A stretch of 64,000 nucleotides of DNA from Kastovskya adunca ATA6-11-RM4. GTDB taxonomy: Bacteria > Cyanobacteriota > Cyanobacteriia > Cyanobacteriales > Coleofasciculaceae. Numbering within the stretch: position 1 is the stretch's first letter; each line of letters starts with the position of its first letter. The notes beneath the pieces were generated by a model. That model saw only the letters and a program-made list of their open reading frames with translations. It was not told the origin of the DNA and searched no databases. The stretch covers positions 1 to 64,000 of the forward strand of contig JAHHHJ010000003.1 of assembly GCA_019359445.1 (NCBI GenBank), read 5' to 3'. Shown here piece after piece: positions 1 through 64,000 of the stretch. The translations under genes and the position numbers were made by a program.

Positions 1-194
1 GGGGGGGATCAAAACCAAAATAGTGCAAAAGCAGTTTAGGAGACCTGTGTATACACCGAGCGTAGAGGCAAAGCTGTTTAAGGGAGCTTTTTCGTCTAGT
101 GACTACGCGATCGCACTGACGGCAGCAGCGCATAGACTTAGATACTTTAGACAAGATGCCCAAATATTACGGCTGCGGCTAAAGCGTGACAACT

Positions 195-1943
195 ATGTCT
201 GACTCTCAACAGGATTTAGCGTCTCTGATTTCGAGAATTTCTCAGCTAGAAGAACGACAAAATGTTTCCGCAAAATACATGGTAGGGCTGAAACGACAGT
301 TCGACAGCCTGACGCAAGAGTTCAACACGCGCCCAGAGTTGCAGCAAATCGAAAGCTTTAAAAGTGAAATTTCCGCTTTGCAACAGCACCTCCAGCAGCT
401 ACCAACTTTGAGCAATGGTTTAGATACTGAGATTAAAGACGCACCTGCTGAGCCTGAAAAGCTTGATGATGCTGAGGTAGTTAGGCGATTTACTGAACGA
501 GTAGAGCAGCAACTACGTCAGGAAGCCCTCGAAAAAATGGTAATTGCATCATCCGAGCAGTTAGCAGAAGTTGAAGTGGAGACTGACACGGCTGAAGCTG
601 AAGAAGCTGTAGAACAAATTACCAGAGTTTTTAGCGATCAGGAATTTAAAACTGAAAGAGCGATGTGGCTGGTAAATAGAATCTATGCAGCAGAGGAAGA
701 TACTCAGGAAATACCTGTTACTGCTGAAGAATTTTGGCAGTGGTTTAACGAGGGAAAACGGGATTTTACAGGGATTAACTTAGCTGGAATTGACTTAGCT
801 GGCAAAAACCTTGAATATGCTGGACTTAACCTAAGTCAAGCCAATCTCACCAGCGCAAAACTAAATCAGGCAAAATTTTGTGCTGTAAATTTCAGCGGAG
901 CAAAATTAAAAGGGGCTGAACTCTATGAAGCAAATTTACAGGAAGCAAATCTAAGCAACGCCAATCTGGAATGCACTAACCTTTGTAAAGCAAATTTATT
1001 TAAAACAAAATTAGAAAAAGCAAACCTAAAAAAGGCAAAGCTTGAAGGAGCAAATCTGAGGCAAGCAGTATTAATTGAGGTAAATCTGAGTCAGGCTGAT
1101 TTACGTCGAGCAGCTTTGTCGAGTGCCAATCTAGAAGGGGCAAATCTAGAAGGAGTAAATCTTCAGCAAGCAGTTTATAACGAGAAAACTGTATTTCCCA
1201 AAGATTTTGACCTTATTAAAGCAGGAGCTTACTTGATTGCTGCTGGGTCATCCTTATTAAAGGCTAATCTTACTGGTGCTAATTTGAATGAAGTCAACTT
1301 GAGTGGTGCAAACCTGCAAGAGGCAAACTTAAATTCAACTCAATTAAGAAGTGCAGATTTAAGTCAAGCCACCTTGAGTAGAGCAAGCTTAACTAAAGCA
1401 AACTTGAATGGAGCAAAACTTCTTCAGGTGCATCTCAACTCCGCTAATCTGAGTGAGGCAAACCTCAGTTCTGCAAACTTAACGGCAGCAAATCTCAGTT
1501 CTGCAAACCTAACGGCAGCAAATCTCAGTTCTGCAAACTTAGCGGCAGCAAATCTCAGTTCTGCAAACCTCAGTTCTGCAAATTTGCAAAAAACGAACTT
1601 GGCAGCAGCAGATCTCAGTTTCGCGAATCTAATAAACACCAAATTTGATAAGAGGACAAATTTAAGTGGCGCAATCCTTACTGATGTCAATCTAGCCGGA
1701 ATAGACCTTCAGGGAATCAATATGGTGAGAGCCAACTTTAGTAGGGCAAACCTTTGTGGAACATGGCTCACTTCTTCAAATTTGAGGGGGGCAAATCTCT
1801 CTTCTGCTGACCTGCGTGGGGCCAACCTCAGTTATGCATACCTGGAAGGAGCGAACATGAAAGGTGCTAACTTGAGTGGGGTAATTTTGACAGAGGCAAA
1901 GCTTAGTGGCGCAATTATGCCGGATGGCACGACTCACGAGTAG
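195..1943 (+). CDS. Pentapeptide-repeat protein with N-terminal coiled coil
   Basis: Residues 1 to about 75 are heptad-like and probably form a coiled coil. An acidic linker follows, and from about residue 190 to the end there are pentapeptide repeats of the A(N/D)LXX type. Such repeats fold as a right-handed quadrilateral beta-helix. The repeats are briefly interrupted around residues 335-360 by a non-repeat segment. No signal peptide is seen, so the protein is probably cytoplasmic. A GTG at 186 is in frame, but ATG at 195 is the simpler start; neither has a clear ribosome site. Cyanobacteria carry many such proteins and most have no assigned role. The family call is secure and the function is unknown. 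Confidence 0.9.
   Translation: MSDSQQDLASLISRISQLEERQNVSAKYMVGLKRQFDSLTQEFNTRPELQQIESFKSEISALQQHLQQLPTLSNGLDTEIKDAPAEPEKLDDAEVVRRFTERVEQQLRQEALEKMVIASSEQLAEVEVETDTAEAEEAVEQITRVFSDQEFKTERAMWLVNRIYAAEEDTQEIPVTAEEFWQWFNEGKRDFTGINLAGIDLAGKNLEYAGLNLSQANLTSAKLNQAKFCAVNFSGAKLKGAELYEANLQEANLSNANLECTNLCKANLFKTKLEKANLKKAKLEGANLRQAVLIEVNLSQADLRRAALSSANLEGANLEGVNLQQAVYNEKTVFPKDFDLIKAGAYLIAAGSSLLKANLTGANLNEVNLSGANLQEANLNSTQLRSADLSQATLSRASLTKANLNGAKLLQVHLNSANLSEANLSSANLTAANLSSANLTAANLSSANLAAANLSSANLSSANLQKTNLAAADLSFANLINTKFDKRTNLSGAILTDVNLAGIDLQGINMVRANFSRANLCGTWLTSSNLRGANLSSADLRGANLSYAYLEGANMKGANLSGVILTEAKLSGAIMPDGTTHE
1458..1577 (+). repeat. Four near-identical 30-bp tandem repeats inside the pentapeptide gene
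   Basis: Four units of 30 bp run head to tail starting at 1458, 1488, 1518 and 1548, and the last is diverged at its end. Each encodes two pentapeptides (ANLSSANLTA type). Units differ by only one or two bases, while the rest of the gene's pentapeptides are much more diverged. This points to recent slippage or unequal crossover. Confidence 0.85.
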
Positions 1944-2079
1944 ACTTTGCGGATGAGCTGAAATAGCTGGGTGAGTAAAAACGCGATCGCCTCACCATCG
2001 TGTCTCCCTTCGCTACTAAAGCCAAGCAACGACCTCACAAAGAAAGCGATCGCTACTAGATACCATGTAAACTTGAGTC

Positions 2080-3126
2080 ATGCGATCGCCTGTTTATACC
2101 AGCACCCCTTGGACAGAAACTTACAGCGAAATTATTGATGTTCGCTCCCAAAGCGAATTTGCTGAAGACCGGGTTCCGGGTGCCCTCAACTTCCCAGTTC
2201 TCAATGATGACGAACGTGCCAACGTCGGCACCCTCTACAAACAGATTAGTGCCTTCGATGCCCGCAAAGTTGGGGCTTCTCTAGTTGCTAAAAATATTTC
2301 TCAGCATCTTGCCCATCACTTCACAGACAAAGACAAAGACTATCATCCCCTAGTCTATTGTTGGCGCGGTGGACAGCGTTCCAACAGCTTGGCACTGGTA
2401 CTCAGCCAAATTGGGTGGCAAGTCACAGTCTTAGAAGGCGGCTACAAAACCTACCGCGCCCACGTCCGCGAACAACTAGAACACCTGCCCAAACAATTTA
2501 CCTATCAGGTACTGTGCGGACTCACAGGTAGCGGCAAAACCCATATCCTGCGACGATTGGCACAACGCGATGTTCAAGTGCTGGACTTAGAAGGACTTGC
2601 CAACCATCGCGGTTCCCTCCTCGGTCAAGAGTGGGAAGGTAAACTCTCACCCCAACCCTCACAAAAACGCTTTGAGTCCCTTATTTTGCACGAACTCCAA
2701 CGCTTTAACTCCCAAAAACCAGTTTGGGTAGAAGCCGAAAGCAGCAAAATCGGACAAGTTTATCTCCCTTCCTCCCTCTGGCAACAGATGAAGCAGGCTC
2801 GTTGCGTAGAAGTGCAACTTCCGACATCCGCCAGAATTGATTGGCTGTTGCAAGAATATCCCCACTTAGTGACTCACCCCGATATCCTGAAAAACAAACT
2901 GATGCGGCTCAAATCTCGCTACGGTTTGGAAAAGCTGACGCAGTGGTTCCAGCTCATCGATTCTGATCAGTGGGAAACTTTAGTGGGCGATTTGCTGGAA
3001 GCTCACTATGACCCAACTTACAGCCGCTCAATGAGTCATAGTTACGATCGCGTCGAGCAAAGATTACCCTTGTCGGATTTGTCGGATGCGAAGGTTGAGG
3101 CGTTTCTGGATGAGTTGAGTGCTTAA
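2080..3126 (+). CDS. selU: tRNA 2-selenouridine synthase (SelU/MnmH)
   Basis: Members of this family replace sulfur by selenium in 2-thiouridine at the wobble position of tRNAs for Lys, Glu and Gln, using selenophosphate, by way of a geranylated intermediate. An N-terminal rhodanese domain (about residues 15-130) carries the motif YCWRGGQRS with the catalytic Cys94. A P-loop domain follows with GLTGSGKT at 147-154. At 348 residues the length is normal. The start ATG overlaps a HIP1 octamer (ATGCGATCGC). No selD is present in the window, so the selenium donor would have to be encoded elsewhere. It stands alone, with no obvious operon partner. Confidence 0.93.
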   Translation: MRSPVYTSTPWTETYSEIIDVRSQSEFAEDRVPGALNFPVLNDDERANVGTLYKQISAFDARKVGASLVAKNISQHLAHHFTDKDKDYHPLVYCWRGGQRSNSLALVLSQIGWQVTVLEGGYKTYRAHVREQLEHLPKQFTYQVLCGLTGSGKTHILRRLAQRDVQVLDLEGLANHRGSLLGQEWEGKLSPQPSQKRFESLILHELQRFNSQKPVWVEAESSKIGQVYLPSSLWQQMKQARCVEVQLPTSARIDWLLQEYPHLVTHPDILKNKLMRLKSRYGLEKLTQWFQLIDSDQWETLVGDLLEAHYDPTYSRSMSHSYDRVEQRLPLSDLSDAKVEAFLDELSA

Positions 3127-3442
3127 AGAAGTCCAGAACTGTATCGTTCTGTACCGGGATACGCCGAAGCGGGGATGATGGGGAAAACGCGATCGCCTCC
3201 TAGTGCAGAATTTCAACCCATAAAGACGTGGTTATACAACATCTCTACAAGTTAAAGGAATGTTAAGCTGGCTACAGTAGAAGAAACCCCTAAAATTGAG
3301 TAGTGTCGGCTACTGTTTCCCAGTTTCTCACAACACAACTTTTGTTCAGTTCTGTTGCCCTTGATGCTTTAGAAAGCAGCCAGACTGAATTAACACTTAG
3401 CTTTAATTGCCCTAAAAATTTCAGCCTTCTGTCACCCTCCCC
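3127..3442. other. Intergenic region before map
   Basis: About 316 bp without a convincing gene. It has one HIP1-like site and an AT-rich stretch before map that presumably holds its promoter. No clear hairpin terminator was seen after selU. Confidence 0.4.
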
Positions 3443-4267
3443 ATGAACATTTTTAGTAACCTGCTGCCTCAACCCACTCAACCTCGTGCCCAGAAAAAAC
3501 GCCGCAGCATCGAAATCAAATCAGAGCGGGAAATTGAAATTATGCGGCAGGCGGCAAAAATTGTCGCGACAGTGCTCAAAGAAACCTCGGAAAGGGTTGA
3601 GCCAGGGATGACAACGGCGGATTTAGACGCTTATGCCGAAAAACGCATCCGAGAAATGGGAGCCTCCCCCAGCTTCAAAGGCTATCACGGCTTTCCTGGT
3701 TCCATTTGCTCCAGTATCAACAACGAAGTTGTCCACGGTATCCCCAACCCCAAAAAAGTGATTCGTGCCGGGGATGTGTTGAAAGTAGACACAGGTGCCT
3801 ATTTTGAAGGCTTTCATGGAGACTCCTGCATCACGATTGCAGTGGGTGAAGTGACAGCAGATGCCGCCAAGTTAATCCGCGTTGCGGAAGAAACCCTCTA
3901 CAAAGGCATCGAACAAGTCAAAGCCGGAGCCTACTTACTCGACATTGCCGGAGCCATTGAAGACCACGTAAAAACCAATGGTTTCAGCGTTGTAGAAGAG
4001 TTTACGGGGCATGGTGTAGGTCGCAATCTCCACGAAGAACCTTCTGTTTTCAACTTCCGCACCCGCGAAATGCCCAATGTGAAGTTGCGTGCGGGAATGA
4101 CCCTAGCAATTGAGCCAATTTTAAACGCAGGTTCTAAATTTACGCGGGTTTTACGCGATCGCTGGACAGCCGTAACCGTTGATAATTCCCTATCCGCTCA
4201 GTTCGAGCATACGGTTTTGGTGACAGAGACAGGCTACGAAATTTTGACCGACCGCTCTAAAGTTTAA
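3443..4267 (+). CDS. map: Methionine aminopeptidase type I
   Basis: Removes the initiator methionine from nascent proteins in the cytoplasm. All five metal ligands are visible with the family spacing: Asp116, Asp127, His190, Glu224 and Glu255. His99 (VVHGIP) corresponds to the substrate-contacting His79 of the E. coli enzyme. The roughly 25-residue basic N-terminal extension before the core is common in cyanobacterial paralogues. It lacks the zinc-finger linker of eukaryotic-type MetAP1. The ATG at 3443 follows a pyrimidine-rich stretch with no strong ribosome site. Cyanobacteria usually have several map paralogues, so which one this is cannot be told from the window. Confidence 0.95.
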
Positions 4268-4343
4268 TCGTCAGGAAAGCGATCGCGAAGGGCGTATCTC
4301 TAGGAGTTGCAACTTGCCGACACAGAAGCAATCCCACACCGCG

Positions 4344-4835
4344 TTACAGATTGGTCGTGCTTGAAGGTTCGCTCAAGAAATAGGCTAATGGCAAACCATC
4401 TGCCGCCCGGAGAATGATGTAACCTTTCGTAAAAGTGGGTGAGGCTTCTGCCTGCCGGGGACGACCTCTTCTCCTTTTAAAAGTACCCAAAATTTCCACT
4501 ACCCGAACTGGAGTGCTGGCAAGCGGATCGTCTTCTGAGTCGAGAGGTTCTGCCCCTAATCGAAAAGCCTCTCTATAGCTCATTACACTGTTCTTGATAA
4601 CTCTTGGGTTACATTCTCCAAAGCGTGTCGCTGCTATATTAATGGCTCTTTGTGCTGCATCGCGATCGCCAATATCCGCCTCAGGGTTAGCCGGAGGTAG
4701 GAAGCCTCGTAGTGTCTCATAGCTTGTAGGAGGTAGTTGGCGGCTAGGTTCTTCAGGATTTGGTGCTGGAGTATTCACAAGATCGCTGAAAGTCTTAAGT
4801 TTAACCACTGGCGTGACTAACACCAATGACTTCAA
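4344..4835 (-). CDS. Hypothetical protein with an AT-hook-like RGRPR motif
   Basis: 163 residues if read from TTG at 4835. Nearby TTG and GTG codons at residues 4 and 5 are alternative starts, and an in-frame stop lies just upstream, so a non-ATG start is required. The N-terminal half is proline-rich and polar. The segment RRRGRPRQ at about residues 121-128 resembles an AT-hook, which binds the minor groove of AT-rich DNA. The C-terminal 35 residues look like a small beta-rich fold. There is no signal peptide or membrane segment. The gene is convergent with map. Its function is not recognised, and DNA binding is only an inference from the short basic motif. Confidence 0.6.
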   Translation of the reverse strand: MKSLVLVTPVVKLKTFSDLVNTPAPNPEEPSRQLPPTSYETLRGFLPPANPEADIGDRDAAQRAINIAATRFGECNPRVIKNSVMSYREAFRLGAEPLDSEDDPLASTPVRVVEILGTFKRRRGRPRQAEASPTFTKGYIILRAADGLPLAYFLSEPSSTTNL

Positions 4836-5000
4836 CCAAGCCAGCTATAAAGATATATCTCCCCAAACCATAAAGGCGATCGCTCTCAAAAATACGCGAT
4901 CGCCCTCTTCTTGACCACTCCTGACGTTTTCCTACCAAGAAGCCCAAAGAATTAGCCCAAAGAATTTTATAGTGGAGTGGCGCGTGATTATAAAAAAATT

Positions 5001-6197
5001 GTGAAAGCGATTACTCTTCTTGGCTCTACTGGCTCTATTGGCACGCAGACTTTAGATATTGTTGCTCAGTACCCTGACCAATTCCGGATAGTGGGGTTGG
5101 CAGCAGGGCGTAATGTGGCGATGCTAGCCTCGCAGATTCGGCAGTTTCGCCCGGAAATTGCCGCAATTTGCGCCGAAGACAAGTTTCCCGAACTAAAAGC
5201 AGCCCTAGCTGACCTCGATCCCCAGCCAATTTTACTGGCAGGAGAAGCGGGAGTGGCACAAGTGGCTCGTTACGGCGACGCCGAAAGCGTGGTAACGGGG
5301 ATTGTCGGTTGTGCTGGGTTGTTGCCGACATTGGCTGCAATTGAAGCTGGGAAGGACATCGCCCTAGCCAATAAGGAAACACTGATTGCTGGCGCTCCAG
5401 TGGTGTTGCCCTTGGTGGAAAAGCACGGGGTGAAGTTGCTACCCGCAGATTCAGAGCATTCAGCAATTTTTCAATGTCTTCAAGGCATCCCTAAAGGTGG
5501 CTTGCGGCGGATTATCCTGACGGCTTCTGGAGGTGCCTTCCGGGATTGGCCCGTGGAAAAATTACCAGAAGTGACCGTTGCCGATGCCTTAAAACACCCG
5601 AATTGGTCGATGGGGCGCAAAATCACGGTAGACTCTGCCACCTTGATGAACAAGGGATTAGAAGTGATTGAGGCTCACTACCTCTTTGGCATGGACTACG
5701 ACCATATCGACATCACAATTCATCCTCAAAGCATCATTCACTCTTTAATTGAGTTGCAAGATACCTCCGTACTCGCACAGTTGGGCTGGCCCGATATGCG
5801 TTTACCCCTACTGTATGCTCTCTCTTGGCCAGAGCGAATTTATACCGACTGGGAACAACTAGATTTGGTAAAGGCTGGGACTCTCACCTTTAGAGAACCA
5901 AATCACGACAAGTATCCCTGTATGCAACTTGCCTATGCCGCCGGACGCGCGGGCGGTTTGATGCCTGCGGTTTTGAATGGGGCAAATGAACAGGCGGTAG
6001 CACTCTTTTTGGAAGAGAAGATTCGATATTTGGAAATTGCCCGTTGTATTGAATATGTTTGCGATCGCTTTCAATCCCAAAATACTGCCACTCCTTCCCT
6101 AGAAGACATCTGCGCCGCTGATGTTTGGGCAAGACAGGAAGTTTTAACCGTTAGCCAACTGCTAGCCAAAGGCGATCGCATTATCTCTGTTCGTTAA
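5001..6197 (+). CDS. dxr: 1-deoxy-D-xylulose 5-phosphate reductoisomerase
   Basis: Second enzyme of the MEP isoprenoid pathway, converting DXP to 2-C-methyl-D-erythritol 4-phosphate with NADPH. This pathway feeds carotenoid, phytol and quinone synthesis. The NADPH-binding GSTGSIG lies at the extreme N terminus. Substrate and metal motifs [23 protein letters not shown] and [13 protein letters not shown] are intact. I prefer GTG at 5001, which gives the compact [11 protein letters not shown] start typical of the family. An in-frame GTG at 4977 would add eight residues (ARDYKKI-type). Neither start has a clear ribosome site. The family call is very secure. Confidence 0.96.
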
Positions 6198-6255
6198 AGC
6201 CAAATTATCAGGCAAGAATTGAGGCTAACGCCATGAGCCGCGTTAACAAGTCGCT

Positions 6256-6474
6256 ATGCCAGTAGAACTACTTATCGTCCTTGTTGCCTTGATTGTGTCC
6301 TGGCTGGTATTTACCGTGCTGGTTCAGGTCGTCAAAGCCAGCATCAGGACAGCAATGGCGATCGCGATCGCCATCCTCATTTTGCAGATAGTCTTTGGCA
6401 TTGGCCCCACCGACCTTTGGCAGGAAATTACCCAACTTCCCCAAACCCTGTGGCGAACTCTCACCGGGAAGTAA
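6256..6474 (+). CDS. Small hydrophobic membrane protein, unknown function
   Basis: 72 residues with two predicted membrane-spanning stretches (about residues 3-25 and 31-50), then a short amphipathic tail rich in Trp, Thr and Leu. It lies 58 bp after dxr on the same strand and could be cotranscribed. Its stop codon TAA coincides with the left end of a MITE-like repeat. No function is recognised. Confidence 0.6.
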   Translation: MPVELLIVLVALIVSWLVFTVLVQVVKASIRTAMAIAIAILILQIVFGIGPTDLWQEITQLPQTLWRTLTGK

Positions 6475-6579
6475 TGCCAATCCTCGTAAATGCTTGCTAC
6501 AGATCTTTTTCTTGCGCCCCCTTTTTTAAGGAGGGTTGGGAAGATCTATGTGTAGCCTCTTAAAAGGGAAATGGTATTA
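6472..6579. repeat. MITE-like dispersed repeat with imperfect terminal inverted repeats
   Basis: The left end TAATGCCAATCCTC (6472-6485) is an imperfect inverted match to the right end GGGAAATGGTATTA (6566-6579). The interior holds a second inverted pair, AGATCTT/AAGATCT, around a C-run/G-run arm. No ORF fits inside about 108 bp. Ends of the same type are seen at 38712-38802. Calling it a mobile element is an inference. Confidence 0.5.
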
Positions 6580-6910
6580 GGGGGTGGTGCAAAAACTGAG
6601 TGAAGTATATTCCTTTTAAAGCACTTTTAACTCTTTGCTCTCCCTACAATAAATACCTACATTACATCTATCTAAAGCCGTATTTTCGTAGAAGTTTTTA
6701 CCTGTACACTTATAGGTAGCTCCCTCCTGTGATAGAAGGATAGCAAATCATCAACCGTTATTTTTTTAGTAAGTAGAGGTAAAGCTCTACTTATTTAAGA
6801 GTTTTAATCGCCTAGCTTAAATTTTTCTCAATCACATTATAGACTGCGATTGAAGCTTGTATCTGCTTTTTAGATCACTTGAATAAAACATTTGAAAGGA
6901 TGGAGGATTT
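6580..6910. other. Intergenic leader before the 73-residue ORF
   Basis: AT-rich region without an ORF. It contains the sequence AAAGCCGTATTTTCGTAG (6674-6691), which recurs in slightly longer form upstream of the surface-protein cluster. The rest looks like promoter or long 5' leader sequence. Confidence 0.4.
6674..6691 (+). promoter_or_regulatory. Shared upstream motif, copy 1 (AAAGCCGT..ATTTTCGTAG)
   Basis: It matches the sequence at 10606-10625 except for a 2-base insertion and one C/T change. This copy lies about 220 bp upstream of the 6911 gene. It might be a promoter or operator element; there is no proof of function. Confidence 0.3.
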
Positions 6911-7132
6911 ATGCATAATATTGGGGATAAAGTCCAAGCATTCGACGGACGTATTGGTACAGTCGTTGATGCCAAAACAATGGTAAATGATGCCATGTTT
7001 TCTAATTATCAACATATTGTGGTGAGATTTCCCGACCTCTCCACAATGGATGGGCTGTCAGAGAATTTCAAAGCTGTGTTTGAAAGACCCTTTGCCAAAT
7101 TGAGAGATTTTGTTAAATATATGACCCTCTGA
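6911..7132 (+). CDS. Small conserved-looking hypothetical protein
   Basis: 73 residues starting MHNIGDKVQAFDGRIGTVVD. The opening resembles a small beta-barrel or SH3-like fold, with a G-x-V-x-x-x-D-G-R-x-G-T-V pattern. A strong ribosome site (GGAGG) sits 6 bp before the ATG, which supports translation. A hairpin terminator follows at 7206-7232, so the gene is probably a monocistronic unit. No signal peptide or membrane segment is present. The function is not recognised. Confidence 0.7.
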   Translation: MHNIGDKVQAFDGRIGTVVDAKTMVNDAMFSNYQHIVVRFPDLSTMDGLSENFKAVFERPFAKLRDFVKYMTL

Positions 7133-7205
7133 GCGAAAAAACTTCACTCCTATCTCCACTGAACAGTCCGCAAAGACTAATCAGCGATCGCTATCCAAAT
7201 CTTGC

Positions 7206-7232
7206 AAAACCTGGGTCTTAGACTCAGGTTTT
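7206..7232 (+). terminator. Hairpin terminator after the 73-residue gene
   Basis: A 12-bp stem, AAAACCTGGGTC / GACTCAGGTTTT, with one G-T wobble and a 3-base loop (TTA). It ends in a short T-run, and the matching A-run on the other side would allow it to work in both directions. Confidence 0.65.
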
Positions 7233-7416
7233 ACCATCTCTATTAAGTACTTACCATTCCAACTGATCTCTGACACAATGTTACTAAGTTAACTACTGAT
7301 TTGTGCCAGTTACCTCTATTCTTAAAGGAGTCAAATTAGGACGGCGTAAATATTTTACCTTGTCTTACATAATTTGATTTATTCTCACCTACTCAACCTT
7401 AGTATTAAATTCTGTA

Positions 7417-8916
7417 ATGCACATTGGATTTCTCAACCCCCAAGGCAACTTCGATCCGGCTGATAGCCACTGGACAGAACATCCCGACTTCGGCGGTCAA
7501 CTGGTCTACGTCAAGCAAGTTGCCCTGGCAATGGCAGAGCTAGGACACAAGGTTGATATTCTTACTCGCCAGATTGTTGACCCGGAGTGGCCAGAATTTT
7601 CTGAGCAGTTTGATGCCTATCCCAATGCGCCCAATGTCCGGATTATTCGCTTACCAGCAGGGCCCAAAGAATTTTTACGGAAAGAATTGTTCTGGTCTCA
7701 TCTGGTTGAGGACTGGGTGCCTAATATTTTGAAATTTTATCAAGAGTCTGGCGGCTTGCCAGATGCCATGACAAGTCATTATGCCGATGGAGGGTTGTGC
7801 GGTGCCCTTATCGAAGATGCGGTCGGCGTTCCCTTCACCTTCACAGGTCATTCTCTTGGTGCCCAGAAACTGGATAAACTCCATGTCACTCCAGAAACCT
7901 TGCAGGAAAAGAATGATTACTTCAACTTCGCACAGCGTATAGTTGCCGAACGTTTGAGCATGAATCGTTCAGCCATCAACATCACGAGTACGAAGCAAGA
8001 ACGTTTTGAACAGTACGCTCATCACGCCTATCACGGGGCGGTGGATGTGAATAATGACGATCGCTTTGCACTGATTCCACCAGGAGTTGACCCTTCCATC
8101 TTCGGTGTCGAAGCCCGCTCAAAGAACGAGGACGCCACCTATCAACTGATTCAGGATCGATTAGCGCGGGACATAGCTGAGGAACGGCGGGACTTACCCG
8201 TGATTGTGGCAGCAAGTCGTTTAGCTCCCAAGAAAAACCTTTTAGGGTTAGTGCGTGCCTTTGCCCAAAGCCAAACCCTTCAAGAACGAGCTAATTTGGT
8301 CTTCTTTACCAGTGGGCTAGATAATCCACTCCAAGAAGAAGCCAGCGACGAGGCAACCGAACAAGAAGTTCTTACTCCCATTCGTGAGGTGGTGCAAGAA
8401 AACGGCTTGAAGGGGAAAATCAGTGCCTTTGCCTTACCGAATCAAGCCGCATTAGCCGCTGCTTACCGATTCTTAGCTAAACGCCGTTCAGTGTTTTCCC
8501 TAACCTCGCACCATGAACCCTTCGGCTTAGCGCCCCTAGAAGCAGTCGTTGCTGGTCTCCCCGTGGTCGTCACCCAGAATGGTGGACTCAATGAGAGCCT
8601 GCGAAAGGATGACAAAGAATACGGCATTTTTGTTGAACCGAGTGATCCCAGTGATATTGCCCGAGGGTTAGAGAAAATAGTTGGCAATACCCAGGTATGG
8701 GAAGACTTTTCCCAGTGCGGTCGAAATTATGTATTAAAGCATTACACCTGGGAGCGTACAGCCAAAGACTACCTGAAACAGCTGGAGCAAATTGTGGCAT
8801 CACCGGATGCACGTCGTCCTGATGACCTGCTTCCTATTCATCCCTACTTTCGCAATCCCAGCCCAGAAACCGATGTTTCCCTGAAAGAATTGAGTGACCT
8901 CTACTTTGGTTCCTAA
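7417..8916 (+). CDS. sps: Sucrose-phosphate synthase (minimal, GT4 family)
   Basis: Joins a nucleotide-activated glucose to fructose 6-phosphate to make sucrose 6-phosphate, a step in making the compatible solute sucrose. The N terminus FLNPQGNFDPADSHWTEHPD with FGGQLVYVK closely follows the single-domain Halothermothrix-type enzymes. FTGHSLGAQK and the donor-site ASRLAPKKN and EPFGLAPLE (E-x7-E) motifs are intact. At 499 residues there is no C-terminal phosphatase domain, so a separate sucrose-phosphate phosphatase is needed and none is in the window. Related GT4 enzymes such as mannosylfructose-phosphate synthase are the main alternative. It is followed 151 bp later by ldh. Confidence 0.87.
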   Translation: MHIGFLNPQGNFDPADSHWTEHPDFGGQLVYVKQVALAMAELGHKVDILTRQIVDPEWPEFSEQFDAYPNAPNVRIIRLPAGPKEFLRKELFWSHLVEDWVPNILKFYQESGGLPDAMTSHYADGGLCGALIEDAVGVPFTFTGHSLGAQKLDKLHVTPETLQEKNDYFNFAQRIVAERLSMNRSAINITSTKQERFEQYAHHAYHGAVDVNNDDRFALIPPGVDPSIFGVEARSKNEDATYQLIQDRLARDIAEERRDLPVIVAASRLAPKKNLLGLVRAFAQSQTLQERANLVFFTSGLDNPLQEEASDEATEQEVLTPIREVVQENGLKGKISAFALPNQAALAAAYRFLAKRRSVFSLTSHHEPFGLAPLEAVVAGLPVVVTQNGGLNESLRKDDKEYGIFVEPSDPSDIARGLEKIVGNTQVWEDFSQCGRNYVLKHYTWERTAKDYLKQLEQIVASPDARRPDDLLPIHPYFRNPSPETDVSLKELSDLYFGS

Positions 8917-9067
8917 GCGGCTAGGCATTGATGTGGAGAGATCAGGGGAAGCTTACAACTTGATGACAACCTCTACCTTAGTGAAGAGGAGATGTTGATA
9001 CAGTTTAGATAATTAATAGAGCTGCCGAGCGTCAATTGCCATTGCAAACTGTTTAGGCGAAAACTCT

Positions 9068-10051
9068 ATGCTGGATTCTCTATTTACCAACATCCCGGAA
9101 CCGGAGCAAGATTTGAGGCTCAATCGCCGCCGTCGTCGTAAAGGGGCGATTATCGGTACAGGTCAAGTGGGTATGGCTTGTGCTTACTCAATGCTGATTC
9201 AAAACACCCTTGATGAAATGGTGCTCATTGATATGAATGCCGAAAAGCTAGAAGGGGAAGTGATGGATTTGCTGCACGGGCTACCCTTTGTTGAACCGAT
9301 AGCAATTCGAGCCGGGACGTTAGCGGATAGTAAAGACGCTGATGTTGTCATTGTGACGGCGGGAGCCAAGCAGAAGCCAGGAGAAAGCCGCTTAGACTTG
9401 GTTAATCGCAATGTAGAGATCTTTAAAGATTTAATTCCAGAAATCGTTAAGCATTGTCCGCAGGCGATTTTGCTGATTGTCACAAATCCAGTGGACATCA
9501 TGACTTATGTTTCCCTGAAGCTATCTGGCTTGCCCAGTTCTATGGTGCTTGGTTCCGGGACATCATTAGATACAGCACGTTTTCGTTATCTACTGGCGGA
9601 GAAGTTTCAGCTTGACCCGCGCAGCTTCCACGCCTATATCATTGGCGAACATGGTGACAGTGAAGTGCCTGTTTGGAGCAAAGTCAATATTTCAGGAATG
9701 CACCTGTTTGAGGAAGAGTCGCAGGATGACGATATTAAACAAGTTTTTGAACGCGTAAAGAATGCCGCCCACGAGGTGATTCAGCGTAAAGGTGCAACCT
9801 GCTACGCGATTGGTTTGGGGGTGACTCAGATTGTGCAGGCAATCTTACATGATCAAAATCGGGTGATGACGGTTAGTACTTTGATCGATGGGTTTGAGGG
9901 CATTCATGATGTCTGCCTTAGCTTACCTACAGTTATTAATGCTCAAGGTGTAAGTCGGACTTTGAATCTCTCTTTGTCTGGGACTGAAAAGCAGCAACTG
10001 CTACAGTCCAGTAAAGTTTTACAAAAGACAATAACAGAACTCAATCTTTGA
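9068..10051 (+). CDS. ldh: L-lactate dehydrogenase
   Basis: Interconverts pyruvate and L-lactate with NAD(H). The nucleotide motif GTGQVG is at 30-35. Residues fall almost on the classical LDH numbering: Gln102 in AKQKPGESR, Arg108, Asp168, Arg171 and His195 in [12 protein letters not shown]. Gln rather than Arg at position 102 separates lactate from malate dehydrogenases. The first 25 residues are a polar, Arg-rich extension before the Rossmann fold. It lies downstream of sps on the same strand, but a 151-bp gap leaves cotranscription uncertain. It would allow fermentation of stored sugar in the dark; that physiological role is inferred. Confidence 0.93.
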
Positions 10052-10746
10052 GGGAAAGACACTCTGGATTGAAAGTCAGCTATTGCAAATTTAACTCGGC
10101 ATATTCATTTGGCTAATAGATAATTTAGATGCCAATCTTGCAGCTTTTTTAACTAGCTGTTTGGTTCTGCTTTTCTTTAACGCAGAGAACGAGAGAGGTT
10201 TGGGTGCAAGGTGTTAGTTAGATACAGGGCTTTAATTTATAGAATTTCCCAATTCACTAACTGAGGTGCTACTTTTAACCTCTTTTTTGGGAAGGATGGA
10301 TTGGGGTGCTCTTGTAACGAGTTTATGAAACTGTATCGAATAATACTTCAGTTTGGTTATAATCTTGACTGACTAAGCTGCCGAACCTATCAGCAGTAAC
10401 TTCTTTGAGGTTTACACCGCTTTACCTTCTCTTGTCAGGAAATCTTTTTTTCCGAGGAGAGGTATTTTAAGCTGACTAGTTGACAATTCCCCACTTTTTT
10501 GAATTGAAAAGTTAACAAATAAGTGTTTTCGCCTTATCATGTCATCTACGTAAAACTACAGGGCTATGTAGAATTTTTTTGATAATTTGCTTGTGAAAAT
10601 TAGTCAAAGCCGTGTATTCTCGTAGGGGCTTATTCTTTCCACAAGCCGATCATCAGGGAAATTGCATTAACTATATAGATCATCAGGGCATCTACTATTA
10701 CAAGCTTTGAGCAATCAAAGAACCGTTTCTTTAGCTGTGTCTACCA
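10052..10746. other. Long intergenic region upstream of the surface-protein cluster
   Basis: 695 bp with no convincing ORF. A short ORF beginning at 10707 overlaps the next gene in another frame and has no support. The region is AT-rich and carries the motif at 10606-10625. It probably contains the promoter and leader of the 10.7-26.4 kb cluster. A small RNA cannot be excluded from the sequence alone. Confidence 0.4.
10606..10625 (+). promoter_or_regulatory. Shared upstream motif, copy 2 (AAAGCCGTGTATTCTCGTAG)
   Basis: Near-identical to 6674-6691 and 121 bp upstream of the first gene of the surface cluster. It may link expression of the cluster with the 6911 gene. This is an inference from two copies only. 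Confidence 0.3.
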
Positions 10747-11664
10747 ATGAAATCCCTGATACAGAAGCTGGGGTGTGCTTACCAACTATGGACAGTTATC
10801 CTAACTGGATGTGTTGTCTCTATAGCACTGCCAATTGCCGCCGACCCAATTACCAATACCGCTTCAGCAACCTTTGGCGAGGTTACACCGACAACTGTCA
10901 CCTCCAACGAAACCTCTCTCACCGCCACTCAAGCGACGCTAGAACTCCTCAAAACCGCTGACCGTGCAGCAGCAGAACCGGGTGATACGGTCGTTTATCG
11001 TCTGGCTTTAAGAAACACTGGTACTATTGCCGCTAGTAATATTAGCCTCACCGATACACTGCCTTTAGGTCTGCGGATAGTCCCTGACTCTGTACAAGGT
11101 TCCTTAACTACAGGAACGACTACAGCCCCAATCAACTTACCACCGATAACGGCATCCAACCGGACAGTTACGTTTAATTATCCGAGTTTGGCACCCAATC
11201 AGACGTTGAACGTGGTTTATGCCGCTGTTGTGACACCCGATGCGGTGCGGGGTGATGGCAGAAATACCGCAGTTGAACCTAGAAGTAACATGGCTAGTTA
11301 CCGGCTGCGGATTGGCGAAGGAATCTTGTCTGATTGCGGCACCCTAGTAGGGCGAGTGTTTGTGGATAAAAATTTTGACGGCGAACAGCAACCGGGAGAG
11401 CCTGGGGTACCCAATGCGGTCATTTTCATGGATGACGGCAACCGCATCACCACGGATGCGAATGGGTTATTTTCTTTAGCGAATGTCATTGCTGGCAATC
11501 GCACAGGTACGCTGGATCTCAGCAGTTTGCCAGGGTACGCACTGGCACCGAATCTCTACTTTATTGAAGGCAACAGTCAGTCTCGTTTGGTACGTCTAGC
11601 ACCGGGAGGTATGGCACGGATGAACTTTGCTGTGACACCTGCCTATGGGGAGGAACAGCAATGA
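10747..11664 (+). CDS. Secreted DUF11 plus SdrD_B-like surface protein
   Basis: A signal peptide covers about residues 1-33 (hydrophobic VILTGCVVSIALPIAADP). A DUF11 domain follows at about 65-175 (LELLKTADRAAAEPGDTVVY), and then one SdrD_B/Cna-B-like domain at about 205-290 with the acidic DKNFDGEQQPGEPGV loop. Both are all-beta extracellular modules common in adhesins and surface filaments. Its TGA overlaps the ATG of the next gene (ATGA), so the two are translationally coupled. With the barrel protein downstream it probably forms one surface assembly. The molecular role is not known. Confidence 0.8.
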   Translation: MKSLIQKLGCAYQLWTVILTGCVVSIALPIAADPITNTASATFGEVTPTTVTSNETSLTATQATLELLKTADRAAAEPGDTVVYRLALRNTGTIAASNISLTDTLPLGLRIVPDSVQGSLTTGTTTAPINLPPITASNRTVTFNYPSLAPNQTLNVVYAAVVTPDAVRGDGRNTAVEPRSNMASYRLRIGEGILSDCGTLVGRVFVDKNFDGEQQPGEPGVPNAVIFMDDGNRITTDANGLFSLANVIAGNRTGTLDLSSLPGYALAPNLYFIEGNSQSRLVRLAPGGMARMNFAVTPAYGEEQQ

Positions 11665-14600
11665 AAGATTTAAATCAAAAGAGTGGTAATCAGCAGTTTT
11701 TGCGGCTAAATGCCAAGTTCTCGCCGCTTTCGATCGGTTTGTTCTCAACACTACTCGGAGTAATAGGGGTTCTCCCAGCTCCGGCTGAAGAGGTGAAGAA
11801 TGCACCCAGTGCAGACATTAGCGATCGCCTATACAGCCAAAACCAGATTAGCGAAAACGCGATCGCCCCACAAATAACCGAGGCGATTACTCAATCTGAC
11901 TCAACCGCCATTTCAGAGACAGTGCCAACAGCGGTAGAGGTGCCAGTCTCCGAAGATCCTGAGGCATCCAGCTTAGAGATAGATCAGGTAGAACCCCTCG
12001 CTGATGAGGCTCAAAGCGATCGCCCCATTGACATTCTTCCCACCCCTCAAACAGAGGAAGCCAATCCAGCACTCAGCCAAACCCTTGCCCAGCAAGGAAT
12101 TCGCATCCTCAGCCCCCAATCCGGCATTGCAGGAACGCGATCGACGAATCTAGTCGTCCAATACGGCGCAGATACTCAAATAGAAGTCAGCGTCAACCAG
12201 AACCCTATCGACCCGGAAACCCCTACCCAAATTGAGCGCGACGAGACGCAGAATCTGATTACTCAGGGTTGGTACAACATCCCTTTGGAAGCGGGTAAAA
12301 ATATCCTCACTGTCCAAGGCAACAACGGAACATCTGCAAGCGTTGAGTTAGACGTTGAAGACACTGCCATTCGCCTCAACGTTGCTCCTGTTGGCAACCC
12401 TCGCGTCGTAGCGGATGGTCGCTCCATCATCACCATTGCCGGACAACTTACTGACGAAAACGGTCAAGCGATCGCTGAAGATGTCGAAGTCACCTTAACC
12501 GCTAGTGCGGGTGAGTTTGTAGATGCCGACCAAGACGAAGACCAGCCAGGGTTTCAGACCCTTGCTAGACAAGGACAATTCAGCGCTCGATTGCAATCGA
12601 CCTTAGACGCCCAAAAGGTTCGCATCCGTGCGGCTGTAGAAGAGCAGGAAGTAGAAATTCAGGAATCCTTGGTTCCGGCTCCCTCAACACTTGAGGCATA
12701 CACCCAAGTTGAGTTCATCACCAATCTTCGCCCCTCTTTGGTAAGTGGTGTAGTTAACTTGCGGATTGGGCAGTCAGGAACAGACTTCTGGGGAAGCCGC
12801 CGGGAATTTCTCAACCCCGATCTCATTGACGATGGCACTGAGGTTGATTTAGAGGGCGCGGTTTTTGCGACTGGGCGAATAGGGGAATGGCTCTTTACAG
12901 GGGCTTATAACTCCGAACGTCCCTTAAATGAAACCTGTGATGGCATAACCCGGTTATTTCGGGGCCCGCAGTTTTGCGAACAACAGTATCCTGTCTATGG
13001 TGATAGCTCTAACGTTGATTATCTGACGCCTTCTAAAGATAGTGTCTACCTGCGCTTCGAGCGTACCTCCCCCGTTCCGGGTGCCGAACCGGATTATGTG
13101 ATGTGGGGAGACTACAACACCCAAGAATTAACTAGAGCATCGCAACTCTTTTCTGCAACCACTCGCGCCTTACATGGCTTTAAAGGCAACTACAACTTTG
13201 GAAATCTCCAACTTACTGCCTTCTACAGCCCTGACGTTCAGGGGTTCCAGCGAGACACGATTGTTCCCAACGGTACCAGTGGCTACTACTTCCTCTCACG
13301 ACGCCTGTTGGTGGAAGGAAGCGAGAACATTTTTATCGAAACTGAAGAACTCAATCGTCCGGGAACCGTTGTTGAGCGCAGACCTCTAAGACGCGGGCCC
13401 GACTACGAGATTGACTACGATCGCGGCACCTTGCTCTTCCGGCGTCCCATTCAGGCAACAAAATTTAACTTCTTTGGTACAGATGTCATCGAACCCAGAG
13501 AAAACGTGCCTGAGGGAGCCGTTGGTGCAACAACGCTAGTGCAACGGATTGTCGTTACCTATCAGCACGAAGGCATCGAGGGCGACGATACCGATATCTA
13601 CGGCGGACGGCTGCAATACAACTTCTCCCAGGAGTTCGGCTTAGAAAGCTGGATTGGGGCAACTTACCTGCAAGAAGACCAGGGTACACAAGACTTTGAG
13701 CTATATGGTGCCGATTTTCTAGTGCCTTTGGGGAGAAACGGGCAATTTATTGGAGAATACGCCCATTCCACCCATAATTCTCCATTTCTGGGCAATGTTT
13801 CCGGTTCCGCCTACCGCTTTGAACTTTACGGCAGTATTCTGGGGAATTTAAACGGTCGCGCTTACTACCGCTCAGTAGAAGAAGGCTTTGCTAATAATGC
13901 CACCTTCAGTTTTACGCCAGGACAAACCAGATACGGGGCAGCGATCGCCGCTCAAGTTACCTCCACTACCAGTCTACAAGTTGGGTACGACCACGAAGAA
14001 AACTTCGGCATCGCCCCCGCCGTGCGGACAGACTTCTTTGATCTATTTAACCCCGTCCCGGTGCCCCTTCCTGGAACACGGGTAGACAATGAACTCACCA
14101 CGATTCGGGCAGGAATTCAGCAACAAATTGGCAACGCCAGTTTGGGGGTTGATTACGTTAACCGCTCCCGCGAAGACCGAGTTAGCAACCTGTTTCAAGG
14201 CGACGCCAGCCAACTGGTTTCCCGCCTAGGCATCCCGATTACGCCCTCTTTAGCCTTTCGCGCCCAGAATGAACTGAACTTGGGGTCTAGCGATCCTCTC
14301 TATCCCGATCGCACTACCTTTGGCTTAGATTGGGCAGTTCATCCCGGCGTCACCCTACGTCTAGCTCACCAGTTCTTCGACGGCGGCTTATTTGATGACA
14401 ACTCCATTACCAGCCTCGACACCCTTGTCGAACACCGCTTTAGTGAAAACACTGTTGTTACAGGTCGGTACTCAGTAATTAGCGGCTTCGGGCGCGTCAC
14501 CGGACAGGGAGCTATTGGTCTCAATCACGGTTGGGTGATTGCTCCAGGACTGAGGCTGAACCTGGGCTATGAGCATATCTTCAACGATATCTTTACCCCC

Positions 14601-15494
14601 ACGGCAGCGGGAGAACGCTTTCCCCAACCCTATGCCGTTGGTCAAACTGCCGCCTCGTTAGGACTTTTTGGCGGTGATACCTACAGCGTCGGGCTGGAAT
14701 ACACCGAAAGCCCTGACTTTAAAGCCTCAGCTCGTTTCGAGCATCGCACAGGATCAGGGAACAACAACACCGTTATCAGTGCCGCTGCGGCGGGTAAACT
14801 TTCCCCCGCTCTGACTGCCCTTGCCAGTTACGAACAGGCGAACTTCTCTAACCAACTGATTGAGGGACTGGGAGATTCGGCAACCCTGAGACTCGGTTTA
14901 GCGTACCGCAATCCCTTTAGCGATCGCTGGAATGCTCTTTTCCGCTACGAATACCGCAAAAATCCCTCCACGATTCCCGAAACCTTGCTGATTGGCAGTG
15001 GTACGGGTTCTAGGGAACACCTCGTCGCTGGGGAAGCCATCTACTCTCCCAATTGGCGCTGGGAGTTTTACGGGAAAGGGGCATTTCGCACGAGTACCAC
15101 GTTCTTAGCTGATAACTTCAGCAACTCTTCAAGCGTATTTTTAACGCAACTGCGGGCAGCTTACCGTCTTAACTACCGCATGGATTTAGCCGTTGAAGGA
15201 CGCTGGATCGGTCAGCCTTCAGAAAACTTCAACGAATTTGGTGTTGCCCTGGAAACTGGGTATTACCTATCGCCCGATTTGCGACTCTATCTCGGGTACA
15301 GCTTTGGCAGTGTGGATGACCGGGACTTTACTGGGTATCGCTCAGAAGGCGGCCCTTATCTAGGGATAACCTTCAAAGTTAACGAACTCTTTGGTGGGTT
15401 TGGGCGACAGAGAGTTTCGCCACCTCAACAACAAGAGTCCCAAGTGCAACCTGTAGCGATTGAGGCACCTGCTGCCAATACTCCGAATGAGTAG
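11661..15494 (+). CDS. Large outer-membrane beta-barrel protein with Ig-like domains
   Basis: 1277 residues. An N-terminal signal or anchor (LSIGLFSTLLGVIGVLPAPA) is followed by a low-complexity Glu/Ser/Pro-rich linker to about residue 140. Beta-sandwich domains then include a Big_1/invasin-like unit at about 245-340 (VADGRSIITIAGQLTDENGQ). From about 370 to the end there are repeated amphipathic strands with alternating aromatics, the pattern of a large outer-membrane barrel; the last strands are followed by a short tail. A hairpin GPDYEIDYDRGTLLFRRPI lies near residue 580. It is translationally coupled to the DUF11 gene upstream. It could be a surface anchor or an export channel for its neighbours; neither is shown. 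Confidence 0.75.
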   Translation: MKDLNQKSGNQQFLRLNAKFSPLSIGLFSTLLGVIGVLPAPAEEVKNAPSADISDRLYSQNQISENAIAPQITEAITQSDSTAISETVPTAVEVPVSEDPEASSLEIDQVEPLADEAQSDRPIDILPTPQTEEANPALSQTLAQQGIRILSPQSGIAGTRSTNLVVQYGADTQIEVSVNQNPIDPETPTQIERDETQNLITQGWYNIPLEAGKNILTVQGNNGTSASVELDVEDTAIRLNVAPVGNPRVVADGRSIITIAGQLTDENGQAIAEDVEVTLTASAGEFVDADQDEDQPGFQTLARQGQFSARLQSTLDAQKVRIRAAVEEQEVEIQESLVPAPSTLEAYTQVEFITNLRPSLVSGVVNLRIGQSGTDFWGSRREFLNPDLIDDGTEVDLEGAVFATGRIGEWLFTGAYNSERPLNETCDGITRLFRGPQFCEQQYPVYGDSSNVDYLTPSKDSVYLRFERTSPVPGAEPDYVMWGDYNTQELTRASQLFSATTRALHGFKGNYNFGNLQLTAFYSPDVQGFQRDTIVPNGTSGYYFLSRRLLVEGSENIFIETEELNRPGTVVERRPLRRGPDYEIDYDRGTLLFRRPIQATKFNFFGTDVIEPRENVPEGAVGATTLVQRIVVTYQHEGIEGDDTDIYGGRLQYNFSQEFGLESWIGATYLQEDQGTQDFELYGADFLVPLGRNGQFIGEYAHSTHNSPFLGNVSGSAYRFELYGSILGNLNGRAYYRSVEEGFANNATFSFTPGQTRYGAAIAAQVTSTTSLQVGYDHEENFGIAPAVRTDFFDLFNPVPVPLPGTRVDNELTTIRAGIQQQIGNASLGVDYVNRSREDRVSNLFQGDASQLVSRLGIPITPSLAFRAQNELNLGSSDPLYPDRTTFGLDWAVHPGVTLRLAHQFFDGGLFDDNSITSLDTLVEHRFSENTVVTGRYSVISGFGRVTGQGAIGLNHGWVIAPGLRLNLGYEHIFNDIFTPTAAGERFPQPYAVGQTAASLGLFGGDTYSVGLEYTESPDFKASARFEHRTGSGNNNTVISAAAAGKLSPALTALASYEQANFSNQLIEGLGDSATLRLGLAYRNPFSDRWNALFRYEYRKNPSTIPETLLIGSGTGSREHLVAGEAIYSPNWRWEFYGKGAFRTSTTFLADNFSNSSSVFLTQLRAAYRLNYRMDLAVEGRWIGQPSENFNEFGVALETGYYLSPDLRLYLGYSFGSVDDRDFTGYRSEGGPYLGITFKVNELFGGFGRQRVSPPQQQESQVQPVAIEAPAANTPNE

Positions 15495-15510
15495 CAATTA
15501 TTTAAGAAGT

Positions 15511-15822
15511 GTGAAGTGTGAAGGATGAAGGATGAAATGCGTTTTTGGTTACATGCCTCGTCCCTTATGGACGAAAAAGAATTAGATTTTTTCAAAACTC
15601 CTACCCCAAGGAAAAACAGGGCAGTTTCAGGTTCTAAAAATGCCTCATTTTCTCCGAGTTTTGACCTCTCCCCCAACCCCTCTCCTTGTAGAAGAGGAGA
15701 GTATGAAAACTCCTTCCTTCATAGGAAAGGGAGTAGAGAGGATGTTAGGTCTCTTCAAAATAAAACAGCCCTACCAAGAGAAAAAAATCCTTTCATCCTT
15801 CATACTTCATCCTTCATCCTTT
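15511..15822. repeat. Inverted pair of STRR heptamer repeats flanking a dispersed repeat
   Basis: The heptamer GAAGGAT repeats at 15511-15536, and its complement ATCCTTC repeats at 15792-15822, about 255 bp apart in inverted orientation. Between them, 15661-15715 carries a C-rich sequence of the dispersed type whose translation reads LSPNPSP. Similar heptamers recur at about 53746 and 58664. The segment lies within the 5' part of the OmpA-family reading frame. Confidence 0.6.
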
Positions 15823-17879
15823 TCCTTATCGTCTTGTTTCCTTCCCTCGCCAGCGCTCAGACAGCAACCCGTGTTGTTGTTAATGGCAACCAAGATGGAG
15901 CCATTCAACCGGATGATGCCTTGACATTGCGTGAAGCGATCGCTTTCGTCAATGGGCAACTCAACCTTGAACAACTTAGTGCTGCCGAACAAGGGCAAAT
16001 TCAACCGCTCAGTTCTGGATCTCCTCTGATTGCGTTTGATTTACCAGCCGGACAAACAATTATCCAACTCCAGGAAATATTGCCCCCCCTGGAAACACCA
16101 GGATTGGTAATCGACGGCACTACCCAACCGGGATACGACGCCACCCAATCCGCCACCGCAGAAATTGAAATTCCGATTCCGGTTGTCGAAATTACTCCTG
16201 CACCGGGTATTGACATTTTGCGCGGATTAACCATCACCGCCGACAATGTCACCGTCCGGGGGTTAAGCATTTATGGCTTCAGCGAGAAGCGGGGGGCAAC
16301 CCTAAGTACACCGCCTGCGGATATTTTCATTGCCCATCGCAATCCCCCTCCAGATATTAGTCAGCAGCAACCCCCGAATAATGCCTTTCCCTTCTCTGAG
16401 GAGGATGTTCCGCCGAAAAATGTGGTAATTGAGCAAAATTGGCTAGGAATCCCTCCGAACGAGCAGATGCCTCCCAAATTCTCAGCTTTTGGCGTATCCG
16501 TCTTTAATAGCCTCGGTACGACTATCCGCCGCAACCGCATTTCTCAGCACGATGGCAGTGGGATTATTACCTCCGTGCGGGCAAATAATTTGCTGGTAAC
16601 GGAAAACATTATTGTCGGTAATGGGATTGCCGGAATGCCGGATGGGATTCGCTTAGAAGGCGTCATTAATGATTCGCAAATTACGTCCAATTTGATTTGT
16701 GGCAACGATGGTAGTGGGGTGTATCTCTTTAAACCTGAAGGTTCTGTAGAGATTCGGGATAACCAAATTACCTTTAACGGCAGAAGATTTCGCCGCGCGG
16801 CGGTGTACCTGATGGGGGACGAGCATCAGGTGGTTGGCAACCAAATCCGCAACCAAACAGGGCCAGGAGTTGTGGTGACGGCTTATCCGAAGAGCGATCG
16901 CAACATAATTCAAGGCAATCGCTTTGCCGAACTCGAAGGGCTGAGTATTGACCTGATCACCGAACAACATGTGGAGCCGATCCATTACCAACGCGGCGAT
17001 GGTGCCAACCCTCAACGGAATTCTGCCTACGATCGCCAAAAAACAGGTAATTCGGCAATCAATGCGCCAGAATTTGGGACGAGGGAATTATTTGCCTTGG
17101 GTTCAGGCGTGCAGCTCTTTGGTAGGGCAGAGCCAGGTTCCCGCGTGGAAGTTTACCGCGTTACTGAAAGGACTCCTATTTCCAGAGGGCCATTAAGCGA
17201 GCCACTGACCGAGGTAGAAACGGATGCTGAGGGACGTTTTAGCGTAACGATTGATAACTTGCAACCGGGAGAACAAGTTAGTGCGATCGCGACTCACCCC
17301 CAGTTCGGCACCTCTGAACCTGCCCTCAATACCTTAGTACAGTTTCCTGATGGTAGCGTTCCCCCCGGCTCAGACGCACCCACACCACCTGTCACCCCGC
17401 AATGCACAACACGACCTGCACCCCCGCCACCACCACCGGAGGAACCACCACCACCACCCGAACCCCTAACGCTGCGGGTGCCGAGGAATGTTCACTTTGC
17501 CCTCGACCAATCCACCATCAGTGCTGAGAGTGCCGCCATTCTCGACCAAATTGCTGCTGTTTTGCGGGAATATCCCTTCCTGACGGTGGAACTTGTCGGT
17601 CACACTGACCCCCGTGCTAGTGCTGCCTACAACCAAGCATTAGGAGAGCGTCGGGCTTTAGCTACCCGTAATTACCTGCTGCGTCAGGGAATTGCTCCAG
17701 AACGGCTGACGATTCGCTCTCAAGGAGAAATGGAACGCCGCACCACCGGGGAAACCCGTCTAGATTTTGCCCGCGATCGCCGCGTTGAATTAATCTTCCA
17801 AGACACCAGAGGTCTGGACATCATCTTTGAAACCCAGGAAACCGACCTGCAACTGGAACCCCCTAGAGGCACAAGGTAG
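15525..17879 (+). CDS. OmpA-family protein with parallel beta-helix
   Basis: The first 90 or so codons read through repeat DNA. The probable signal peptide is FILHTSSFILFLIVLFPSL with ASAQ after it, ending near residue 112. An LTLREAI (CSLREA-like) motif follows near 137. A right-handed beta-helix (NosD-like, with repeated N-x-I and G-N-x-I turns) spans about 200-480, then a proline-rich linker (PPPPPPEEPPPPPEP). The C-terminal OmpA domain (about 650-765) has GHTDPRASAAYN and the arginine-rich RDRRVELIF, expected to bind peptidoglycan. In-frame ATGs at 15525, 15537 and 15567 are the only plausible starts. It may tether the cluster's surface structure to the cell wall. Confidence 0.82.
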   Translation: MKDEMRFWLHASSLMDEKELDFFKTPTPRKNRAVSGSKNASFSPSFDLSPNPSPCRRGEYENSFLHRKGSREDVRSLQNKTALPREKNPFILHTSSFILFLIVLFPSLASAQTATRVVVNGNQDGAIQPDDALTLREAIAFVNGQLNLEQLSAAEQGQIQPLSSGSPLIAFDLPAGQTIIQLQEILPPLETPGLVIDGTTQPGYDATQSATAEIEIPIPVVEITPAPGIDILRGLTITADNVTVRGLSIYGFSEKRGATLSTPPADIFIAHRNPPPDISQQQPPNNAFPFSEEDVPPKNVVIEQNWLGIPPNEQMPPKFSAFGVSVFNSLGTTIRRNRISQHDGSGIITSVRANNLLVTENIIVGNGIAGMPDGIRLEGVINDSQITSNLICGNDGSGVYLFKPEGSVEIRDNQITFNGRRFRRAAVYLMGDEHQVVGNQIRNQTGPGVVVTAYPKSDRNIIQGNRFAELEGLSIDLITEQHVEPIHYQRGDGANPQRNSAYDRQKTGNSAINAPEFGTRELFALGSGVQLFGRAEPGSRVEVYRVTERTPISRGPLSEPLTEVETDAEGRFSVTIDNLQPGEQVSAIATHPQFGTSEPALNTLVQFPDGSVPPGSDAPTPPVTPQCTTRPAPPPPPPEEPPPPPEPLTLRVPRNVHFALDQSTISAESAAILDQIAAVLREYPFLTVELVGHTDPRASAAYNQALGERRALATRNYLLRQGIAPERLTIRSQGEMERRTTGETRLDFARDRRVELIFQDTRGLDIIFETQETDLQLEPPRGTR

Positions 17880-17924
17880 CATCACAACTTCGCCACGACT
17901 TAATGCCATCTACTCGTCCGACTC

Positions 17925-19676
17925 ATGTTCTCAATCATTAGCCAGCAAGTGGAGCGATCGCGTTCTTTCGATACCATTCCTTCTCATACCAAATCCGCAT
18001 TGATAGCCCCCTTGGTATTTTTCTCCCCTGCTCCCGTTCGGCTGAGCGTTCGACTGCCCTTCGGCAGGTGGAACACTGAGCTTGTCGAAGTGCTCAGGAA
18101 CCGCGCTCACGCCGAAGTCTCACGTCGAAGCCTGCCCCCCTGCCCCCCTGCTTCTTCAGGAATAAAGGGGTTTTCTGAATGGATTTGGTATCACCCCTAC
18201 CTCACCGGATTCGCTAGCCTTTTGCTCTTGGGGCTGTTTAGTTCCCCCGTAGCTGCTCAAAATGTTTTAGTCGAAGAGCCGTTTCAGACTAACACCACGT
18301 CCCGATGGCAGGTGGGCGTGGCTAACCCCGCCAACGTTGAGGCTCTGCCTTGCTTAACTGCCAGATCCCCTGATGACCAGTCACCTACCGACATTGGCGC
18401 TTGTCCTAATGGTCCCTTAGACCCGATTGGGTCGGGCGTTCTGAGACTCACTAACCGTGAAAAAGATCAAGCAGGCTTTGTTTTTTTCCAGGAAGCCATT
18501 CCTTCAAGTAAGGGGCTTGTGGTGCTTTTTGACTTCTTCTCCTATGGCGGAACTGGAGCCGATGGCTTGAGTTTTTTCCTCATTGATGGTAATGCATCAC
18601 CCAATGAAGCAGGTGCCTTTGGGGGTTCCCTAGGCTATGCGTTTTGCTTGGAAAGTTCTGGCAATTGCGAGCGAGACATTCCTGGACTCGTTGGTGGTTA
18701 TGTAGGCATTGGATTTGATGAGTTTGGTAATTTTTCTAATCCCAACGATAACGGCAAAATTGGTGGTCCAGGACAAATCCCTGATTCAGTAGCCCTTAGA
18801 GGCGCGGGTAGTGGATTGACAGGATACCAATACTTAACTGGCACCGATCCGAATGAGCTGCCTACATTGGACTTCCCCAATGTAACGACTCGTCCAGAAA
18901 CCACACCCAGACGAGTGAGGCTTACGCTCACTCCTAATAACCGCATCTCTCTGGAGATAAATTTCTTTGATGGTAGAGGTTTTGTACCTGTACTTGAAGA
19001 ATACGACTTGAACACAGCACCGGGTCAACCGCCTTTTCCGTCGAGCTTCAAATTTGGTTTTGCCGCTTCCACCGGAGGTCAAACTAACATTCACGAAATC
19101 CGCGCCTTTCGGATCACAACGATTGAGCCAAACCTGCGATTGGTGAAGCGCATTACATCAGTAACTAGAGGCGGCACTCCCCTGAGTGGTGTCAACTTCA
19201 ACGAGGGTCAAGATAACCCCAACGACCCGGAGGACACCGCAGCAGGCTGGTCTCAACTGCCTCCAAGTGAGCGATCGCCCTCAGGAATTCCCAGAGGGAT
19301 TGTTAACCTTGACAATACTGCTGTCAACAGTGGTGATGAAGTGGAGTACACAGTTTATTTCCTCTCCGATGGTGGCGCAGACGCAACGGCTGTCAATGTC
19401 TGCGACCTGATTCCTGCTGGAACTACATTTATTCGCGATAGTTTTGCACCCCAGCAGGGTATTGTTTTAAATCGAGCGGGAACCACCACCACCCTTACGA
19501 ATGCATTGGATAACGATAGTGGACGTTTTGTCCCCCCTCTGAACCCCCTACCCAGCAGTAGTGCTTGTTCAGACCCCAGCAATCCGAATGGGGCAGTTTT
19601 AGTCAATCTTGGTGAAGTTTCTAGCGACCCTGGGGATAACTATGGGTTTATTCGCTTCCGAGTTCGAGTCAACTAA
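17925..19676 (+). CDS. Lectin-like surface protein with shared C-terminal module (1)
   Basis: The hydrophobic signal segment (FASLLLLGLFSSPVAAQ) sits unusually far in, at about residues 97-113, because a repeat element separates it from the ATG. A beta-sandwich of the L-type-lectin type follows (about 115-395), with FFSYGGTGADGLSFFLIDG and GYVGIGFDEFGNF, typical of carbohydrate-binding lectin folds. The last roughly 180 residues begin LRLVKRITSVTRGG and end IRFRVRVN. This module is repeated in the next two proteins. The family call for the lectin part is moderately sure. Its ligand and the role of the terminal module are unknown. Confidence 0.75.
   Translation: MFSIISQQVERSRSFDTIPSHTKSALIAPLVFFSPAPVRLSVRLPFGRWNTELVEVLRNRAHAEVSRRSLPPCPPASSGIKGFSEWIWYHPYLTGFASLLLLGLFSSPVAAQNVLVEEPFQTNTTSRWQVGVANPANVEALPCLTARSPDDQSPTDIGACPNGPLDPIGSGVLRLTNREKDQAGFVFFQEAIPSSKGLVVLFDFFSYGGTGADGLSFFLIDGNASPNEAGAFGGSLGYAFCLESSGNCERDIPGLVGGYVGIGFDEFGNFSNPNDNGKIGGPGQIPDSVALRGAGSGLTGYQYLTGTDPNELPTLDFPNVTTRPETTPRRVRLTLTPNNRISLEINFFDGRGFVPVLEEYDLNTAPGQPPFPSSFKFGFAASTGGQTNIHEIRAFRITTIEPNLRLVKRITSVTRGGTPLSGVNFNEGQDNPNDPEDTAAGWSQLPPSERSPSGIPRGIVNLDNTAVNSGDEVEYTVYFLSDGGADATAVNVCDLIPAGTTFIRDSFAPQQGIVLNRAGTTTTLTNALDNDSGRFVPPLNPLPSSSACSDPSNPNGAVLVNLGEVSSDPGDNYGFIRFRVRVN
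17986..18191. mobile_element. MITE-like insertion inside the signal-peptide coding region
   Basis: Perfect 11-bp terminal inverted repeats ATACCAAATCC (17986-17996) and GGATTTGGTAT (18181-18191) bound about 206 bp. The interior is dispersed repeat DNA (TGAGCTTGTCGAAGTGCTC and a CCCTGCC run). The paralogous gene at 20065 lacks this segment. TA at each boundary could be a Tc1/mariner-type target duplication, but that is uncertain. Confidence 0.6.
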
Positions 19677-20064
19677 AGCTAATTGTCATGAGTTACCAAT
19701 AAACAAAAAGTCTCGATTGTTTAATTAAGTAAAAAACGTCAAATTTCTAAAGATAGTCGCGATTTGGGGTGCATCGGAGTCAATAACCACAGTAAAGCTG
19801 AGGAGTGCGATCGCTTATGACTTAAGAGTCATTGCTGAGAAATTGACGGGAATCTATGTTGGATACCGATTGTCTGGAGTCTTAGTTAACTAGTCATTAC
19901 TAAACTTTGAACAATCAAGCGGATTTGTGTTTGCTCAAGCAAGCGATCGCCTTTTTGAATACATTTTCAAAAACGTTGAGCAATCATCTTTGAAAAATAA
20001 AAACTGACAAAGAACGCTTGCTGCCAACTCGACTGTATACCCTTATGAGTTCTTCTTTTCTCCC
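19677..20064. other. Intergenic region between the two lectin-like genes
   Basis: 388 bp with HIP1 sites and AT-rich stretches. No ORF or clear terminator was recognised. It probably carries a promoter for the 20065 gene. Confidence 0.4.
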
Positions 20065-22071
20065 ATGCCCCCAATCATCAGCCAGCAAATTGCCAAAGTA
20101 CTAAGTAAAGCTTTTCTTCCCATCGTCTTTGCTCAGAAAAGAAGCTGGCTAAGTGGTGGCATGTTTCTGCTAATAGCAACGAGTAGTTCCCATGTCGCCG
20201 CCCAAACCCTTCTAGTTGAAGAGGAATTTAAAGAGCCAACCAGCTTTGGATGGTCAGTTGGTGCGGTGAATGACGCCGCGATCGCCTGCTTAACGGCAGG
20301 TAATGCGACTACGCCGCCATCTTCAATTCCTGCCTGTCCGACTACACTCGATCAACCAGGCTCGGGAGCTTTGAGAATAACGACCGCCGAGAGAAACCAA
20401 GCTGCCTTTGCTTTCTATGACTTTCCCATTCCTGCTGGGTCTGGGCTAGAAATTAACTTCGACTATTTTTCCTACGGCGGTACTCCAATAGAGCCAGGTG
20501 GTAGTGAGGCAGACGGAATCACTTTTTTCCTATTCGATGGCTCTACCAACGCACCTGTACCTGGGGGATTTGGTGGCTCCCTTGGCTACGCTCAATTAAT
20601 ACCTCTTAGGGATGCACCTTTGCCTGGGGGTCTTCCTATTCCACCCACTTTACCTGGTCTAACTAATGCTTTTGTTGGTGTGGGATTCGATGAATTTGGT
20701 AACTTTGCTAGAGATGTTGAAGAGAGAGTAAGCCGGGGTCAGGGCTGTACTAATTCCTCTCCTAATGCTGAAAGAGTCCTCGATTCTGTAACGGTTAGGG
20801 GATCGGGGAGTGGGCTAACAGGATACTGTTATCTCGCCAACTCAGGGGAATTATCCGAAGGTATCGACGTTCCCAACGCACCTAATCGCGAGATTGCACG
20901 ACGCCGAGTCAGGATCGTGCTGACTCAGAATTTCGACCTCTCCGTTGCAATTGCCTTTGGTGATGGTCAATTCCAAACTGTCATTCCTGGAATTAGCTTG
21001 CTTAGTTTCCCTGATCAAGCTAATCCTCCTAGCAACTTCAAGTTTGGTTTTGCTAGCTCAACTGGGGGCGCAACAAATATTCATGAAGTCCGCAACCTCA
21101 GAATTCAAACTATTGCTACCGCACCGCAACCTGACCTGGAAATTACTAAAAGTCATGCTGGCAATTTCATTGCTGGGGGGAAAGGCGAATACACCTTAAC
21201 GGCGACGAATATCGGTAATGGTCCGACCTATGGACCTCTGATTATCAGAGATACTTTGCCTCCTGGCTTCAGTCTTTCCTCCTTTAGGGGTACGGGTTGG
21301 GATTGTTCTGAAAACCCACCAGGAACTGTTACTTGTGTCTATGAAGGCGACCCCCGTTCAGCAGACCCGGCATCAGACCCGCCCCTCGCTCCTGGTGAAA
21401 GCCAATCAGTCGTCATTGAGGTGAATGTAACGGATATTCCTGGCACTTACACCAACCTAGGAGAGATCACCAATCCGGCGGATCTTAACCCAGAGAACAA
21501 CACGACAACAGACGAAACGATAGTTGTTGCTGACGGTCTTGAACCTGAAGCACTGCGTCTAGTCAAACGAATTACAGCGGCGACAAGAGCCGGTGTTCCC
21601 TTAAGTGGCATCGGCTTTGACCGCTTTGTTGACAATCCTAACGACCCCAATGACAATGCTCCGGGTTTTTCTCAACTTTTGCCTGTAGGCGTGACGCAGA
21701 TCGATCCAGCGATTGAATTACAAAGCCAAGATGAAGTGGAATACACCATCTACTACCTGGCGGATGGTGGCGAACCACTCCAAGCAGTGAATGTCTGTGA
21801 CTTGGTTCCTACCGGAACTACCTTCGTCAATAATAGTTTTGGCTCAGAGCAAGGTATTTTATTAAATCGTGCTGGACTTGTTAGCCCTCAAACCAATGCC
21901 TTAGATACGGACGCCGGAAGCTTCTTCTCGCCTCTGACTCCCCTCCCTAATAGAAATGGTTGCCAAGACGCCAGTAACCCTAATGGTGCGGTGTTGATGA
22001 ATCTCGGTGAAGTCTCAAATAAGCTAGGGAGTAACTTTGGGTTTATGCGTTTTCGAGTGCTAATTGATTAA
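20065..22071 (+). CDS. Lectin-like plus DUF11 surface protein with shared C-terminal module (2)
   Basis: The signal peptide covers about residues 1-46 (GGMFLLIATSSSHVAAQ). An L-type-lectin-like sandwich runs from about 48 to 350, with FDYFSYGGT and AFVGVGFDEFGNFA as in the preceding gene. A DUF11 domain follows at about 355-490 (PDLEITKSHAGNFIAGGKGEY) and then the shared terminal module from ALRLVKRITAATRAG to FRVLID. It is a paralogue of the 17925 gene with an extra DUF11 domain. Secretion to the cell surface is expected. The ligand and assembly partners are inferred only from the cluster. Confidence 0.77.
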   Translation: MPPIISQQIAKVLSKAFLPIVFAQKRSWLSGGMFLLIATSSSHVAAQTLLVEEEFKEPTSFGWSVGAVNDAAIACLTAGNATTPPSSIPACPTTLDQPGSGALRITTAERNQAAFAFYDFPIPAGSGLEINFDYFSYGGTPIEPGGSEADGITFFLFDGSTNAPVPGGFGGSLGYAQLIPLRDAPLPGGLPIPPTLPGLTNAFVGVGFDEFGNFARDVEERVSRGQGCTNSSPNAERVLDSVTVRGSGSGLTGYCYLANSGELSEGIDVPNAPNREIARRRVRIVLTQNFDLSVAIAFGDGQFQTVIPGISLLSFPDQANPPSNFKFGFASSTGGATNIHEVRNLRIQTIATAPQPDLEITKSHAGNFIAGGKGEYTLTATNIGNGPTYGPLIIRDTLPPGFSLSSFRGTGWDCSENPPGTVTCVYEGDPRSADPASDPPLAPGESQSVVIEVNVTDIPGTYTNLGEITNPADLNPENNTTTDETIVVADGLEPEALRLVKRITAATRAGVPLSGIGFDRFVDNPNDPNDNAPGFSQLLPVGVTQIDPAIELQSQDEVEYTIYYLADGGEPLQAVNVCDLVPTGTTFVNNSFGSEQGILLNRAGLVSPQTNALDTDAGSFFSPLTPLPNRNGCQDASNPNGAVLMNLGEVSNKLGSNFGFMRFRVLID

Positions 22072-22316
22072 CTTTCTCAGATTTTTAGTGCGATCGCGTT
22101 TAGCAATGTACCTTTCGCTACCCGCTTCGGCGGTTTTGTCCTGCGTCTCAAGAGATAGTGCAGCAAGACTTAACACGCGATCGCCTAAACCTGTGGAAAA
22201 CACGGATTGCTTCTGCCACTAAGTTTGCTTGAGTAGAAATTGACTCTGAATCGGCATTGAGCAGCGATCTACCACCCGCTGAATTCGTGAGTGATTTTAT
22301 ACAGAACCAGGATGCC

Positions 22317-25300
22317 ATGTCGTCTCGTAAGTCCGGTATTTTTCCCATCCCCAGTGTTTTGATTAAGCCAGGTATCAGCCCAGTAGTTTACCAATCGTTG
22401 ACTGGCATCCCCCACCGATTCTGGTTCTGGCTACCTAGCAGCGTTGCACTCCTAGCTGCCTTAATCGGATTTCCCCGCACTACCCTGGCTCAAACCGTTT
22501 TCCCATCGGTGAACGGGCTAAACTTCCAAACTAGCGGACCATCTCGCGCTCCTACAGTTGGTGATTGGTATACGACAGCAACTAGTGCCAGCACTGACAG
22601 GATTCATCGCATTAGTGTCAGCATTACCCCAGCCATGCTCGCAGCGGGAGGTGGTAGCGTCACAATTACTGTTCAGGATGCAGAGAGTAACGGAGCCTTG
22701 GATGAAATTGACAATCAAGCAATTGGCAATCGAAGTTGTCCCCCAGCGAGTAGCTGCGATCCCACTCGCTTTGAATTACGTGCAGCCGATGGCACAACAA
22801 TTCTCCCAAGTCAAACTGTGGGGACAGCAACTGGGACAGGTGCTCCTGATGGGACAACTGTTGTCTTTACAGTCACGACACCCGGCACTTACCAAGTTAC
22901 CAGCGAAACTGGAGCTTTGCCAATTTTTGCCAACAATGCTAATAACCTTAACAACGATGACAACACCTTTAGAGTTGTTGTTTCTCAAAGTGGCGGACTA
23001 GTTGGTAACTTCCAAGGTACGGTGCAGCAAAATACTGGCGAAAACCTAACTATTCCGTTCTACTTTCTAGTTGGTCCGACGGCTAATGGAACAAGTAATT
23101 TATTCTTACGAAATTTTGATCTGGATAATGGAGGAACCGTAACTTATATCCCACCGACAGGCGGGGTTGTACAAGGGACAACATCAGATAATGGAGTTTG
23201 GAATGGTATTAATGGAAGCTTGGACACAGGCGGCGATACCGTAATTGCCAACAATACTAAATCAGCGACGGGTGGAGATGCTGGAATCTGGGGCTTAACG
23301 ATCGCTAACTTTACAAACAATAACCAGACTCTTTTTGAGGCAAATGGGGATGGCGCACGCCTACCCTTGTACGACCGACGCCCCACTACTGCTGGAAACT
23401 TCACAATTACCGCTCCAGACGATAACACTCGCTCAACGACAATTGGTACGCCTGTCGATCATCCCTTTACCATCACCAATAACTTTTTTACCAACGATAT
23501 TTTTAATCTCACGACTTCAGGTACAAATCCCAATTACACCGTGCAATTGCTCGATAGTGCAGGTAATCCTTTACCCGATACTGATGGCGATGGAGTGCCA
23601 GATACAGGGATTTTGACCCCAAGACAAACGGGAAACTTTATTCTTCGCGTTACCCCCAATCTAGGAGCAACAACGGCTGACACGACTCAGATTAATGCCG
23701 TTTCCTTCATGGATAACAAGGTCGATCCTGCGAGTAATACCATCCAGTCCATTCCGAAAACGACGACAATTACCACAGCGGTGACAGGTTCAATTGGCGA
23801 TCGCGTTTTCAACGATTCCAACGGGAATGGCACGCAAGACCCAGGAGAACCCGGTTTAGCCAATGTCACTATTACGTTGAGGGATAGCAACGGTAATGTA
23901 GTTGCCACGACAACCACCGATGCTAATGGCAACTACAACCTTACAAACCTGCCAGCGGGTAGCTACACCGTAACCGTCACCGATCCGGCTGGCTTTACTC
24001 TCACCACGAATAACCAATCCCTAACAATCAACCTCGCTTCCGGTCAAACCGTAAGCAGTGCTGATTTTGGCTATCGCCAGACGAATAGCTCAATTGGCGA
24101 CTTAGTATTTAACGACTTAAACGGCAACGGTACGCAAGACCCAGGAGAACCCGGTTTAGCCAACATCACCGTTACCCTGAGGGATAGCAACGGCACGGCG
24201 ATCGCCACAACTACCACCGATGCTAATGGCAACTACAGATTTACAGGTCTACCCGCAGGTAGCTACACCGTCAGTGTTACTGACCCAGCGGGCTTTGCAA
24301 TCACGACGGGAAACGACCCTTTCCTTGTGAATTTGGCAGCCGGAGCAGCCGTTAACAATGTTGACTTTGGCTTCCGTCAGAGCAATGCCTCTATTGGCAA
24401 TCTCGTCTTTAACGACATTGACGGCGATGGGGTACAAGACCCAGGAGAACCGGGCATCAGTGGCATCACGATTAATCTCAGGGATGCGAATGGGAACGTT
24501 ATTGCTACAACCACAACTGACGCCAACGGGAACTATACATTTAATAATCTCCCAGCAGGTACCTACACTGTTGCAGTTCCCAATCCTCCGACTGGCTTCA
24601 ATGCCACTCCCACGACTGCCCCTGGTTCAATTACCCTAGCAGCGGGTCAGAACATTGATAGTGCCGACTTTGGCTTCCGTCAGCCTAACGGTTCGATTGG
24701 CGATCGCGTCTTTAATGACACCAATGGCAATGGCATTCAAGACCCAGACGAACCCGGTATTAGCGGCGTTACTGTTATTTTGAGTACTAACGGAGCGGAG
24801 AGCGCCAGAACCACCACTGACGCCAACGGCAACTACAACTTCACCAATCTCCTACCAGGAACTTACACCGTTGAAGTTCCCGACCCTCCGGCTGGCTTCA
24901 CTGCCACAACTCCTGCCCCTAGCCCGATTACCCTAGAACCCAATCAAAGCGTTGACGATGCTGACTTTGGCTTCCGTCAACCTGACGGCTCAATCGGCAC
25001 CATTGTTTTTCGGGACTTGAACGGTAACGGCACTCAAGATGCTGGCGAGACAGGATTCCCAGGTGTCACGGTAACCCTGCGAGATACGAATGGGAATGTT
25101 ATTGCCACCACTACAACTGACGCCAATGGTAACTACTTATTCAGAGAGCTACCATTTGGTACCTATATTGTCGATATTACCGACCCTACTGGCTTTACCC
25201 TCACAACCAACAACGATCGACTGACGGTCACGCTCAATGACAATAATCCCAACTTCTCCTTAGCAAACTTTGGCTTCCGGGCAGCAGGTACAATTGGGGA

Positions 25301-26417
25301 CTTGGTTTTTAACGACGCCAATGGGAATGGCACGCAGGATGCTGGAGAAAGCGGCATTGGCGGCGTCACCATCACCTTGAAAGATGCTAACGGCACGGCG
25401 ATCGCCACAACCACCACTGACGCCAACGGCAACTATAGCTTCACCAATCTGCCCCCTGGTAACTATATCGTTGAAGCGACGACCCCGGCTGGCTTTACCC
25501 TGACCACGGGAAATTCTTCCTTTCCTGTTACCCTGAATCCCGATCAGTCTGTCAGTAACATTGACTTCGGCTTCCGCCAACCCGGAGTCAGCCTTGGAGA
25601 CTTAGTTTTCAACGATATTAACGGCAACGGAACTCTAGATCCGGGCGAAACGGGACGTGGCGGCATCACCGTAACCCTAAAGGACGCTAACGGCAACGTT
25701 ATTGCCACCACTACCACCGACGCTAACGGGAACTATCGCTTCGGTGGTCTGGCAGAAGGGACGTATTTTGTCGAGGTAAGTCCCCCTCCTGGCTTTACCC
25801 TGACAACGGGTACCGCCTCTATCCAAGTGACAGCTACAGCCAATCAAACGGTCAACAATCTTGATTTTGGTCTCCAACCAGGTACAACCGCTGCTGGCAA
25901 CCTCCGCTTAGTCAAGCGCATTACCAATGTCACTCGCAATAGCGTTCCTATCAGTGGGGTGGATTTCACTCGCTTTGTGGATGATTCCAATACCACTAAT
26001 GACAATGCTTCAGGCTTTTCTCAACTGTCACCAGTGGGAGCGATCCGATTACTAGAGGACAATGCTTTGCAAAGTGGCGATGAGGTGGAGTACACGATCT
26101 ACTTCCTCTCCGATGGCGGTACTCCAGCTAACAATGTAAGATTCTGCGACCCAATCCCTACCGGGACAACCTTTCTGCCCAATAGTTTTGGTGGAGGTAG
26201 AGGGATTTTGTTACGTCAAGATGGGGTGGATGCACCGCAATCTAATGCCTCGGATACCGACAAAGGGAGATTTTTCTCGCCCCTTGCACCTGTAACGACT
26301 CCTTCTTGCCCAGATCCGAACAACCCCAATGGATCGATCGTCTTGCAGTTGGGCAATATTACCAACACTGCCCCTAATAATGTAGGATTTGTACGCTTCC
26401 GAGTCAAAATTGACTAA
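22317..26417 (+). CDS. Seven-repeat SdrD_B surface protein with shared C-terminal module (3)
   Basis: I start at ATG 22317; an in-frame TTG at 22257 would add 20 residues. The signal peptide ends near LIGFPRTTLAQ. An N-terminal beta domain of about 430 residues follows. Then come seven SdrD_B-like units of about 95 residues, each opening SIGDxVFNDxNGNGxQDPGE and containing TTTDANGNY. The Asp/Asn-rich loops resemble calcium-binding loops of SdrD B domains, which form stiff stalks. The final roughly 170 residues (LRLVKRITNVTRNS to FRVKID) are the module shared with the two previous genes. It is probably a long surface stalk or fibre; the role is inferred. Confidence 0.8.
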   Translation: MSSRKSGIFPIPSVLIKPGISPVVYQSLTGIPHRFWFWLPSSVALLAALIGFPRTTLAQTVFPSVNGLNFQTSGPSRAPTVGDWYTTATSASTDRIHRISVSITPAMLAAGGGSVTITVQDAESNGALDEIDNQAIGNRSCPPASSCDPTRFELRAADGTTILPSQTVGTATGTGAPDGTTVVFTVTTPGTYQVTSETGALPIFANNANNLNNDDNTFRVVVSQSGGLVGNFQGTVQQNTGENLTIPFYFLVGPTANGTSNLFLRNFDLDNGGTVTYIPPTGGVVQGTTSDNGVWNGINGSLDTGGDTVIANNTKSATGGDAGIWGLTIANFTNNNQTLFEANGDGARLPLYDRRPTTAGNFTITAPDDNTRSTTIGTPVDHPFTITNNFFTNDIFNLTTSGTNPNYTVQLLDSAGNPLPDTDGDGVPDTGILTPRQTGNFILRVTPNLGATTADTTQINAVSFMDNKVDPASNTIQSIPKTTTITTAVTGSIGDRVFNDSNGNGTQDPGEPGLANVTITLRDSNGNVVATTTTDANGNYNLTNLPAGSYTVTVTDPAGFTLTTNNQSLTINLASGQTVSSADFGYRQTNSSIGDLVFNDLNGNGTQDPGEPGLANITVTLRDSNGTAIATTTTDANGNYRFTGLPAGSYTVSVTDPAGFAITTGNDPFLVNLAAGAAVNNVDFGFRQSNASIGNLVFNDIDGDGVQDPGEPGISGITINLRDANGNVIATTTTDANGNYTFNNLPAGTYTVAVPNPPTGFNATPTTAPGSITLAAGQNIDSADFGFRQPNGSIGDRVFNDTNGNGIQDPDEPGISGVTVILSTNGAESARTTTDANGNYNFTNLLPGTYTVEVPDPPAGFTATTPAPSPITLEPNQSVDDADFGFRQPDGSIGTIVFRDLNGNGTQDAGETGFPGVTVTLRDTNGNVIATTTTDANGNYLFRELPFGTYIVDITDPTGFTLTTNNDRLTVTLNDNNPNFSLANFGFRAAGTIGDLVFNDANGNGTQDAGESGIGGVTITLKDANGTAIATTTTDANGNYSFTNLPPGNYIVEATTPAGFTLTTGNSSFPVTLNPDQSVSNIDFGFRQPGVSLGDLVFNDINGNGTLDPGETGRGGITVTLKDANGNVIATTTTDANGNYRFGGLAEGTYFVEVSPPPGFTLTTGTASIQVTATANQTVNNLDFGLQPGTTAAGNLRLVKRITNVTRNSVPISGVDFTRFVDDSNTTNDNASGFSQLSPVGAIRLLEDNALQSGDEVEYTIYFLSDGGTPANNVRFCDPIPTGTTFLPNSFGGGRGILLRQDGVDAPQSNASDTDKGRFFSPLAPVTTPSCPDPNNPNGSIVLQLGNITNTAPNNVGFVRFRVKID
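23790..25880 (+). repeat. Seven tandem repeats of about 295 bp encoding SdrD_B units
   Basis: Units begin near 23790, 24085, 24385, 24690, 24990, 25290 and 25590. Short stretches such as CAAGACCCAGGAGAACC and ACCACCGATGCTAATGGCAA recur between units. Conservation is strongest in the acidic loop and in TTTDANGNY. Unit-number variation between strains is likely. Confidence 0.8.
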
Positions 26418-26483
26418 CTTTTGTCTGGGTGGCTCTAAGATGGCAGAACATAATTAGCAGTGAAAAAAGTCTATCCATAACTC

Positions 26484-27380
26484 ATGAATGCCTTGATTGA
26501 TAAAATTCAAGCCAGCTTTTTGGAGCTGATTGGTTCTGCCATCGAGTTCTTGCCAGGATTGATTGCAGGCTTGGTGATTTTCTGTTTGACGAGCTACGCG
26601 GCTGAGTTTGCCGAAAGAATGGCGTCACAGGTTAGTCCTCGAGTCGTCCGCAGCAAGTCCTTGCAATTTCTCTTAGCACGGACGAGTTACGTTGCGGTTT
26701 GGGTTGTGGGAATTTTGACGGCAAGTGTGTTGGCATTTCCGGGATTGCGACTAGGTGATATTGTTGCCGCTTTAGGGTTGGGTTCGGTTGCTATCGGCTT
26801 TGCGTTCCAAGACATTTTCAAAAATTTCTTGGCTGGCGTACTGCTGCTCATCCAAGAACCGTTTCAAATTAATGACCAAATCGTGATTGAAGACTACGAA
26901 GGGACGGTTGAGCGCATTGATATCCGCACGACGCAAATTCGTACCTATGGGGGAGAACGGGTACTGCTACCCAATTCCACTGTATTTACCAATGCGGTGC
27001 AAGTAAGAACGGCTTACGGATATCGGCGGACAGATTTGGAAGTGGGAGTGGATTACAATACTTCGCTACCTGAAGCCGCAGAAATTTTAGACAAAACCAT
27101 TCGACAGGTGGAGGGAGTTTTGTCTGATCCGCCACTGGAAATTGACTTGGTTAGCTTTGGTGAGAGTTCGATTGATTTTGTGGTGCGTTATTGGACGACG
27201 CCGAGACAACCGCAAGTGCGTTACGTCCGCACGCACGCAATTATTGCAATTAAAGAAGCGTTTGACCAGGCAAATATTAATATTCCCTACCCAATTCGGA
27301 CTATTTACTCCTATGACCAGCAAAAGTTTAATGATTATTTGCCAAGCTCGGCAAATGATGGCGATTCTAAGTCAGGGTAA
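26484..27380 (+). CDS. MscS-family mechanosensitive channel
   Basis: 298 residues, the small MscS type. Three membrane segments lie at about 15-37, 65-88 and 92-125. The pore helix region is AALGLGSVAIGFAFQDIFKN, followed by the beta domain with QEPFQINDQIVIEDYEGTVE and LLPNSTVFTNAV. It releases solutes during hypo-osmotic shock from the inner membrane. This may complement sucrose synthesis, which raises osmolarity. It lies 66 bp after the surface cluster but is functionally distinct. The family call is secure. Confidence 0.93.
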   Translation: MNALIDKIQASFLELIGSAIEFLPGLIAGLVIFCLTSYAAEFAERMASQVSPRVVRSKSLQFLLARTSYVAVWVVGILTASVLAFPGLRLGDIVAALGLGSVAIGFAFQDIFKNFLAGVLLLIQEPFQINDQIVIEDYEGTVERIDIRTTQIRTYGGERVLLPNSTVFTNAVQVRTAYGYRRTDLEVGVDYNTSLPEAAEILDKTIRQVEGVLSDPPLEIDLVSFGESSIDFVVRYWTTPRQPQVRYVRTHAIIAIKEAFDQANINIPYPIRTIYSYDQQKFNDYLPSSANDGDSKSG

Positions 27381-27590
27381 GGAGTTTTAGTCAGTAAAGG
27401 GAGCTTAAAAAAACTAAAATGTGACTATAGAATTTAGCGCTTCAGATATCCGAACTCTTAGAGAATTCGGGTATCGCGGAGCAGGAACCACACCAGGTAA
27501 GTGAGGACGTTGAGGAAAAAGAACAGGAAATTTTATCACTCCTAAAGGGGTATCTATAGACCACGGACATGGATAATTGATTGCTGACTA

Positions 27591-28208
27591 ATGACGAATG
27601 ACGATCGCTACCTCTTGTTTTACAAGCCTTACAATGTCTTGAGTCAGTTTACCGACAAGGAAGCGGCAGAAACTGAGCGGGAAACGTTGAAAGATTACAT
27701 TCCGGTACCGTCGGTTTATCCGGTGGGACGGTTGGATCGAGATAGTGAAGGATTGTTGCTGCTCACCAATAATGGGCGTTTACAGCACCGACTTTCAGAT
27801 CGACAATTTCAACATCCCCGTACTTACTGGGTGCAGGTCGAGCGCGTTCCTGATGCGGCGGCTATGGAGACACTGCGCCAAGGGGTGACGATCCAAGATT
27901 ACCGCACGCGACCCGCTAAGGTAAGGCTTTTGGAAAAGGAACCGGACTTACCACCGCGCAATCCTCCGGTGCGCTTTCGCTTATCTGTGCCGACGGCGTG
28001 GCTGGAGATGACGCTGACGGAAGGGCGCAATCGGCAGGTACGGCGGATGACGGCGGCGGTGGGATTTCCAACGTTGCGGCTGGTGCGGGTAGCGATCGCC
28101 CGCCTCTGTTTGACTGGGTTAGCACCGGGAGAGTGGCGTGATCTGACGGCGGCTGAACTCAAGGGGCTTTTGCAGTTGTGTAGACTCTCTGTATCTAAGC
28201 TAATGTGA
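27591..28208 (+). CDS. rluE: rRNA pseudouridine synthase, RluE/RsuA type
   Basis: Isomerises a uridine in rRNA. The catalytic Asp is in [15 protein letters not shown], with the family motifs [13 protein letters not shown] at the start and [23 protein letters not shown] near the end. It lacks the N-terminal S4 RNA-binding domain, as in E. coli RluE, which modifies 23S rRNA U2457; the exact target here is inferred. The start ATG lies within a TGACTAATGAC-type dispersed sequence and has no clear ribosome site. At 205 residues the length fits RluE. Confidence 0.87.
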
Positions 28209-28497
28209 TCGGGGAGCTTGTGTGGCATTGTTTGATTTCGGTTCGGTTAAAGTGACAACAACCGGACTCGGTAAATTGGTGAGCGTAGATTAAAGATAAG
28301 TTAGATAAATAACCGCAGGGTTGGGGAGAGATTTCACGGCTATCAGTTGCTGCCTTGTCCATAATCCTGTAACTCTGAAGAAGATGTAACCAGAATGGTT
28401 TATACGCAAGAGGCGATAGGGAGATGTGGCAAACTAGATGGCAGTTAACTTGTCAGAAAAATTTAGAAACCCCGATGGGATTTGAGGAAGTTCCATT

Positions 28498-30744
28498 ATG
28501 TTGATCTGTCCCCAGTGTCAGTTTGAAAACCCCAATACAAACAAGTTTTGTCAAAGATGTGGAACTTCCCTGACTCACAAAACCTGTCATGAATGCGCTA
28601 CCCTTGTCCCGGTAAATGCGGCAAATTGCCAAAATTGCGGGGCGTTTACAGGAACTGTCTGGTGGGCAATCATTTCTAGAGACTCAGGAGACTCAGGCTT
28701 ACAGACGGTGGCGGAGGGTGAAGCACAAGCGCCAGTAGAGGCAATAGAACCAGTTGCCCAGAACGCGGCGGAAGTAGAAACAGAAATACCTCAGCCCTTA
28801 ATTTCAGAAGCTGACGAAACCTTACCGCCGCTAGAGTCTTTGCCGGAATCCACCTCCAAGACCTCAGAGACTAGTCCCCTTCCGGAGCCGGAAGAAATAA
28901 CAGAAATACAAGTCCCGCTCAATCAGGCAAGTTTAGATTCAGAGGATCAAGAGGCTGTAATGCCTGAGAAAGGGAGTCTGAATGCTTCCCAGGAAGTGGC
29001 AGGGAGCGACAATGCTGTTGCCTCAACAACGGCAGTCACATTTTTAGATACGCAGCAACGCTACCGACTGTTGTCTTCTCAAGGCTTTGAAACGATAACA
29101 ACTGGGGAAGTTGTCGTACCAGTGTTGGACTCTCAACCGTTTCAAAAGTCGCTTTTGGAAGCGCTGATGGAGCAGCAACAAACCGATGGGGGAAACTTGG
29201 ATGCGGCTGGTTTTTCGGCACGAATTGAATCAGACGCTTGGGGAGTGATTGGCATTCCCGCGATCGCTAAACCTTATCTGGCTCTACAAGGCTCCTATTA
29301 CCCGATCATGCCAGAGGTACACGATGCTTGGCAGCAGGATCAAACGGCGGTGGTATTGCTGGAAGACCGTTCGGATTACCAACTCCTCTCTGAGTTGTGG
29401 GGACAAGAAGATATCCCAACGTTACAGCTTTTGTACTGGCTGGATGAAATGGCAAAGCTATGGGCAGCTTTAGAACCTTGGCACTGTCGTCAGAGTCTCT
29501 TGGAAGAGAGCAATTTGCGGGTGGATGAAGACCAGTCTTTAAGCCTCCAACGCTTGTATGTAGAAGCCCCAGGGCAGGTATTAACGCTTCAGGATTTGGG
29601 GAACAGGTGGCAGCAACTGTTCAATCAGTCCCAGCGAACGCAGTTTACCTCCCTCGATCAGTTACTTCGCTCTTTGCACGGTGGTGAGATCCAAACCGTC
29701 GAGGAATTGCGATCGCACTTAGAAGCGATCGCCCACGAACAACAATCTTCTTCAGATTCAATTCCCGAAGCCATTAATTCCACCGCGATCGCTACAGGAG
29801 CCACTCAGTCCATGACATCAGCATCTAACAACCCAGCAAATACCGGAGTCTTAGGCAAGGAGGGCGAGCGTAGCAATGAGGCAGACGATCTGCCGACAGT
29901 AATTTTACCAATGCAGTTATTAAGTCTCGATGATGCGGGTTGCACTGATATTGGTCAGCAGCGAGACCACAACGAAGACTCCTTCGGTATCCAAACCTCG
30001 ATCAAAAAGCAGGAAATGCCTATAGGACGGACGCTGCAGGCACGGGGCTTATACATCCTCTGCGATGGGATGGGGGGACATGCAGCCGGGGAAGTCGCCA
30101 GCGCCATGGCAGTAGATAGTCTAAATCGCTACTTTAGTGACCGCTGGAAAGATGAGTTGCCCACAGAAGAAACAATCCGCGAGGCAGTGCATCAGGCAAA
30201 TCACGCCATTTATGATGTTAACTTGCAAAATTCCAGCACCGGCAGCGGACGGATGGGAACGACGCTGGCAATGATTTTAATTCAAGATACCAATGTGGCG
30301 ATCGCCCATGTAGGAGACAGTCGCCTTTATCGCCTCACCCGCAAACGCGGCTTAGAACAAGTCACCACCGACCACGAAGTCGGTCAACGGGAAATTCGGC
30401 GGGGAGTAGAAGCCGCGATCGCCTATTCTCGTCCCGATGCTTACCAGCTCACTCAAGCCTTAGGCCCGCGCAGCGAACAATTTGTCAGCCCTGACATCCA
30501 ATTTTTAGAACTCAATGAAGATACATTATTTATATTGTGTTCTGATGGCTTGTCGGACAACGATCTGTTAGAAACATGTTGGCAGACTCACCTGGCTCCT
30601 TTACTCTCGTCTCGTGCCAATTTAGATCAAGGCATTCTGCAACTTGTTGAACTTGCCAACGAGCACAATGGTCATGACAACATCACCGTTATTCTCATCC
30701 GCGTCAAAGTGCGACCCAATTTTGACGGACAGCAATTAATTTAA
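28498..30744 (+). CDS. PP2C-type Ser/Thr phosphatase with N-terminal zinc ribbons
   Basis: Two zinc-ribbon units open the protein (CPQCQFENPNTNKFCQRCG and CHECATLVPVNAANCQNCG). An acidic linker and a middle region of about 280 residues with no recognised domain follow. The C-terminal PP2C domain (about 472-745) keeps the metal-binding motifs DHNEDSFG, DGMGGHAAGEVAS, HVGDSRLYRL and DGLSDND. It removes phosphate from Ser/Thr residues using Mn or Mg. It lies 129 bp upstream of an FHA-kinase on the same strand, a classic kinase-phosphatase pairing. Zinc ribbons in this position are common in cyanobacterial signalling proteins. Confidence 0.92.
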   Translation: MLICPQCQFENPNTNKFCQRCGTSLTHKTCHECATLVPVNAANCQNCGAFTGTVWWAIISRDSGDSGLQTVAEGEAQAPVEAIEPVAQNAAEVETEIPQPLISEADETLPPLESLPESTSKTSETSPLPEPEEITEIQVPLNQASLDSEDQEAVMPEKGSLNASQEVAGSDNAVASTTAVTFLDTQQRYRLLSSQGFETITTGEVVVPVLDSQPFQKSLLEALMEQQQTDGGNLDAAGFSARIESDAWGVIGIPAIAKPYLALQGSYYPIMPEVHDAWQQDQTAVVLLEDRSDYQLLSELWGQEDIPTLQLLYWLDEMAKLWAALEPWHCRQSLLEESNLRVDEDQSLSLQRLYVEAPGQVLTLQDLGNRWQQLFNQSQRTQFTSLDQLLRSLHGGEIQTVEELRSHLEAIAHEQQSSSDSIPEAINSTAIATGATQSMTSASNNPANTGVLGKEGERSNEADDLPTVILPMQLLSLDDAGCTDIGQQRDHNEDSFGIQTSIKKQEMPIGRTLQARGLYILCDGMGGHAAGEVASAMAVDSLNRYFSDRWKDELPTEETIREAVHQANHAIYDVNLQNSSTGSGRMGTTLAMILIQDTNVAIAHVGDSRLYRLTRKRGLEQVTTDHEVGQREIRRGVEAAIAYSRPDAYQLTQALGPRSEQFVSPDIQFLELNEDTLFILCSDGLSDNDLLETCWQTHLAPLLSSRANLDQGILQLVELANEHNGHDNITVILIRVKVRPNFDGQQLI

Positions 30745-30873
30745 AGATGGGGATTGGCAGAGCGGGAATTGACGCTTTGATGAATAGAATTTTGGTAATC
30801 AATCATGAGCAAATAGCAATGAACTATGAATAACGGACTAATGATTCATGTCTAAATGACTAATGACTAATTT

Positions 30874-32130
30874 ATGGTCACGCTGACACTTTTACATCCC
30901 CCGGCGCACACTCCCTTACAGCAGTGGCACTTTCAAAACCAATCGATTATTCGGATTGGTCGTTCCCCTGATAATGATGTCGTTATTAACGATCCCTTAG
31001 TCTCGCGGTATCACCTGGAACTAAAGGCAATCAATGCCTCAGCCGATAGTGCCTGGAAACTGCTCAATCAAGGAACCAATGGCACCTTTCTCAATGGGGT
31101 GCTAGTGTCGCGGGGGCTGCTTCCAGCGGATGCTCTAATTCAGTTGGCAAGAGAAGGGCCGTTGCTGAAATTTCAAACCCAGCCATTAACTGCTCCTGAT
31201 TCGCCAGCGACGCCCAGCGCTCCACCGCCAAAGGAGTTACTGGAGAAAACAATCCACTCTTTTGTGCCTTGTACCCATCCAGACAATTCACCCAGTAATT
31301 TATTTTGCATTCACTGCGGGCAACCTTTGGTAGAGGTGCAGCGATTTATCCACCAGTATCAGGTACTGCGGACGCTGGGTCAGGGAGGGATGGGGACAAC
31401 TTACCTAGCCTGGGAAAAAGGGGGGAAAACGTCATCCCATCCGCATTTGCTAGTGCTCAAAGAAATGAATGCAGATATGGCACAAATCAGCAAAGCTCAG
31501 GAACTGTTTGAGCGAGAAGCACGTACCCTTAAGGCGTTGAATCATCCAGGGATTCCTCAGTACTATGACTTCTTTGTCGAAGATGGGAAAAAATACCTGG
31601 CAATGGAACTCATTCATGGTCAGGATTTAGAGCAGCGAATTTATCAGCATGGGCCGATTGCCCTCCCGCAGGCGATTGGGTGGATGATCCAAACCTGTGA
31701 CGTTTTAGACTACATTCACTCCTGTAATCCGCCATTGATTCACCGGGATATTAAACCCGCTAACTTAATGGTTCGTCATCGAGAGCAGCGCGTGGTTGTT
31801 CTTGACTTTGGCGCGGTGAAAGAAATTGGCACTCCCCTCGGAACTCGCATCGGTGCAGAGGGATACAGTGCCCCAGAACAAGATCTGGGTCAACCCTGCA
31901 CTCAGTCTGACCTTTATTCAATTGGCCCAACGCTGATTTTTCTCCTCACTGGAGTCAACCCTTTCAAGTTTTATCGTCGTCTGGGTTCTGGCTATGGTTT
32001 TGATGTTAAAGGGATTCCCACGATTACGCCGCAGTTACGGGAATTAATTGAGCGAGTATGCGCCCCCAGACCGCGCGATCGCCACCAAACGGCTCAGGAG
32101 TTGTCACGCGCTCTCGCTGCTTGCCTGTAG
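30874..32130 (+). CDS. FHA-domain Ser/Thr protein kinase
   Basis: The N-terminal FHA domain (about residues 20-95) has IRIGRSPDNDVVI and NGTFLNG, for binding phosphothreonine. A single zinc-ribbon-like CTHP..FCIHCG unit follows at about 130-150. The kinase domain (about 160-418) has the glycine loop LGQGGMGTTYLA, the catalytic HRDIKPAN near 289, DFGA near 310 and SAPEQ. All key residues are present. No membrane segment or C-terminal sensor is visible, so it is probably cytoplasmic. It pairs with the phosphatase upstream. Its substrates are unknown. Confidence 0.93.
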   Translation: MVTLTLLHPPAHTPLQQWHFQNQSIIRIGRSPDNDVVINDPLVSRYHLELKAINASADSAWKLLNQGTNGTFLNGVLVSRGLLPADALIQLAREGPLLKFQTQPLTAPDSPATPSAPPPKELLEKTIHSFVPCTHPDNSPSNLFCIHCGQPLVEVQRFIHQYQVLRTLGQGGMGTTYLAWEKGGKTSSHPHLLVLKEMNADMAQISKAQELFEREARTLKALNHPGIPQYYDFFVEDGKKYLAMELIHGQDLEQRIYQHGPIALPQAIGWMIQTCDVLDYIHSCNPPLIHRDIKPANLMVRHREQRVVVLDFGAVKEIGTPLGTRIGAEGYSAPEQDLGQPCTQSDLYSIGPTLIFLLTGVNPFKFYRRLGSGYGFDVKGIPTITPQLRELIERVCAPRPRDRHQTAQELSRALAACL

Positions 32131-32875
32131 CGTTTTGGGAGATGGGTGATCAGGAGATGGAGGGGATGGAGGGATAAAAGTTTTAGCTATTAGCTTAAAA
32201 ATGTGCAAGGTTATTTGATAACAGCTTATTGAAGAAATTGAGGGAAAGGCGATGCCAATTCCAAGTCAGTATTTGGATGAGCAGGTGAGGCATTGCGTTT
32301 GTACCCTACTCCAGTAAATTTACTTAGAAACGGTGACAGGGGGGATTTGGGCAGCAAGGCGGTTTGCTGTTGTCACTGGGATTGACTTTGCAAATAAAGG
32401 CGATCGCCTCAATCTATTTTGCTAACCTAAACCGGAAATAATAGTAGCAATGCTTTTGTTACTTTTGCTACCTCATTTGTCCGTAAAAACCTCAGTATTT
32501 AGCATAAAGATTGGCTTAAAACAATTTAAGCTTGTGAATTATTTGTGGAGTCAAGGTAAAGATTTAGTGAAGTAGAACTTCCAATACAGATTTTTAGTTG
32601 ACAAATCCTCAGTAGATTCACTAGTTTGGAATGAACAGCACTTGAGAAATTGCCACTATGGCTCAAGATCGCTTGTTTCACAGGAAATTATGCTAATTGT
32701 TGAAACTTTAAAACGGTCAATCCTCATGATTCAATTGGTTATTTTCTTTGAAAATACCTAGCGTCTGTAGCAAGTTTTTTTCATAAGTTTTTTTTTAATC
32801 AATCATTATTAGCTATCAGGTAATTCTTACTCGATAGCGCTTCCGGCGATAATCTTCATTTTTCGAGGTAGCTGA
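32131..32875. other. Long intergenic region upstream of the HetC-like exporter
   Basis: 745 bp with no convincing ORF. It contains HIP1 sites and long T-runs near 32775-32800. It also holds the palindrome-like site at 32651-32663 with a -10-like TATGCT at 32689-32694. A long 5' leader of about 180 bp before the exporter is implied if that promoter is used. Confidence 0.45.
32651..32663. promoter_or_regulatory. TGCCA-N3-TGGC operator candidate, exporter copy
   Basis: TGCCACTATGGCT, 25 bp upstream of the -10-like TATGCT and 212 bp before the exporter ATG. Its last base departs from the perfect palindrome. An outer CTTGAG/CTCAAG inverted repeat brackets it. Confidence 0.4.
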
Positions 32876-35800
32876 ATGAAGCAAAATTCAGGAGTGCTTG
32901 CGCCATCTCTCGTTGTTGAGAAAGATTCTCGCTTGACTCTGCAACGTCTTTTACCACCCTTACAATCAACACCAGACAGTCCCAAACTGCTCTCAAATTT
33001 GAGCCAGGACTTTGAATTTGTAGAGTTTCAACTGGGCGATTCTATTGATAGCATACCCACTGGCTCTCAAAATTCTGCTTATAGCGAACAAAGTCAACCG
33101 TATTTTTATATAATTTGCCAGGGGCGGGTACGGTTACTGAGCTTCGATGCTCAGAAACAACGAGAAGTTTCCGTCCAAGTCCTGACAGAAGGGGAAATCT
33201 TTGGCGGTGAGGCTTATTTTTGCCAGGAGGAGTGGTTGCCTTATCAGGCGATCGCGGCTAGCCCGGTGCAAGTCGCCCGCATTTCCCTAGACGCATTGCG
33301 CCCTTGGCTGGAGAAACCGGAACTCGCAGCCAACTGGCGTGCTAGCGCCCATAATCAGCAACGCCTCATCTTTTTTAAAACCGAAAGTGACTTGTGCGGC
33401 GAGAGTGTCTCCTTGGGGCGATCGCTTACCAGTCACCAACTGCAACAACTTTTACCCTACTTAGTGGAACAACGCATTCAAGCTGGGGCAGCGTTGGCGC
33501 AAGCGACACCCGCTAAGGCGGGTCGTTTTTGGCTGCGTCGCGGTCAAATTGATGGTCAATCTTTGCCGGAGGGGAGTTCCTGGGGCTATCCAGCAGATAC
33601 TCCCCTAACTGGTATTGCCCAAACCGATTTACTGGTTTACCAGCTACCCGCCGAACATTGGGAAACCGCCTGCGCGATCGCTCCCCTGCTAGCGACGGCT
33701 TGGGGAGATCCCGTCCCAACAAAGAGCAACGGACGCCAAGCCCGTCCTACCGGGCTTCCCTCCTCCCCCATTACCAGCAACGCTTCTCGTTCCCCTCAAC
33801 TGCAAGTTCCCCCAACTCTCTCCTCAAACGAATCCCCAACGGTGGAATTTCCTAAACCGTTGAAACATCGGCGCTGGCGCTGGGGGAGCTTTCCCTACAT
33901 CGAGCAACAAAGTACCTCCGACTGCGGGGCGGCTTGCTTGGCAATGATTAGCCGCTACTGGGGCAAGTCACTGAGCATTAACTTTATCCGCAATTTGGCA
34001 AATATCGGGCGGGCGGGGGCGTCTTTAAAAAGTCTTGCCAAAGCAGCAGAAAGTTTGGGTTACCAAGCGCGTCCGGTGCGGGCAAGTTTAAGCCGTTTGG
34101 TGGAGCAACAGCAGCCCTGGATTGCCCACTGGCAAGGCGATCACTACATCGTTGTCTATAAAGTTAAAGGCGATCGCGTACAGGTTGCCGATCCAGCGCG
34201 GGGAAAGCGATCGCTCACACGCTCAGCATTCCTCGCTGGCTGGACAGGATACGCCCTGTTGCTCGAACCCACAGAAGCTCTCAAAGCGCTTCCCAACGAA
34301 AAACAGTCCCTGGGCAGATTCTTGGCAGTACTTTTGCCCTACCGTTCCCTGTGGGGGCAAATTCTTCTGGCTTCCTTGCTCATTCAAGTTTTTGGGCTAG
34401 TTACTCCCCTATTTACCCAAATCATTCTTGACCAAGTAGTGGTCAACAGAAGCCTCAGCACGCTGAATGTTTTTGCCATCGGCTTATTGATTTTTGGAGT
34501 TTGGGGCATTGGCTTATCCGCAACTCGGCAGTATCTGTTGAGCTATTTTTCTAACCGCTTGGATCTCACCTTAATTAGCGGCTTTATGAGCCATACGCTG
34601 CTACTGCCTTTAAAGTTTTTTGAATCCCGCCATGTGGGAGATATCCTCACAAGGGTTCAGGAAAATCAAAAAATCCAGCGTTTTTTGGTTAACCAAGTAG
34701 CGATAGCTTGGTTGGATTTACTGATGGGGTTTGTCTACCTAGCGTTGATGTTTTATTACAACTGGCAACTTACCCTGTTGGTGCTGGCACTCATTCCCCC
34801 CATTTTCTTTTTGACCTTAGGTGCAACTCCTTTTCTGCGGAAAATTTCGCGGGATGTGTTTAATGATGCCGCCGAGCAAAACTCGGTACTGGTAGAAACG
34901 ATGACAGGTATTGCCACGGTAAAAGCAACAGCGGCAGAACAAGAGTTGCGTTGGCGTTGGGAAGACCGTTTAACCAAGTTCCTCAACGCGCGATTTCGGG
35001 CGCAGAAGTTGGGAATTAATTTGCAAGCTGCCAATGGCTTGATTAATTCCCTAGGAAGTACCGCTTTGTTGTGGTACGGGGCATTGTTGGTGATTCAAGG
35101 TGAGCTAACGATTGGTCAGTTTGTTGCCTTTAATATGCTGGTTGGGCGAGTCCTTAGCCCGGTGCTGGCACTTGTCGATATTTGGGACGAACTGCAAGAA
35201 GTTTTGATTTCTGTAGAACGGCTGAACGATGTTTTTTCTACTCAGCCGGAAGAGTCGCCAGGAAACCCCATGCTGGTGTTGCCACCCGTGCGCGGTGAGG
35301 TGCATTTGGAAAATGTTACCTTCCGCTACGACACGGAGGATGAACGGAACACGCTGGAGAACATCAATTTTTCTGTAGAGGCAGGGCAAACCATTGCTCT
35401 AGTTGGTCGTAGCGGTTCCGGTAAGAGTACGTTGGTCAAGCTGCTTCAGGGGTTATATCATCCCGTCAAGGGTCGAATCTCGATTGATGGTCATGATATC
35501 CGTCATGTTTCTCCCCAGTCTTTGCGATCGCAATTGGGCGTTGTTCCCCAAGACTGTTATTTATTCTCTGGGACGATTTTAGAAAACATAACCCTGTATC
35601 GCCCGGAATTTACGATGGAGCAAGCGATTGAAGTTGCCAAGCTAGCGGAAGCTCATGCATTCATTCAAATGCTGCCTCTGGGTTACAACACCAAAGTCGG
35701 AGAGCGGGGCGCAAGCCTATCGGGAGGACAGCGGCAACGGATTGCGATCGCCCGTGCTTTGTTGGGAGAACCACGGATTTTGATTTTGGATGAAGCAACT

Positions 35801-36025
35801 AGTTCCCTAGATACCGAGTCAGAACGGCGATTTCAGCAAAACCTCGCTCGCCTTTCCCGCGATCGCACCACCTTCATCATCGCTCACCGCCTCTCCACGG
35901 TACGCAATGCAGACTGCATCCTCGTCCTAGACCGAGGCATTCTCGTTGAACAAGGCACCCACGACGAACTAATGGCAAAAGAAGGGCTTTACTACCATCT
36001 AGCCCAGCAGCAGCTCGATCTTTAA
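32876..36025 (+). CDS. hetC: HetC-like peptidase-containing ABC exporter (C39)
   Basis: 1049 residues in the inner membrane. A cyclic-nucleotide-binding-like domain lies at about 40-160 (IICQGRVRLLSF, GEIFGGEAYF). The C39 cysteine peptidase at about 340-470 has an intact triad: Cys350 (TSDCGAAC), His423 (GDHYIVVY) and Asp439 (VADPA). Membrane segments span about 480-780. The ATPase has GRSGSGKST near 845, LSGGQRQR near 948, LILDEATSSLD near 970 and IAHRLST. C39 exporters cut precursors after a double-glycine leader while exporting them. Domain order and length match Anabaena HetC, and a HetP-like gene lies downstream as at that locus. Other cyanobacterial C39 exporters are the alternative. 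Confidence 0.88.
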   Translation: MKQNSGVLAPSLVVEKDSRLTLQRLLPPLQSTPDSPKLLSNLSQDFEFVEFQLGDSIDSIPTGSQNSAYSEQSQPYFYIICQGRVRLLSFDAQKQREVSVQVLTEGEIFGGEAYFCQEEWLPYQAIAASPVQVARISLDALRPWLEKPELAANWRASAHNQQRLIFFKTESDLCGESVSLGRSLTSHQLQQLLPYLVEQRIQAGAALAQATPAKAGRFWLRRGQIDGQSLPEGSSWGYPADTPLTGIAQTDLLVYQLPAEHWETACAIAPLLATAWGDPVPTKSNGRQARPTGLPSSPITSNASRSPQLQVPPTLSSNESPTVEFPKPLKHRRWRWGSFPYIEQQSTSDCGAACLAMISRYWGKSLSINFIRNLANIGRAGASLKSLAKAAESLGYQARPVRASLSRLVEQQQPWIAHWQGDHYIVVYKVKGDRVQVADPARGKRSLTRSAFLAGWTGYALLLEPTEALKALPNEKQSLGRFLAVLLPYRSLWGQILLASLLIQVFGLVTPLFTQIILDQVVVNRSLSTLNVFAIGLLIFGVWGIGLSATRQYLLSYFSNRLDLTLISGFMSHTLLLPLKFFESRHVGDILTRVQENQKIQRFLVNQVAIAWLDLLMGFVYLALMFYYNWQLTLLVLALIPPIFFLTLGATPFLRKISRDVFNDAAEQNSVLVETMTGIATVKATAAEQELRWRWEDRLTKFLNARFRAQKLGINLQAANGLINSLGSTALLWYGALLVIQGELTIGQFVAFNMLVGRVLSPVLALVDIWDELQEVLISVERLNDVFSTQPEESPGNPMLVLPPVRGEVHLENVTFRYDTEDERNTLENINFSVEAGQTIALVGRSGSGKSTLVKLLQGLYHPVKGRISIDGHDIRHVSPQSLRSQLGVVPQDCYLFSGTILENITLYRPEFTMEQAIEVAKLAEAHAFIQMLPLGYNTKVGERGASLSGGQRQRIAIARALLGEPRILILDEATSSLDTESERRFQQNLARLSRDRTTFIIAHRLSTVRNADCILVLDRGILVEQGTHDELMAKEGLYYHLAQQQLDL

Positions 36026-36168
36026 CGGCAGCGGCAGCTATTAGCGCGATCGCCGCCACCCCTGGCATTTCAATTTTCTCTGCCGAAAGCATATCCCTCT
36101 AGAGGTATACAAGTATGTTATTTACCTTCCCTAAAGTCCCAGCCGTTAACAAAAGTCAAGCAAAAAGC

Positions 36169-36181
36169 TGCCAAATTGGCA
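36169..36181. promoter_or_regulatory. TGCCA-N3-TGGCA operator candidate, adaptor copy
   Basis: TGCCAAATTGGCA, extended by C/G on the outside to a 15-bp odd palindrome. It lies 26 bp before the -10-like TATATA and 361 bp before the adaptor ATG. Confidence 0.5.
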
Positions 36182-36277
36182 GAGGTGGCTTAGACCAGCA
36201 ACTAGAATATATACGGAGAAGACTGTTAATTGTCCAAAATAACAATAAATCAACCGTATCTTCACTTAAATAACCGT

Positions 36278-36295
36278 AAAATAACGTGTTATTTT
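36278..36295. promoter_or_regulatory. 18-bp AT-rich palindrome
   Basis: AAAATAAC-GT-GTTATTTT is perfect across 8-bp arms and is followed by more T. It could be an operator or a weak attenuator in the leader of the adaptor gene. Confidence 0.35.
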
Positions 36296-36542
36296 TTATC
36301 GGCAACCCGCTTGCTGTTGAGTATTACAAAAGTATTAGGTAGGCGCTTTTCTACTTCCTAAGCCAGATAAATTCCGTTCAGTTCCCTACTGAGACTTCTG
36401 CTAATCCAGAGATTGAAAACTACAAACAGCAATGTTTCTAGTTCGAGTGATGATGCAGCACAAACAATACTTGGCATCAAATTTCTACTAACGCAACGCT
36501 GACCAAGAGCAAATGCTAAAGTTCTCGTTCTAGGTCAATAAC

Positions 36543-38177
36543 ATGAGCTTTTTTAAACGTTTTTTCCGAAGCAGTTCCCCATCAACGGTTTCCAGCCAGC
36601 GAGATCGAGTTACGGCATCAAACAGCACCAATGCTGCCCCAAGGGAATCCTCCTTGTCAGCCACGACGGATACGGCTTCGATTTATGGCGGTGTGGCTAG
36701 CAGGGCGCTGCCAGTTCCTGAAACCTCGACGGCTACAACTCAGTGGTCTAGTTCGGTGCAGACGCTGTTAGATCAGCCTCCTGCAACGCTTCCCTTTCGC
36801 CTCATTGTTGGCGGCATGATTTTCAGTGTTGCCTTTGGTGCCTGGGCATGGTTTGGGCAAATCGAAGACGTGGGTAAAGCTCAAGGGCAGTTGGTGCCGC
36901 AAGGAAAAACCTACAAAGTTCACCCGATTGAGGCGGGCAAGGTGACGGCGGTGGCAGTGAAAGAAGGCGAGACAGTCCGCCAAGGGCAGGTGTTAGCTGA
37001 GTTGGATACTGAGTTGGCACAAAAAGAAGTCGATCGCCTCCAGCAATTACTTAGTGCCTACCAAACCGAATTAGGTCAAAAGCAATCGTTGCTGGAACAA
37101 ATGGGTTTGTCTGCTCAAACCCGTACCGCGATCGCCTCAGCCGATTTGGGCGCTCAACGCAGTGCGATCGCTCAGGCAAGGGAGAAAGCCGCCACAACTC
37201 GCCGATTGCTGGCACAACTGGGAACGGAATCCACGGCTTATCAAGAACGAAGAACCCGCCTAAAACCGCTCACATCAACGCTGCAAGAACGCCTCCAGCA
37301 GCTACGCACCGAGGAAGCGGCACATCAACAGCGCTTAGAACGGCTAAAAACGCTGGGGAAAGAAGGAGCAATTTCCCAAGAATATATCTTTCAAGCCGAG
37401 CAAGCCTTGCGCGATACGCAGCAGCGCATCACTCAAAGCCAACTGCAAGAAGAAACCAGTACCAACGAGCAATTGTTTCAGGCGGAACAATCCTTACGCG
37501 ATCGCACCTCGGCGATTACCACAAGCGAAGGCGAACTGGCTTCTGCCCTCGAAGAAGTCGAGCGTTCTCAAAGCGAATTTGCCCGGAAGCAAGCAGAGGG
37601 ACGCAACATCAAAAACGAAGCCGAGGAGCAAATACAGCAGCTTAAAGTGGAAATTACCCAGCTTGAAGCGAAAATTGCCGAAACGAAAAATTTGCTCGTC
37701 AGTGCCCAAGCCAAACTACAACAACGGTTTCTCTATGCTCCTGTTGATGGCGTCGTTTTATCCCTCAACCTGCAAAATACGGGCGAAGTTGTTCAACCCG
37801 GACAAACCCTTGCCGAAATTGCTCCCCAAAAAGTCCCCTTAGTTCTCTCCGCCGTGCTGCCGAACCAAGAAGCTGGCTTCGTCGAAAAAGGGATGAGCGT
37901 GCAAGTAAAATTCGATGCTTATCCCTATCAGGATTATGGAATTATCCCCGGCAAGGTTGTATCCATTTCCTCTGATGCCAAAGCCGATGAACGGTTGGGG
38001 GCAGTCTATCGCGTAGAAGTGGCATTAGACCGCAACTATGTCACCGCCCAGCAAGAAAAAATTTTCTTCAAGGCAGGTCAGACTGCCACTGCCGATATTA
38101 TCATTCGCCGCCGCCGTATTGCCGATGTATTGTTCGACCCGCTCAAGCAACTGCAAAAAGGCGGAATCAATTTGTAA
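36543..38177 (+). CDS. HlyD-family periplasmic adaptor of the peptide exporter
   Basis: 544 residues. A Ser/Thr-rich cytoplasmic N terminus is followed by one membrane helix (84-104, [21 protein letters not shown]). Split lipoyl halves ([23 protein letters not shown] and [20 protein letters not shown]) flank a long coiled coil at about 150-395. A beta-barrel domain ends the protein. Such adaptors bridge an inner-membrane ABC exporter to an outer-membrane channel. It lies downstream of the HetC-like gene with a 517-bp gap and probably has its own promoter. No outer-membrane TolC-like gene is adjacent. Confidence 0.9.
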
Positions 38178-38206
38178 ATGTCAGTTTTTACAGGGAAATA
38201 ACAATA

Positions 38207-38566
38207 ATGCATCAACGCGCTTCACACACAGACACAGGTCTAGATAAAGCAATGAACCCCGAACAATTTAACCAAATTGTTGAAGCCATTCTCGCGGGTA
38301 AGTACTCTTGGGCTTGTGTTTTGATTCTGCGCTTTTCTGGATACAATCCTTTACACTACATTCCTTACCGCACGTATAACCGCTTGCTCAAAGATAACTG
38401 TCCCCCTCGCCAAAAGCGCCTGAATAAAGCACGTACTTCTGAGCCATCTGAGCAAGCAACCGCTAACGAACGCTGCACTAAAATTAGCGACCTCGCTTAC
38501 TTAGAAGCCGTCAGCGCTCGACACAGTAAAGTTCGAGGTGGTGGTATCGCTGCTTGGTTTCGGTGA
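38207..38566 (+). CDS. hetP: HetP-like protein ending in a double-glycine leader-like sequence
   Basis: Residues 16-65 carry [12 protein letters not shown] and [18 protein letters not shown], then [13 protein letters not shown], which I recognise as the HetP family of heterocyst-commitment regulators. A basic linker follows. The last 27 residues ([10 protein letters not shown]...[12 protein letters not shown]) match the leaders of the secreted peptides downstream (ISDLNYLE...GG). Cleavage after GG would release a peptide of about seven residues. The ATG at 38252 is an alternative start that removes 15 residues. It is 29 bp after the adaptor, so cotranscription is likely. The HetP call rests on memory of the family pattern. 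Confidence 0.75.
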
Positions 38567-38711
38567 TACACACACAACAGAGGACAGGATTATACTAATG
38601 CCCTTTCACAGGTGTTGTGCAATCACGGTATGGGGTGGCAAGAGTCGCCCCATCTCTTCCTTCACCTTCATCTAAATTATCTGTGTAACCACTGAGTGGG
38701 CGATCGCCTTC

Positions 38712-38802
38712 TAATACCAATCCTCTAATTCCCCTCCCCGTGAACACCACCATGGGTTGGGGTGAGGTTCCGACGTCGCCTCTTCATCGGAAATGGGTAT
38801 AA
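38712..38802. repeat. MITE-like dispersed repeat related to 6472-6579
   Basis: The left end TAATACCAATCC and right end GGAAATGGGTATA are imperfect inverted matches and resemble the ends at 6472-6579. Its size is about 91 bp and it has no ORF. Confidence 0.4.
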
Positions 38803-38837
38803 AAATACGTTCAGCATCCTAAATAAAACAATGTCTT

Positions 38838-38867
38838 CCTACCTGCTCCCAAGAGGTAGGTTTTTTT
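38838..38867 (+). terminator. Rho-independent terminator after the HetP-like gene
   Basis: A perfect 7-bp stem CCTACCT/AGGTAGG with a 9-base loop, followed directly by seven T. Confidence 0.8.
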
Positions 38868-39069
38868 GTTAAGTTTGCCGAACTTTAATCAATCCCAAGT
38901 TGCAGCCATTACTTTGACAACAGCTTCTATAAAGCAAATTTCACCCTCTAAATTAAAAGTGCAAAAACCGAAAATAAATACACTGAGTTTTTATGAAATT
39001 TACATGAAGATTACTTAAAGAAATGATGAATTATTTCTAAATTCTCTATATATAAAACTAGAAAGAAAC

Positions 39070-39082
39070 TGCCAAAATGGCA
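39070..39082. promoter_or_regulatory. TGCCA-N3-TGGCA operator candidate, first peptide gene
   Basis: TGCCAAAATGGCA, 78 bp before the ATG at 39161 and 29 bp before the -10-like TAATAC at 39112-39117. It is identical to the copy at 40072-40084, including the following AAC. The position would suit an activator site. Confidence 0.6.
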
Positions 39083-39160
39083 ACATAACCTTTTTGAAAA
39101 AGCTAAATTGTTAATACAAAGATTTTGTATCCATAAAACACTTTTCTTGAGGAAGCAATC

Positions 39161-39388
39161 ATGGTTATTTCCGATCTAAATCATCTAGAAGTTGTTACTG
39201 AAGAGAAAAATATCCTTGGAGGCGGTCGGTTTCGTCGGATTCCTGTAGCAAAAGCAGAGTCAGTAGCAACTGCAGATGCTATTGGTAGCCGTTATACTGA
39301 ATCCTACACGTTCACCAGCGCACAATCTGTTGCAGGTCTTTTCTCTAGCTCCGCCTCCGCATCTTTTGCGGAATCTAGAGGTAACTAG
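39161..39388 (+). CDS. Double-glycine peptide precursor (75 aa)
   Basis: The leader MVISDLNHLEVVTEEKNILGG (residues 1-21) would be cut after GG by the C39 exporter. It leaves a 54-residue core that starts GRFRRIPVAKAES and is rich in Ser and Ala (SVAGLFSSSASASFAES). A purine-rich ribosome site (TTGAGGAAGCA) precedes the ATG. The gene has its own operator candidate, -10 and downstream hairpin, so it looks monocistronic. The leader is shared with the tandem paralogues but the core is not. Its function is unknown; a secreted matrix or signalling peptide is inferred. Confidence 0.8.
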   Translation: MVISDLNHLEVVTEEKNILGGGRFRRIPVAKAESVATADAIGSRYTESYTFTSAQSVAGLFSSSASASFAESRGN

Positions 39389-39417
39389 ATCTAATTTATT
39401 AGGCTTTTTACGCATGA

Positions 39418-39460
39418 AAATCGCTGGAACCTAAACTAACAAAAAGTATTTCAGCGATTT
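39418..39460 (+). terminator. Hairpin after the first peptide gene
   Basis: A perfect 9-bp stem AAATCGCTG (39418-39426) / CAGCGATTT (39452-39460) with a 25-base loop. The T-tract is weak (ATTTCT). Confidence 0.5.
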
Positions 39461-39585
39461 ATTTCTGTTCTATAGCTTGATGATTCCAGCAATCAGGTCT
39501 GCTACTTAGTTTTAGCTAACTCTAACCTCATTCAATTCACCTAAAACTATCCGTATCCCTTAAAAATAAGGTAAGGAGAGACACA

Positions 39586-39861
39586 ATGACTCAACTCAAA
39601 ATAGCCGATATTAACTTCTGTGAAACAGTTCTTCAAGAAGAGGGTGGTATTACAGGAGGTCGCATTACACCTCGTGTTTTCACTGCTGCGGCTACTGCCT
39701 CTGACACATTTCTAGATGCAAGAGCTAATAGAAGTGGAGACCTCGCCAGTGGATTCACCCTGAATCTTTTCGGTCGCGGTAGTGCTGCTTCTGCCGCTGC
39801 TTCCGCAGTCTCCCTCGGCGGTCAGGCATCAGCAAATGCCTATGCTAATGCCAATGAGTAA
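39586..39861 (+). CDS. Double-glycine peptide precursor (91 aa)
   Basis: The leader MTQLKIADINFCETVLQEEG continues GITGG, ending at residue 25, with the ISDLN-like IADIN and a hydrophobic-acidic helix. The core of about 66 residues is rich in Ala, Ser, Gly and Asn (GRGSAASAAASAVSLGGQAS, then ANAYANANE), a low-complexity composition. The ribosome site GTAAGGAGAGACACA precedes the ATG. A long hairpin follows at 39890-39929. Export by the HetC-like protein is inferred from the leader. The function of the core is not known. Confidence 0.78.
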   Translation: MTQLKIADINFCETVLQEEGGITGGRITPRVFTAAATASDTFLDARANRSGDLASGFTLNLFGRGSAASAAASAVSLGGQASANAYANANE

Positions 39862-39889
39862 TGTTTCTTAGCCAAAGCTAAATTGATCA

Positions 39890-39929
39890 AGCTATCAGTG
39901 AAAGCAAATTTGTGCTTTAGCTGATAGCT
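39890..39929 (+). terminator. Long hairpin after the 91-residue peptide gene
   Basis: The outer stem AGCTATCAG/CTGATAGCT and inner stem AAAGCA/TGCTTT form a 40-base structure. A short T-run (ATTTTT) follows a few bases later. Confidence 0.6.
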
Positions 39930-40071
39930 AATGAAATTTTTAAACCTTTAAATTTACTGTCAACAGTTTTACTTGATTCTAACTACTTTTATGTTGTTAG
40001 AAAACTTATTCTATGTTAAAAATTTTTGCCTTTAAAGCAAAATATATAAACAATATTTTTTAAAACTATTA

Positions 40072-40084
40072 TGCCAAAATGGCA
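40072..40084. promoter_or_regulatory. TGCCA-N3-TGGCA operator candidate, tandem peptide array
   Basis: TGCCAAAATGGCA, 75 bp before the ATG at 40160 and 30 bp before the -10-like TAATAT (40115-40120). It has the same sequence and spacing as at 39070-39082. Confidence 0.6.
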
Positions 40085-40159
40085 ACTCTAATCAAAAACA
40101 GATTGCTACATTAGTAATATCAACAAAGAAGTTGATAACTCATAAAAAGGAGCAAGCCA

Positions 40160-40396
40160 ATGATTATTTCCGACTTAAATTATCTCGAAACTGCTTCTGC
40201 TGATGTTGTTGGTGCACATAGTTACAACAGCGTGAATACGACTACTTACAAGCAGGCTTTCGTCAATCAATACTCTGGTGCCTATAGCGAGACATCCGCC
40301 GTCTTCGGTGATGACTACGGCTACAGCTACTACGGTAACTCCTCCAGTGCCTACTCCAACGCTAGTTCTTCTAACTCCTCTTACATCAATCAGTAA
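40160..40396 (+). CDS. Tyr/Ser/Asn-rich secreted peptide precursor, unit 1 (78 aa)
   Basis: The leader MIISDLNYLETASADVVGA (1-19) ends in Gly-Ala, which C39 peptidases also accept in place of Gly-Gly. The core of about 59 residues is nearly free of charged and aliphatic residues and rich in Tyr, Ser and Asn (DDYGYSYYGNSSSAYSNASS). Such composition is seen in prion-like, amyloid-forming or self-adhering matrix proteins. It is the first gene of a four-gene tandem array behind the operator at 40072. The ribosome site AAAGGAGCAAGCC is strong. No cysteine is present. Export is inferred; self-assembly is a hypothesis. Confidence 0.85.
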   Translation: MIISDLNYLETASADVVGAHSYNSVNTTTYKQAFVNQYSGAYSETSAVFGDDYGYSYYGNSSSAYSNASSSNSSYINQ

Positions 40397-40423
40397 AACC
40401 CTCTAAATTAAAGGAGCAAACCA

Positions 40424-40648
40424 ATGATTATTTCCGACTTAAACTACCTCGAAACTGCTTCTGCTGATGTTGTTGGTGGAGATAGTTACAACAGCGTGAA
40501 TTTCTCGACTTACAAGCAGGCTACCGTTATTCAAGACTCTGACGCCTATAGCGAAACATCTGCCTTCTTTAGTGATGGCTACGGCTACGGCTACTCCAAC
40601 GCCTCCTCCAGTGCCTACTCCAACAACTCTTCTTACATCAGCCAATAA
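40424..40648 (+). CDS. Tyr/Ser/Asn-rich secreted peptide precursor, unit 2 (74 aa)
   Basis: The leader is the same as in unit 1 but ends in a true Gly-Gly (ADVVGG, residues 14-19). The core (DSYNSVNFSTYKQATVIQDS, then a YGYGYSNASSSAYSNNSSYI tail) differs from unit 1 mainly by short deletions in the Tyr/Ser/Asn tail. The unit-to-unit DNA identity is high, so duplication is recent. It lies 27 bp after unit 1 with its own ribosome site. Cotranslated dosage of near-identical peptides suggests a structural rather than catalytic role. Confidence 0.85.
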   Translation: MIISDLNYLETASADVVGGDSYNSVNFSTYKQATVIQDSDAYSETSAFFSDGYGYGYSNASSSAYSNNSSYISQ

Positions 40649-40677
40649 ACCCCTTTCTCACTTGAAGGAGCAAACCA

Positions 40678-40896
40678 ATGATTATTTCCGACTTAAACTA
40701 CCTCGAAACTACTTCTGCTGATGTTGTTGGTGCATATAGTTACAACAGCGTGAATTTCTCGACTTACAAGCAGGCTACCGTTATTCAAGACTCTGACGCC
40801 TATAGCAAGACATCTGCGTTCTTCGGTAATAGCTACGGCTACTCCAGCGCCTCCTCCAGTGCCTACTCTAGCAACTCTTCTTACATCAGCCAGTAA
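40678..40896 (+). CDS. Tyr/Ser/Asn-rich secreted peptide precursor, unit 3 (72 aa)
   Basis: The closest relative is unit 2. The leader MIISDLNYLETTSADVVGA ends in Gly-Ala and the core starts YSYNSVNFSTYKQATVIQDS. The tail is shortened to SYGYSSASSSAYSSNSSYIS. The alternation of Gly-Gly and Gly-Ala ends among units could change how efficiently each is processed. The ribosome site and spacer are nearly identical to those of unit 4. Confidence 0.85.
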   Translation: MIISDLNYLETTSADVVGAYSYNSVNFSTYKQATVIQDSDAYSKTSAFFGNSYGYSSASSSAYSSNSSYISQ

Positions 40897-40925
40897 ACCC
40901 CTTTCTCACTTGAAGGAGCAAACCA

Positions 40926-41138
40926 ATGGTTATTTCTGACTTGAACTACCTCGAAACTGCTTCTCCTGATGTTGTTGGTGCTGGCGGTTACAGCAGCTTT
41001 AGCCTCACCGACTTGAACCTCAAAACTGCCTTAGTCAGACAAGACTCGAAAGCTAAGAGCAGTGCTTATGCCGTTTACGGTAATGCTTACTCTAGTGCCT
41101 ACTCTTCCAACTACTCTGTCATCTACCAGTATGACTAA
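40926..41138 (+). CDS. Ser/Tyr-rich secreted peptide precursor, unit 4, diverged (70 aa)
   Basis: The leader MVISDLNYLETASPDVVGAG is conserved but the core has diverged most (GYSSFSLTDLNLKTALVRQD), with a Ser/Tyr tail AYSSAYSSNYSVIYQYD. It carries several Lys and Asp residues that units 1-3 mostly lack. Same strand and spacing as the others. Leader conservation with core drift is the pattern expected for a family under selection for export by one transporter. Confidence 0.83.
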   Translation: MVISDLNYLETASPDVVGAGGYSSFSLTDLNLKTALVRQDSKAKSSAYAVYGNAYSSAYSSNYSVIYQYD

Positions 41139-41202
41139 GTAGTTTAGTGAGGACAAACAGTGTAGAGATGTCCCAGTTTGACTAACAAAATCTAAAGTAT
41201 GG

Positions 41203-41256
41203 AAACCGTAGGAAGCAAAATCAAGGTACCAATGAACCTGATACTTCCTGCGGTTT
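41203..41256 (+). terminator. Long-stem hairpin after the tandem array
   Basis: A 13-bp stem AAACCGTAGGAAG / CTTCCTGCGGTTT with one G-T wobble and a 28-base loop, followed by TTACTTTCT. It lies between the array and the next peptide gene and may terminate or attenuate. Confidence 0.6.
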
Positions 41257-41276
41257 TACTTTCTAAGAGGAAAACA

Positions 41277-41558
41277 ATGAGTTTAATAGTTATTGCTGAA
41301 CTTGATTTTTTAGAAGTTGATTCTAGCAAAAATCAACTCAAAGGCGGTTTTTTATTTCCAAATCAGCCTGCGCGTATACCCTTGCCTTCCTTGAGCGGTA
41401 AAGGAACTGTTGCCTTTAGCGACATTAGCTCTAACCAAAACGGTACTGAAACTCAAATAAGTTCATACAGTGTAGCCGAGGTTTCTCCCAATGCCCAGGA
41501 GGATAGCTTGACTCTTAGTTCTGTATCTTCTTCTTTAATTGTTGTTAATTCGTTTTAG
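41277..41558 (+). CDS. Double-glycine peptide precursor (93 aa)
   Basis: The start ATG at 41277 follows AAGAGGAAAACA; an upstream in-frame ATG at 41199 lies inside the hairpin and is not preferred. The leader MSLIVIAELDFLEVDSSKNQ continues LKGG and ends at residue 24. The core of 69 residues begins FLFPNQPARIPLPSLSG and becomes Ser/Thr-rich (SLTLSSVSSSLIVVNSF). The AELDFLE helix matches SDLNYLE of the other leaders. Its core is unrelated to the tandem peptides. Function unknown. Confidence 0.78.
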   Translation: MSLIVIAELDFLEVDSSKNQLKGGFLFPNQPARIPLPSLSGKGTVAFSDISSNQNGTETQISSYSVAEVSPNAQEDSLTLSSVSSSLIVVNSF

Positions 41559-41616
41559 TTGATTCATCGAAGAGAAAAACGCTTTATTTTGTTTATTGCT
41601 AAGGAAATGAATAGCG

Positions 41617-42228
41617 ATGACTCAGTTAACTCAAAGCGCGTTTTACCTGACTCTGTTTAGCATAGTAACTGCCGTTGTTCCTGCTGCTCAAGCTAATCCC
41701 GTTCATAGTAGTGCGAGTTCTACTTCATCTGCTATCAGCAACAACGGAACTGTGACAGCAACCACGACGACTTCAGCAACAGGCAACGCTACCGCTACGG
41801 CTAACGCCACCGCCACTTCAAACAACTACACGGCTACATCTACCTCTTCTTCTACAGGTGGATTTAGCAACAGCTTGTCTACAGCCACGTCTCCAACTAG
41901 CCTTCCTAGTAGTAGTAGTGCCACTACTGGCTTTTTTCCAACTGCTACCTCTAGCAGTGCGAGTGCAACAGCCTTTACCTCGCCAACTGTAGCGAATACA
42001 ACCAACGCGAGTGCTGTTGCACCTACCATTAACTCTGCTATACCGACAAGCAACTTAAGTTCGCCCAGTACCTTTATTGCTGCCTTTTCCACGCCACCTG
42101 TTCAAGACGGCGATACTAATTTGGCAGCAAACAAGACGGCTAGCGGCAATGCTTCGACTTCTTTAAGAGTAATTGGACCCTATAGCCGCGTTTTCCCAGG
42201 CTTGATTGGTATCGAAGAAGAGCGGTAG
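41617..42228 (+). CDS. Secreted Ser/Thr/Ala-rich low-complexity protein
   Basis: 203 residues. A Sec-type signal peptide (FYLTLFSIVTAVVPAAQA, cut near residue 26) replaces the double-glycine leader. The mature part is mostly Ser, Thr, Ala and Asn (TSATGNATATANATATSNNY, SSSSATTGFF), with a short ordered tail (SLRVIGPYSRVFPGLIGIEEER region). Composition resembles glycosylated or matrix-forming surface proteins. It sits between the peptide genes and the PPIase, so it may be part of the same extracellular material. It has no recognised domain. Confidence 0.72.
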   Translation: MTQLTQSAFYLTLFSIVTAVVPAAQANPVHSSASSTSSAISNNGTVTATTTTSATGNATATANATATSNNYTATSTSSSTGGFSNSLSTATSPTSLPSSSSATTGFFPTATSSSASATAFTSPTVANTTNASAVAPTINSAIPTSNLSSPSTFIAAFSTPPVQDGDTNLAANKTASGNASTSLRVIGPYSRVFPGLIGIEEER

Positions 42229-42387
42229 AATGACTACTAATCAAGGCTACAGCGATCGCCCTAAGACAAGTTTATACTTTGTTTAGCGCTTATCCGATGC
42301 GGTTGACTAACGCAGCCGCATGTTTTCATAGGCGCGAGTCGCTGAATCTACGGAATTCTTTTAGGCAATCAATGGTAGAACGGCAAT

Positions 42388-43125
42388 ATGATCTCTTTGT
42401 CAAAAGAACCGATTCAACCGGAAGAAATTCTCAGTTTTTTGAAAAAAAAAATTTGTTTCAAAGAAATTTGTCAAGAAATTTTACAGCAACAGATCGTTGA
42501 TAGAGTTGCTCAAGAAAAAGGCATAGCAGTAACGCCAGAAGAGATACAAACTGAAGCCGAGCACACTCGTCGAGAAAAGCATTTAGAAAAAGCGTCAGAT
42601 ACTCTGGCTTGGCTAGCCGAGCAGATGATTACACCAGAAGACTGGGAAGCGGGAATCCGCGATCGCCTAATTACTCAGAAATTAGCAGAAGACTTACTTT
42701 CTAAAGAAGTTGAAAAGTATTTTGCACAGAATCGGCTAGATTTCGACCAAGTTTTGCTTTATCAAATTGTTGTTCCTTATGAAAAAATTGCTTACGAACT
42801 TTTTTATCAAATTGAGGAACAAGAAATCAGTTTCTACGAAGCGGCTCACCTTTACGATCTTGATGAAAGACGCAGGCATCAGTGTGGTTATGAAGGAATA
42901 CTTCATCGCTGGAGCTTGAAACCTGACGTAGCCGCCGTAGTTTTTAGTAGCAGTCCAGGGGAAATAACTCGTCCGCTTAAGACAGAGCAGGGATATCATA
43001 TCTTCCTGGTTGAGGAATTTATGGCGGCGGAACTAACACCGCAATTGACAGAAGAAATTCGGCAAACAATGTTTCTTGAGTGGCAAAATAGCGAACTCAA
43101 CTACCTGCTTTACAACCAAAGTTGA
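42388..43125 (+). CDS. Parvulin-type (PpiC/SurA-like) peptidyl-prolyl isomerase
   Basis: 245 residues. A helical SurA-N-like region (about 1-135) is followed by a degenerate parvulin domain at about 145-225. Its end retains the family pattern FSSSPGEITRPLKTEQGYHI and FLVEEF. There is no signal peptide, so it would act in the cytoplasm unless carried by another route. In this locus it may keep the low-complexity precursors unfolded, or help them, before export; this is inferred from position. The start ATG has no strong ribosome site. Isomerase activity cannot be judged from sequence, because several active-site positions look altered. Confidence 0.8.
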   Translation: MISLSKEPIQPEEILSFLKKKICFKEICQEILQQQIVDRVAQEKGIAVTPEEIQTEAEHTRREKHLEKASDTLAWLAEQMITPEDWEAGIRDRLITQKLAEDLLSKEVEKYFAQNRLDFDQVLLYQIVVPYEKIAYELFYQIEEQEISFYEAAHLYDLDERRRHQCGYEGILHRWSLKPDVAAVVFSSSPGEITRPLKTEQGYHIFLVEEFMAAELTPQLTEEIRQTMFLEWQNSELNYLLYNQS

Positions 43126-43192
43126 AGAAAGACTTTAGTTATTCACAATAAACCTAAACTCGTACTACTAATAACACTATAGGAATAGAATT

Positions 43193-43384
43193 ATGGCTCG
43201 CTCCCAAACTGTCAGAAAATGGATAGTTTCCCCGGATGGGAAGGTAATTGTTCAAGCTCACAGTGTGGCTAGTGCTTCTGGCGAGCAGGAAAGCGTTACA
43301 CATCAAGACATTGCCGTTAAGATTAGTATCGATAGCAGTTACAGCCGAAGTAGTAGCTTTAGTTCAGCTTCTAGTCGCAAGTAG
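43193..43384 (+). CDS. Small Ser-rich protein of the peptide locus (63 aa)
   Basis: It begins MARSQTVRKWIVSPDGKVIV and ends in a Ser-rich tail (IDSSYSRSSSFSSASSRK). There is no double-glycine leader or signal peptide. The tail composition resembles the cores of the exported peptides. It lies 67 bp after the PPIase gene. The ribosome site AGGAATAGAATT is moderate. It may be a client of the PPIase or of an unknown export route; no function is recognised. Confidence 0.65.
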   Translation: MARSQTVRKWIVSPDGKVIVQAHSVASASGEQESVTHQDIAVKISIDSSYSRSSSFSSASSRK

Positions 43385-43456
43385 ATGAATTCTACAAAAT
43401 CTTTTTCAATTTCAATCGCCATATAGCAGCTTTAACTCATTCGCGAACAATTGGTA

Positions 43457-43480
43457 AGGGCGTATAGCTATACACCCCTA
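43457..43480. repeat. Imperfect palindrome between convergent genes
   Basis: The core GTATAGCTATAC (43462-43473) is a perfect 12-bp palindrome flanked by AAGGGC and ACCCCT. It is of a type often dispersed in cyanobacteria. It could serve as a terminator for either convergent gene, but lacks a T-run. Confidence 0.4.
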
Positions 43481-43570
43481 CACAGCAACCCTAGGGTTTC
43501 ATGACTCATCTATGGTTGCTACATTCACTGAATTACGGCTACGCAAGAGCCAACATAGACTCTATATTCC

Positions 43571-44422
43571 CTAATTAGCGAATTTCTTTCTTGCCTTTAA
43601 ACCAATGCCTGCTAACCCAAAAGTTAGGAGGAAACCAATGGTAGTTGAAGGCTCAGGAGTCTTCACCGTCACTTGATTTCGCTTTGTTTCAACGAACAGC
43701 AGGTTAGTGGTATTAGCAAACGTTCGAGAGTAGGATGCTTGAATCGAGCCTTGAGTAAATTTTTCCTTACCAGCAGGAGACTCGATCGTGCTGGAACGTC
43801 CAAGAGTCATGTAGGTATTTTGTTGAGTGGTTATAAAATCGCTATTACCCTTAGTATCTACTTTACCCGCAAGTAAAAATGAATCTAGGAGGGTTCCGCT
43901 GTCACCGTCAACTATCTGGAATGACACCTCTCCTGAGGCAGTAGCACGCTCTGAATCTAAGTCGTCAACTTCTGCCGTCAGCCCCAGAAACGCTAAGAAG
44001 TTAAACGCGAAGGTTTCGCCAGGATTGATTAAAAAGTTTCCCAGCACCCTTGCTTCGCTTTGTGCCAAACCAAAGTAGTTGGTTCCTTCTCCCTCTGCAA
44101 AACTTGATGAGCCATTGCAAGCCGCAGGAGTTGTTAGTTTTCTCTCTAGACTACAAGGTAGAGAGAATGAAGGAGCGCTGACAAAAATAGCATCGGCGCT
44201 AGCGTCAGTCACCACTGAGGAACCAGCACTCGCGATCGCTAAAGTATCTGTATCAGTTGTTGTCTGAGTGCCTAACGGACTTTGGTTAAAGTTAACTTCA
44301 AAACTACCTGTCGATGAGGCAAAGGTTGCTGCTTGGCTAGGAGAAGCAACAAGCGTAGAGGTAGCTACTAGGGGGGCGCAGAATAGTAAGACTTTTTTTC
44401 CTATTCCAACCTGAATTTTCAT
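43571..44422 (-). CDS. PEP-CTERM exported protein
   Basis: I start at ATG 44422, preceded by the ribosome site GAGGAGAGACGA. The signal peptide ends at PSQA near residue 31. A secreted beta-rich domain with two cysteines follows. The C terminus has PEPSTT, a membrane helix (IGFLLTFGLAGIGL) and basic residues KARKKFAN, the sorting signal recognised by exosortase. Exosortase-processed proteins usually join extracellular polysaccharide or biofilm material. This fits next to the secreted-peptide locus but it is convergent with it, so no operon link exists. The ligand or function of the main domain is unknown. Confidence 0.85.
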   Translation of the reverse strand: MKIQVGIGKKVLLFCAPLVATSTLVASPSQAATFASSTGSFEVNFNQSPLGTQTTTDTDTLAIASAGSSVVTDASADAIFVSAPSFSLPCSLERKLTTPAACNGSSSFAEGEGTNYFGLAQSEARVLGNFLINPGETFAFNFLAFLGLTAEVDDLDSERATASGEVSFQIVDGDSGTLLDSFLLAGKVDTKGNSDFITTQQNTYMTLGRSSTIESPAGKEKFTQGSIQASYSRTFANTTNLLFVETKRNQVTVKTPEPSTTIGFLLTFGLAGIGLKARKKFAN

Positions 44423-45083
44423 TCGTCTCTCCTCATTAATTACTGCGATTATGTTTTTTAGACAAAGCAAAGTTAGAGAAAAAAGATGCTATTTTCTCAA
44501 TAACAAAAATGCTGACTCAAAAAGTCTTTTTTCTCAGTTCTACAGGATTTAAACAGCCTTAAAATCTTGTAGAACCTGAATCGTGGTAGACAAGATAACC
44601 CTAGTGGTAGACGCAAAAGCGAAATTGAAGTTACTTGAAACGGTGATATTACTTAAGTACTTGTTGCCTATACTAAGTTGATATTTACTGAATATCTTGA
44701 AGATAAAGCGAATATACGTAGGAATTAAAAGAAGATTTAGTAAAGACATTTAAGTCTTGCAAAGCCATCCGTAAATTTAATGAGTTGTTTGACAAGCAAA
44801 CATAAAATTCTTACAAAATACCTACTAACTTCATGAAGCTTTTATAAAAGTCTCAGAAATTTCTGAATAGACTGTAAATTTACTTAGGTAGATAGCAGCA
44901 GCCTCACAGGGGAAGAGAAAGCGCTGTAAAAAGGGCGCGATGTCCAAGTTGCTCGGCTGAAGGCGATCGCCCTGACGGGTTCCTTCTCGCCTCCTTGATA
45001 ACTTCTTAGGAAACTTATTCCGGAGGTACTGAGACGCCGAAGGAATATACGAAGACATTAAAGATTTTGGCGGGAAGGATTGC
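44423..45083. other. Divergent intergenic region between PEP-CTERM and kinase genes
   Basis: About 660 bp, AT-rich, with small ORFs that have no support. It holds a 14-bp perfect palindrome (44853-44866) and a GTGGTAGAC direct repeat near 44583 and 44604. Promoters for both divergent genes are expected here. Confidence 0.4.
44853..44866. promoter_or_regulatory. 14-bp perfect palindrome TCAGAAATTTCTGA
   Basis: A self-complementary site about 218 bp before the kinase start codon and about 430 bp before the PEP-CTERM gene. It could be a repressor site. No family is recognised. Confidence 0.3.
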
Positions 45084-47015
45084 GTGAAAGCGGACGCTCA
45101 TCCGCTCTTGTTGGGGCAGTTACTACAGGAGCGTTACCAAGTTGTTCAAGTTCTCAGTGCTGGGGCATTCGGACAAACCTACATTGCCCAAGACACTGAG
45201 CGGTTAGACAGTCCAAAATGTGTCATTAAGTGTCTCAAGGCTCACAATCAACACTCAAATTTGCTGCACATTAGCAGGCGTTTGTTCATGGCTGAAGCAG
45301 AAACTCTGCAAAAAGTGCATGATCATCACCAAATCCCTCAGCTACTCGCTTGTTTTGAAGAAAATCAGGCATTTTATTTAGTGCAAGAGTGGATTGATGG
45401 GCAATCCCTAATGACTGTCTTACCTGACAGGAAGCATGGTGACACGCGGTGGAGTGAAAGTCAGTGTATTGCTTTGCTGCGAGATGTTTTGGGGATTTTA
45501 GAGTTTATCCATCGCCAAGGTGTCATTCACGGCGATCTCAAGCCGAACAACTTGATCAGACGCCATTGTGATGGCAAGTGCGTGCTGATTGACTATGGTG
45601 CGGCGCATCCGGTTCGCCCTTATCTGCGCCCTCATGCCGTCAAGTTGGCGCAATCTGAGGTATTAACAATTAAGCCCTTTGGTTACTTACCGCTAGAGCA
45701 ACTGCTTGGACAACCCCAACCTAACAGTGATATTTACGCCTTGGGGATAATTGGCATTCAAGCTCTCACCGGAATTGATCCAGCAAATTTACAAACCAAT
45801 CCGGATACTAACGAAGTTCTCTGGCGTAATGAAGTATTGGTGAGCAACCAACTGAGTAGCGTGTTGGAACGGATGGTTTGCTATGACTGCAACTCTCGTT
45901 ACCCGTCAGCCAGAGAGGTTTTACAAGCACTGGAACCCTTATCTTTTGCTGAAGCACCAGTCTTGGTGGCATTTCCTGGCTTTTTGCCCGTTGAGCCTGT
46001 TTTGCCTAATGCGATCGCGGAAGTTCTCGCCGACTACTCTTTTCTAATTCCCTCTGAGAACAGCCCTGCTGTTAATGCCGATGCCACACCTCTTGATGTG
46101 CAGATCATGAGCGCCGAAACCGAGAGCGAGACTGTAGAGCTTCAGATGAGTTTTAAAGAACTTGCTGCAGCTTTTGTTCCCGATTTGCCGCCGCTGCTTA
46201 AGGGAGTGAGTGCGGGAATGGCAGCGACAAATGCTATAACGATCGCCGTTGGGCTATCCTCACTGATCCATGTTGGGGCGTCTAATACTGGCAGCGATCT
46301 GTTGTGGCAAGCAACAGAACAGTATCAGGCAGGAAATTTCAAAGGCGCGATCGCTCTTGCTCAATCTGTTCCTAAGGAGAGTACTGTCTATGAAGAAACC
46401 CAGGCGGCAATCCAAACCTGGCGCTGGGAGTGGCACAGCGCTACAGCTCGTTTCCAATCAGCACAACAGGCATTTAAGGAAAGTCGGTGGCTGGATGTGG
46501 CAGAAGCTGCCCGTCAGATTCCTGATGTCCCCTACTGGCAAGCAAAACTTGCCCCACTGCTAGAGAAAACAGCCCCCAAACTAGAGGCAGAAGCGCACAA
46601 TCTCCTGCAAAAAGCCTATGATCGAGCCGCGAGCAAAGACTTCGCTGGCGCTCGCAACTATCTCTTACAAATTCCCCAACAAACCTCCATCGGCAGCCAA
46701 GTACAACAAAAACTAGCCGAGTATACCCAAAAGCAGTCCATCAAAGCTGATGCCATATTGCAAAAAGCTTACGAACGCGCCGCCAAGCAAGACTTTACCC
46801 AGGCGGTAGTCTACCTCAGACAAATATCAGAAGACACCCCCGCCCACAAAACCGCAAAAGTCAAAATTGCCGAGTACACCGCCAAGCATCGTATCAAGGA
46901 AGAAGCCGAGGCGCTAGCCGCTTCGCAGAAATCAAAACAATCTCAAATCTCCTCAGCATCTAGTAACCTCAATCCTGGTACTCGTCTCCGTGAAGTGGTA
47001 GGAGTAGGGAATTAG
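45084..47015 (+). CDS. Atypical Ser/Thr protein kinase with C-terminal TPR-like repeats
   Basis: It starts at GTG (the ribosome site GGGAAGGA precedes it). The kinase domain (about 10-290) has a glycine loop LSAGAFGQTY and a lysine in VIKCLK. The catalytic loop is HGDLKPNN near 149 in place of HRD. The metal-binding motif reads IDYGA near 169 in place of DFG. Catalytic Asp and Asn are kept, so activity is possible. A possible membrane helix lies at about 375-400. The C terminus (about 405-625) has repeated helical units of about 65 residues (LLQKAYDRAASKDFAGARNY, ILQKAYERAAKQDFTQAVVY) that look TPR-like. Cyanobacterial kinases of this plan are common. Substrates are unknown. Confidence 0.87.
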   Translation: MKADAHPLLLGQLLQERYQVVQVLSAGAFGQTYIAQDTERLDSPKCVIKCLKAHNQHSNLLHISRRLFMAEAETLQKVHDHHQIPQLLACFEENQAFYLVQEWIDGQSLMTVLPDRKHGDTRWSESQCIALLRDVLGILEFIHRQGVIHGDLKPNNLIRRHCDGKCVLIDYGAAHPVRPYLRPHAVKLAQSEVLTIKPFGYLPLEQLLGQPQPNSDIYALGIIGIQALTGIDPANLQTNPDTNEVLWRNEVLVSNQLSSVLERMVCYDCNSRYPSAREVLQALEPLSFAEAPVLVAFPGFLPVEPVLPNAIAEVLADYSFLIPSENSPAVNADATPLDVQIMSAETESETVELQMSFKELAAAFVPDLPPLLKGVSAGMAATNAITIAVGLSSLIHVGASNTGSDLLWQATEQYQAGNFKGAIALAQSVPKESTVYEETQAAIQTWRWEWHSATARFQSAQQAFKESRWLDVAEAARQIPDVPYWQAKLAPLLEKTAPKLEAEAHNLLQKAYDRAASKDFAGARNYLLQIPQQTSIGSQVQQKLAEYTQKQSIKADAILQKAYERAAKQDFTQAVVYLRQISEDTPAHKTAKVKIAEYTAKHRIKEEAEALAASQKSKQSQISSASSNLNPGTRLREVVGVGN

Positions 47016-47319
47016 TTATCCCTTCGGCGAGGTCAAAAGTTAGAGGTAGGGGCAGAGTCGCGGGGAGCTTGATACGCCAACAAATCGGTAAATCAAGGGG
47101 TGTAAAAATTTTGTCAATCAATCAGGAAAGAAAATATTACAACCCTCCTGCACAAAACGCGATTGAAATAAACAATGACACTTTGAAAAACCATCTGTTA
47201 GGATAATCGCCGCAGAGATTCTAACGCTCATAACACAGGTGGTAGAGGTAAGCTGCTGATCAATCTAGAAAGTTTCGGCACTAGCCGGATCAGGAAGAGG
47301 AAAATAAGGAGAGTGACTG
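47016..47319. other. Intergenic region after the kinase
   Basis: 304 bp with no ORF and no strong terminator seen. AT-rich sequence before 47320 may hold a promoter. Confidence 0.35.
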
Positions 47320-47589
47320 ATGTCTGAAGAACCACAACCCCACCAGCCTTGGTGGCAAACGATTCCGGGGATGTTTACGGCAGCCGCTGGCGTAATCACA
47401 GCGATAACAGGTTTGGTAATCGCCTTGAAGCCAGCAAATGTTCCTAGTCCTCCAATTAATGCAATCAGTTCGCCCTCAGTTGAGACAACGACCTCACCAC
47501 CCGCCCAAACTCTCAACCCGCCCTCATTAACTGAAGCAAACATTGTGCCCAGCGATCAGGGAAAACCTCAAAAGAAGAAAAAGAAGTAA
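47320..47589 (+). CDS. Small membrane protein with Pro/Ser-rich tail and Lys end
   Basis: 89 residues. One membrane helix (about 17-36, GMFTAAAGVITAITGLVIAL) is followed by a Pro/Ser/Thr-rich segment and a final run of Lys (KPQKKKKK). The N terminus is proline- and tryptophan-rich (HQPWWQTIPG). The ribosome site AAGGAGAGTGACTG precedes the ATG. The function is not recognised; similar short proteins are common in cyanobacteria. Confidence 0.65.
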   Translation: MSEEPQPHQPWWQTIPGMFTAAAGVITAITGLVIALKPANVPSPPINAISSPSVETTTSPPAQTLNPPSLTEANIVPSDQGKPQKKKKK

Positions 47590-47688
47590 GCAAAAAAGAG
47601 CGATCGCCCTCTTCCTTCCCTTACCGATAGAGGTAATAAAAAACGCGATCGCTCAAAGACGAATTTATATTCGCTCTCGTAAACTCAA

Positions 47689-48726
47689 TTACACCATTGC
47701 TGGCTGCTTCTCCATCTCTTCGCTGTACTGTCCCATGCTGGCAGCACTGTTGCACTTGGCACGGTGCAGAGACAGTTTTTGAGATTTCTCCACATTCGCA
47801 TCCTCGCCCTTCCAGTTGTCTAGCGCGGGTTGCTGGATAGCACGGGCGTAGGAGAACGTAACGCGCCAAGGCAGTTGCTTATACTTGGCATTCATCGCGT
47901 TTAGATGGGCGGAGGAACGCTCCATACTCTGACCACCGGAAAGGAAGGCAATACCTGGAACGGAAGCGGGAACGCAGTCGAGCAAGCACTTTATGGTGGC
48001 GTCTGCCACTTCTTCCACACTAGCTTGCTGGGGGCAATCCTTGCCAGAAACCACCATGCTGGGCTTCAGAATCATTTGATCTAAAGCAACGTTTTGCAGA
48101 TGTAGTTGATCGAAGACGGCAATTAGGGTTTGTTCCGTTACTTCATAGCAACGCTCAATTGTATGATTTCCATCGATCAAGACTTCCGGTTCAACGATGG
48201 GAACTAAGCCGCCTTCTTGGCAAAGTGCCGCGTAGCGAGCCAAGGCGTGAGCGTTGGATTCTATGCAGGCTCGGCTGGGAATACCGTCCCCAATTGTAAT
48301 CACTGCCCGCCACTTCGCAAAACGCGCTCCCATTTTGTAGTATTCAGCAATGCGATCGCGCAATCCATCCAGTCCTTCCGTTACCTTCTCGTTTGGGTGT
48401 CCGGCTAACTCTTTCGCCCCTGCATCTACCTTGATACCGGGAATCATGCCGTTACTCTGCATCAGTTTAGGGAAAGGAACGCCGTCTTTTGTAGACTGGC
48501 GGATTGTCTCGTCATACAAAATTGCCCCACTGACATACTCATTCAGATTAGGGATTGTCACTAGTAACTCTCGATAAGCACGCCGCTTTTCTTCCGTTGT
48601 TGGAATTCCTCTTTGTTGAAATCGCTTATTACAAGTGCCATTACTCTCATCCATTGCCAAAACCCCTTTATTGTCAGCCATCATAGCTTTGGCGGTGGCT
48701 TGGAGTTCTTGTGTATATTGACTCAT
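47689..48726 (-). CDS. fda: Class I fructose-bisphosphate aldolase
   Basis: Cleaves or forms fructose 1,6-bisphosphate by a Schiff base, in glycolysis and the Calvin cycle. It begins SQYTQELQATAKAMMADNKG and has the class I motifs LAMDESNGTCNKRF, KWRAVI, the Schiff-base lysine in ILKPSMV, and FLSGGQS. At 345 residues the length is normal. The enzyme is metal-independent, unlike the class II aldolase most cyanobacteria also carry. The C terminus lacks the terminal Tyr of animal aldolases. It is transcribed alone on the minus strand. The family call is secure. Confidence 0.95.
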   Translation of the reverse strand: MSQYTQELQATAKAMMADNKGVLAMDESNGTCNKRFQQRGIPTTEEKRRAYRELLVTIPNLNEYVSGAILYDETIRQSTKDGVPFPKLMQSNGMIPGIKVDAGAKELAGHPNEKVTEGLDGLRDRIAEYYKMGARFAKWRAVITIGDGIPSRACIESNAHALARYAALCQEGGLVPIVEPEVLIDGNHTIERCYEVTEQTLIAVFDQLHLQNVALDQMILKPSMVVSGKDCPQQASVEEVADATIKCLLDCVPASVPGIAFLSGGQSMERSSAHLNAMNAKYKQLPWRVTFSYARAIQQPALDNWKGEDANVEKSQKLSLHRAKCNSAASMGQYSEEMEKQPAMV

Positions 48727-49326
48727 GTGGTTAATACCTCTGTAATTTTCTGCTTTAAATTTCTGAGCTTATTGCTATAAATTTGCAACAATTTTGTTAA
48801 CTGTCAAATCAGCTTTCAGCACGAATGCGGGGAACATTCGATGCTGACAAAGCCTTTAATCCCTGAGGGAGTAATTTTGTTCTTCAGCAATTAGCCTAAC
48901 GAGTGAAGCGCTTACACCTTTAAGAGCACAAGCTATTGCTAACAATCTAGGTTGCTGAGTTAACTGGCGATCGCAATAGCTGAAAGTTCCTCACTCTAGC
49001 TCAGTTGAGCCAAACCGATATCGGAAGTGTATTTCAACGCCCAATTCATCTGATTTAAGCAAAGGCTGCTACTCAGCTTACTTTTTCCCTCCTCCTAAAA
49101 CATCCCTCAATGGTTGTGAATTATTTATTAAGATTTGGTTAAATAAAATCAGAAATGGTGTAGAGCATCCTGGTAGAACTGAGACCTCTAGACAACTAGA
49201 ACAGCGATCGCGTAAATCTTTACAGAAACCCTTCTAGTTGACGTTGCAAAATCTTCTGCCAGGATGCATTGACTTCTTAAGTATTAAAAAGTCGGATAAC
49301 GAGCCAATACTCCGGAATTTCTACTG
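48727..49326. other. Intergenic region upstream of the aldolase gene
   Basis: 600 bp with HIP1 sites and no convincing ORF. It lies between the aldolase start and the end of the zinc-ribbon gene, so it should hold the aldolase promoter. No RNA gene was recognised. Confidence 0.4.
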
Positions 49327-49560
49327 CTAATTAAAAGAATTTTCCATTTGTTGGCGGTAAACAAGGTCTTGAATCGGAGTGCAGACAAGTTTTTCTTTTC
49401 TTCCCTGTGCTGCTTGATTTAAAACCTGTTCAACGATGTTATTACGAACTCCATAGGGTATTTCTGTGTGACAGTGAAGACAAAACCAGTAAGGTTTTCC
49501 TGAGCGGACGTGAGACATTAAAGTGTAAGAACAGAAGGGACAGGAATGCTGATTTAGCAT
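49327..49560 (-). CDS. Small zinc-ribbon protein
   Basis: 77 residues with two CxxC pairs, CPFC and CLHC, spaced as in a zinc ribbon (residues about 7-30). A helical C-terminal half follows. A good ribosome site (CAGGGAGAA) precedes the ATG. It probably binds zinc and perhaps nucleic acid or a protein partner. The family looks familiar from cyanobacteria but has no function I can name. Confidence 0.72.
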   Translation of the reverse strand: MLNQHSCPFCSYTLMSHVRSGKPYWFCLHCHTEIPYGVRNNIVEQVLNQAAQGRKEKLVCTPIQDLVYRQQMENSFN

Positions 49561-49929
49561 GAAAGTTCTCCCTGAAAGCTAAGGTAAGAGGTATAGCATT
49601 GAGGCGATCGCTCTTTGTACCCTTACGCTTTTAATTCTCCTTAAATATCAAAGAAAGTTCCTGAATGTTTTCATAACTAAACAAAACTTGTATAAGCGTA
49701 ACTGAGGTCAAAGGGAAATATGCCTCTAACCTCTCCAATTAATTAGGGCAAGAACTTTCAGTAGGCTAGTGCAATCGTAGTTGAACAAATAGGGATGGCT
49801 GATATGAAGAGAGCGGGGAATGGGACTGCCGCCCTAAAGTGGGTTGATTCCTAGCCGATGACCAAAAAGTTCGTCAGTCCTGCTCAAAATCAATCCCAAC
49901 TCTAGACTCTTTGCCCAATCCCCAATTAA
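49561..49929. other. Intergenic region between PBP2 and the zinc-ribbon gene
   Basis: 369 bp, no ORF. It holds the zinc-ribbon gene's promoter region and the end of the PBP2 transcript. No clear terminator hairpin was seen. Confidence 0.4.
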
Positions 49930-51735
49930 TTACTTCTTAGGCTGAGCGGTCTTTGCGGACTTTTTGAAGTAAGCCTCCATTATTTGACGCACCATTGGGG
50001 CAGCGACGGAACTACCGCCACCACCGGAGTGCTCGGCAAATGCCACAACGACAATCTCCGGCTTATCCGCTGGCGCATAACCTCCAAACCAGGCATGAGG
50101 TTGACCGGGAGGAGCCTCTGCCGTTCCGCTCTTACCCGCAACAGGGGGCAGGTGTTCAACCGATAAGATTTTCCCTGTCCCACTGGAAACCACCGCTCGC
50201 ATACCGTTTCGCAGAGTTTGTAGAGTTTGGGGCTTGAGGTTGAGAGATTCTTTCCAGGTTTTCGAGCCTTCGTTGTCCTTTAAAAGGTGAGGCTTGACGC
50301 GATAACCGCCATTAGCAGGCGCAGAAAACATCACTGCAACTTGTAAGGGAGTTGCCTGGGTAAATCCCTGACCAATGGACATATTGACCGTATCGCCAAC
50401 CGTCCATTCCCAGTTGTAATTTGCCTGCTTCCATTCATTATCGGCAACCAACCCAGCGGATTCTTCTGATAGCTCAATTCCTGTTTTTTGACCAAAGCCA
50501 TAGCGACGTGCCCACTGAATCAGCGTCGGCCCGCCAACACCTTTGCCGATTTGACCATGGAAAGTATTACTACTCATCGCCATTGCTCTGACATATCCCA
50601 TCGGGCCAAATCCTGCCCGGTTCCACTCTCCAAAAGAGACTCCTCCGACCCGCAGATAAGCAAATGTTGGTAGCACCGTACTGGGAGGATATTTTCCAGA
50701 TTCCATGCCTGCTGTAGCTGTAACGGCTTTAAAGGTACTGGCAGGAGGAAAGCCTCGCAAAGCACGATTAACAAAGGGATTGCCTCGTCCTTGGAGTTGT
50801 TTCCAGGTTTCTGGGGTAATACGGGTAGAGAAGATATTGGGGTCAAAGGTGGGACGGCTCACCATTGCCAAAACCCCACCATTGTTGGGGTCGAGTACCA
50901 CAATCGCGCCCTTGCGATTTCCTAAAGCCGCCTCTGCTGCTTTTTGAATCTCAAGATCAAGGGTGAGAGTCATGTCCTTGCCCGCTTTTGCTTCTTTCTC
51001 TCCTAAAATCCGCAAAACCCGACCTGAGCCATCAACTTCTACCTGCTGACCGCCCCACTCGCCTCGAAGGTGTTTTTCAAAGGATTCTTCAATCCCCATT
51101 TGACCAATAAAATCACCGAGACGATAGCCTTCCTCCTTGTGTTCGGCGAGTTCTTCGTCGTTCATTTCTCCGGTGTAACCGAGAACGTGAGCGCCTAAAT
51201 CGCCGTTGGGGTAGTCTCGCACCGCTTCGATATCTACCTCTACCCCAATTAATTCGTTGTTATATTCCGCTAAAGCCGTAATCTGGGCAGGACTAATGCC
51301 ACGGGCAATGCGAATCAATGAAGGCGAGTTGTAGCCAGCTTTTTCTAGGCGAGTCTGAATCTCGGCTTCAGGAATCTTTAAAATCTCCGAAAGATTCGCC
51401 AGGGTTTCTGGCCATTCCGACTGTTTACGAGCAATCGGCCAAAGAAAAACGGAGTGAGATAATCGGCTACTGGCTAAAATCTTGCCTTTGCGGTCAAAAA
51501 TATTACCCCGTACAGGCGGCTTGGGAATCAAACGAATACGGTTATTTTCCGCAAGTTGACGGTTCCGTTCTCCCTGAGCAATCTGGAGATAAGCTAAACG
51601 AGAACCGATCCCCCCTAGCATAAAGATGGAGACGAAGAGCATGAGAACTACCGACTGGTAACGGCGTCCAACGTTACGGCTAGTCGATTGACGTCCAATA
51701 GAAGTAGAAGTAGAAGTAGGCCGAACTAAAGTCAT
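49930..51735 (-). CDS. mrdA: Penicillin-binding protein 2 (class B transpeptidase)
   Basis: Cross-links peptidoglycan for cell elongation, with RodA. One membrane helix (about 27-48) is followed by the class B dimerisation domain with the conserved RGNIFDRKGKILA near 76. The transpeptidase domain holds the active-site Ser333 (PASTFK), SSN at 388-390 and KSGT at 535-538. All three motifs are intact. It resembles PBP2 rather than FtsI by the order and the DLGAHVLGYTGEM segment. At 601 residues the length is normal. The N-terminal 20 residues are Ser/Thr-rich. No rodA is nearby. Confidence 0.92.
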   Translation of the reverse strand: MTLVRPTSTSTSIGRQSTSRNVGRRYQSVVLMLFVSIFMLGGIGSRLAYLQIAQGERNRQLAENNRIRLIPKPPVRGNIFDRKGKILASSRLSHSVFLWPIARKQSEWPETLANLSEILKIPEAEIQTRLEKAGYNSPSLIRIARGISPAQITALAEYNNELIGVEVDIEAVRDYPNGDLGAHVLGYTGEMNDEELAEHKEEGYRLGDFIGQMGIEESFEKHLRGEWGGQQVEVDGSGRVLRILGEKEAKAGKDMTLTLDLEIQKAAEAALGNRKGAIVVLDPNNGGVLAMVSRPTFDPNIFSTRITPETWKQLQGRGNPFVNRALRGFPPASTFKAVTATAGMESGKYPPSTVLPTFAYLRVGGVSFGEWNRAGFGPMGYVRAMAMSSNTFHGQIGKGVGGPTLIQWARRYGFGQKTGIELSEESAGLVADNEWKQANYNWEWTVGDTVNMSIGQGFTQATPLQVAVMFSAPANGGYRVKPHLLKDNEGSKTWKESLNLKPQTLQTLRNGMRAVVSSGTGKILSVEHLPPVAGKSGTAEAPPGQPHAWFGGYAPADKPEIVVVAFAEHSGGGGSSVAAPMVRQIMEAYFKKSAKTAQPKK

Positions 51736-52137
51736 AAGTGTTTGTCAGTGGTCAGTTATCCGTTGTCAGTAGTCTGAAGGCAGGTTGTAGGTTACGAGAG
51801 CTTGAAAGTTTTCTTTTATGCTCTTTACCGATCCTTTGGGAACGCCTACGGCGAACAACTTTTCAACTTTCAATTCCTTGACCAATACTGATGAGCGATC
51901 GCCTAACGGGTCAAGGAACATCAATAGTTAACCAAATTTAAGATAAAACTTGCAAATCCTCAAAGCATAGCACCGAATGGACAATCTCTTTATCTGTGTA
52001 GATATTACTGTCGGCAGAGGTTTAGTCTCAGTCTTAAGACGGATAAAATAAATCAAAGTTCGTTATCTTGCGTCCTAAACTCGCCAAAATAGAGCCAGCC
52101 AGCACATCTTTATCACCGCCCTTTTACGTACATCCCT
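51736..52137. other. Divergent intergenic region between PBP2 and potA
   Basis: 402 bp. It contains a GTCAGTGGTCAGT-type STRR (about 51745-51775) and a dispersed GGAACGCCTACGGCGAAC palindrome (about 51838-51855). Promoters for both divergent genes are expected. Confidence 0.5.
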
Positions 52138-53262
52138 ATGTCTCAAACTCCTCTCAAAGAACAACGTTCTCCGGAGACAGCGACTGCCCTTGATGTTGAA
52201 CTTCGCAAAGTTTTTAAAGTCTTCAATGGCGAAACCGCTGTCCGTGGTGTTGATCTAGAAATTCACTCAGGAGAATTTTTCAGTATTCTCGGTCCTTCAG
52301 GCTGTGGAAAAACAACAACCCTTCGCCTGATTGCTGGGTTTGAGACGCCTTCAGCCGGGGAGGTGCTAATTCAAGGTCAGTTGATGAATCATACTCCGGC
52401 TTACAAACGCCCGGTAAATACAGTGTTTCAAAGTTATGCCTTGTTTAATCACTTGAGCGTATCGGAAAACATCGCTTTTGGGCTACGGCTGAAAAAATTG
52501 CCAGGAGCAGAGGTAGAAAATCGGGTCAAAGACGCACTCCGTCTGGTGCAAATGGACACTTATACCAATCGCTTCCCCGCCCAGCTATCTGGGGGACAGC
52601 AGCAACGAGTTGCCCTAGCACGAGCGCTAGTAAACCGTCCAGCCGTGGTCTTATTGGATGAACCGTTAGGGGCGTTAGACTTTAAGCTGCGTAAAGAGAT
52701 GCAGGTGGAGTTGTCTAAGCTGCATCAAGAGCTAGGGCTGACGTTTGTGATGGTGACTCACGACCAAGAAGAGGCGCTGAGTCTGTCCGATCGGATGGCG
52801 GTGATGCGTTCGGGGAAAATTGAGCAGATTGGTTCTCCCACGGAAATCTACGAACGCCCTCGGACGCCGTTTGTGGCTGATTTTATTGGCGATACTAATT
52901 TGTTTTCGGGGCGTGTGGAGGCGGCGGATGTCTCCTCAATGCAGGTGATTACAGAGACAGGCTTGAAGATTGTAGTGCAGACGCAAGACAAGCCCAGCAC
53001 AAACTCATCACGGGATTTGGTAGTGAGCGTGCGACCGGAGAAAATTCATCTGAGTCTAGAACCAGTGGCTTCACCCACGAACTGCTTTGAAGGACGCTTA
53101 AAGCATGTGATGTACTTGGGGACGCATGTTCATTATGTCGTGGAGTTGCTGAGTGGCGATCGCATCATGATCAGACAACCCAGTACTAAGCAGTTACCCG
53201 ACCCCCAGACTCCGGTTTATCTCCATTGGGCAGCAACCGATTGCCTCGCGTTGGGGGAGTAA
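52138..53262 (+). CDS. potA: Polyamine ABC transporter ATPase PotA
   Basis: Powers spermidine/putrescine uptake across the inner membrane. Walker A is GPSGCGKT (52-59), the signature LSGGQQQR lies at 149-156, and Walker B is [12 protein letters not shown] with Asp173-Glu174. A C-terminal TOBE-like domain (about 285-370) with [11 protein letters not shown] is present. Gene order with potD, potB and potC supports polyamine rather than another CUT1 or Fe substrate. The start ATG 52138 follows a weak ribosome site. It is the first gene of the operon. Confidence 0.9.
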
Positions 53263-53271
53263 TGCCCTAAA

Positions 53272-53679
53272 ATGCCTCTACCAGGATTGACGGAGTTTTT
53301 GCAAGAGCTGGAATCTCACTGCCATACTCAGGCGATCGCTACTTTTCTCAATGGGCAAGGTGAGTCCTTGGGGATCGAGCTGACTCGCCATAGACAGTGG
53401 GTAGAGTACGGCGAGCATCACACCAGCAAAGCCCTGTTCATGGCAAAACTAATCAACGGCTGCGAACCTGTAGCCTCACTGATTCTCCGCTCCCTCACCT
53501 CAGAAATCGACGAACTGACACAGCTACCCATTAAAGAAATAAGAGGCTACATTCTTCAACGTCACGGTGACGACTTGAGCTTTGAGAAACTTCCTCCTAC
53601 TACCATGTTTGCCTGCCACAATACAGACGCCGAAACAGGGGAAGTGCTCCCTCTCGAACAATCAGTACGATACTGTTGA
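53272..53679 (+). CDS. Conserved-looking hypothetical protein between potA and potD
   Basis: 135 residues, soluble, with no signal peptide and a mixed alpha-beta appearance. It starts 9 bp after the potA stop, so it is almost certainly cotranscribed. Segments such as LTRHRQWVEYGEHHTSKALF are not recognised. It could be a chorismate-lyase-like or regulatory fold, but I cannot support a name. Confidence 0.65.
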   Translation: MPLPGLTEFLQELESHCHTQAIATFLNGQGESLGIELTRHRQWVEYGEHHTSKALFMAKLINGCEPVASLILRSLTSEIDELTQLPIKEIRGYILQRHGDDLSFEKLPPTTMFACHNTDAETGEVLPLEQSVRYC

Positions 53680-53780
53680 AGTTATTAGTCTTTTTTTTCC
53701 TTTAAATCTCATCCTGGACTACAAAAAACTGCGCTAACCTACTTCATCCTTCATACTTAATTCCCTATCTCTAACTAACC

Positions 53781-54905
53781 GTGCCTCCAACTGCTCATCG
53801 CTCATTCTATAGACGTTCAACTCGACGTCAGTTCTTAAAAACAGCGACAACGGCTGCACTCTCTGGGCTGGCGTTGTCTGGGTGTGGCTGGACGCTAGCA
53901 AACGTGCGACCAGCCGCTAGCAGCAGCGGTTCCTCAGATGAGCTATATATCTACACCTGGTCTGGCTACACCGACCGCGATTTGCTGGAGCGCTTTCGCA
54001 AAGAAACGGGAATCAGGGTGATCGCGGATGTCTTTGACTCCAATGAGGCGATGCTAGCGCGGATTCAAGCAGGTGGTGGGGGGCCTTACAGCATCATTTA
54101 TCCCTCTGACTACATGGTGCAGAAGATGGTGGACTTGGGGATGTTAACAGTACTTGATTATTCCCGCATTACGGGGATGGATCGGCTATTTCCTCGGTTC
54201 CTCGATCCGAAATATGACCCAGAGAACAAGCACAGCATCCCTGTGAGTTGGGGTACAACCGGGTTAATCTACAACACCCAAAAACTACAACTCCCCCCTG
54301 AAGATTGGAATTACCTTTGGAACAATCAACAGCAACTTTCCAAACGAATGACGTTGTTGAATGACTTTCGCGAGGTAATGGGAGCAACATTAAAAATGCT
54401 GGGGTACTCGTATAACACTACCGATCCCCAACACATTAAACAGGCATACGAAAAGCTAACCCAATTGAAAAGCGCGATCGCTTCCTTCACCTCAGATGCT
54501 TGGCGACCCCAGGTACTAAGCGGGGACTTGTTTGTCGCCATGTGCTACTCCTCCGATGCCAATGAAGTGATGGAAGAATCGGAGAATTTGCAATACGTAC
54601 TTCCTAACAGTGGTTCTTCCCTCTGGAGGGACACCCTTGTAATTCCCCAAACCGCTCCCAATCTTGAAGGAGCCTATGCCTGGATGAACTTTATGTTACA
54701 GCCCGATGTTGCCGCTCAAATTTGCCAGCGCTTAAGTTTTGCGACTCCTAACGAAGTTGCCTTCAATCTGTTACCCCCGGAAGTTAAAAACAATCCCAGT
54801 CTCTTTCCTCCAGAATCTGCCCTAGAAAATTGCCAAAGCATTGTGCCAATTGACGAGGCGCTTCAATTGTATGAGCGCTATTGGACGCAGTTGACTAGTA
54901 GCTAA
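53781..54905 (+). CDS. potD: Polyamine-binding lipoprotein PotD
   Basis: Captures spermidine/putrescine outside the inner membrane and delivers them to PotB/PotC. It starts at GTG 53781. A twin-arginine signal TRRQFLK (Arg15-Arg16) and a lipobox LSG-Cys35 mean Tat export followed by lipid attachment. The mature part has ELYIYTWSGYTDRDLLERF at its start, typical of PotD/PotF-type binding proteins, and IYPSDYMVQKM. Length 374 is normal. The chromatic substrate specificity (spermidine or putrescine) cannot be told. It precedes potB by 68 bp. Confidence 0.9.
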   Translation: MPPTAHRSFYRRSTRRQFLKTATTAALSGLALSGCGWTLANVRPAASSSGSSDELYIYTWSGYTDRDLLERFRKETGIRVIADVFDSNEAMLARIQAGGGGPYSIIYPSDYMVQKMVDLGMLTVLDYSRITGMDRLFPRFLDPKYDPENKHSIPVSWGTTGLIYNTQKLQLPPEDWNYLWNNQQQLSKRMTLLNDFREVMGATLKMLGYSYNTTDPQHIKQAYEKLTQLKSAIASFTSDAWRPQVLSGDLFVAMCYSSDANEVMEESENLQYVLPNSGSSLWRDTLVIPQTAPNLEGAYAWMNFMLQPDVAAQICQRLSFATPNEVAFNLLPPEVKNNPSLFPPESALENCQSIVPIDEALQLYERYWTQLTSS

Positions 54906-54973
54906 ATCAAGACAAGATCAAGGGTGAAACATTACAAGATTCATAACCACTAACCACTGACTATTGGTAAATT

Positions 54974-55906
54974 GTGTCTACCCAACTTACTCCTCCTGGC
55001 TTACCCAATCCTGCTGCAACTGATAGCATTGCCGAGCCACCTGTGCTGGTTAATAAAAGACATCCTCGGCTGAGTTGGCTGGAGCCTTTGGTCTTTCTAG
55101 GGCCAGCGGGAATTTGGTTGATTTTGCTGCTGGTGCTGCCGACGTTGGTGATTTTCGAGCTAAGTTTGGTGCCGAATATCAAACCAGGGCAAGTAGTAAA
55201 TCCTTCGGGACTGGAGAACTATCTCCGGGTGTTTGAAGGAATTAATTTATGGGTAATCAGGCGATCGCTTACTTTTGCAGTTGGTAGTACCATCATTTGC
55301 CTGCTGCTAGCCTTTCCCGTCGCCTACTGGATCGCTCAGATAGCACCAAAGCGTTGGCGCAATCTTCTGTTGCTGGGGTTCATTTTGCCCTTGTGGACTT
55401 CTTCACTGCTGCGTTCCTACGCTTGGATTACTATCTTGCGACCAACTGGAGTACTCAACAGCCTCTTGGCTAGTATTGGCTTACCGACGTTGCAGTTACT
55501 CTATAGTGAGCCTGCCGTTTTAATTGGAATGGCGTATAGCTTTTTGCCCTACATGGTGTTGATTCTTTACGCTTCTTTAGAAAAGCTAGACCGCCGTCTT
55601 CTTGAAGCCTCGGCTGATTTGGGAGCCAACCCGATTCAAACCTTTTGGAAAGTGACAGTACCGCAATCGATGCCCGGAATTGCAGCGGGGTCTTTACTAG
55701 TATTCATCAGTGGTTTAGGAGATTTTGTCGATCCTGAATTACTAGGAGGTTCGTCGAGTATGACAATGGCGCGTTTGATTTATAACCAGTTTTTACTATT
55801 ACAGAACTGGGGGTTTGGTTCAGCGTTGAGTATGGTGTTGATTTTTGCTGTGAGTATAGCGATCGCGCTTTTGCTCAAATACGGCGACACAAGCGCCCAA
55901 AAGTAA
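54974..55906 (+). CDS. potB: Polyamine ABC transporter permease PotB
   Basis: Inner-membrane permease of the uptake system. GTG start at 54974, with a short cytoplasmic tail and six predicted membrane helices. The ATPase-contact EAA loop is LLEASADLGANPIQTFWKVT near 215-235. It forms a heterodimer with PotC. Separated from potD by 68 bp on the same strand. Length 310 is normal. Confidence 0.9.
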   Translation: MSTQLTPPGLPNPAATDSIAEPPVLVNKRHPRLSWLEPLVFLGPAGIWLILLLVLPTLVIFELSLVPNIKPGQVVNPSGLENYLRVFEGINLWVIRRSLTFAVGSTIICLLLAFPVAYWIAQIAPKRWRNLLLLGFILPLWTSSLLRSYAWITILRPTGVLNSLLASIGLPTLQLLYSEPAVLIGMAYSFLPYMVLILYASLEKLDRRLLEASADLGANPIQTFWKVTVPQSMPGIAAGSLLVFISGLGDFVDPELLGGSSSMTMARLIYNQFLLLQNWGFGSALSMVLIFAVSIAIALLLKYGDTSAQK

Positions 55907-56045
55907 GTAGCCAGGAAAGTCAAAGGCGCTGCTGTACCCGACTAGTTTTAAGAGAATTCTCTACTGTGTGTAATCTCAATCAACCACACTGCCTGTTTTG
56001 TTGAGCTAAGATCCTGGGCGATCCGTCATATCCATCCCTAGGCAG

Positions 56046-57647
56046 ATGAACATCCAGGAATTTATCTTATCTATCAACGGCAATGCAGTTTTGATAGCTG
56101 CGGATGGTAATTATTTGGGACTAGTTTCGAGCAATCAGAAACATCAAGATTCGATTTGCAATCCCAGAGGGCAATATGGCGACTCTTGGGGAAGTTTTAG
56201 CATAAAAAATCAATTTGGGCAATATGGCGGTCAATTTGGAATTCGTAGCCCTTATAACCCTTTCTGTCAAGAGCCGCCAGCCATTGTTTATCAGGATAGG
56301 ATCGTTTTACGAGTAACCCAAAGTAATCATTACCATTTCTACGGTAAAGAACCGCTCATTGATCCTGATGTTTTATTTGGGATTTTGTTCTCCGTAAGCG
56401 GTTATTCTCAACCTGCTGCCAGTAGGAGTCAATATTCAGGCGGTTCCTACCAACCCACTACTACTCAGTCCTACTCTTCTCATAGAGCATCTTCCTATCA
56501 AGCCCCAGCTCCACAAACTGATCATTATGATTGGTTTGACGCTGGCAATGAATTTCTAAAATCTCAGCAGTATGAAGAAGCGCTTTCTTGCTTCACTCAA
56601 GCCGTTCAGCTCGATGCTAACTATGCTATAGGTTGGTACATCCGAGGCATTGCACTAGCTCAGTTACAGCGCTACGAAGAAGCAATTACTTCCTATGAGT
56701 ACGCAATTCAATCAAACGGTGACTGGGGCAATAGAAGTCCTACGGATGCTTGGCATTTCAGAGGAGATGCTCTACTTCAATCACAGCGTTATGAAGAGGC
56801 GATCGCTTCTTACAATCAAGCCGTTCAGCTCAATGCTAACTATGCTATAGGTTGGTACAACCGAGGCATCGCACTATCTGAGTTACAACGCTACGAAGAA
56901 GCAATTACCTCCTATGAGTACGCAACTCAATCAAGCGGTAACTGGGGAAATGTGAGTCCTGCGGATGCTTGGTATTCAAAAGGAAATATTCTACTTCAAT
57001 TACAACGCCAAGAAGAAGCGATCGCTTCCTACGATCGAGCCATTCAAATCAAACCCGATATAGTTGAAGCTTGGTATAACCGAGGTCTTGTACTCAGAGA
57101 CTTACAACGCTACGAAGATGCGCTGGCGTCCTTTAACCAAGCCCTTCAAATCAAACCTGATTGGTTTGAAGCTATATACACCCAAGGATTAACTTTATTC
57201 CAATTAAAGCGTTATGAAGAAGCATTGGCTTCCTTCGATCGAGTCATTGCGGTTAAGCCTGACTTAGCTGAAGTATGGTTTCTTCGAGGTTCTGCCTTGG
57301 CGGAACTCGAACGGTGTGCAGAAGCACTCATCTGCTCAGATCAAGTAATACGACTCCAACCAGAAACCAGTAACGGTTGGGGTTTACGAGGTATAGTGCT
57401 AGCAAAATTAAAAGTATACGAAGACGCCCTCGTTGCTTGCGACAAAGCGATTCAAATCCAAACTGATCACTTCATTGGGTGGTATGGCAAAGCTTGCTGT
57501 TATGCCTTGCAAGGTAACGTTGAGCTAGCCGTAAAAAATCTTCAGTGGGCAATCGACCTTGAGCCAACATGCCGAGAAGGTGTCAAAACAGATCCAATCT
57601 TTGCCGCAATTTGCGAAGATGAGCGTTTCAAGCAGTTGGTTCCATAG
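56046..57647 (+). CDS. TPR protein inserted between potB and potC
   Basis: 533 residues. The N-terminal domain of about 115 residues (VLIAADGNYLGLVSSNQ, CNPRGQYGDSWGSFSI, YGGQFGIRSPYNPFC) is a small all-beta module found in varied bacterial proteins. A Ser/Gln/Tyr linker is followed by about nine tetratricopeptide repeats from residue 165 to the end (ALSCFTQAVQLDANYAIGWY and similar). TPRs mediate protein contacts. It has no signal peptide. Same strand as the pot genes, but gaps of 139 and 140 bp suggest insertion into the operon rather than a transport role. Confidence 0.8.
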   Translation: MNIQEFILSINGNAVLIAADGNYLGLVSSNQKHQDSICNPRGQYGDSWGSFSIKNQFGQYGGQFGIRSPYNPFCQEPPAIVYQDRIVLRVTQSNHYHFYGKEPLIDPDVLFGILFSVSGYSQPAASRSQYSGGSYQPTTTQSYSSHRASSYQAPAPQTDHYDWFDAGNEFLKSQQYEEALSCFTQAVQLDANYAIGWYIRGIALAQLQRYEEAITSYEYAIQSNGDWGNRSPTDAWHFRGDALLQSQRYEEAIASYNQAVQLNANYAIGWYNRGIALSELQRYEEAITSYEYATQSSGNWGNVSPADAWYSKGNILLQLQRQEEAIASYDRAIQIKPDIVEAWYNRGLVLRDLQRYEDALASFNQALQIKPDWFEAIYTQGLTLFQLKRYEEALASFDRVIAVKPDLAEVWFLRGSALAELERCAEALICSDQVIRLQPETSNGWGLRGIVLAKLKVYEDALVACDKAIQIQTDHFIGWYGKACCYALQGNVELAVKNLQWAIDLEPTCREGVKTDPIFAAICEDERFKQLVP

Positions 57648-57787
57648 ACTTTTACCTAGATCTCAATCGGCAATGCTTGCTGAAGCTGTGACAACACTGG
57701 CTTTAATTTATCACTCGGAAAAGTTAAGCTAGCGAACATTCCCGGAGTAAGATTACACTTTGCGGCACTTAGTTTAGGTACGACTTG

Positions 57788-58639
57788 ATGACAGGTCAGT
57801 TGAAACATCAAGAGGAGGACATAACCATCGATATGTTATCGAAATCCCAGGATAAGCCCCAATTCTCCTGGCAGGCGCTTTTTTCCCTGCTGATGTTCTT
57901 CTATATGTACCTACCGATTCTGGTACTGACGTTTTATAGCTTTAATGAATCTGCCTACAGTGCGGGTTGGGAAGGATTTTCCCTGAAATGGTATGTCCGG
58001 CTCTTTCAGGATGTGCGGATTCTTCGGGCGTTACAAGATAGCCTCACCGTCGCAGTGGTAGCAGTAGCAATTTCCGCTGTACTGGGAACTTTAATGGCGG
58101 TGGGATTAGCGCGTTATCGCTTTCCAGGGAAAAATCTGTATCGCGGAGTTTCCTACCTACCGTTGATTATTCCTGATATTGCGATCGCTGTTGCCACATT
58201 AGTATTCCTGGCGGTGATCAGCTTACCCTTAAGCGTATGGACAATTGTTGCCGCTCATACCGTGTTCTGTTTATCCTATGTGGCGATTGTCGTTGCCTCT
58301 CGGCTTTCTGGACTTGACCCTCACTTAGAAGAAGCCGCCCTCGACTTGGGAGCCACCCCCACACAAGCTTTTATTAAGGTCTTACTGCCAGAATTGATGC
58401 CAGCAGTTATCGCGGGTTGCCTATTAGCCTTTGTCCTCAGCATGGACGACTTTTTGATCGCCAGCTTCACAGCCGGGGCGGGAGCCAATACTTTACCAAT
58501 GGAAATCTTCAGCCGGATTCGCACAGGTGTCAAACCCGACATCAATGCCCTCAGCGTGATGTTAATTTTGGCTTCCGGAGCCGTTGCCTTCATTGCAGAA
58601 ACCATCCGCTACAAAGGCGAACAGCAACGGTTTAAGTAG
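57788..58639 (+). CDS. potC: Polyamine ABC transporter permease PotC
   Basis: Second inner-membrane permease of the uptake system, with six predicted helices. The EAA loop is LEEAALDLGATPTQAFIKV at about residues 180-198. ATG at 57788 is preferred over TTG at 57785. A further in-frame ATG at 57833 has AGGAGG upstream but at a long spacing, so it is an alternative start. It completes the pot set after the TPR insertion. The gene ends just before STRR repeats and the group II intron. Confidence 0.88.
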   Translation: MTGQLKHQEEDITIDMLSKSQDKPQFSWQALFSLLMFFYMYLPILVLTFYSFNESAYSAGWEGFSLKWYVRLFQDVRILRALQDSLTVAVVAVAISAVLGTLMAVGLARYRFPGKNLYRGVSYLPLIIPDIAIAVATLVFLAVISLPLSVWTIVAAHTVFCLSYVAIVVASRLSGLDPHLEEAALDLGATPTQAFIKVLLPELMPAVIAGCLLAFVLSMDDFLIASFTAGAGANTLPMEIFSRIRTGVKPDINALSVMLILASGAVAFIAETIRYKGEQQRFK

Positions 58640-58663
58640 TCCTGAGTCCTGAGTGGGAAGAAA

Positions 58664-58816
58664 GTATGAAGGGTGAAGTATGAAGGATGAAGGGTGAAGG
58701 ATGAAGTATGAAATTATTAGGCGATTGGAGTGATGGCTAATCGTTGTCAATTTTCATCTCCCCTGCTCCCCTGCACCCCTGCACCCCTGCACCCCTGCTC
58801 CCCGGCTCCCCGGCTT
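58664..58816. repeat. Two adjacent STRR heptamer arrays
   Basis: The first array (58664-58712) repeats GAAGGAT/GAAGTAT/GAAGGGT heptamers. The second (58759-58816) repeats CCCTGCA and CCCGGCT heptamers. They separate potC from the group II intron and may mark an insertion-prone region. Confidence 0.75.
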
Positions 58817-58859
58817 CCGGTTGCTTTGCAACATGGCTTCGTACAATGGAGAAATAACC

Positions 58860-61352
58860 GTGCGATTCGTTCTGCCGAAATAGGTGAAAACGCCTAAGGA
58901 TGGCAGGCTTGGAAACTGAGGCACAAGCCAACAGAACCAAGACAACTGAATGACCATGTAGGTGAAAAACCTACCCTCCAGGTGCAGGAGTGACAGCATC
59001 ACCCCCAGGTTCGAGACTAGCCATCAACGCCTGAAGCGGGGTGAAAAGGTGGCAACACTGGAAGCCTAATTCGGTGCCCATCGAGCAAAGTACCCATGAG
59101 TAAAGCTTTGGCTTGAAGATACGCTTGAATCGTCGTTACTCCAAACCAGCCAAATAAGGCTGAGAGGCTGGAACCAAAAGGTTAAGGATATGGAGTTGGC
59201 GTTTGATTATGCGACCAACAAGCACTTCCCAGAAACCCGGCGAAGAGTATCACTCTAAAGGTACACAACATGGTCTTTCGGAACGAAGTAACCTCCCGTT
59301 TGTTCTCTCATAGGTCGAAGAATGAGAGCAGGTGCTAACCGTATACAACAGGTAGGAGAGATTGTGAAAGAAGCAAATGTCAGGGGTAATTCCCTGGATA
59401 AGCTGACGTTCACACGATGATTTGGATGATAGAGTCAGGAGTCAGAGCAGAAATGTCCAAAACGAGGATAACCAAGACTACGGCGGAATGGCGCTTGATT
59501 AACTGGCGAAAGCTAGAGCGTCGAGTGTACAAGCTCCAAAAGCGAATCTATCGAGCCTCTCAACGTAGCGATATCAAAGCACTTCACAAACTCCAAAAGA
59601 TGTTGATGAAGTCTTGGTCAGCAAGGGCTTTAGCGGTTCGTAGAGTAACCCAGGACAACAAAGGGAAAAAGACGGCGGGAGTGGATGGGCTGAAAAGCCT
59701 GACCCCAAAGCAACGTCTTGACCTTGTATCTAAATTACACCTGGGGACTAAGGCTAGCCCCACCCGGAGAGTATGGATTGAGAAACCGGGAAGGGATGAA
59801 AAGCGACCCTTAGGAATACCTACAATGAAAGACCGCACCTTGCAAGCGTTAGTCAAACTGGCTCTAGAGCCAGAATGGGAAGCGCGATTTGAACCTAATA
59901 GCTATGGGTTCAGACCAGGTAGATCATGTCATGATGCGGTTTCCGCAATATTTGACTCAATTCGGTACAAAGCCAAATATGTGCTTGACGCCGATATCGC
60001 CAAGTGTTTCGACCGCATCAACCAGGAGAAACTGCTCCTAAAACTAAATACATTCCCGACCATGAGACGACAAATAAAGTCCTGGTTAAAATCGGGAGTG
60101 ATGGATGGCAAAGAGCTGTTTCCCACATTCGAGGGTACACCGCAGGGTGGCGTCATTTCTCCACTCCTCGCTAACATTGCCCTCCACGGGATGGAACAAC
60201 GGATAAAAGAATACGTTGGTTCTCTGAAATATCTTGATAAAAACAAGAAAAATAGACAGAACAGCGTAAGTCTAATCCGATATGCCGATGACTTTGTGAT
60301 TCTCCACAAAGACATAACCGTAGTCCAAGAATGTCAGGCTATCACAGATGACTGGTTAAAAGACATGGGTCTGGAATTGAAACCAAGTAAGACCAGATTG
60401 GCTCACACCCTTAACCAGGTGGAAAATGAGAATCCGGGATTTGATTTCCTAGGCTTCAACATACGCCAATTCCCTGTAGGAAAATACCACTCTGGTAAAA
60501 ACACACAAAGACAACTACTTGGCTTCAAGACCATCATCACCCCAAGTAAGGAAAAGGTAAAGGTACATTACGACAAAATTGCAAAAACAATTAGCAACCA
60601 CAAGTCCGCGCCACAATACGCGCTAATCAAACACTTGAACCCAATAATCAGGGGTTGGTCTAATTACTATGCAACTGTAGTAAGCAAGGTAACTTACGCA
60701 GAACTTGATAAACTTATGTACTACAAGCTCCGAGCTTGGGCAAAACGCCGCCACCATAATAAAACAATGGGGTATTTGGTCAAAAAGTATTGGCAGACCA
60801 TAGGCGACGCTAACTGGGTATTCGCAACCATGAAGGAGGGAACAAACCCACTTCGGTTACTAAAACATGCCGATACTCCCATAGTTCGTCATGTGAAAGT
60901 TAAAGGCGAATCGTCACCATACGACGGTAACCTGGTCTACTGGAGTAAAAGAAAAGGCGAAAGTCCCGAACTACCTACAAAAGTAGCAATACTTCTGAAA
61001 AGGCAAAAGGGGAAATGCGCCATCTGTGGATTGCACTTCCGCGAGGAAGACGTGATGGAAGTAGACCATCGAATCCCCAAATCGAAAGGTGGGAAGGATT
61101 CTTATGATAACTTGGAACTTCTACACAGACATTGCCACGATACGAAGACAGCCAGCGATGGCAGTCTGGGTATAAAATACGGCTGGAACAGTGCCGAACC
61201 TAAGCCCCCCAGAAAACTTGAGAAGGTAGAAGGGAAATGGGCAATGAGGTGTGTATGACAAGCACCAAATCATTGAGGAGCCGTGTGCAGAGAAATCCGC
61301 AAGCACGGTTTTGAAGACCAGCGGGACTGGCGACAGTCTCGCTGAGTTTAAT
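58860..61352 (+). mobile_element. Group II intron with RT-maturase-HNH ORF
   Basis: The 5' end GTGCGATTCGTT (58860) is the usual group II start. The ORF lies in the predicted domain IV. Domain V is recognised at about 61279-61314 (GAGCCGTGTGCAG, then CCGCAAGCACGGTTT). Domain VI is the stem CAGCGGGACT/AGTCTCGCTG with a bulged A at 61345. Seven bases after the A the sequence ends AAT (61352), giving an estimated 3' end with a few bases' error. The length is about 2.49 kb. It lies between genes, not inside one. Confidence 0.82.
59453..61258 (+). CDS. ltrA: Group II intron reverse transcriptase/maturase with HNH endonuclease
   Basis: Helps splice the intron and copies it into new sites. I start at ATG 59453 (MSKTRITKTTAEWRLINWRK); an in-frame ATG at 59417 gives 12 more residues. 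The reverse transcriptase has YADDF in LIRYADDFVILHKD and TPQGGVISPLLANIAL. The maturase X domain follows, then an HNH endonuclease (CAICGLHFREEDVMEVDHRI, HCH) at about residues 530-580. No frameshift or stop is seen, so the protein looks functional. Type matches cyanobacterial intron proteins. Confidence 0.93.
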   Translation: MSKTRITKTTAEWRLINWRKLERRVYKLQKRIYRASQRSDIKALHKLQKMLMKSWSARALAVRRVTQDNKGKKTAGVDGLKSLTPKQRLDLVSKLHLGTKASPTRRVWIEKPGRDEKRPLGIPTMKDRTLQALVKLALEPEWEARFEPNSYGFRPGRSCHDAVSAIFDSIRYKAKYVLDADIAKCFDRINQEKLLLKLNTFPTMRRQIKSWLKSGVMDGKELFPTFEGTPQGGVISPLLANIALHGMEQRIKEYVGSLKYLDKNKKNRQNSVSLIRYADDFVILHKDITVVQECQAITDDWLKDMGLELKPSKTRLAHTLNQVENENPGFDFLGFNIRQFPVGKYHSGKNTQRQLLGFKTIITPSKEKVKVHYDKIAKTISNHKSAPQYALIKHLNPIIRGWSNYYATVVSKVTYAELDKLMYYKLRAWAKRRHHNKTMGYLVKKYWQTIGDANWVFATMKEGTNPLRLLKHADTPIVRHVKVKGESSPYDGNLVYWSKRKGESPELPTKVAILLKRQKGKCAICGLHFREEDVMEVDHRIPKSKGGKDSYDNLELLHRHCHDTKTASDGSLGIKYGWNSAEPKPPRKLEKVEGKWAMRCV

Positions 61353-61367
61353 CTATCTAGGTAGTTT

Positions 61368-61763
61368 TTGAGAGTGGAGCAGGCTTTCATCCCTTCAATT
61401 TCTGTTTTTCAACCGCATCAGATTGTTTGTTTAGAACATGAGATGAGCTGTTTATATGCCGAAGTCGTACAGGTGGCAACAAAGCGGCAAATTTGTTGGG
61501 TACGTCCGTTGCTGTTGAGTGAGACTTTAGTGGCTCCCTCAGAAAGCGATCGCCCAATTGTGTATGATTTACGCCAGGGTGCGGATTTACTTTGGCCTGT
61601 AAGTTTGTTTCGACCTGCCCTCGATACGGAAGTGATTCCACTTTTGGTGCAGCTAGAAACCGCTGACAGAGAACCAGAAAGTTTCCAGATTGCCCGTCAG
61701 CAATTTAACTGTTTTATCCAGCAGGTTTGGCAAGCCTACAAAAGTGAGTTTCAGGCTTCATAA
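61368..61763 (+). CDS. Hypothetical protein downstream of the intron
   Basis: 131 residues from TTG 61368 (GTG 61374 is an alternative). No domain I can name. It is mostly mixed alpha-beta, with EMSCLYAEVVQVATKRQICW and VYDLRQGADLLWPVSLFRP. The start lies about 15 bp after the predicted intron end, so the intron sits just upstream. Its last 13 bp overlap the convergent aminotransferase gene. The family looks familiar from cyanobacterial genomes but has no named function. Confidence 0.6.
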   Translation: MRVEQAFIPSISVFQPHQIVCLEHEMSCLYAEVVQVATKRQICWVRPLLLSETLVAPSESDRPIVYDLRQGADLLWPVSLFRPALDTEVIPLLVQLETADREPESFQIARQQFNCFIQQVWQAYKSEFQAS

Positions 61764-62926
61764 CGAATTCCGGCGTCTTTCATGCGTTGAATTGCGGCGT
61801 GCATCTGTTCCTCTGGTACAGTGAGGGCAATGCGAAAGAAGCCTTCTCCGGCTGCACCGTAGCCGTTACCAGGTGGCACGATAATGCCGCATTTTTCCAT
61901 CAACAGTGTTACAAACTCAGTGGAGGTGTAACCTTTAGGCACAGGTGCCCAGACGTACAGGGTTGCTCTTGGGGGTGCAATCGACCAACCGAGAGATTTC
62001 AGCCCTTCCACAATGATGTCTCTACGGCGTTGGTAAACTGAGATTACGTCTTGCAGTTCTTCTGTGGTAGTTTCCAAAGCCGCGATCGCCGCTCGTTGAA
62101 TTGCCTTAAATATCCCAGTATCGACATTGGTTTTCACTTGTCTTAGTCCCTGAATCCCTAGGGCATTACCAACGACAAAACCGACGCGCCACCCGGTCAT
62201 ATTGTAGGATTTGGACAAGCTATGAAACTCAATTGCCACGTCCTTCGCCCCAGGAACCTGTAGAACGCTCGGCGGCTTATACCCGTCATACGCCATTTCT
62301 GAGTAGGCGTGGTCATGGCACAACAAAATATCGTAGCGGCGGCAGTAATCCACCAATTCTTCAAAAAACTCTAACGTTGCCACAGTCCCTGTAGGGTTGT
62401 TGGGGTAGTTAATCCACAGTAGCTTTGCCTTCTGAGCCACTGCTTCGGGAATCACTTTGAGATTGGGCAAAAAATCATTTTCCGCTTTCAGGGGCATGAC
62501 GTAGGGTTCGCCCCCGGCAAAGAACGTTGAAGTGCGATATACAGGATAACCAGGCTCAGGAATTAAGGTATAGTCCCCTGGTTCTACGAAGGCTAAAAAG
62601 GTGTTATGAATGGCTTCTTTTGAGCCAATGGAAGAAACGACTTCCTTGTCTGGATCTAAGCCCGTGACGCCGAAGCGATGCGCCATCCACTCAGCCGCCG
62701 ATGACCGATAATCTCTAGTTCCTTGGTAGGGAGGATAATTGTGGGTCGAGGGGTCATCTATTGCCTCGTGCATCGCCTTCAGGATGCGATCGGGTGTGGG
62801 GCAATCGGGATCTCCCACTCCCATATTGATAATGTCAACCCCTTTGGCAACTAGCTCACTACGCTTGCGGTTAATCTCGGCAAACAGATAAGGAGGTATT
62901 TTCTCTAAACGTCTGGCAAACTGCAT
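61751..62926 (-). CDS. dapL: LL-diaminopimelate aminotransferase-type class I/II aminotransferase
   Basis: PLP-dependent. The Schiff-base Lys239 is in SLSKSYNMTGWRVGF. Other PLP ligands are NYPNNPTG at 173-180 and Asp205 in CHDHAYSE. It begins MQFARRLEKIPPYLFAEINR, the start of the cyanobacterial family usually annotated as LL-diaminopimelate aminotransferase, which makes LL-DAP directly from tetrahydrodipicolinate for lysine and peptidoglycan. A broader aspartate/alanine aminotransferase role is possible, since this subfamily is hard to tell apart without tests. It is convergent with the 61368 gene. Confidence 0.82.
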   Translation of the reverse strand: MQFARRLEKIPPYLFAEINRKRSELVAKGVDIINMGVGDPDCPTPDRILKAMHEAIDDPSTHNYPPYQGTRDYRSSAAEWMAHRFGVTGLDPDKEVVSSIGSKEAIHNTFLAFVEPGDYTLIPEPGYPVYRTSTFFAGGEPYVMPLKAENDFLPNLKVIPEAVAQKAKLLWINYPNNPTGTVATLEFFEELVDYCRRYDILLCHDHAYSEMAYDGYKPPSVLQVPGAKDVAIEFHSLSKSYNMTGWRVGFVVGNALGIQGLRQVKTNVDTGIFKAIQRAAIAALETTTEELQDVISVYQRRRDIIVEGLKSLGWSIAPPRATLYVWAPVPKGYTSTEFVTLLMEKCGIIVPPGNGYGAAGEGFFRIALTVPEEQMHAAIQRMKDAGIRYEA

Positions 62927-63394
62927 GGCGACTTAACAACAACTCGGTGAGCAAGTGGGGCGAACCATAGGACAGTCTACCGCTCTTTGCGGTGAATTCT
63001 ATGTAGCACCGATACCGATAGCCGTTGTGCGATGTCGAATTTATGACTAAGTAAAATTACTAGAGCTAAAAATAAATATATAAACTGGGGATAAACCTAC
63101 ATCATCAAGAGTCGCCGTAAAAATTGATGACTACCCCGGTCAGTTACTATTTTTAGTTTTATAGATAGACTGCTGATTAATATTCATCATAGGTTGGGTG
63201 TTCCAAGGTCGATAAAAAGTAACATCTCCATCGAACTCTTAGATCAAGTCGCGATCGCACAGGATGATTACTTGTTTTTCCCGGAGCTAACTTTTTTCAG
63301 CGGTACCACCCAAACAAAAGAACATGATATCCAGACGAGGAGCAGAATTCCGGCGCGAACCTGGGGAGAAATTTAATTCTGCAACTAAATTGAA
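62927..63394. other. Intergenic region without a supported gene
   Basis: 468 bp. The 60-codon ORF at 63194 starts at TTG with no ribosome site and looks non-coding. The region should hold the aminotransferase promoter. Confidence 0.4.
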
Positions 63395-63592
63395 TTAAGG
63401 GCTAGCAACTAACTGAATCCGACCAGCATCCATTTCTGACATCAGTAGTTCAAGGGCTTCGTAATCTACGTCAGAAATATGACCCAATCGAGTTAGTTCG
63501 TAGTTGATTTCGTTCTCTATATCGGGGGTAAGTTTTCTGATATAAAGGGCTTTTTCTACCAGTTGCCGAATGACATATGTTGTAGTTTTCAC
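63395..63592 (-). CDS. Small conserved hypothetical protein
   Basis: 65 residues from GTG 63592 (MKTTTYVIRQLVEKALYIRK, then LTPDIENEINYELTRLGHIS). It is a helical protein rich in Glu, Leu and Asp (DYEALELLMSEMDAGRIQLV). The pattern resembles short cyanobacterial hypothetical proteins often found in many copies. No function is recognised. Confidence 0.6.
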   Translation of the reverse strand: MKTTTYVIRQLVEKALYIRKLTPDIENEINYELTRLGHISDVDYEALELLMSEMDAGRIQLVASP

Positions 63593-64000
63593 AAGATTAC
63601 TCGGTAGAACTCTATATTCAGAATTTTCTGCTGAATTCTGACTAGTTCGTGCGATCTACATCTCATAATCAAGTGATCCAAGTCACTGCTTAGTGCAGAA
63701 GTTTTCAGATCTGCTCAACTACCGCCTAAACTTTGCTTAATTACAACTCTAACTTCGGGTAGATTGACACTTTTAAAATATTAATGCCATAGCTGAAACG
63801 GCTTAACCTGCTTGCTATGGCGGGCTTCCACTTCTTTAGTATAGACAAACCTCTACCCAAAGGAAGAAGTAAACAATATTTAAAGGTGAAGGATTGGATA
63901 GTATCTTCAGGTTGTTGATTATCAACCAGGGAGAGACAATACTTCTGTATCTCCATTGAAAAACAAAGTAGTGCACAATACAATCGCCTACTGAACCCCA
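63593..64000. other. End of window without a supported gene
   Basis: 408 bp. The 80-codon minus-strand ORF at 63741-63983 has no recognisable features and looks like chance. The region is AT-rich; promoter function for the 63395 gene is possible. Confidence 0.4.

Follow-up and report, generated by a model that had tools for sequence, protein, structure and literature searches.

In the window, a stretch of 64,000 nucleotides from the cyanobacterium Kastovskya adunca ATA6-11-RM4, three tandem genes on the + strand (17925-26417) end in one conserved domain, the module, and lie downstream of a gene for a giant outer-membrane barrel. The module and the barrel are very probably dedicated functional partners. 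This partnership is strongly supported by genomics, namely by the homology of the modules, their strict C-terminal position, the variety of cargoes that carry them, co-occurrence with the barrel, operon order and the matching of barrel and module types. From the partnership we infer, as on balance the likely role of the barrel, export or surface display of the tagged proteins, with the module serving as the recognition signal. The features concerned are given below, and include the 1277-residue barrel and the OmpA protein that the earlier note had correctly placed upstream of the tagged genes.

10747..11664, + strand: U protein, 305 aa, secreted, with DUF11 and SdrD_B (ORF, domain scan)
11661..15494, + strand: giant outer-membrane barrel, 1277 aa (ORF, domain scan, structure model, homologues)
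15525..17879, + strand: beta-helix (NosD-like) and OmpA peptidoglycan-binding protein, 784-aa ORF, optional
17925..19676, + strand: tagged protein A, 583 aa, with the C-terminal module behind a lectin-like N-terminal part (ORF, domain scan, alignment)
19134..19673, + strand: C-terminal module of protein A, 180 aa (pairwise alignment, invariant columns, genome search)
20065..22071, + strand: tagged protein B, 668 aa, with a lectin-like region paralogous to that of A, then an ordinary DUF11 domain and the module
21553..22068, + strand: C-terminal module of protein B, 172 aa (pairwise alignment, invariant columns, genome search)
22257..26417, + strand: tagged protein C, 1386 aa, with seven SdrD_B repeats between a unique N-terminal region and the module
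25902..26414, + strand: C-terminal module of protein C, 171 aa (alignment, genome search, predicted structure)

The last 180, 172 and 171 residues of the 583-, 668- and 1386-aa proteins align end to end, with identities of 55.9% (583 vs 668), 48.9% (583 vs 1386) and 53.6% (668 vs 1386). The E-values of these alignments, from 4e-45 to 6e-61, are far beyond chance and bear out the earlier claim of homologous C-termini of roughly 170 residues on the three genes (171-180 aa, 49-56% identity). The genome contains exactly three copies of the module, all in the window genes. Two cysteines of the module are invariant, positions K5, R6, T8, C82, D83, C136, R165, F166 and R167 are invariant or near-invariant, and the end motif, G-[FY]-[VI]-R-F-R-x-[RK]-[VI]-[KDN]-COOH, is conserved to the last residues. 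Among 123 module homologues, TIGR01451 matches 121 and PF01345 matches 88 (E <= 0.01); judged by sequence profiles, the module is a divergent DUF11 (Ig-like) domain inside the DUF11 superfamily rather than a domain lacking relatives. The predicted structure (pLDDT 94) is an Ig/pilin-like sandwich, complete with no strand missing, and its nearest known folds are Gram-positive shaft pilins. In the module of protein C, the last strand is predicted to run to the chain end. A PDB sequence search with the module profile returned one marginal DUF11-like chain, 9ifr.

Counting complete ORFs with a strong module match, the module is found at the C-terminus in 156 of 156 distinct complete proteins, with 0-2 residues beyond it and no internal copies, confirming that it is always C-terminal. 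As a chain-ending domain is C-terminal by nature, the informative part of this result is the absence of internal copies only. The ordinary DUF11 domains of the tagged proteins are internal, unlike the module, and weak module matches in G120, G280 and G051 are also ordinary DUF11 domains, which were left out of the counts. The module is combined with lectin-like, SdrD_B, beta-helix, GEVED, Big_9/cadherin-like, DUF6923 and DUF7933 cargoes, in proteins reaching ~2060 aa. This wider diversity comes from other genomes, not from the window, where the N-terminal parts had been described as three unlike types; the lectin-like parts of A and B are homologous (43% over 345 aa), leaving two cargo types. 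Hydrophobic N-termini and family membership suggest that the tagged proteins are exported by Sec. A crude signal-peptide score gave no separation between tagged proteins (145/153) and background (355/465), and was not used as evidence.

In the barrel, N-terminal Ig-like domains precede a beta-strand region of ~900 residues that contains a small-strand insert; about 40 strands are predicted in a model of moderate quality (pLDDT 75, pTM 0.65). At the top of its fold matches, all with low TM-scores and large rmsd, is the FimD usher (Z 15.7, rmsd 15.2 over 358 residues); the SprA translocon of type IX is also among them (Z 11.2, rmsd 16.7). A PDB sequence search with the barrel profile gave nothing credible, the best match being a beta-galactosidase Ig domain (E 0.003). 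Barrel homologues occur in 144 of the 388 genomes of the order; the named barrel loci are cyanobacterial in 80 of 80 cases, and distant relatives are found in Proteobacteria and Deinococcota. The proteobacterial homologues carry the annotation 'TonB-dependent receptor', and lectin-like cargo suggests glycan binding, in keeping with nutrient uptake by a TonB-dependent-like receptor whose substrate-capturing partners would be the lectin-module proteins. This function is extremely improbable, given that a Pfam scan (E <= 1) detected neither Plug nor TonB_dep_Rec in the barrel and that most cargoes are structural or adhesive repeats.

The gene for U lies directly upstream of 128 of 130 testable barrels. 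In the window, the stop of the U gene reaches 4 bp into the barrel gene, and an overlap is present in 107 of the loci, 82 of these by 4 bp. An OmpA-family gene is located near 69 of 111 barrels. The constant partner of the barrel is the DUF11/SdrD_B protein U, while the OmpA anchor is optional. The surface-assembly system of barrel, anchor and tag proposed in the earlier note is retained in its tie between tag and barrel, but not with the anchor as a fixed component. The OmpA and Beta_helix domains of the 784-aa ORF score at E 1.4e-16 and 4.4e-12, respectively, and its first ~110 codons may be left untranslated. Promoter and terminator scans of the operon gave results at chance level. A 266-aa gene often found upstream in Leptolyngbya-type loci is presumably tryptophan synthase alpha, a mere neighbour.

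For 103 of 111 barrels, a module gene lies downstream on the same strand within 9 kb, and A and B are paralogous along most of their length. Both observations would fit an adhesin operon inherited as a unit, with the shared C-terminus a leftover of duplication that has no recognition function, and single-operon inheritance would produce co-occurrence too. Co-inheritance alone is nevertheless very unlikely, as the module is common to unrelated cargoes, its end motif is kept to the last residues, and modules are located far from the barrel in the near-complete genomes G001, G012 and G013. Barrel loss and unlinked module genes provide further evidence against it.

Among 388 genomes of the order, 137 encode both module and barrel, 8 the module only, 7 the barrel only and 236 neither (phi 0.92; Fisher p 6e-85, a value that ignores shared ancestry). 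In 386 genomes of the phylum, the corresponding counts are about 42, 1, 1 and 342. The earlier note had named the module at other protein positions, or in genomes lacking the barrel, as grounds for refutation; the idea survived both checks, as the module is C-terminal throughout and the barrel is nearly always present where the module is (137 vs 8 in the order, about 42 vs 1 in the phylum). Several of the eight module-only genomes of the order are incomplete, while G441 is listed as 99% complete. In G014, which has no detectable barrel, the sole module gene encodes only the last 129 aa of a protein that measures 1015-1598 aa at the same locus in relatives of the genus. Here, the module gene decays together with barrel loss, leaving a remnant that argues against mere co-inheritance.

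Barrel and module each fall into two types, I and II, with the window operon belonging to type I. The types of barrel and module agree in 68 of 71 linked genes (p 2e-16). They also agree in 15 of 15 unlinked genes from genomes with a single barrel type (p 1.6e-4), a set covering about 8 genera in which some 'unlinked' genes are on short contigs; this agreement again argues against inheritance of the operon as a unit. Both module types are present in each of the 14 genomes that have the two barrel types. Barrel and module distances are correlated overall (Mantel r 0.78) and within the two types (0.68 / 0.54), values that likewise disregard shared ancestry. The three mismatches, L191, L215 and L216, are deep-branching modules. 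For L215/L216, whose cargo is much like that of type II, the mismatch probably stems from placing the root at the midpoint.

Type II operons also carry a single-domain DUF11 protein of ~187 aa, which aligns to the module (hhalign probability 96%, 92 columns). This protein could be the shaft subunit of a pilus or filament, for which the module would be a pilin-like block. The tagged proteins would then be tip adhesins, built in two parts like FimH, and the barrel would act as usher. The nearest folds of the module, the FimD match of the barrel and the DUF11 proteins that build 'grappling hook' filaments in a chloroflexote (PMC13319060) are consistent with such an assembly. However, the hhalign match may reflect common DUF11 ancestry alone, type I operons, including that of the window, show no such small subunit beside the barrel, the module is predicted to have all of its strands, and neither a PF00577 usher was found in the genome nor a chaperone gene seen in the operon. 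Pilus assembly is thus improbable. Another protein of type II operons, X (DUF7925, ~850 aa), ends in FTFQRKVN and was considered as a second tag, but was rejected at an hhalign probability of 4%.

In the preferred reading, we infer physical binding, translocation, topology and the roles of U and OmpA as follows. Tagged proteins would cross the inner membrane by Sec, and the module would fold in the periplasm into its Ig-like sandwich, the free chain end being its terminal strand, of the GFVRFRVKVK-COOH type. The module would then bind either the barrel itself or U, the partner coupled to it, after which the barrel would hand the tagged protein to the cell surface or hold it docked there. OmpA, if present, would tether the assembly to peptidoglycan. 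The analysis brought up no motor or energy source that would drive translocation. Alternatively, the barrel may serve only as a surface anchor or receptor, into which the module plugs to hold lectin-like and adhesive proteins exported in another way. Some type B proteins of type IX systems are believed to be retained by PorP/SprF barrels in this manner. The matching of barrel and tag types fits docking as well as export, an OmpA anchor is often part of the operon, and no motor or sortase partner is visible there. Docking would, however, require a separate exporter for proteins of up to ~2060 aa, and the N-terminal, probably periplasmic Ig domains and small-strand insert of the modelled barrel could gate its channel, making docking alone rather doubtful.

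Little is known of how the large adhesins and lectin-like proteins of filamentous cyanobacteria get through the outer membrane. About 37% of the genomes sampled in the order carry the tag-and-barrel pair, and no description of a module/barrel system was found in the open-access literature searched. If export through the barrel is correct, the module predicts the cargo set of a genome, and a use is found for a DUF11 subgroup, as well as for barrels that in other phyla are labelled 'hypothetical' or 'TonB-dependent receptor'. A pair in which two types of tag correspond to two types of barrel makes the question of outer-membrane export directly testable.

We tentatively propose that these genes represent a separate cyanobacterial pathway of outer-membrane secretion or surface display, with a DUF11-derived tag, a giant barrel, a coupled U and two matched versions, unrelated in sequence to the systems compared here. 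The likeness to type IX substrate marking that had been pointed out holds for the logic of the tag, but not for sequence. As in type IX, diverse cargoes, here probably exported by Sec, share one conserved C-terminal Ig-like domain, the barrel is giant (SprA/Sov), the distribution of the tag follows the translocon, and tag types are paired with partner barrels (type B with PorP/SprF in type IX). A further likeness is that basic residues near the extreme C-terminus matter in type IX (PMC10202324). By contrast, the present system is cyanobacterial, its module measures ~171 aa and has two conserved, paired cysteines, and its barrel is coupled to a DUF11/SdrD_B protein. Type IX is restricted to Bacteroidota (PMC10202324). 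Membership in type IX is rejected on CTD families and taxonomy, with none of 123 modules matching the sorting domains TIGR04183/PF18962 or TIGR04131/PF13585. Protein C does match TIGR04183/PF18962, but inside its SdrD_B repeats (the best match covers residues 535-579) and away from the C-terminus. The barrel has no SprA_N match (E <= 1) and no PDB sequence match to SprA; the genome yielded neither SprA nor a match to NF033707 (PorU-type sortase), although no control genome matched SprA or passed the NF033707 cut-off either.

Chaperone-usher systems (FimD/PapC) resemble the present one in that FimD heads the structural matches of the barrel and usher adhesins end in an Ig-like pilin domain, and differ in that the module is a predicted complete sandwich and no chaperone gene is seen in the operon. 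The usher family PF00577 has no match in the whole genome, while an E. coli control scored above the cut-off. In type 11 secretion (Slam/DUF560), a variable N-terminal effector is joined to a conserved C-terminal domain and exported by a neighbouring barrel (PMC12282271), an arrangement paralleled here by the variable N-terminal parts, the conserved C-terminal domain and the nearby barrel gene. However, T11SS cargo ends in an eight-stranded beta-barrel, unlike the predicted Ig-like sandwich of the module, and no DUF560 match was found in the barrel. The grappling-hook protein GhlA, from a chloroflexote and compared with GhpA, is likewise built of DUF11 and located at the cell surface, but is a single giant filament protein, with no shared C-terminal tag reported in the parts of the source consulted (PMC13319060). 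As far as searched, no description of the function of DUF11-rich proteobacterial barrel operons was found. One of these, on the Acinetobacter haemolyticus plasmid CP085288, has the same gene order, with small NEW3/DUF11 genes, a DUF11/SdrD_B-containing barrel (23% identity over 82% of the query), an OmpA gene and a DUF11 cargo. It differs in that its barrel carries U as an N-terminal fusion, and the C-terminal domain of its cargo matches the cyanobacterial module only weakly (whole-protein E 1e-3).

In the Kastovskya adunca window, the genes concerned lie in one run:

10747-11664 (+), U, a 305-aa DUF11/SdrD_B protein
11661-15494 (+), the barrel, a 1277-aa giant outer-membrane protein
15525-17879 (+), a 784-aa beta-helix/OmpA ORF
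17925-19676 (+), tagged protein A, 583 aa, lectin-like
20065-22071 (+), tagged protein B, 668 aa, lectin-like
22257-26417 (+), tagged protein C, 1386 aa, with SdrD_B repeats

The three tagged ORFs do share a C-terminal end, as the earlier note had reported, in the form of modules of 180, 172 and 171 aa with pairwise identities of 49-56% (E down to 6e-61), and a search of the genome (5.09 Mb, nearly complete, 37 contigs) found no fourth copy. The same note had described the N-terminal parts as differing; this holds only between two cargo types, since the lectin-like proteins A and B are N-terminally homologous (43%). Near its beginning, at 18050-18140, the ORF of protein A (583 aa) crosses a REP-like palindromic sequence (...CGACTGCCCTTCGGCAGGTGGAACACTGAGCTTGTCGAAG...), and its first ~80 codons are thus probably not the true N-terminus. 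The 784-aa ORF at 15525 likewise has an odd 110-codon lead ahead of a signal-like segment.

The module profile was compared with all the ORFs in about 190 DNA stretches. Matches of at least 50 bits counted as strong, and in complete ORFs these always left 0-2 residues between the module and the chain end, upholding the view that it is always C-terminal; in the last ORF set, 0 or 1 residue followed it in 73 of 73. Among complete ORFs a single strong match was fragmentary (locus L222), and it too ends RFRVRIP; weaker matches inside tagged proteins are ordinary DUF11 repeats. The 156 distinct complete module-ended proteins range from 127 to 2060 aa. Loose single linkage sorts their N-terminal parts into groups of 99, 24 and 20 members plus some small ones, with cargo domains including SdrD_B arrays, DUF7933 arrays, beta-helix, GEVED, Big_9/cadherin arrays and DUF6923.

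Judged by profile matches among 123 homologues (TIGR01451 in 121, PF01345 in 88), the module is a DUF11 superfamily member. Outside the DUF11 core, its specific features are an N-terminal K-R-x-T strand, a cysteine pair (C82 and C136) invariant in the 123 sequences, and a terminal strand whose R-F-R stands, counting back from the chain end, at -7 to -5 in 111-116 of them. The structure is confidently predicted as a beta sandwich (mean pLDDT 93.7), and the nearest folds to this model are middle domains of the Gram-positive shaft pilins SSA1632, PilA, SpaD and RrgB, at Z values (about 7; 2.2-3.6 A) that reflect a common Ig-like arrangement and say nothing on function.

The module almost never occurs without the barrel, as had been anticipated. 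Among 386 genomes sampled across the phylum, a barrel and a strong module match were both present in 42, the module alone in one (G349, at a contig end) and a distant barrel alone in one (G054). A partly overlapping order sample of 388 genomes gave both in 137, module only in 8, barrel only in 7 and neither in 236 (phi 0.92). Several of its module-only genomes are incomplete (G492, 66%; G539, 81%; G572, 82%; G544, 88%), and G441 (99% complete), where the module matched five times and the barrel not at all, is possibly a true exception or a case of a fragmented barrel. In G014, no barrel was found by protein or profile search and only the last 129 residues are left of a tagged protein that, at the same locus, has 1015 or 1598 aa in genus relatives, a natural loss. 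Named barrel relatives include Symplocastrum, Coleofasciculus, Nostoc, Calothrix and Leptolyngbya, which puts the window in Cyanobacteriota. Distant barrels (28-31% identity) occur in another class of the phylum, in G054 (L224) and in G066 (L223), where a DUF11-ended protein with an RFRVQIN end lies on the same contig; the system may be older than the photosynthetic cyanobacteria.

At the midpoint, the barrel tree (76 sequences) and the module tree (94) both divide in two, and this split defines types I and II. Types agree in 68 of 71 cases of linked genes, all 15 modules encoded outside the stretch that carries the barrel agree with its type in single-barrel-type genomes (about eight genera, some genes on short contigs), and barrel and module distances correlate (r 0.78 overall, 0.68 and 0.54 within types), all these values being inflated by shared ancestry. 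The three mismatches are likely due to root placement, and 14 genomes hold both barrel types and both module types.

A recognition tag would be expected to leave such traces: strict C-terminal placement, a variety of cargoes, loss together with the barrel, and matching of types. The type IX CTD shows the same comparative pattern: it is distributed in step with the core components of its system, and secretion requires this Ig-like domain (PMC10202324). On these grounds we propose that the barrel would recognise the folded C-terminal module and export or dock tagged proteins. The principle of a tag plus a large barrel is already known. For each of type IX, chaperone-usher, type 11 and TonB receptor, membership disagrees with at least one feature examined, no description of the operon was found in the open-access library searched, and there is a fair chance that it represents a separate pathway.

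The AlphaFold model of the barrel (pLDDT 75, pTM 0.65) places Ig-like domains at residues ~135-355 (intimin/beta-galactosidase Ig domains, Z 12-14) ahead of about 900 residues of strands. The 42 predicted strands of at least 7 residues need not form one closed barrel, and a cluster of short strands with the well-conserved motif DYEIDYDRG may be a plug. The best VIA match is FimD (Z 15.7, rmsd 15 over 358 residues), with SprA also listed (Z 11.2); in Foldseek, Deinococcus SlpA and SprA rank high with low TM-scores, and comparison with PDB sequences found no relation to SprA or FimD.

Among 140 distinct barrels, U lies directly upstream in 128 of the 130 with room to look, overlapping the barrel gene in 107 and by 4 bp, as in the window (11661-11664), in 82. 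Downstream, of the 111 with enough sequence to look, 103 have a same-strand module gene within 9 kb and 69 an OmpA-family gene. In type II operons (L286:4473-9519 and about 58 other loci) two further genes precede U and may supply a subunit or chaperone of the system: one encodes an ~850-aa DUF7925 protein, the other a 187-aa protein that is little beyond one module-like DUF11 domain (hhalign probability 96%).

Plasmids of Proteobacteria, Deinococcus and Thermus also carry distant barrel homologues, several of them adjoining DUF11 genes. The Acinetobacter haemolyticus plasmid CP085288 (L316:6666-19031) resembles the window operon in its order of small DUF11/NEW3 genes, barrel, OmpA and DUF11 cargo, but differs in that U is fused to the barrel, giving a 2008-aa barrel with DUF11/SdrD_B. 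Its cargo is a 979-aa DUF11 protein. On alphaproteobacterial plasmids (L318:1-12409, L319:1-12742), a very large DUF11 gene, encoding over 6000 aa in Sulfitobacter, lies immediately upstream of a barrel relative whose annotation is 'TonB-dependent receptor' or hypothetical.

Follow-up and report, generated by a model that had tools for sequence, protein, structure and literature searches.

A double-glycine leader-type signal near the C terminus of HetP that tracks its neighbouring HetC-type exporter

Gene content of the locus

The window, a stretch of 64,000 nucleotides from Kastovskya adunca ATA6-11-RM4, contains a gene cluster that encodes, on one strand, a peptidase-containing exporter, a HlyD-family membrane-fusion protein, a HetP-family protein and seven small peptides (Table 1). 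The exporter has the composition of HetC and other peptidase-containing ABC transporters (PCATs), that is, a C39 domain with its catalytic residues, ABC domains and an N-terminal cNMP domain, and the relatives of its C39 domain with known structure are PCAT1-type and LahT-type proteins and ComA. No other protein of this genome gives a strong C39 match; the one further match, a weak one (contig C6, 75512-75877, minus strand), lies in a 1003-residue frame, misses the start of the profile and is perhaps a degenerate C39-like domain. The seven small ORFs 3' of hetP share a leader of the form ISDLxYLE...GG, and a terminator-like hairpin possibly separates the exporter-HlyD-hetP unit from these peptide genes.

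Table 1. Features of the exporter-hetP-peptide cluster (window coordinates)
Feature	Position	Strand	Basis
HetC-type exporter, 1049 aa: cNMP-binding, C39 peptidase, ABC membrane and ATPase domains	32876..36025	+	Pfam cNMP_binding, Peptidase_C39, ABC_membrane, ABC_tran
C39 peptidase domain; catalytic Cys (EQQSTSDCGAACL), His (GDHYIVV), Asp (ADPARG)	33890..34276	+	Domain match, catalytic residues
HlyD-family membrane-fusion protein	36543..38177	+	TIGR01843, 241 bits; ends 29 bases 5' of hetP
HetP-family protein, 119 aa	38207..38566	+	NF037966 match
HetP domain (residues 3-64), predicted three-helix unit	38213..38398	+	NF037966; AlphaFold2
Leader-like signal, residues 93-112	38483..38542	+	PSSM 25.8 bits, 0/20,000 shuffles; conserved columns I93, D95, L96, Y98, G111, G112
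Putative released tail GIAAWFR, Trp at P5'	38543..38563	+	Sequence
Terminator-like hairpin and T run, 3' of hetP	38841..38868	+	Consensus scan only; 3 found vs 1.2 expected, not significant
Small peptide, leader ISDLNHLEVVTEEKNILGG	39161..39388	+	ORF list, leader PSSM
Small peptide, leader IADINFCETVLQEEGGITGG	39586..39861	+	ORF list, leader PSSM
Small peptide, leader ISDLNYLETASADVVGA	40160..40396	+	ORF list, leader PSSM
Small peptide, leader ISDLNYLETASADVVGG	40424..40648	+	ORF list, leader PSSM
Small peptide, leader ISDLNYLETTSADVVGA	40678..40896	+	ORF list, leader PSSM
Small peptide, leader ISDLNYLETASPDVVGAGG	40926..41138	+	ORF list, leader PSSM
Small peptide, leader IAELDFLEVDSSKNQLKGG; internal ATG preferred over ORF start 41199	41277..41558	+	ORF list, leader PSSM

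Directly 3' of the peptides lies a gene (41617-42228) for a protein of 203 residues that is rich in Ser, Thr and Ala, seems to have a signal peptide and has no Pfam match, and a PpiC-type peptidyl-prolyl isomerase (42388-43125), with a weak, below-cut-off match to the peptide-maturation model TIGR04500, also adjoins the peptide genes. Zinc-ribbon/PP2C-like and FHA/Ser-Thr kinase-like proteins, as read from their sequences, precede the cluster (28498-32130), and a kinase-like protein, read in the same way, follows it (45084-47015). The genome encodes HetR, and no NifH was found in it: the sole strong Fer4_NifH match, a protein of 288 residues, is ChlL by our reading of its sequence. The organism is therefore most likely not a heterocyst-former.

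HetP and its C-terminal signal

HetP is encoded once in this genome. Its domain scores 122 bits against the NCBIfam model NF037966 (HetP_family; cut-off 45), which places the protein in the family, and in a single-chain AlphaFold2 model the domain is a confidently predicted three-helix unit (residues 21-60 have block means of 93-97). The tail of this model is largely without structure and of low confidence, which would be compatible with free entry into a C39 groove. The fold of the domain has no match among solved structures, and a PDB sequence search with HetP returned no significant relative. A polar linker connects the domain to a C terminus of the form I93-S-D-L-A-Y-L-E ... V-R-G-G112, followed by GIAAWFR; a cut after GGG instead of GG would give the tail IAAWFR. 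The preliminary description of this DNA had named the ORF a HetP-like protein ending in a double-glycine leader-like sequence that matches the leaders of the peptides next door, and both the family match and the scores below bear this out.

A PSSM was built from 44 small-peptide leaders taken from HetP-bearing loci of many genomes, in all of which (44/44) an Ile stands two residues before the Asp, a position not required by the search pattern. On this profile the HetP tail reaches the same score (Table 1) with or without the peptides of its own genome; the best of the shuffles scored against the full PSSM reached 15.3, and among 551 window ORFs only HetP and its seven neighbouring peptides exceed 10. 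Like the leaders, the HetP signal ends in GG with a hydrophobic residue at -4, the latter being I, V or L in 79/81 HetPs and 41/45 peptides. GG itself is kept in 81/93 HetPs, and the distance from Glu to GG is exactly 10 residues in 74/81 HetPs, compared with mostly 7-9 in the peptides.

Conserved in the C terminus are IxDLxYLE, its spacing of 10 residues from GG, the I/V at -4 and GG itself; a Trp at the fifth position after GG is also frequent. When the 51 heterocystous-type HetPs that have an exporter upstream are compared in pairs, the signal is on average 85% identical, compared with 34% for the linker and 31% for the tail; the first value is somewhat inflated, since the pattern used to select these proteins itself prescribes some of the signal positions. 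Trp at P5' occurs in 40/53 heterocystous-type HetPs and in 10/37 others, the window protein included (GG-GIAAW), and HetC-less Nostoc have Arg at this position (SLDRRLAQ). Aromatic residues make up 15% of the tails and 0.9% of the linkers in 45 mostly non-heterocystous HetPs.

In double-glycine precursors, all sequence upstream of GG counts as leader. That leaders normally sit at the N terminus, as had been pointed out, holds for most precursors and not for the NHLP/Nif11 types, so that HetP, with its signal at residues 93-112 of 119, may still work like a precursor; the placement counts against a classical precursor only. A folded domain ahead of a GG signal is unusual and has precedent in NHLP/Nif11-type precursors (PMC3140520), which are cut by C39 (LahT-type) proteases and, like HetP, have a larger N-terminal unit before GG. 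Unlike these precursors, the window HetP gave no match to their leader families in the scans done and has a very short tail after GG. The RG(S/T)GR pentapeptide of PatS/PatX/HetN-type heterocyst inhibitors is absent from the tail, and the likeness of RGGG to RGSGR is, as first described, merely superficial.

Distribution of the signal and linkage to the exporter

HetP is present in 63/386 cyanobacterial genomes, and the comparison covered 120 loci of up to 19.5 kb and 80 named loci. The motif was found in 28/34 HetPs with an intact upstream exporter versus 20/90 other copies (Fisher P=1.1e-9), and many of these 20 are HetC-less orthologs that keep the core of the motif with an altered GG. Behind HetC-type (cNMP-C39-ABC) exporters the signal spans cyanobacterial families, whereas HetP paralogs of Nostocaceae that lie away from the exporter are without the complete motif; a HetP copy that adjoins its own exporter and HlyD (G336, locus L079) keeps it. 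Some exporter-linked HetPs are without the tail (L145, L130, L087), and a HetC-containing Tolypothrix/Spirirestis-type group has RGRG.

A single clade takes in the exporters encoded upstream of HetP, whether from the window, from other non-heterocystous families or, as HetC, from Nostocaceae (36 rows, SH-aLRT 97 by a quick method, with HetC nested in a group with 100); the window exporter thus groups with HetC of heterocystous cyanobacteria. Nostocaceae exporters encoded downstream of hetP were rejected as partners of HetP: they fall into a clade of their own, and where such an exporter is the only one present the HetP signal has almost always decayed, one Nodularia (G282) being an exception. 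Many Nostocaceae (L033, L049, L050 and other loci) encode another cNMP-C39 exporter close to hetP, frequently together with HlyD; these second exporters have their own clade, and no ISDLxYLE peptides were found for them in the HetC-containing loci searched.

ISDLxYLE-GG peptides occur in 17/19 non-Nostocaceae exporter loci (52 candidates in total, a few probably spurious) and in 0/15 HetC-containing loci of Nostocaceae, so that in heterocyst-formers the 19-kb loci around HetC yielded no signal-bearing protein other than HetP.

Decay of the signal after loss of HetC

No intact exporter precedes HetP in 29 Nostocaceae genomes. When these genomes were searched in full, an intact HetC ortholog was not found at any other place either, full-length or long alignments reaching at most 37% identity versus 59-100% for true HetC, and shorter C39-only matches to other exporters reaching up to about 50%; relocation of HetC in the genomes with a decayed signal is therefore unsupported. 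Remnants of HetC were found in two genomes (G165, G123). Fragments upstream of hetP are what is left of HetC at the loci of these two (L054, L071) and at two named loci of the Nostoc group (L181, L225), and HetC seems dispensable in members of this group with a fragmented HetC, which presumably still form heterocysts. In two Nodularia-type HetCs (L044 and L058, in G197 and G249), Ser stands in place of the catalytic Cys (DSGAACL), the G197 protein has a replacement of the catalytic His too (EIDYVVV), and the HetP tails of both genomes stop shortly after RGSG/RGGG.

Dependence of the signal on HetC was assessed on a tree of HetR and 16S from 42 genomes, the HetR codons being added because 16S was recovered from only part of them. 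The signal is intact in 10/11 genomes with a functional HetC versus 4/31 without (Fisher P=6.6e-6), the 31 taking in the two Nodularia with a Cys-less C39 domain. With the tree taken into account, a model in which signal loss depends on HetC is preferred over independent loss (LRT 11.8, 1 df, P=0.0006), with loss rates of 0.08 in the presence and 3.5 in the absence of HetC, about 45 times higher after its loss; regain was forbidden, both traits were assumed present at the root, and the G197 branch, which is artificially long, probably through a poor 16S row, was capped. Judged by eye, the tree implies about six separate losses of HetC. The forms of decay differ (GG to GS, GN or RSS, DL to DR or ER, truncation), and one HetC-less genome (G030) has an intact signal. 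The HetP domains of HetC-less genomes still score well above the cut-off, and hence it is the tail that decays and not the protein.

HetP therefore shows evolutionary dependence on a C39 exporter, and the motif is neither absent from all HetPs beside such exporters nor a constitutive HetP feature: relocated paralogs and most HetC-less orthologs are without it. Co-occurrence across families, absence in relocated paralogs and decay after HetC loss strongly support the link between tail and exporter. Of the earlier suggestion that HetP may be a fusion that couples regulation to peptide export, the link to the exporter stands; 'fusion' is probably not the best term, since exporter-linked HetPs widely share the tail, which seems to be ancestral among them and to have been lost later in the Nostocaceae paralogs.

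Relation to known systems

The motif pattern is already known: KIxDLxYLEx10GG was reported in 2011 in HetPs near cyanobacterial bacteriocin clusters, with the proposals that HetP is a possible precursor class and that an M16 peptidase may act on the motif (Wang, Fewer, Sivonen, PMC3140520). The window HetP belongs to the same family and has the same motif and the same kind of gene neighbourhood. New here are the dependence on HetC, the contrast with relocated paralogs, the near-fixed gap, the Trp at P5' and the finding of no other clients in heterocystous loci; in the open-licence literature we found no publication of the first four, although subscription work may overlap.

HetC is essential for heterocyst differentiation, and the HetC peptidase of Nostoc PCC 7120 is active in vitro and required in vivo, its substrate being unknown (PMC10986499). 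The same 2024 paper reports no leader-bearing gene near hetC, where a C-terminal signal could have been missed by a search for N-terminal leaders, and raises the question of whether HetP-derived peptides are exported by HetC. In PCC 7120, HetC-GFP and HetP-GFP are both found at the heterocyst poles and are functionally linked; the C-terminal HetP-GFP fusion is functional, cytoplasmic and polar, its localisation is similar whether or not the HetC peptidase domain works, and a hetC peptidase mutant can be bypassed by supplying more HetP (PMC4133259). The window exporter and HetP correspond to this pair by their grouping with HetC and the HetP family model, and Anabaena relatives (L206) carry IKDLAYLEVVGKQKTEIHGGNLDRWL, the sequences compared excluding the PCC 7120 HetP itself. 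Unlike the PCC 7120 pair, the pair in the window is still accompanied by HlyD and by the seven small peptides with GG leaders, in a genome with HetR in which no NifH was found.

Proposed mechanism and alternatives

With moderate confidence, we favour a model in which the HetC-type exporter has HetP as a double-glycine client and probably cuts it after GG, so that a short aromatic tail is released. The HetP domain would form a compact unit followed by a disordered linker with the C39 recognition signal (IxDLxYLE, ten residues, GG); the C39 domain of the exporter would bind this signal in the same way as the leaders of the neighbouring small peptides and cut after GG, so that the short aromatic-rich tail (GIAAWFR in the window) would be let out and the shortened HetP would stay in the cell. 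The small peptides have disappeared from the locus in heterocyst-formers, with HetP as the signal-bearing protein that is left beside HetC.

The steps of this model differ in strength. Recognition of the signal by the exporter is well supported by evolutionary evidence, namely the identity of the signal, its linkage and its dependence on HetC. Cleavage by the C39 domain we infer from the conservation of GG, the near-fixed gap and the intact catalytic site; export of the cut tail would follow, and a function for the exported tail is speculative. HetP is the best candidate for HetC's client, as it shares a tag with the exported peptides and this tag decays when the transporter is lost. Several findings count against the model: the gap of 10 residues exceeds that usual for the peptides, the RGRG group and the three tail-less HetPs have an exporter, and the Trp at P5' lies beyond the proposed cut and also fits an uncut docking element. 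Because HetP-GFP is functional and an excess of HetP bypasses the peptidase mutant, cleavage is not required for the core activity of HetP.

The main rival is docking without cleavage, in which the HetP tail is a C39-binding substrate mimic that anchors HetP at the polar exporter or gates the exporter, with GG and Trp in the binding surface. It is consistent with the polar location of both proteins and the function of the C-terminal GFP fusion, with conservation that runs past GG to the Trp, with the statement that catalytically dead C39 domains still bind leaders (PMC10986499) and with the Nodularia-type exporters that have lost the catalytic Cys, one of whose HetPs keeps GGG. Against it, HetP-GFP is localised no differently when the hetC peptidase is mutated (PMC4133259), and GG, which cutting requires and binding of the helical part does not, has been conserved with an almost invariant spacing; on balance we consider docking alone unlikely.

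It is improbable that something else, such as the M16 peptidase proposed for the HetP motif (PMC3140520) or a second regulator, reads the tail and that the link to HetC is indirect: the motif equals the leaders of C39 clients and decays with the C39 exporter, and the scan of window proteins, which covered part of the ORFs, revealed no M16 peptidase. Origin of HetP from a peptide precursor or a fusion, with the signal surviving as an evolutionary relic, would account for the single consensus of leaders and HetP tail and for paralogs that live without the signal. A relic would not be expected to track the exporter as this signal does, being far better conserved than the linker while HetC is present and lost so much faster afterwards, and we regard this origin as very improbable. 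Chance resemblance, which the shortness of the motif and nothing else would favour, is ruled out by the shuffles and by recurrence across families.

The comparative evidence, then, places a HetC-linked signal in the neighbouring HetP, near its C terminus, where it has been kept by selection mainly while HetC is present, and the question of the HetC substrate becomes directly testable in Nostoc PCC 7120. Extending the client model, HetP may be the HetC substrate at heterocyst commitment, with the regulator domain kept in the differentiating cell and a short Trp-containing peptide sent out, an arrangement inherited from the peptide-export clusters of non-heterocystous cyanobacteria; we put this forward as possible and rather doubtful. 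If true, a single protein would be the source of a commitment factor that acts inside the cell and of a signal between cells. The finding suggests how a pathway of multicellular development could have grown from a peptide-export cluster.

Gram-positive pheromone precursors, for example ComS/XIP, are cut to short C-terminal peptides. The possible HetP product resembles these in being a short aromatic C-terminal peptide; there is no sequence relation and the export route differs, so that the likeness is an analogy only. In other HetPs the tail after GG measures 4-64 residues, and at three loci of one family (L131, L132, L133; f7) it is, in contrast to the short tails found elsewhere, about 52 residues long, with a common conserved end (GFKTR[WL]FN).
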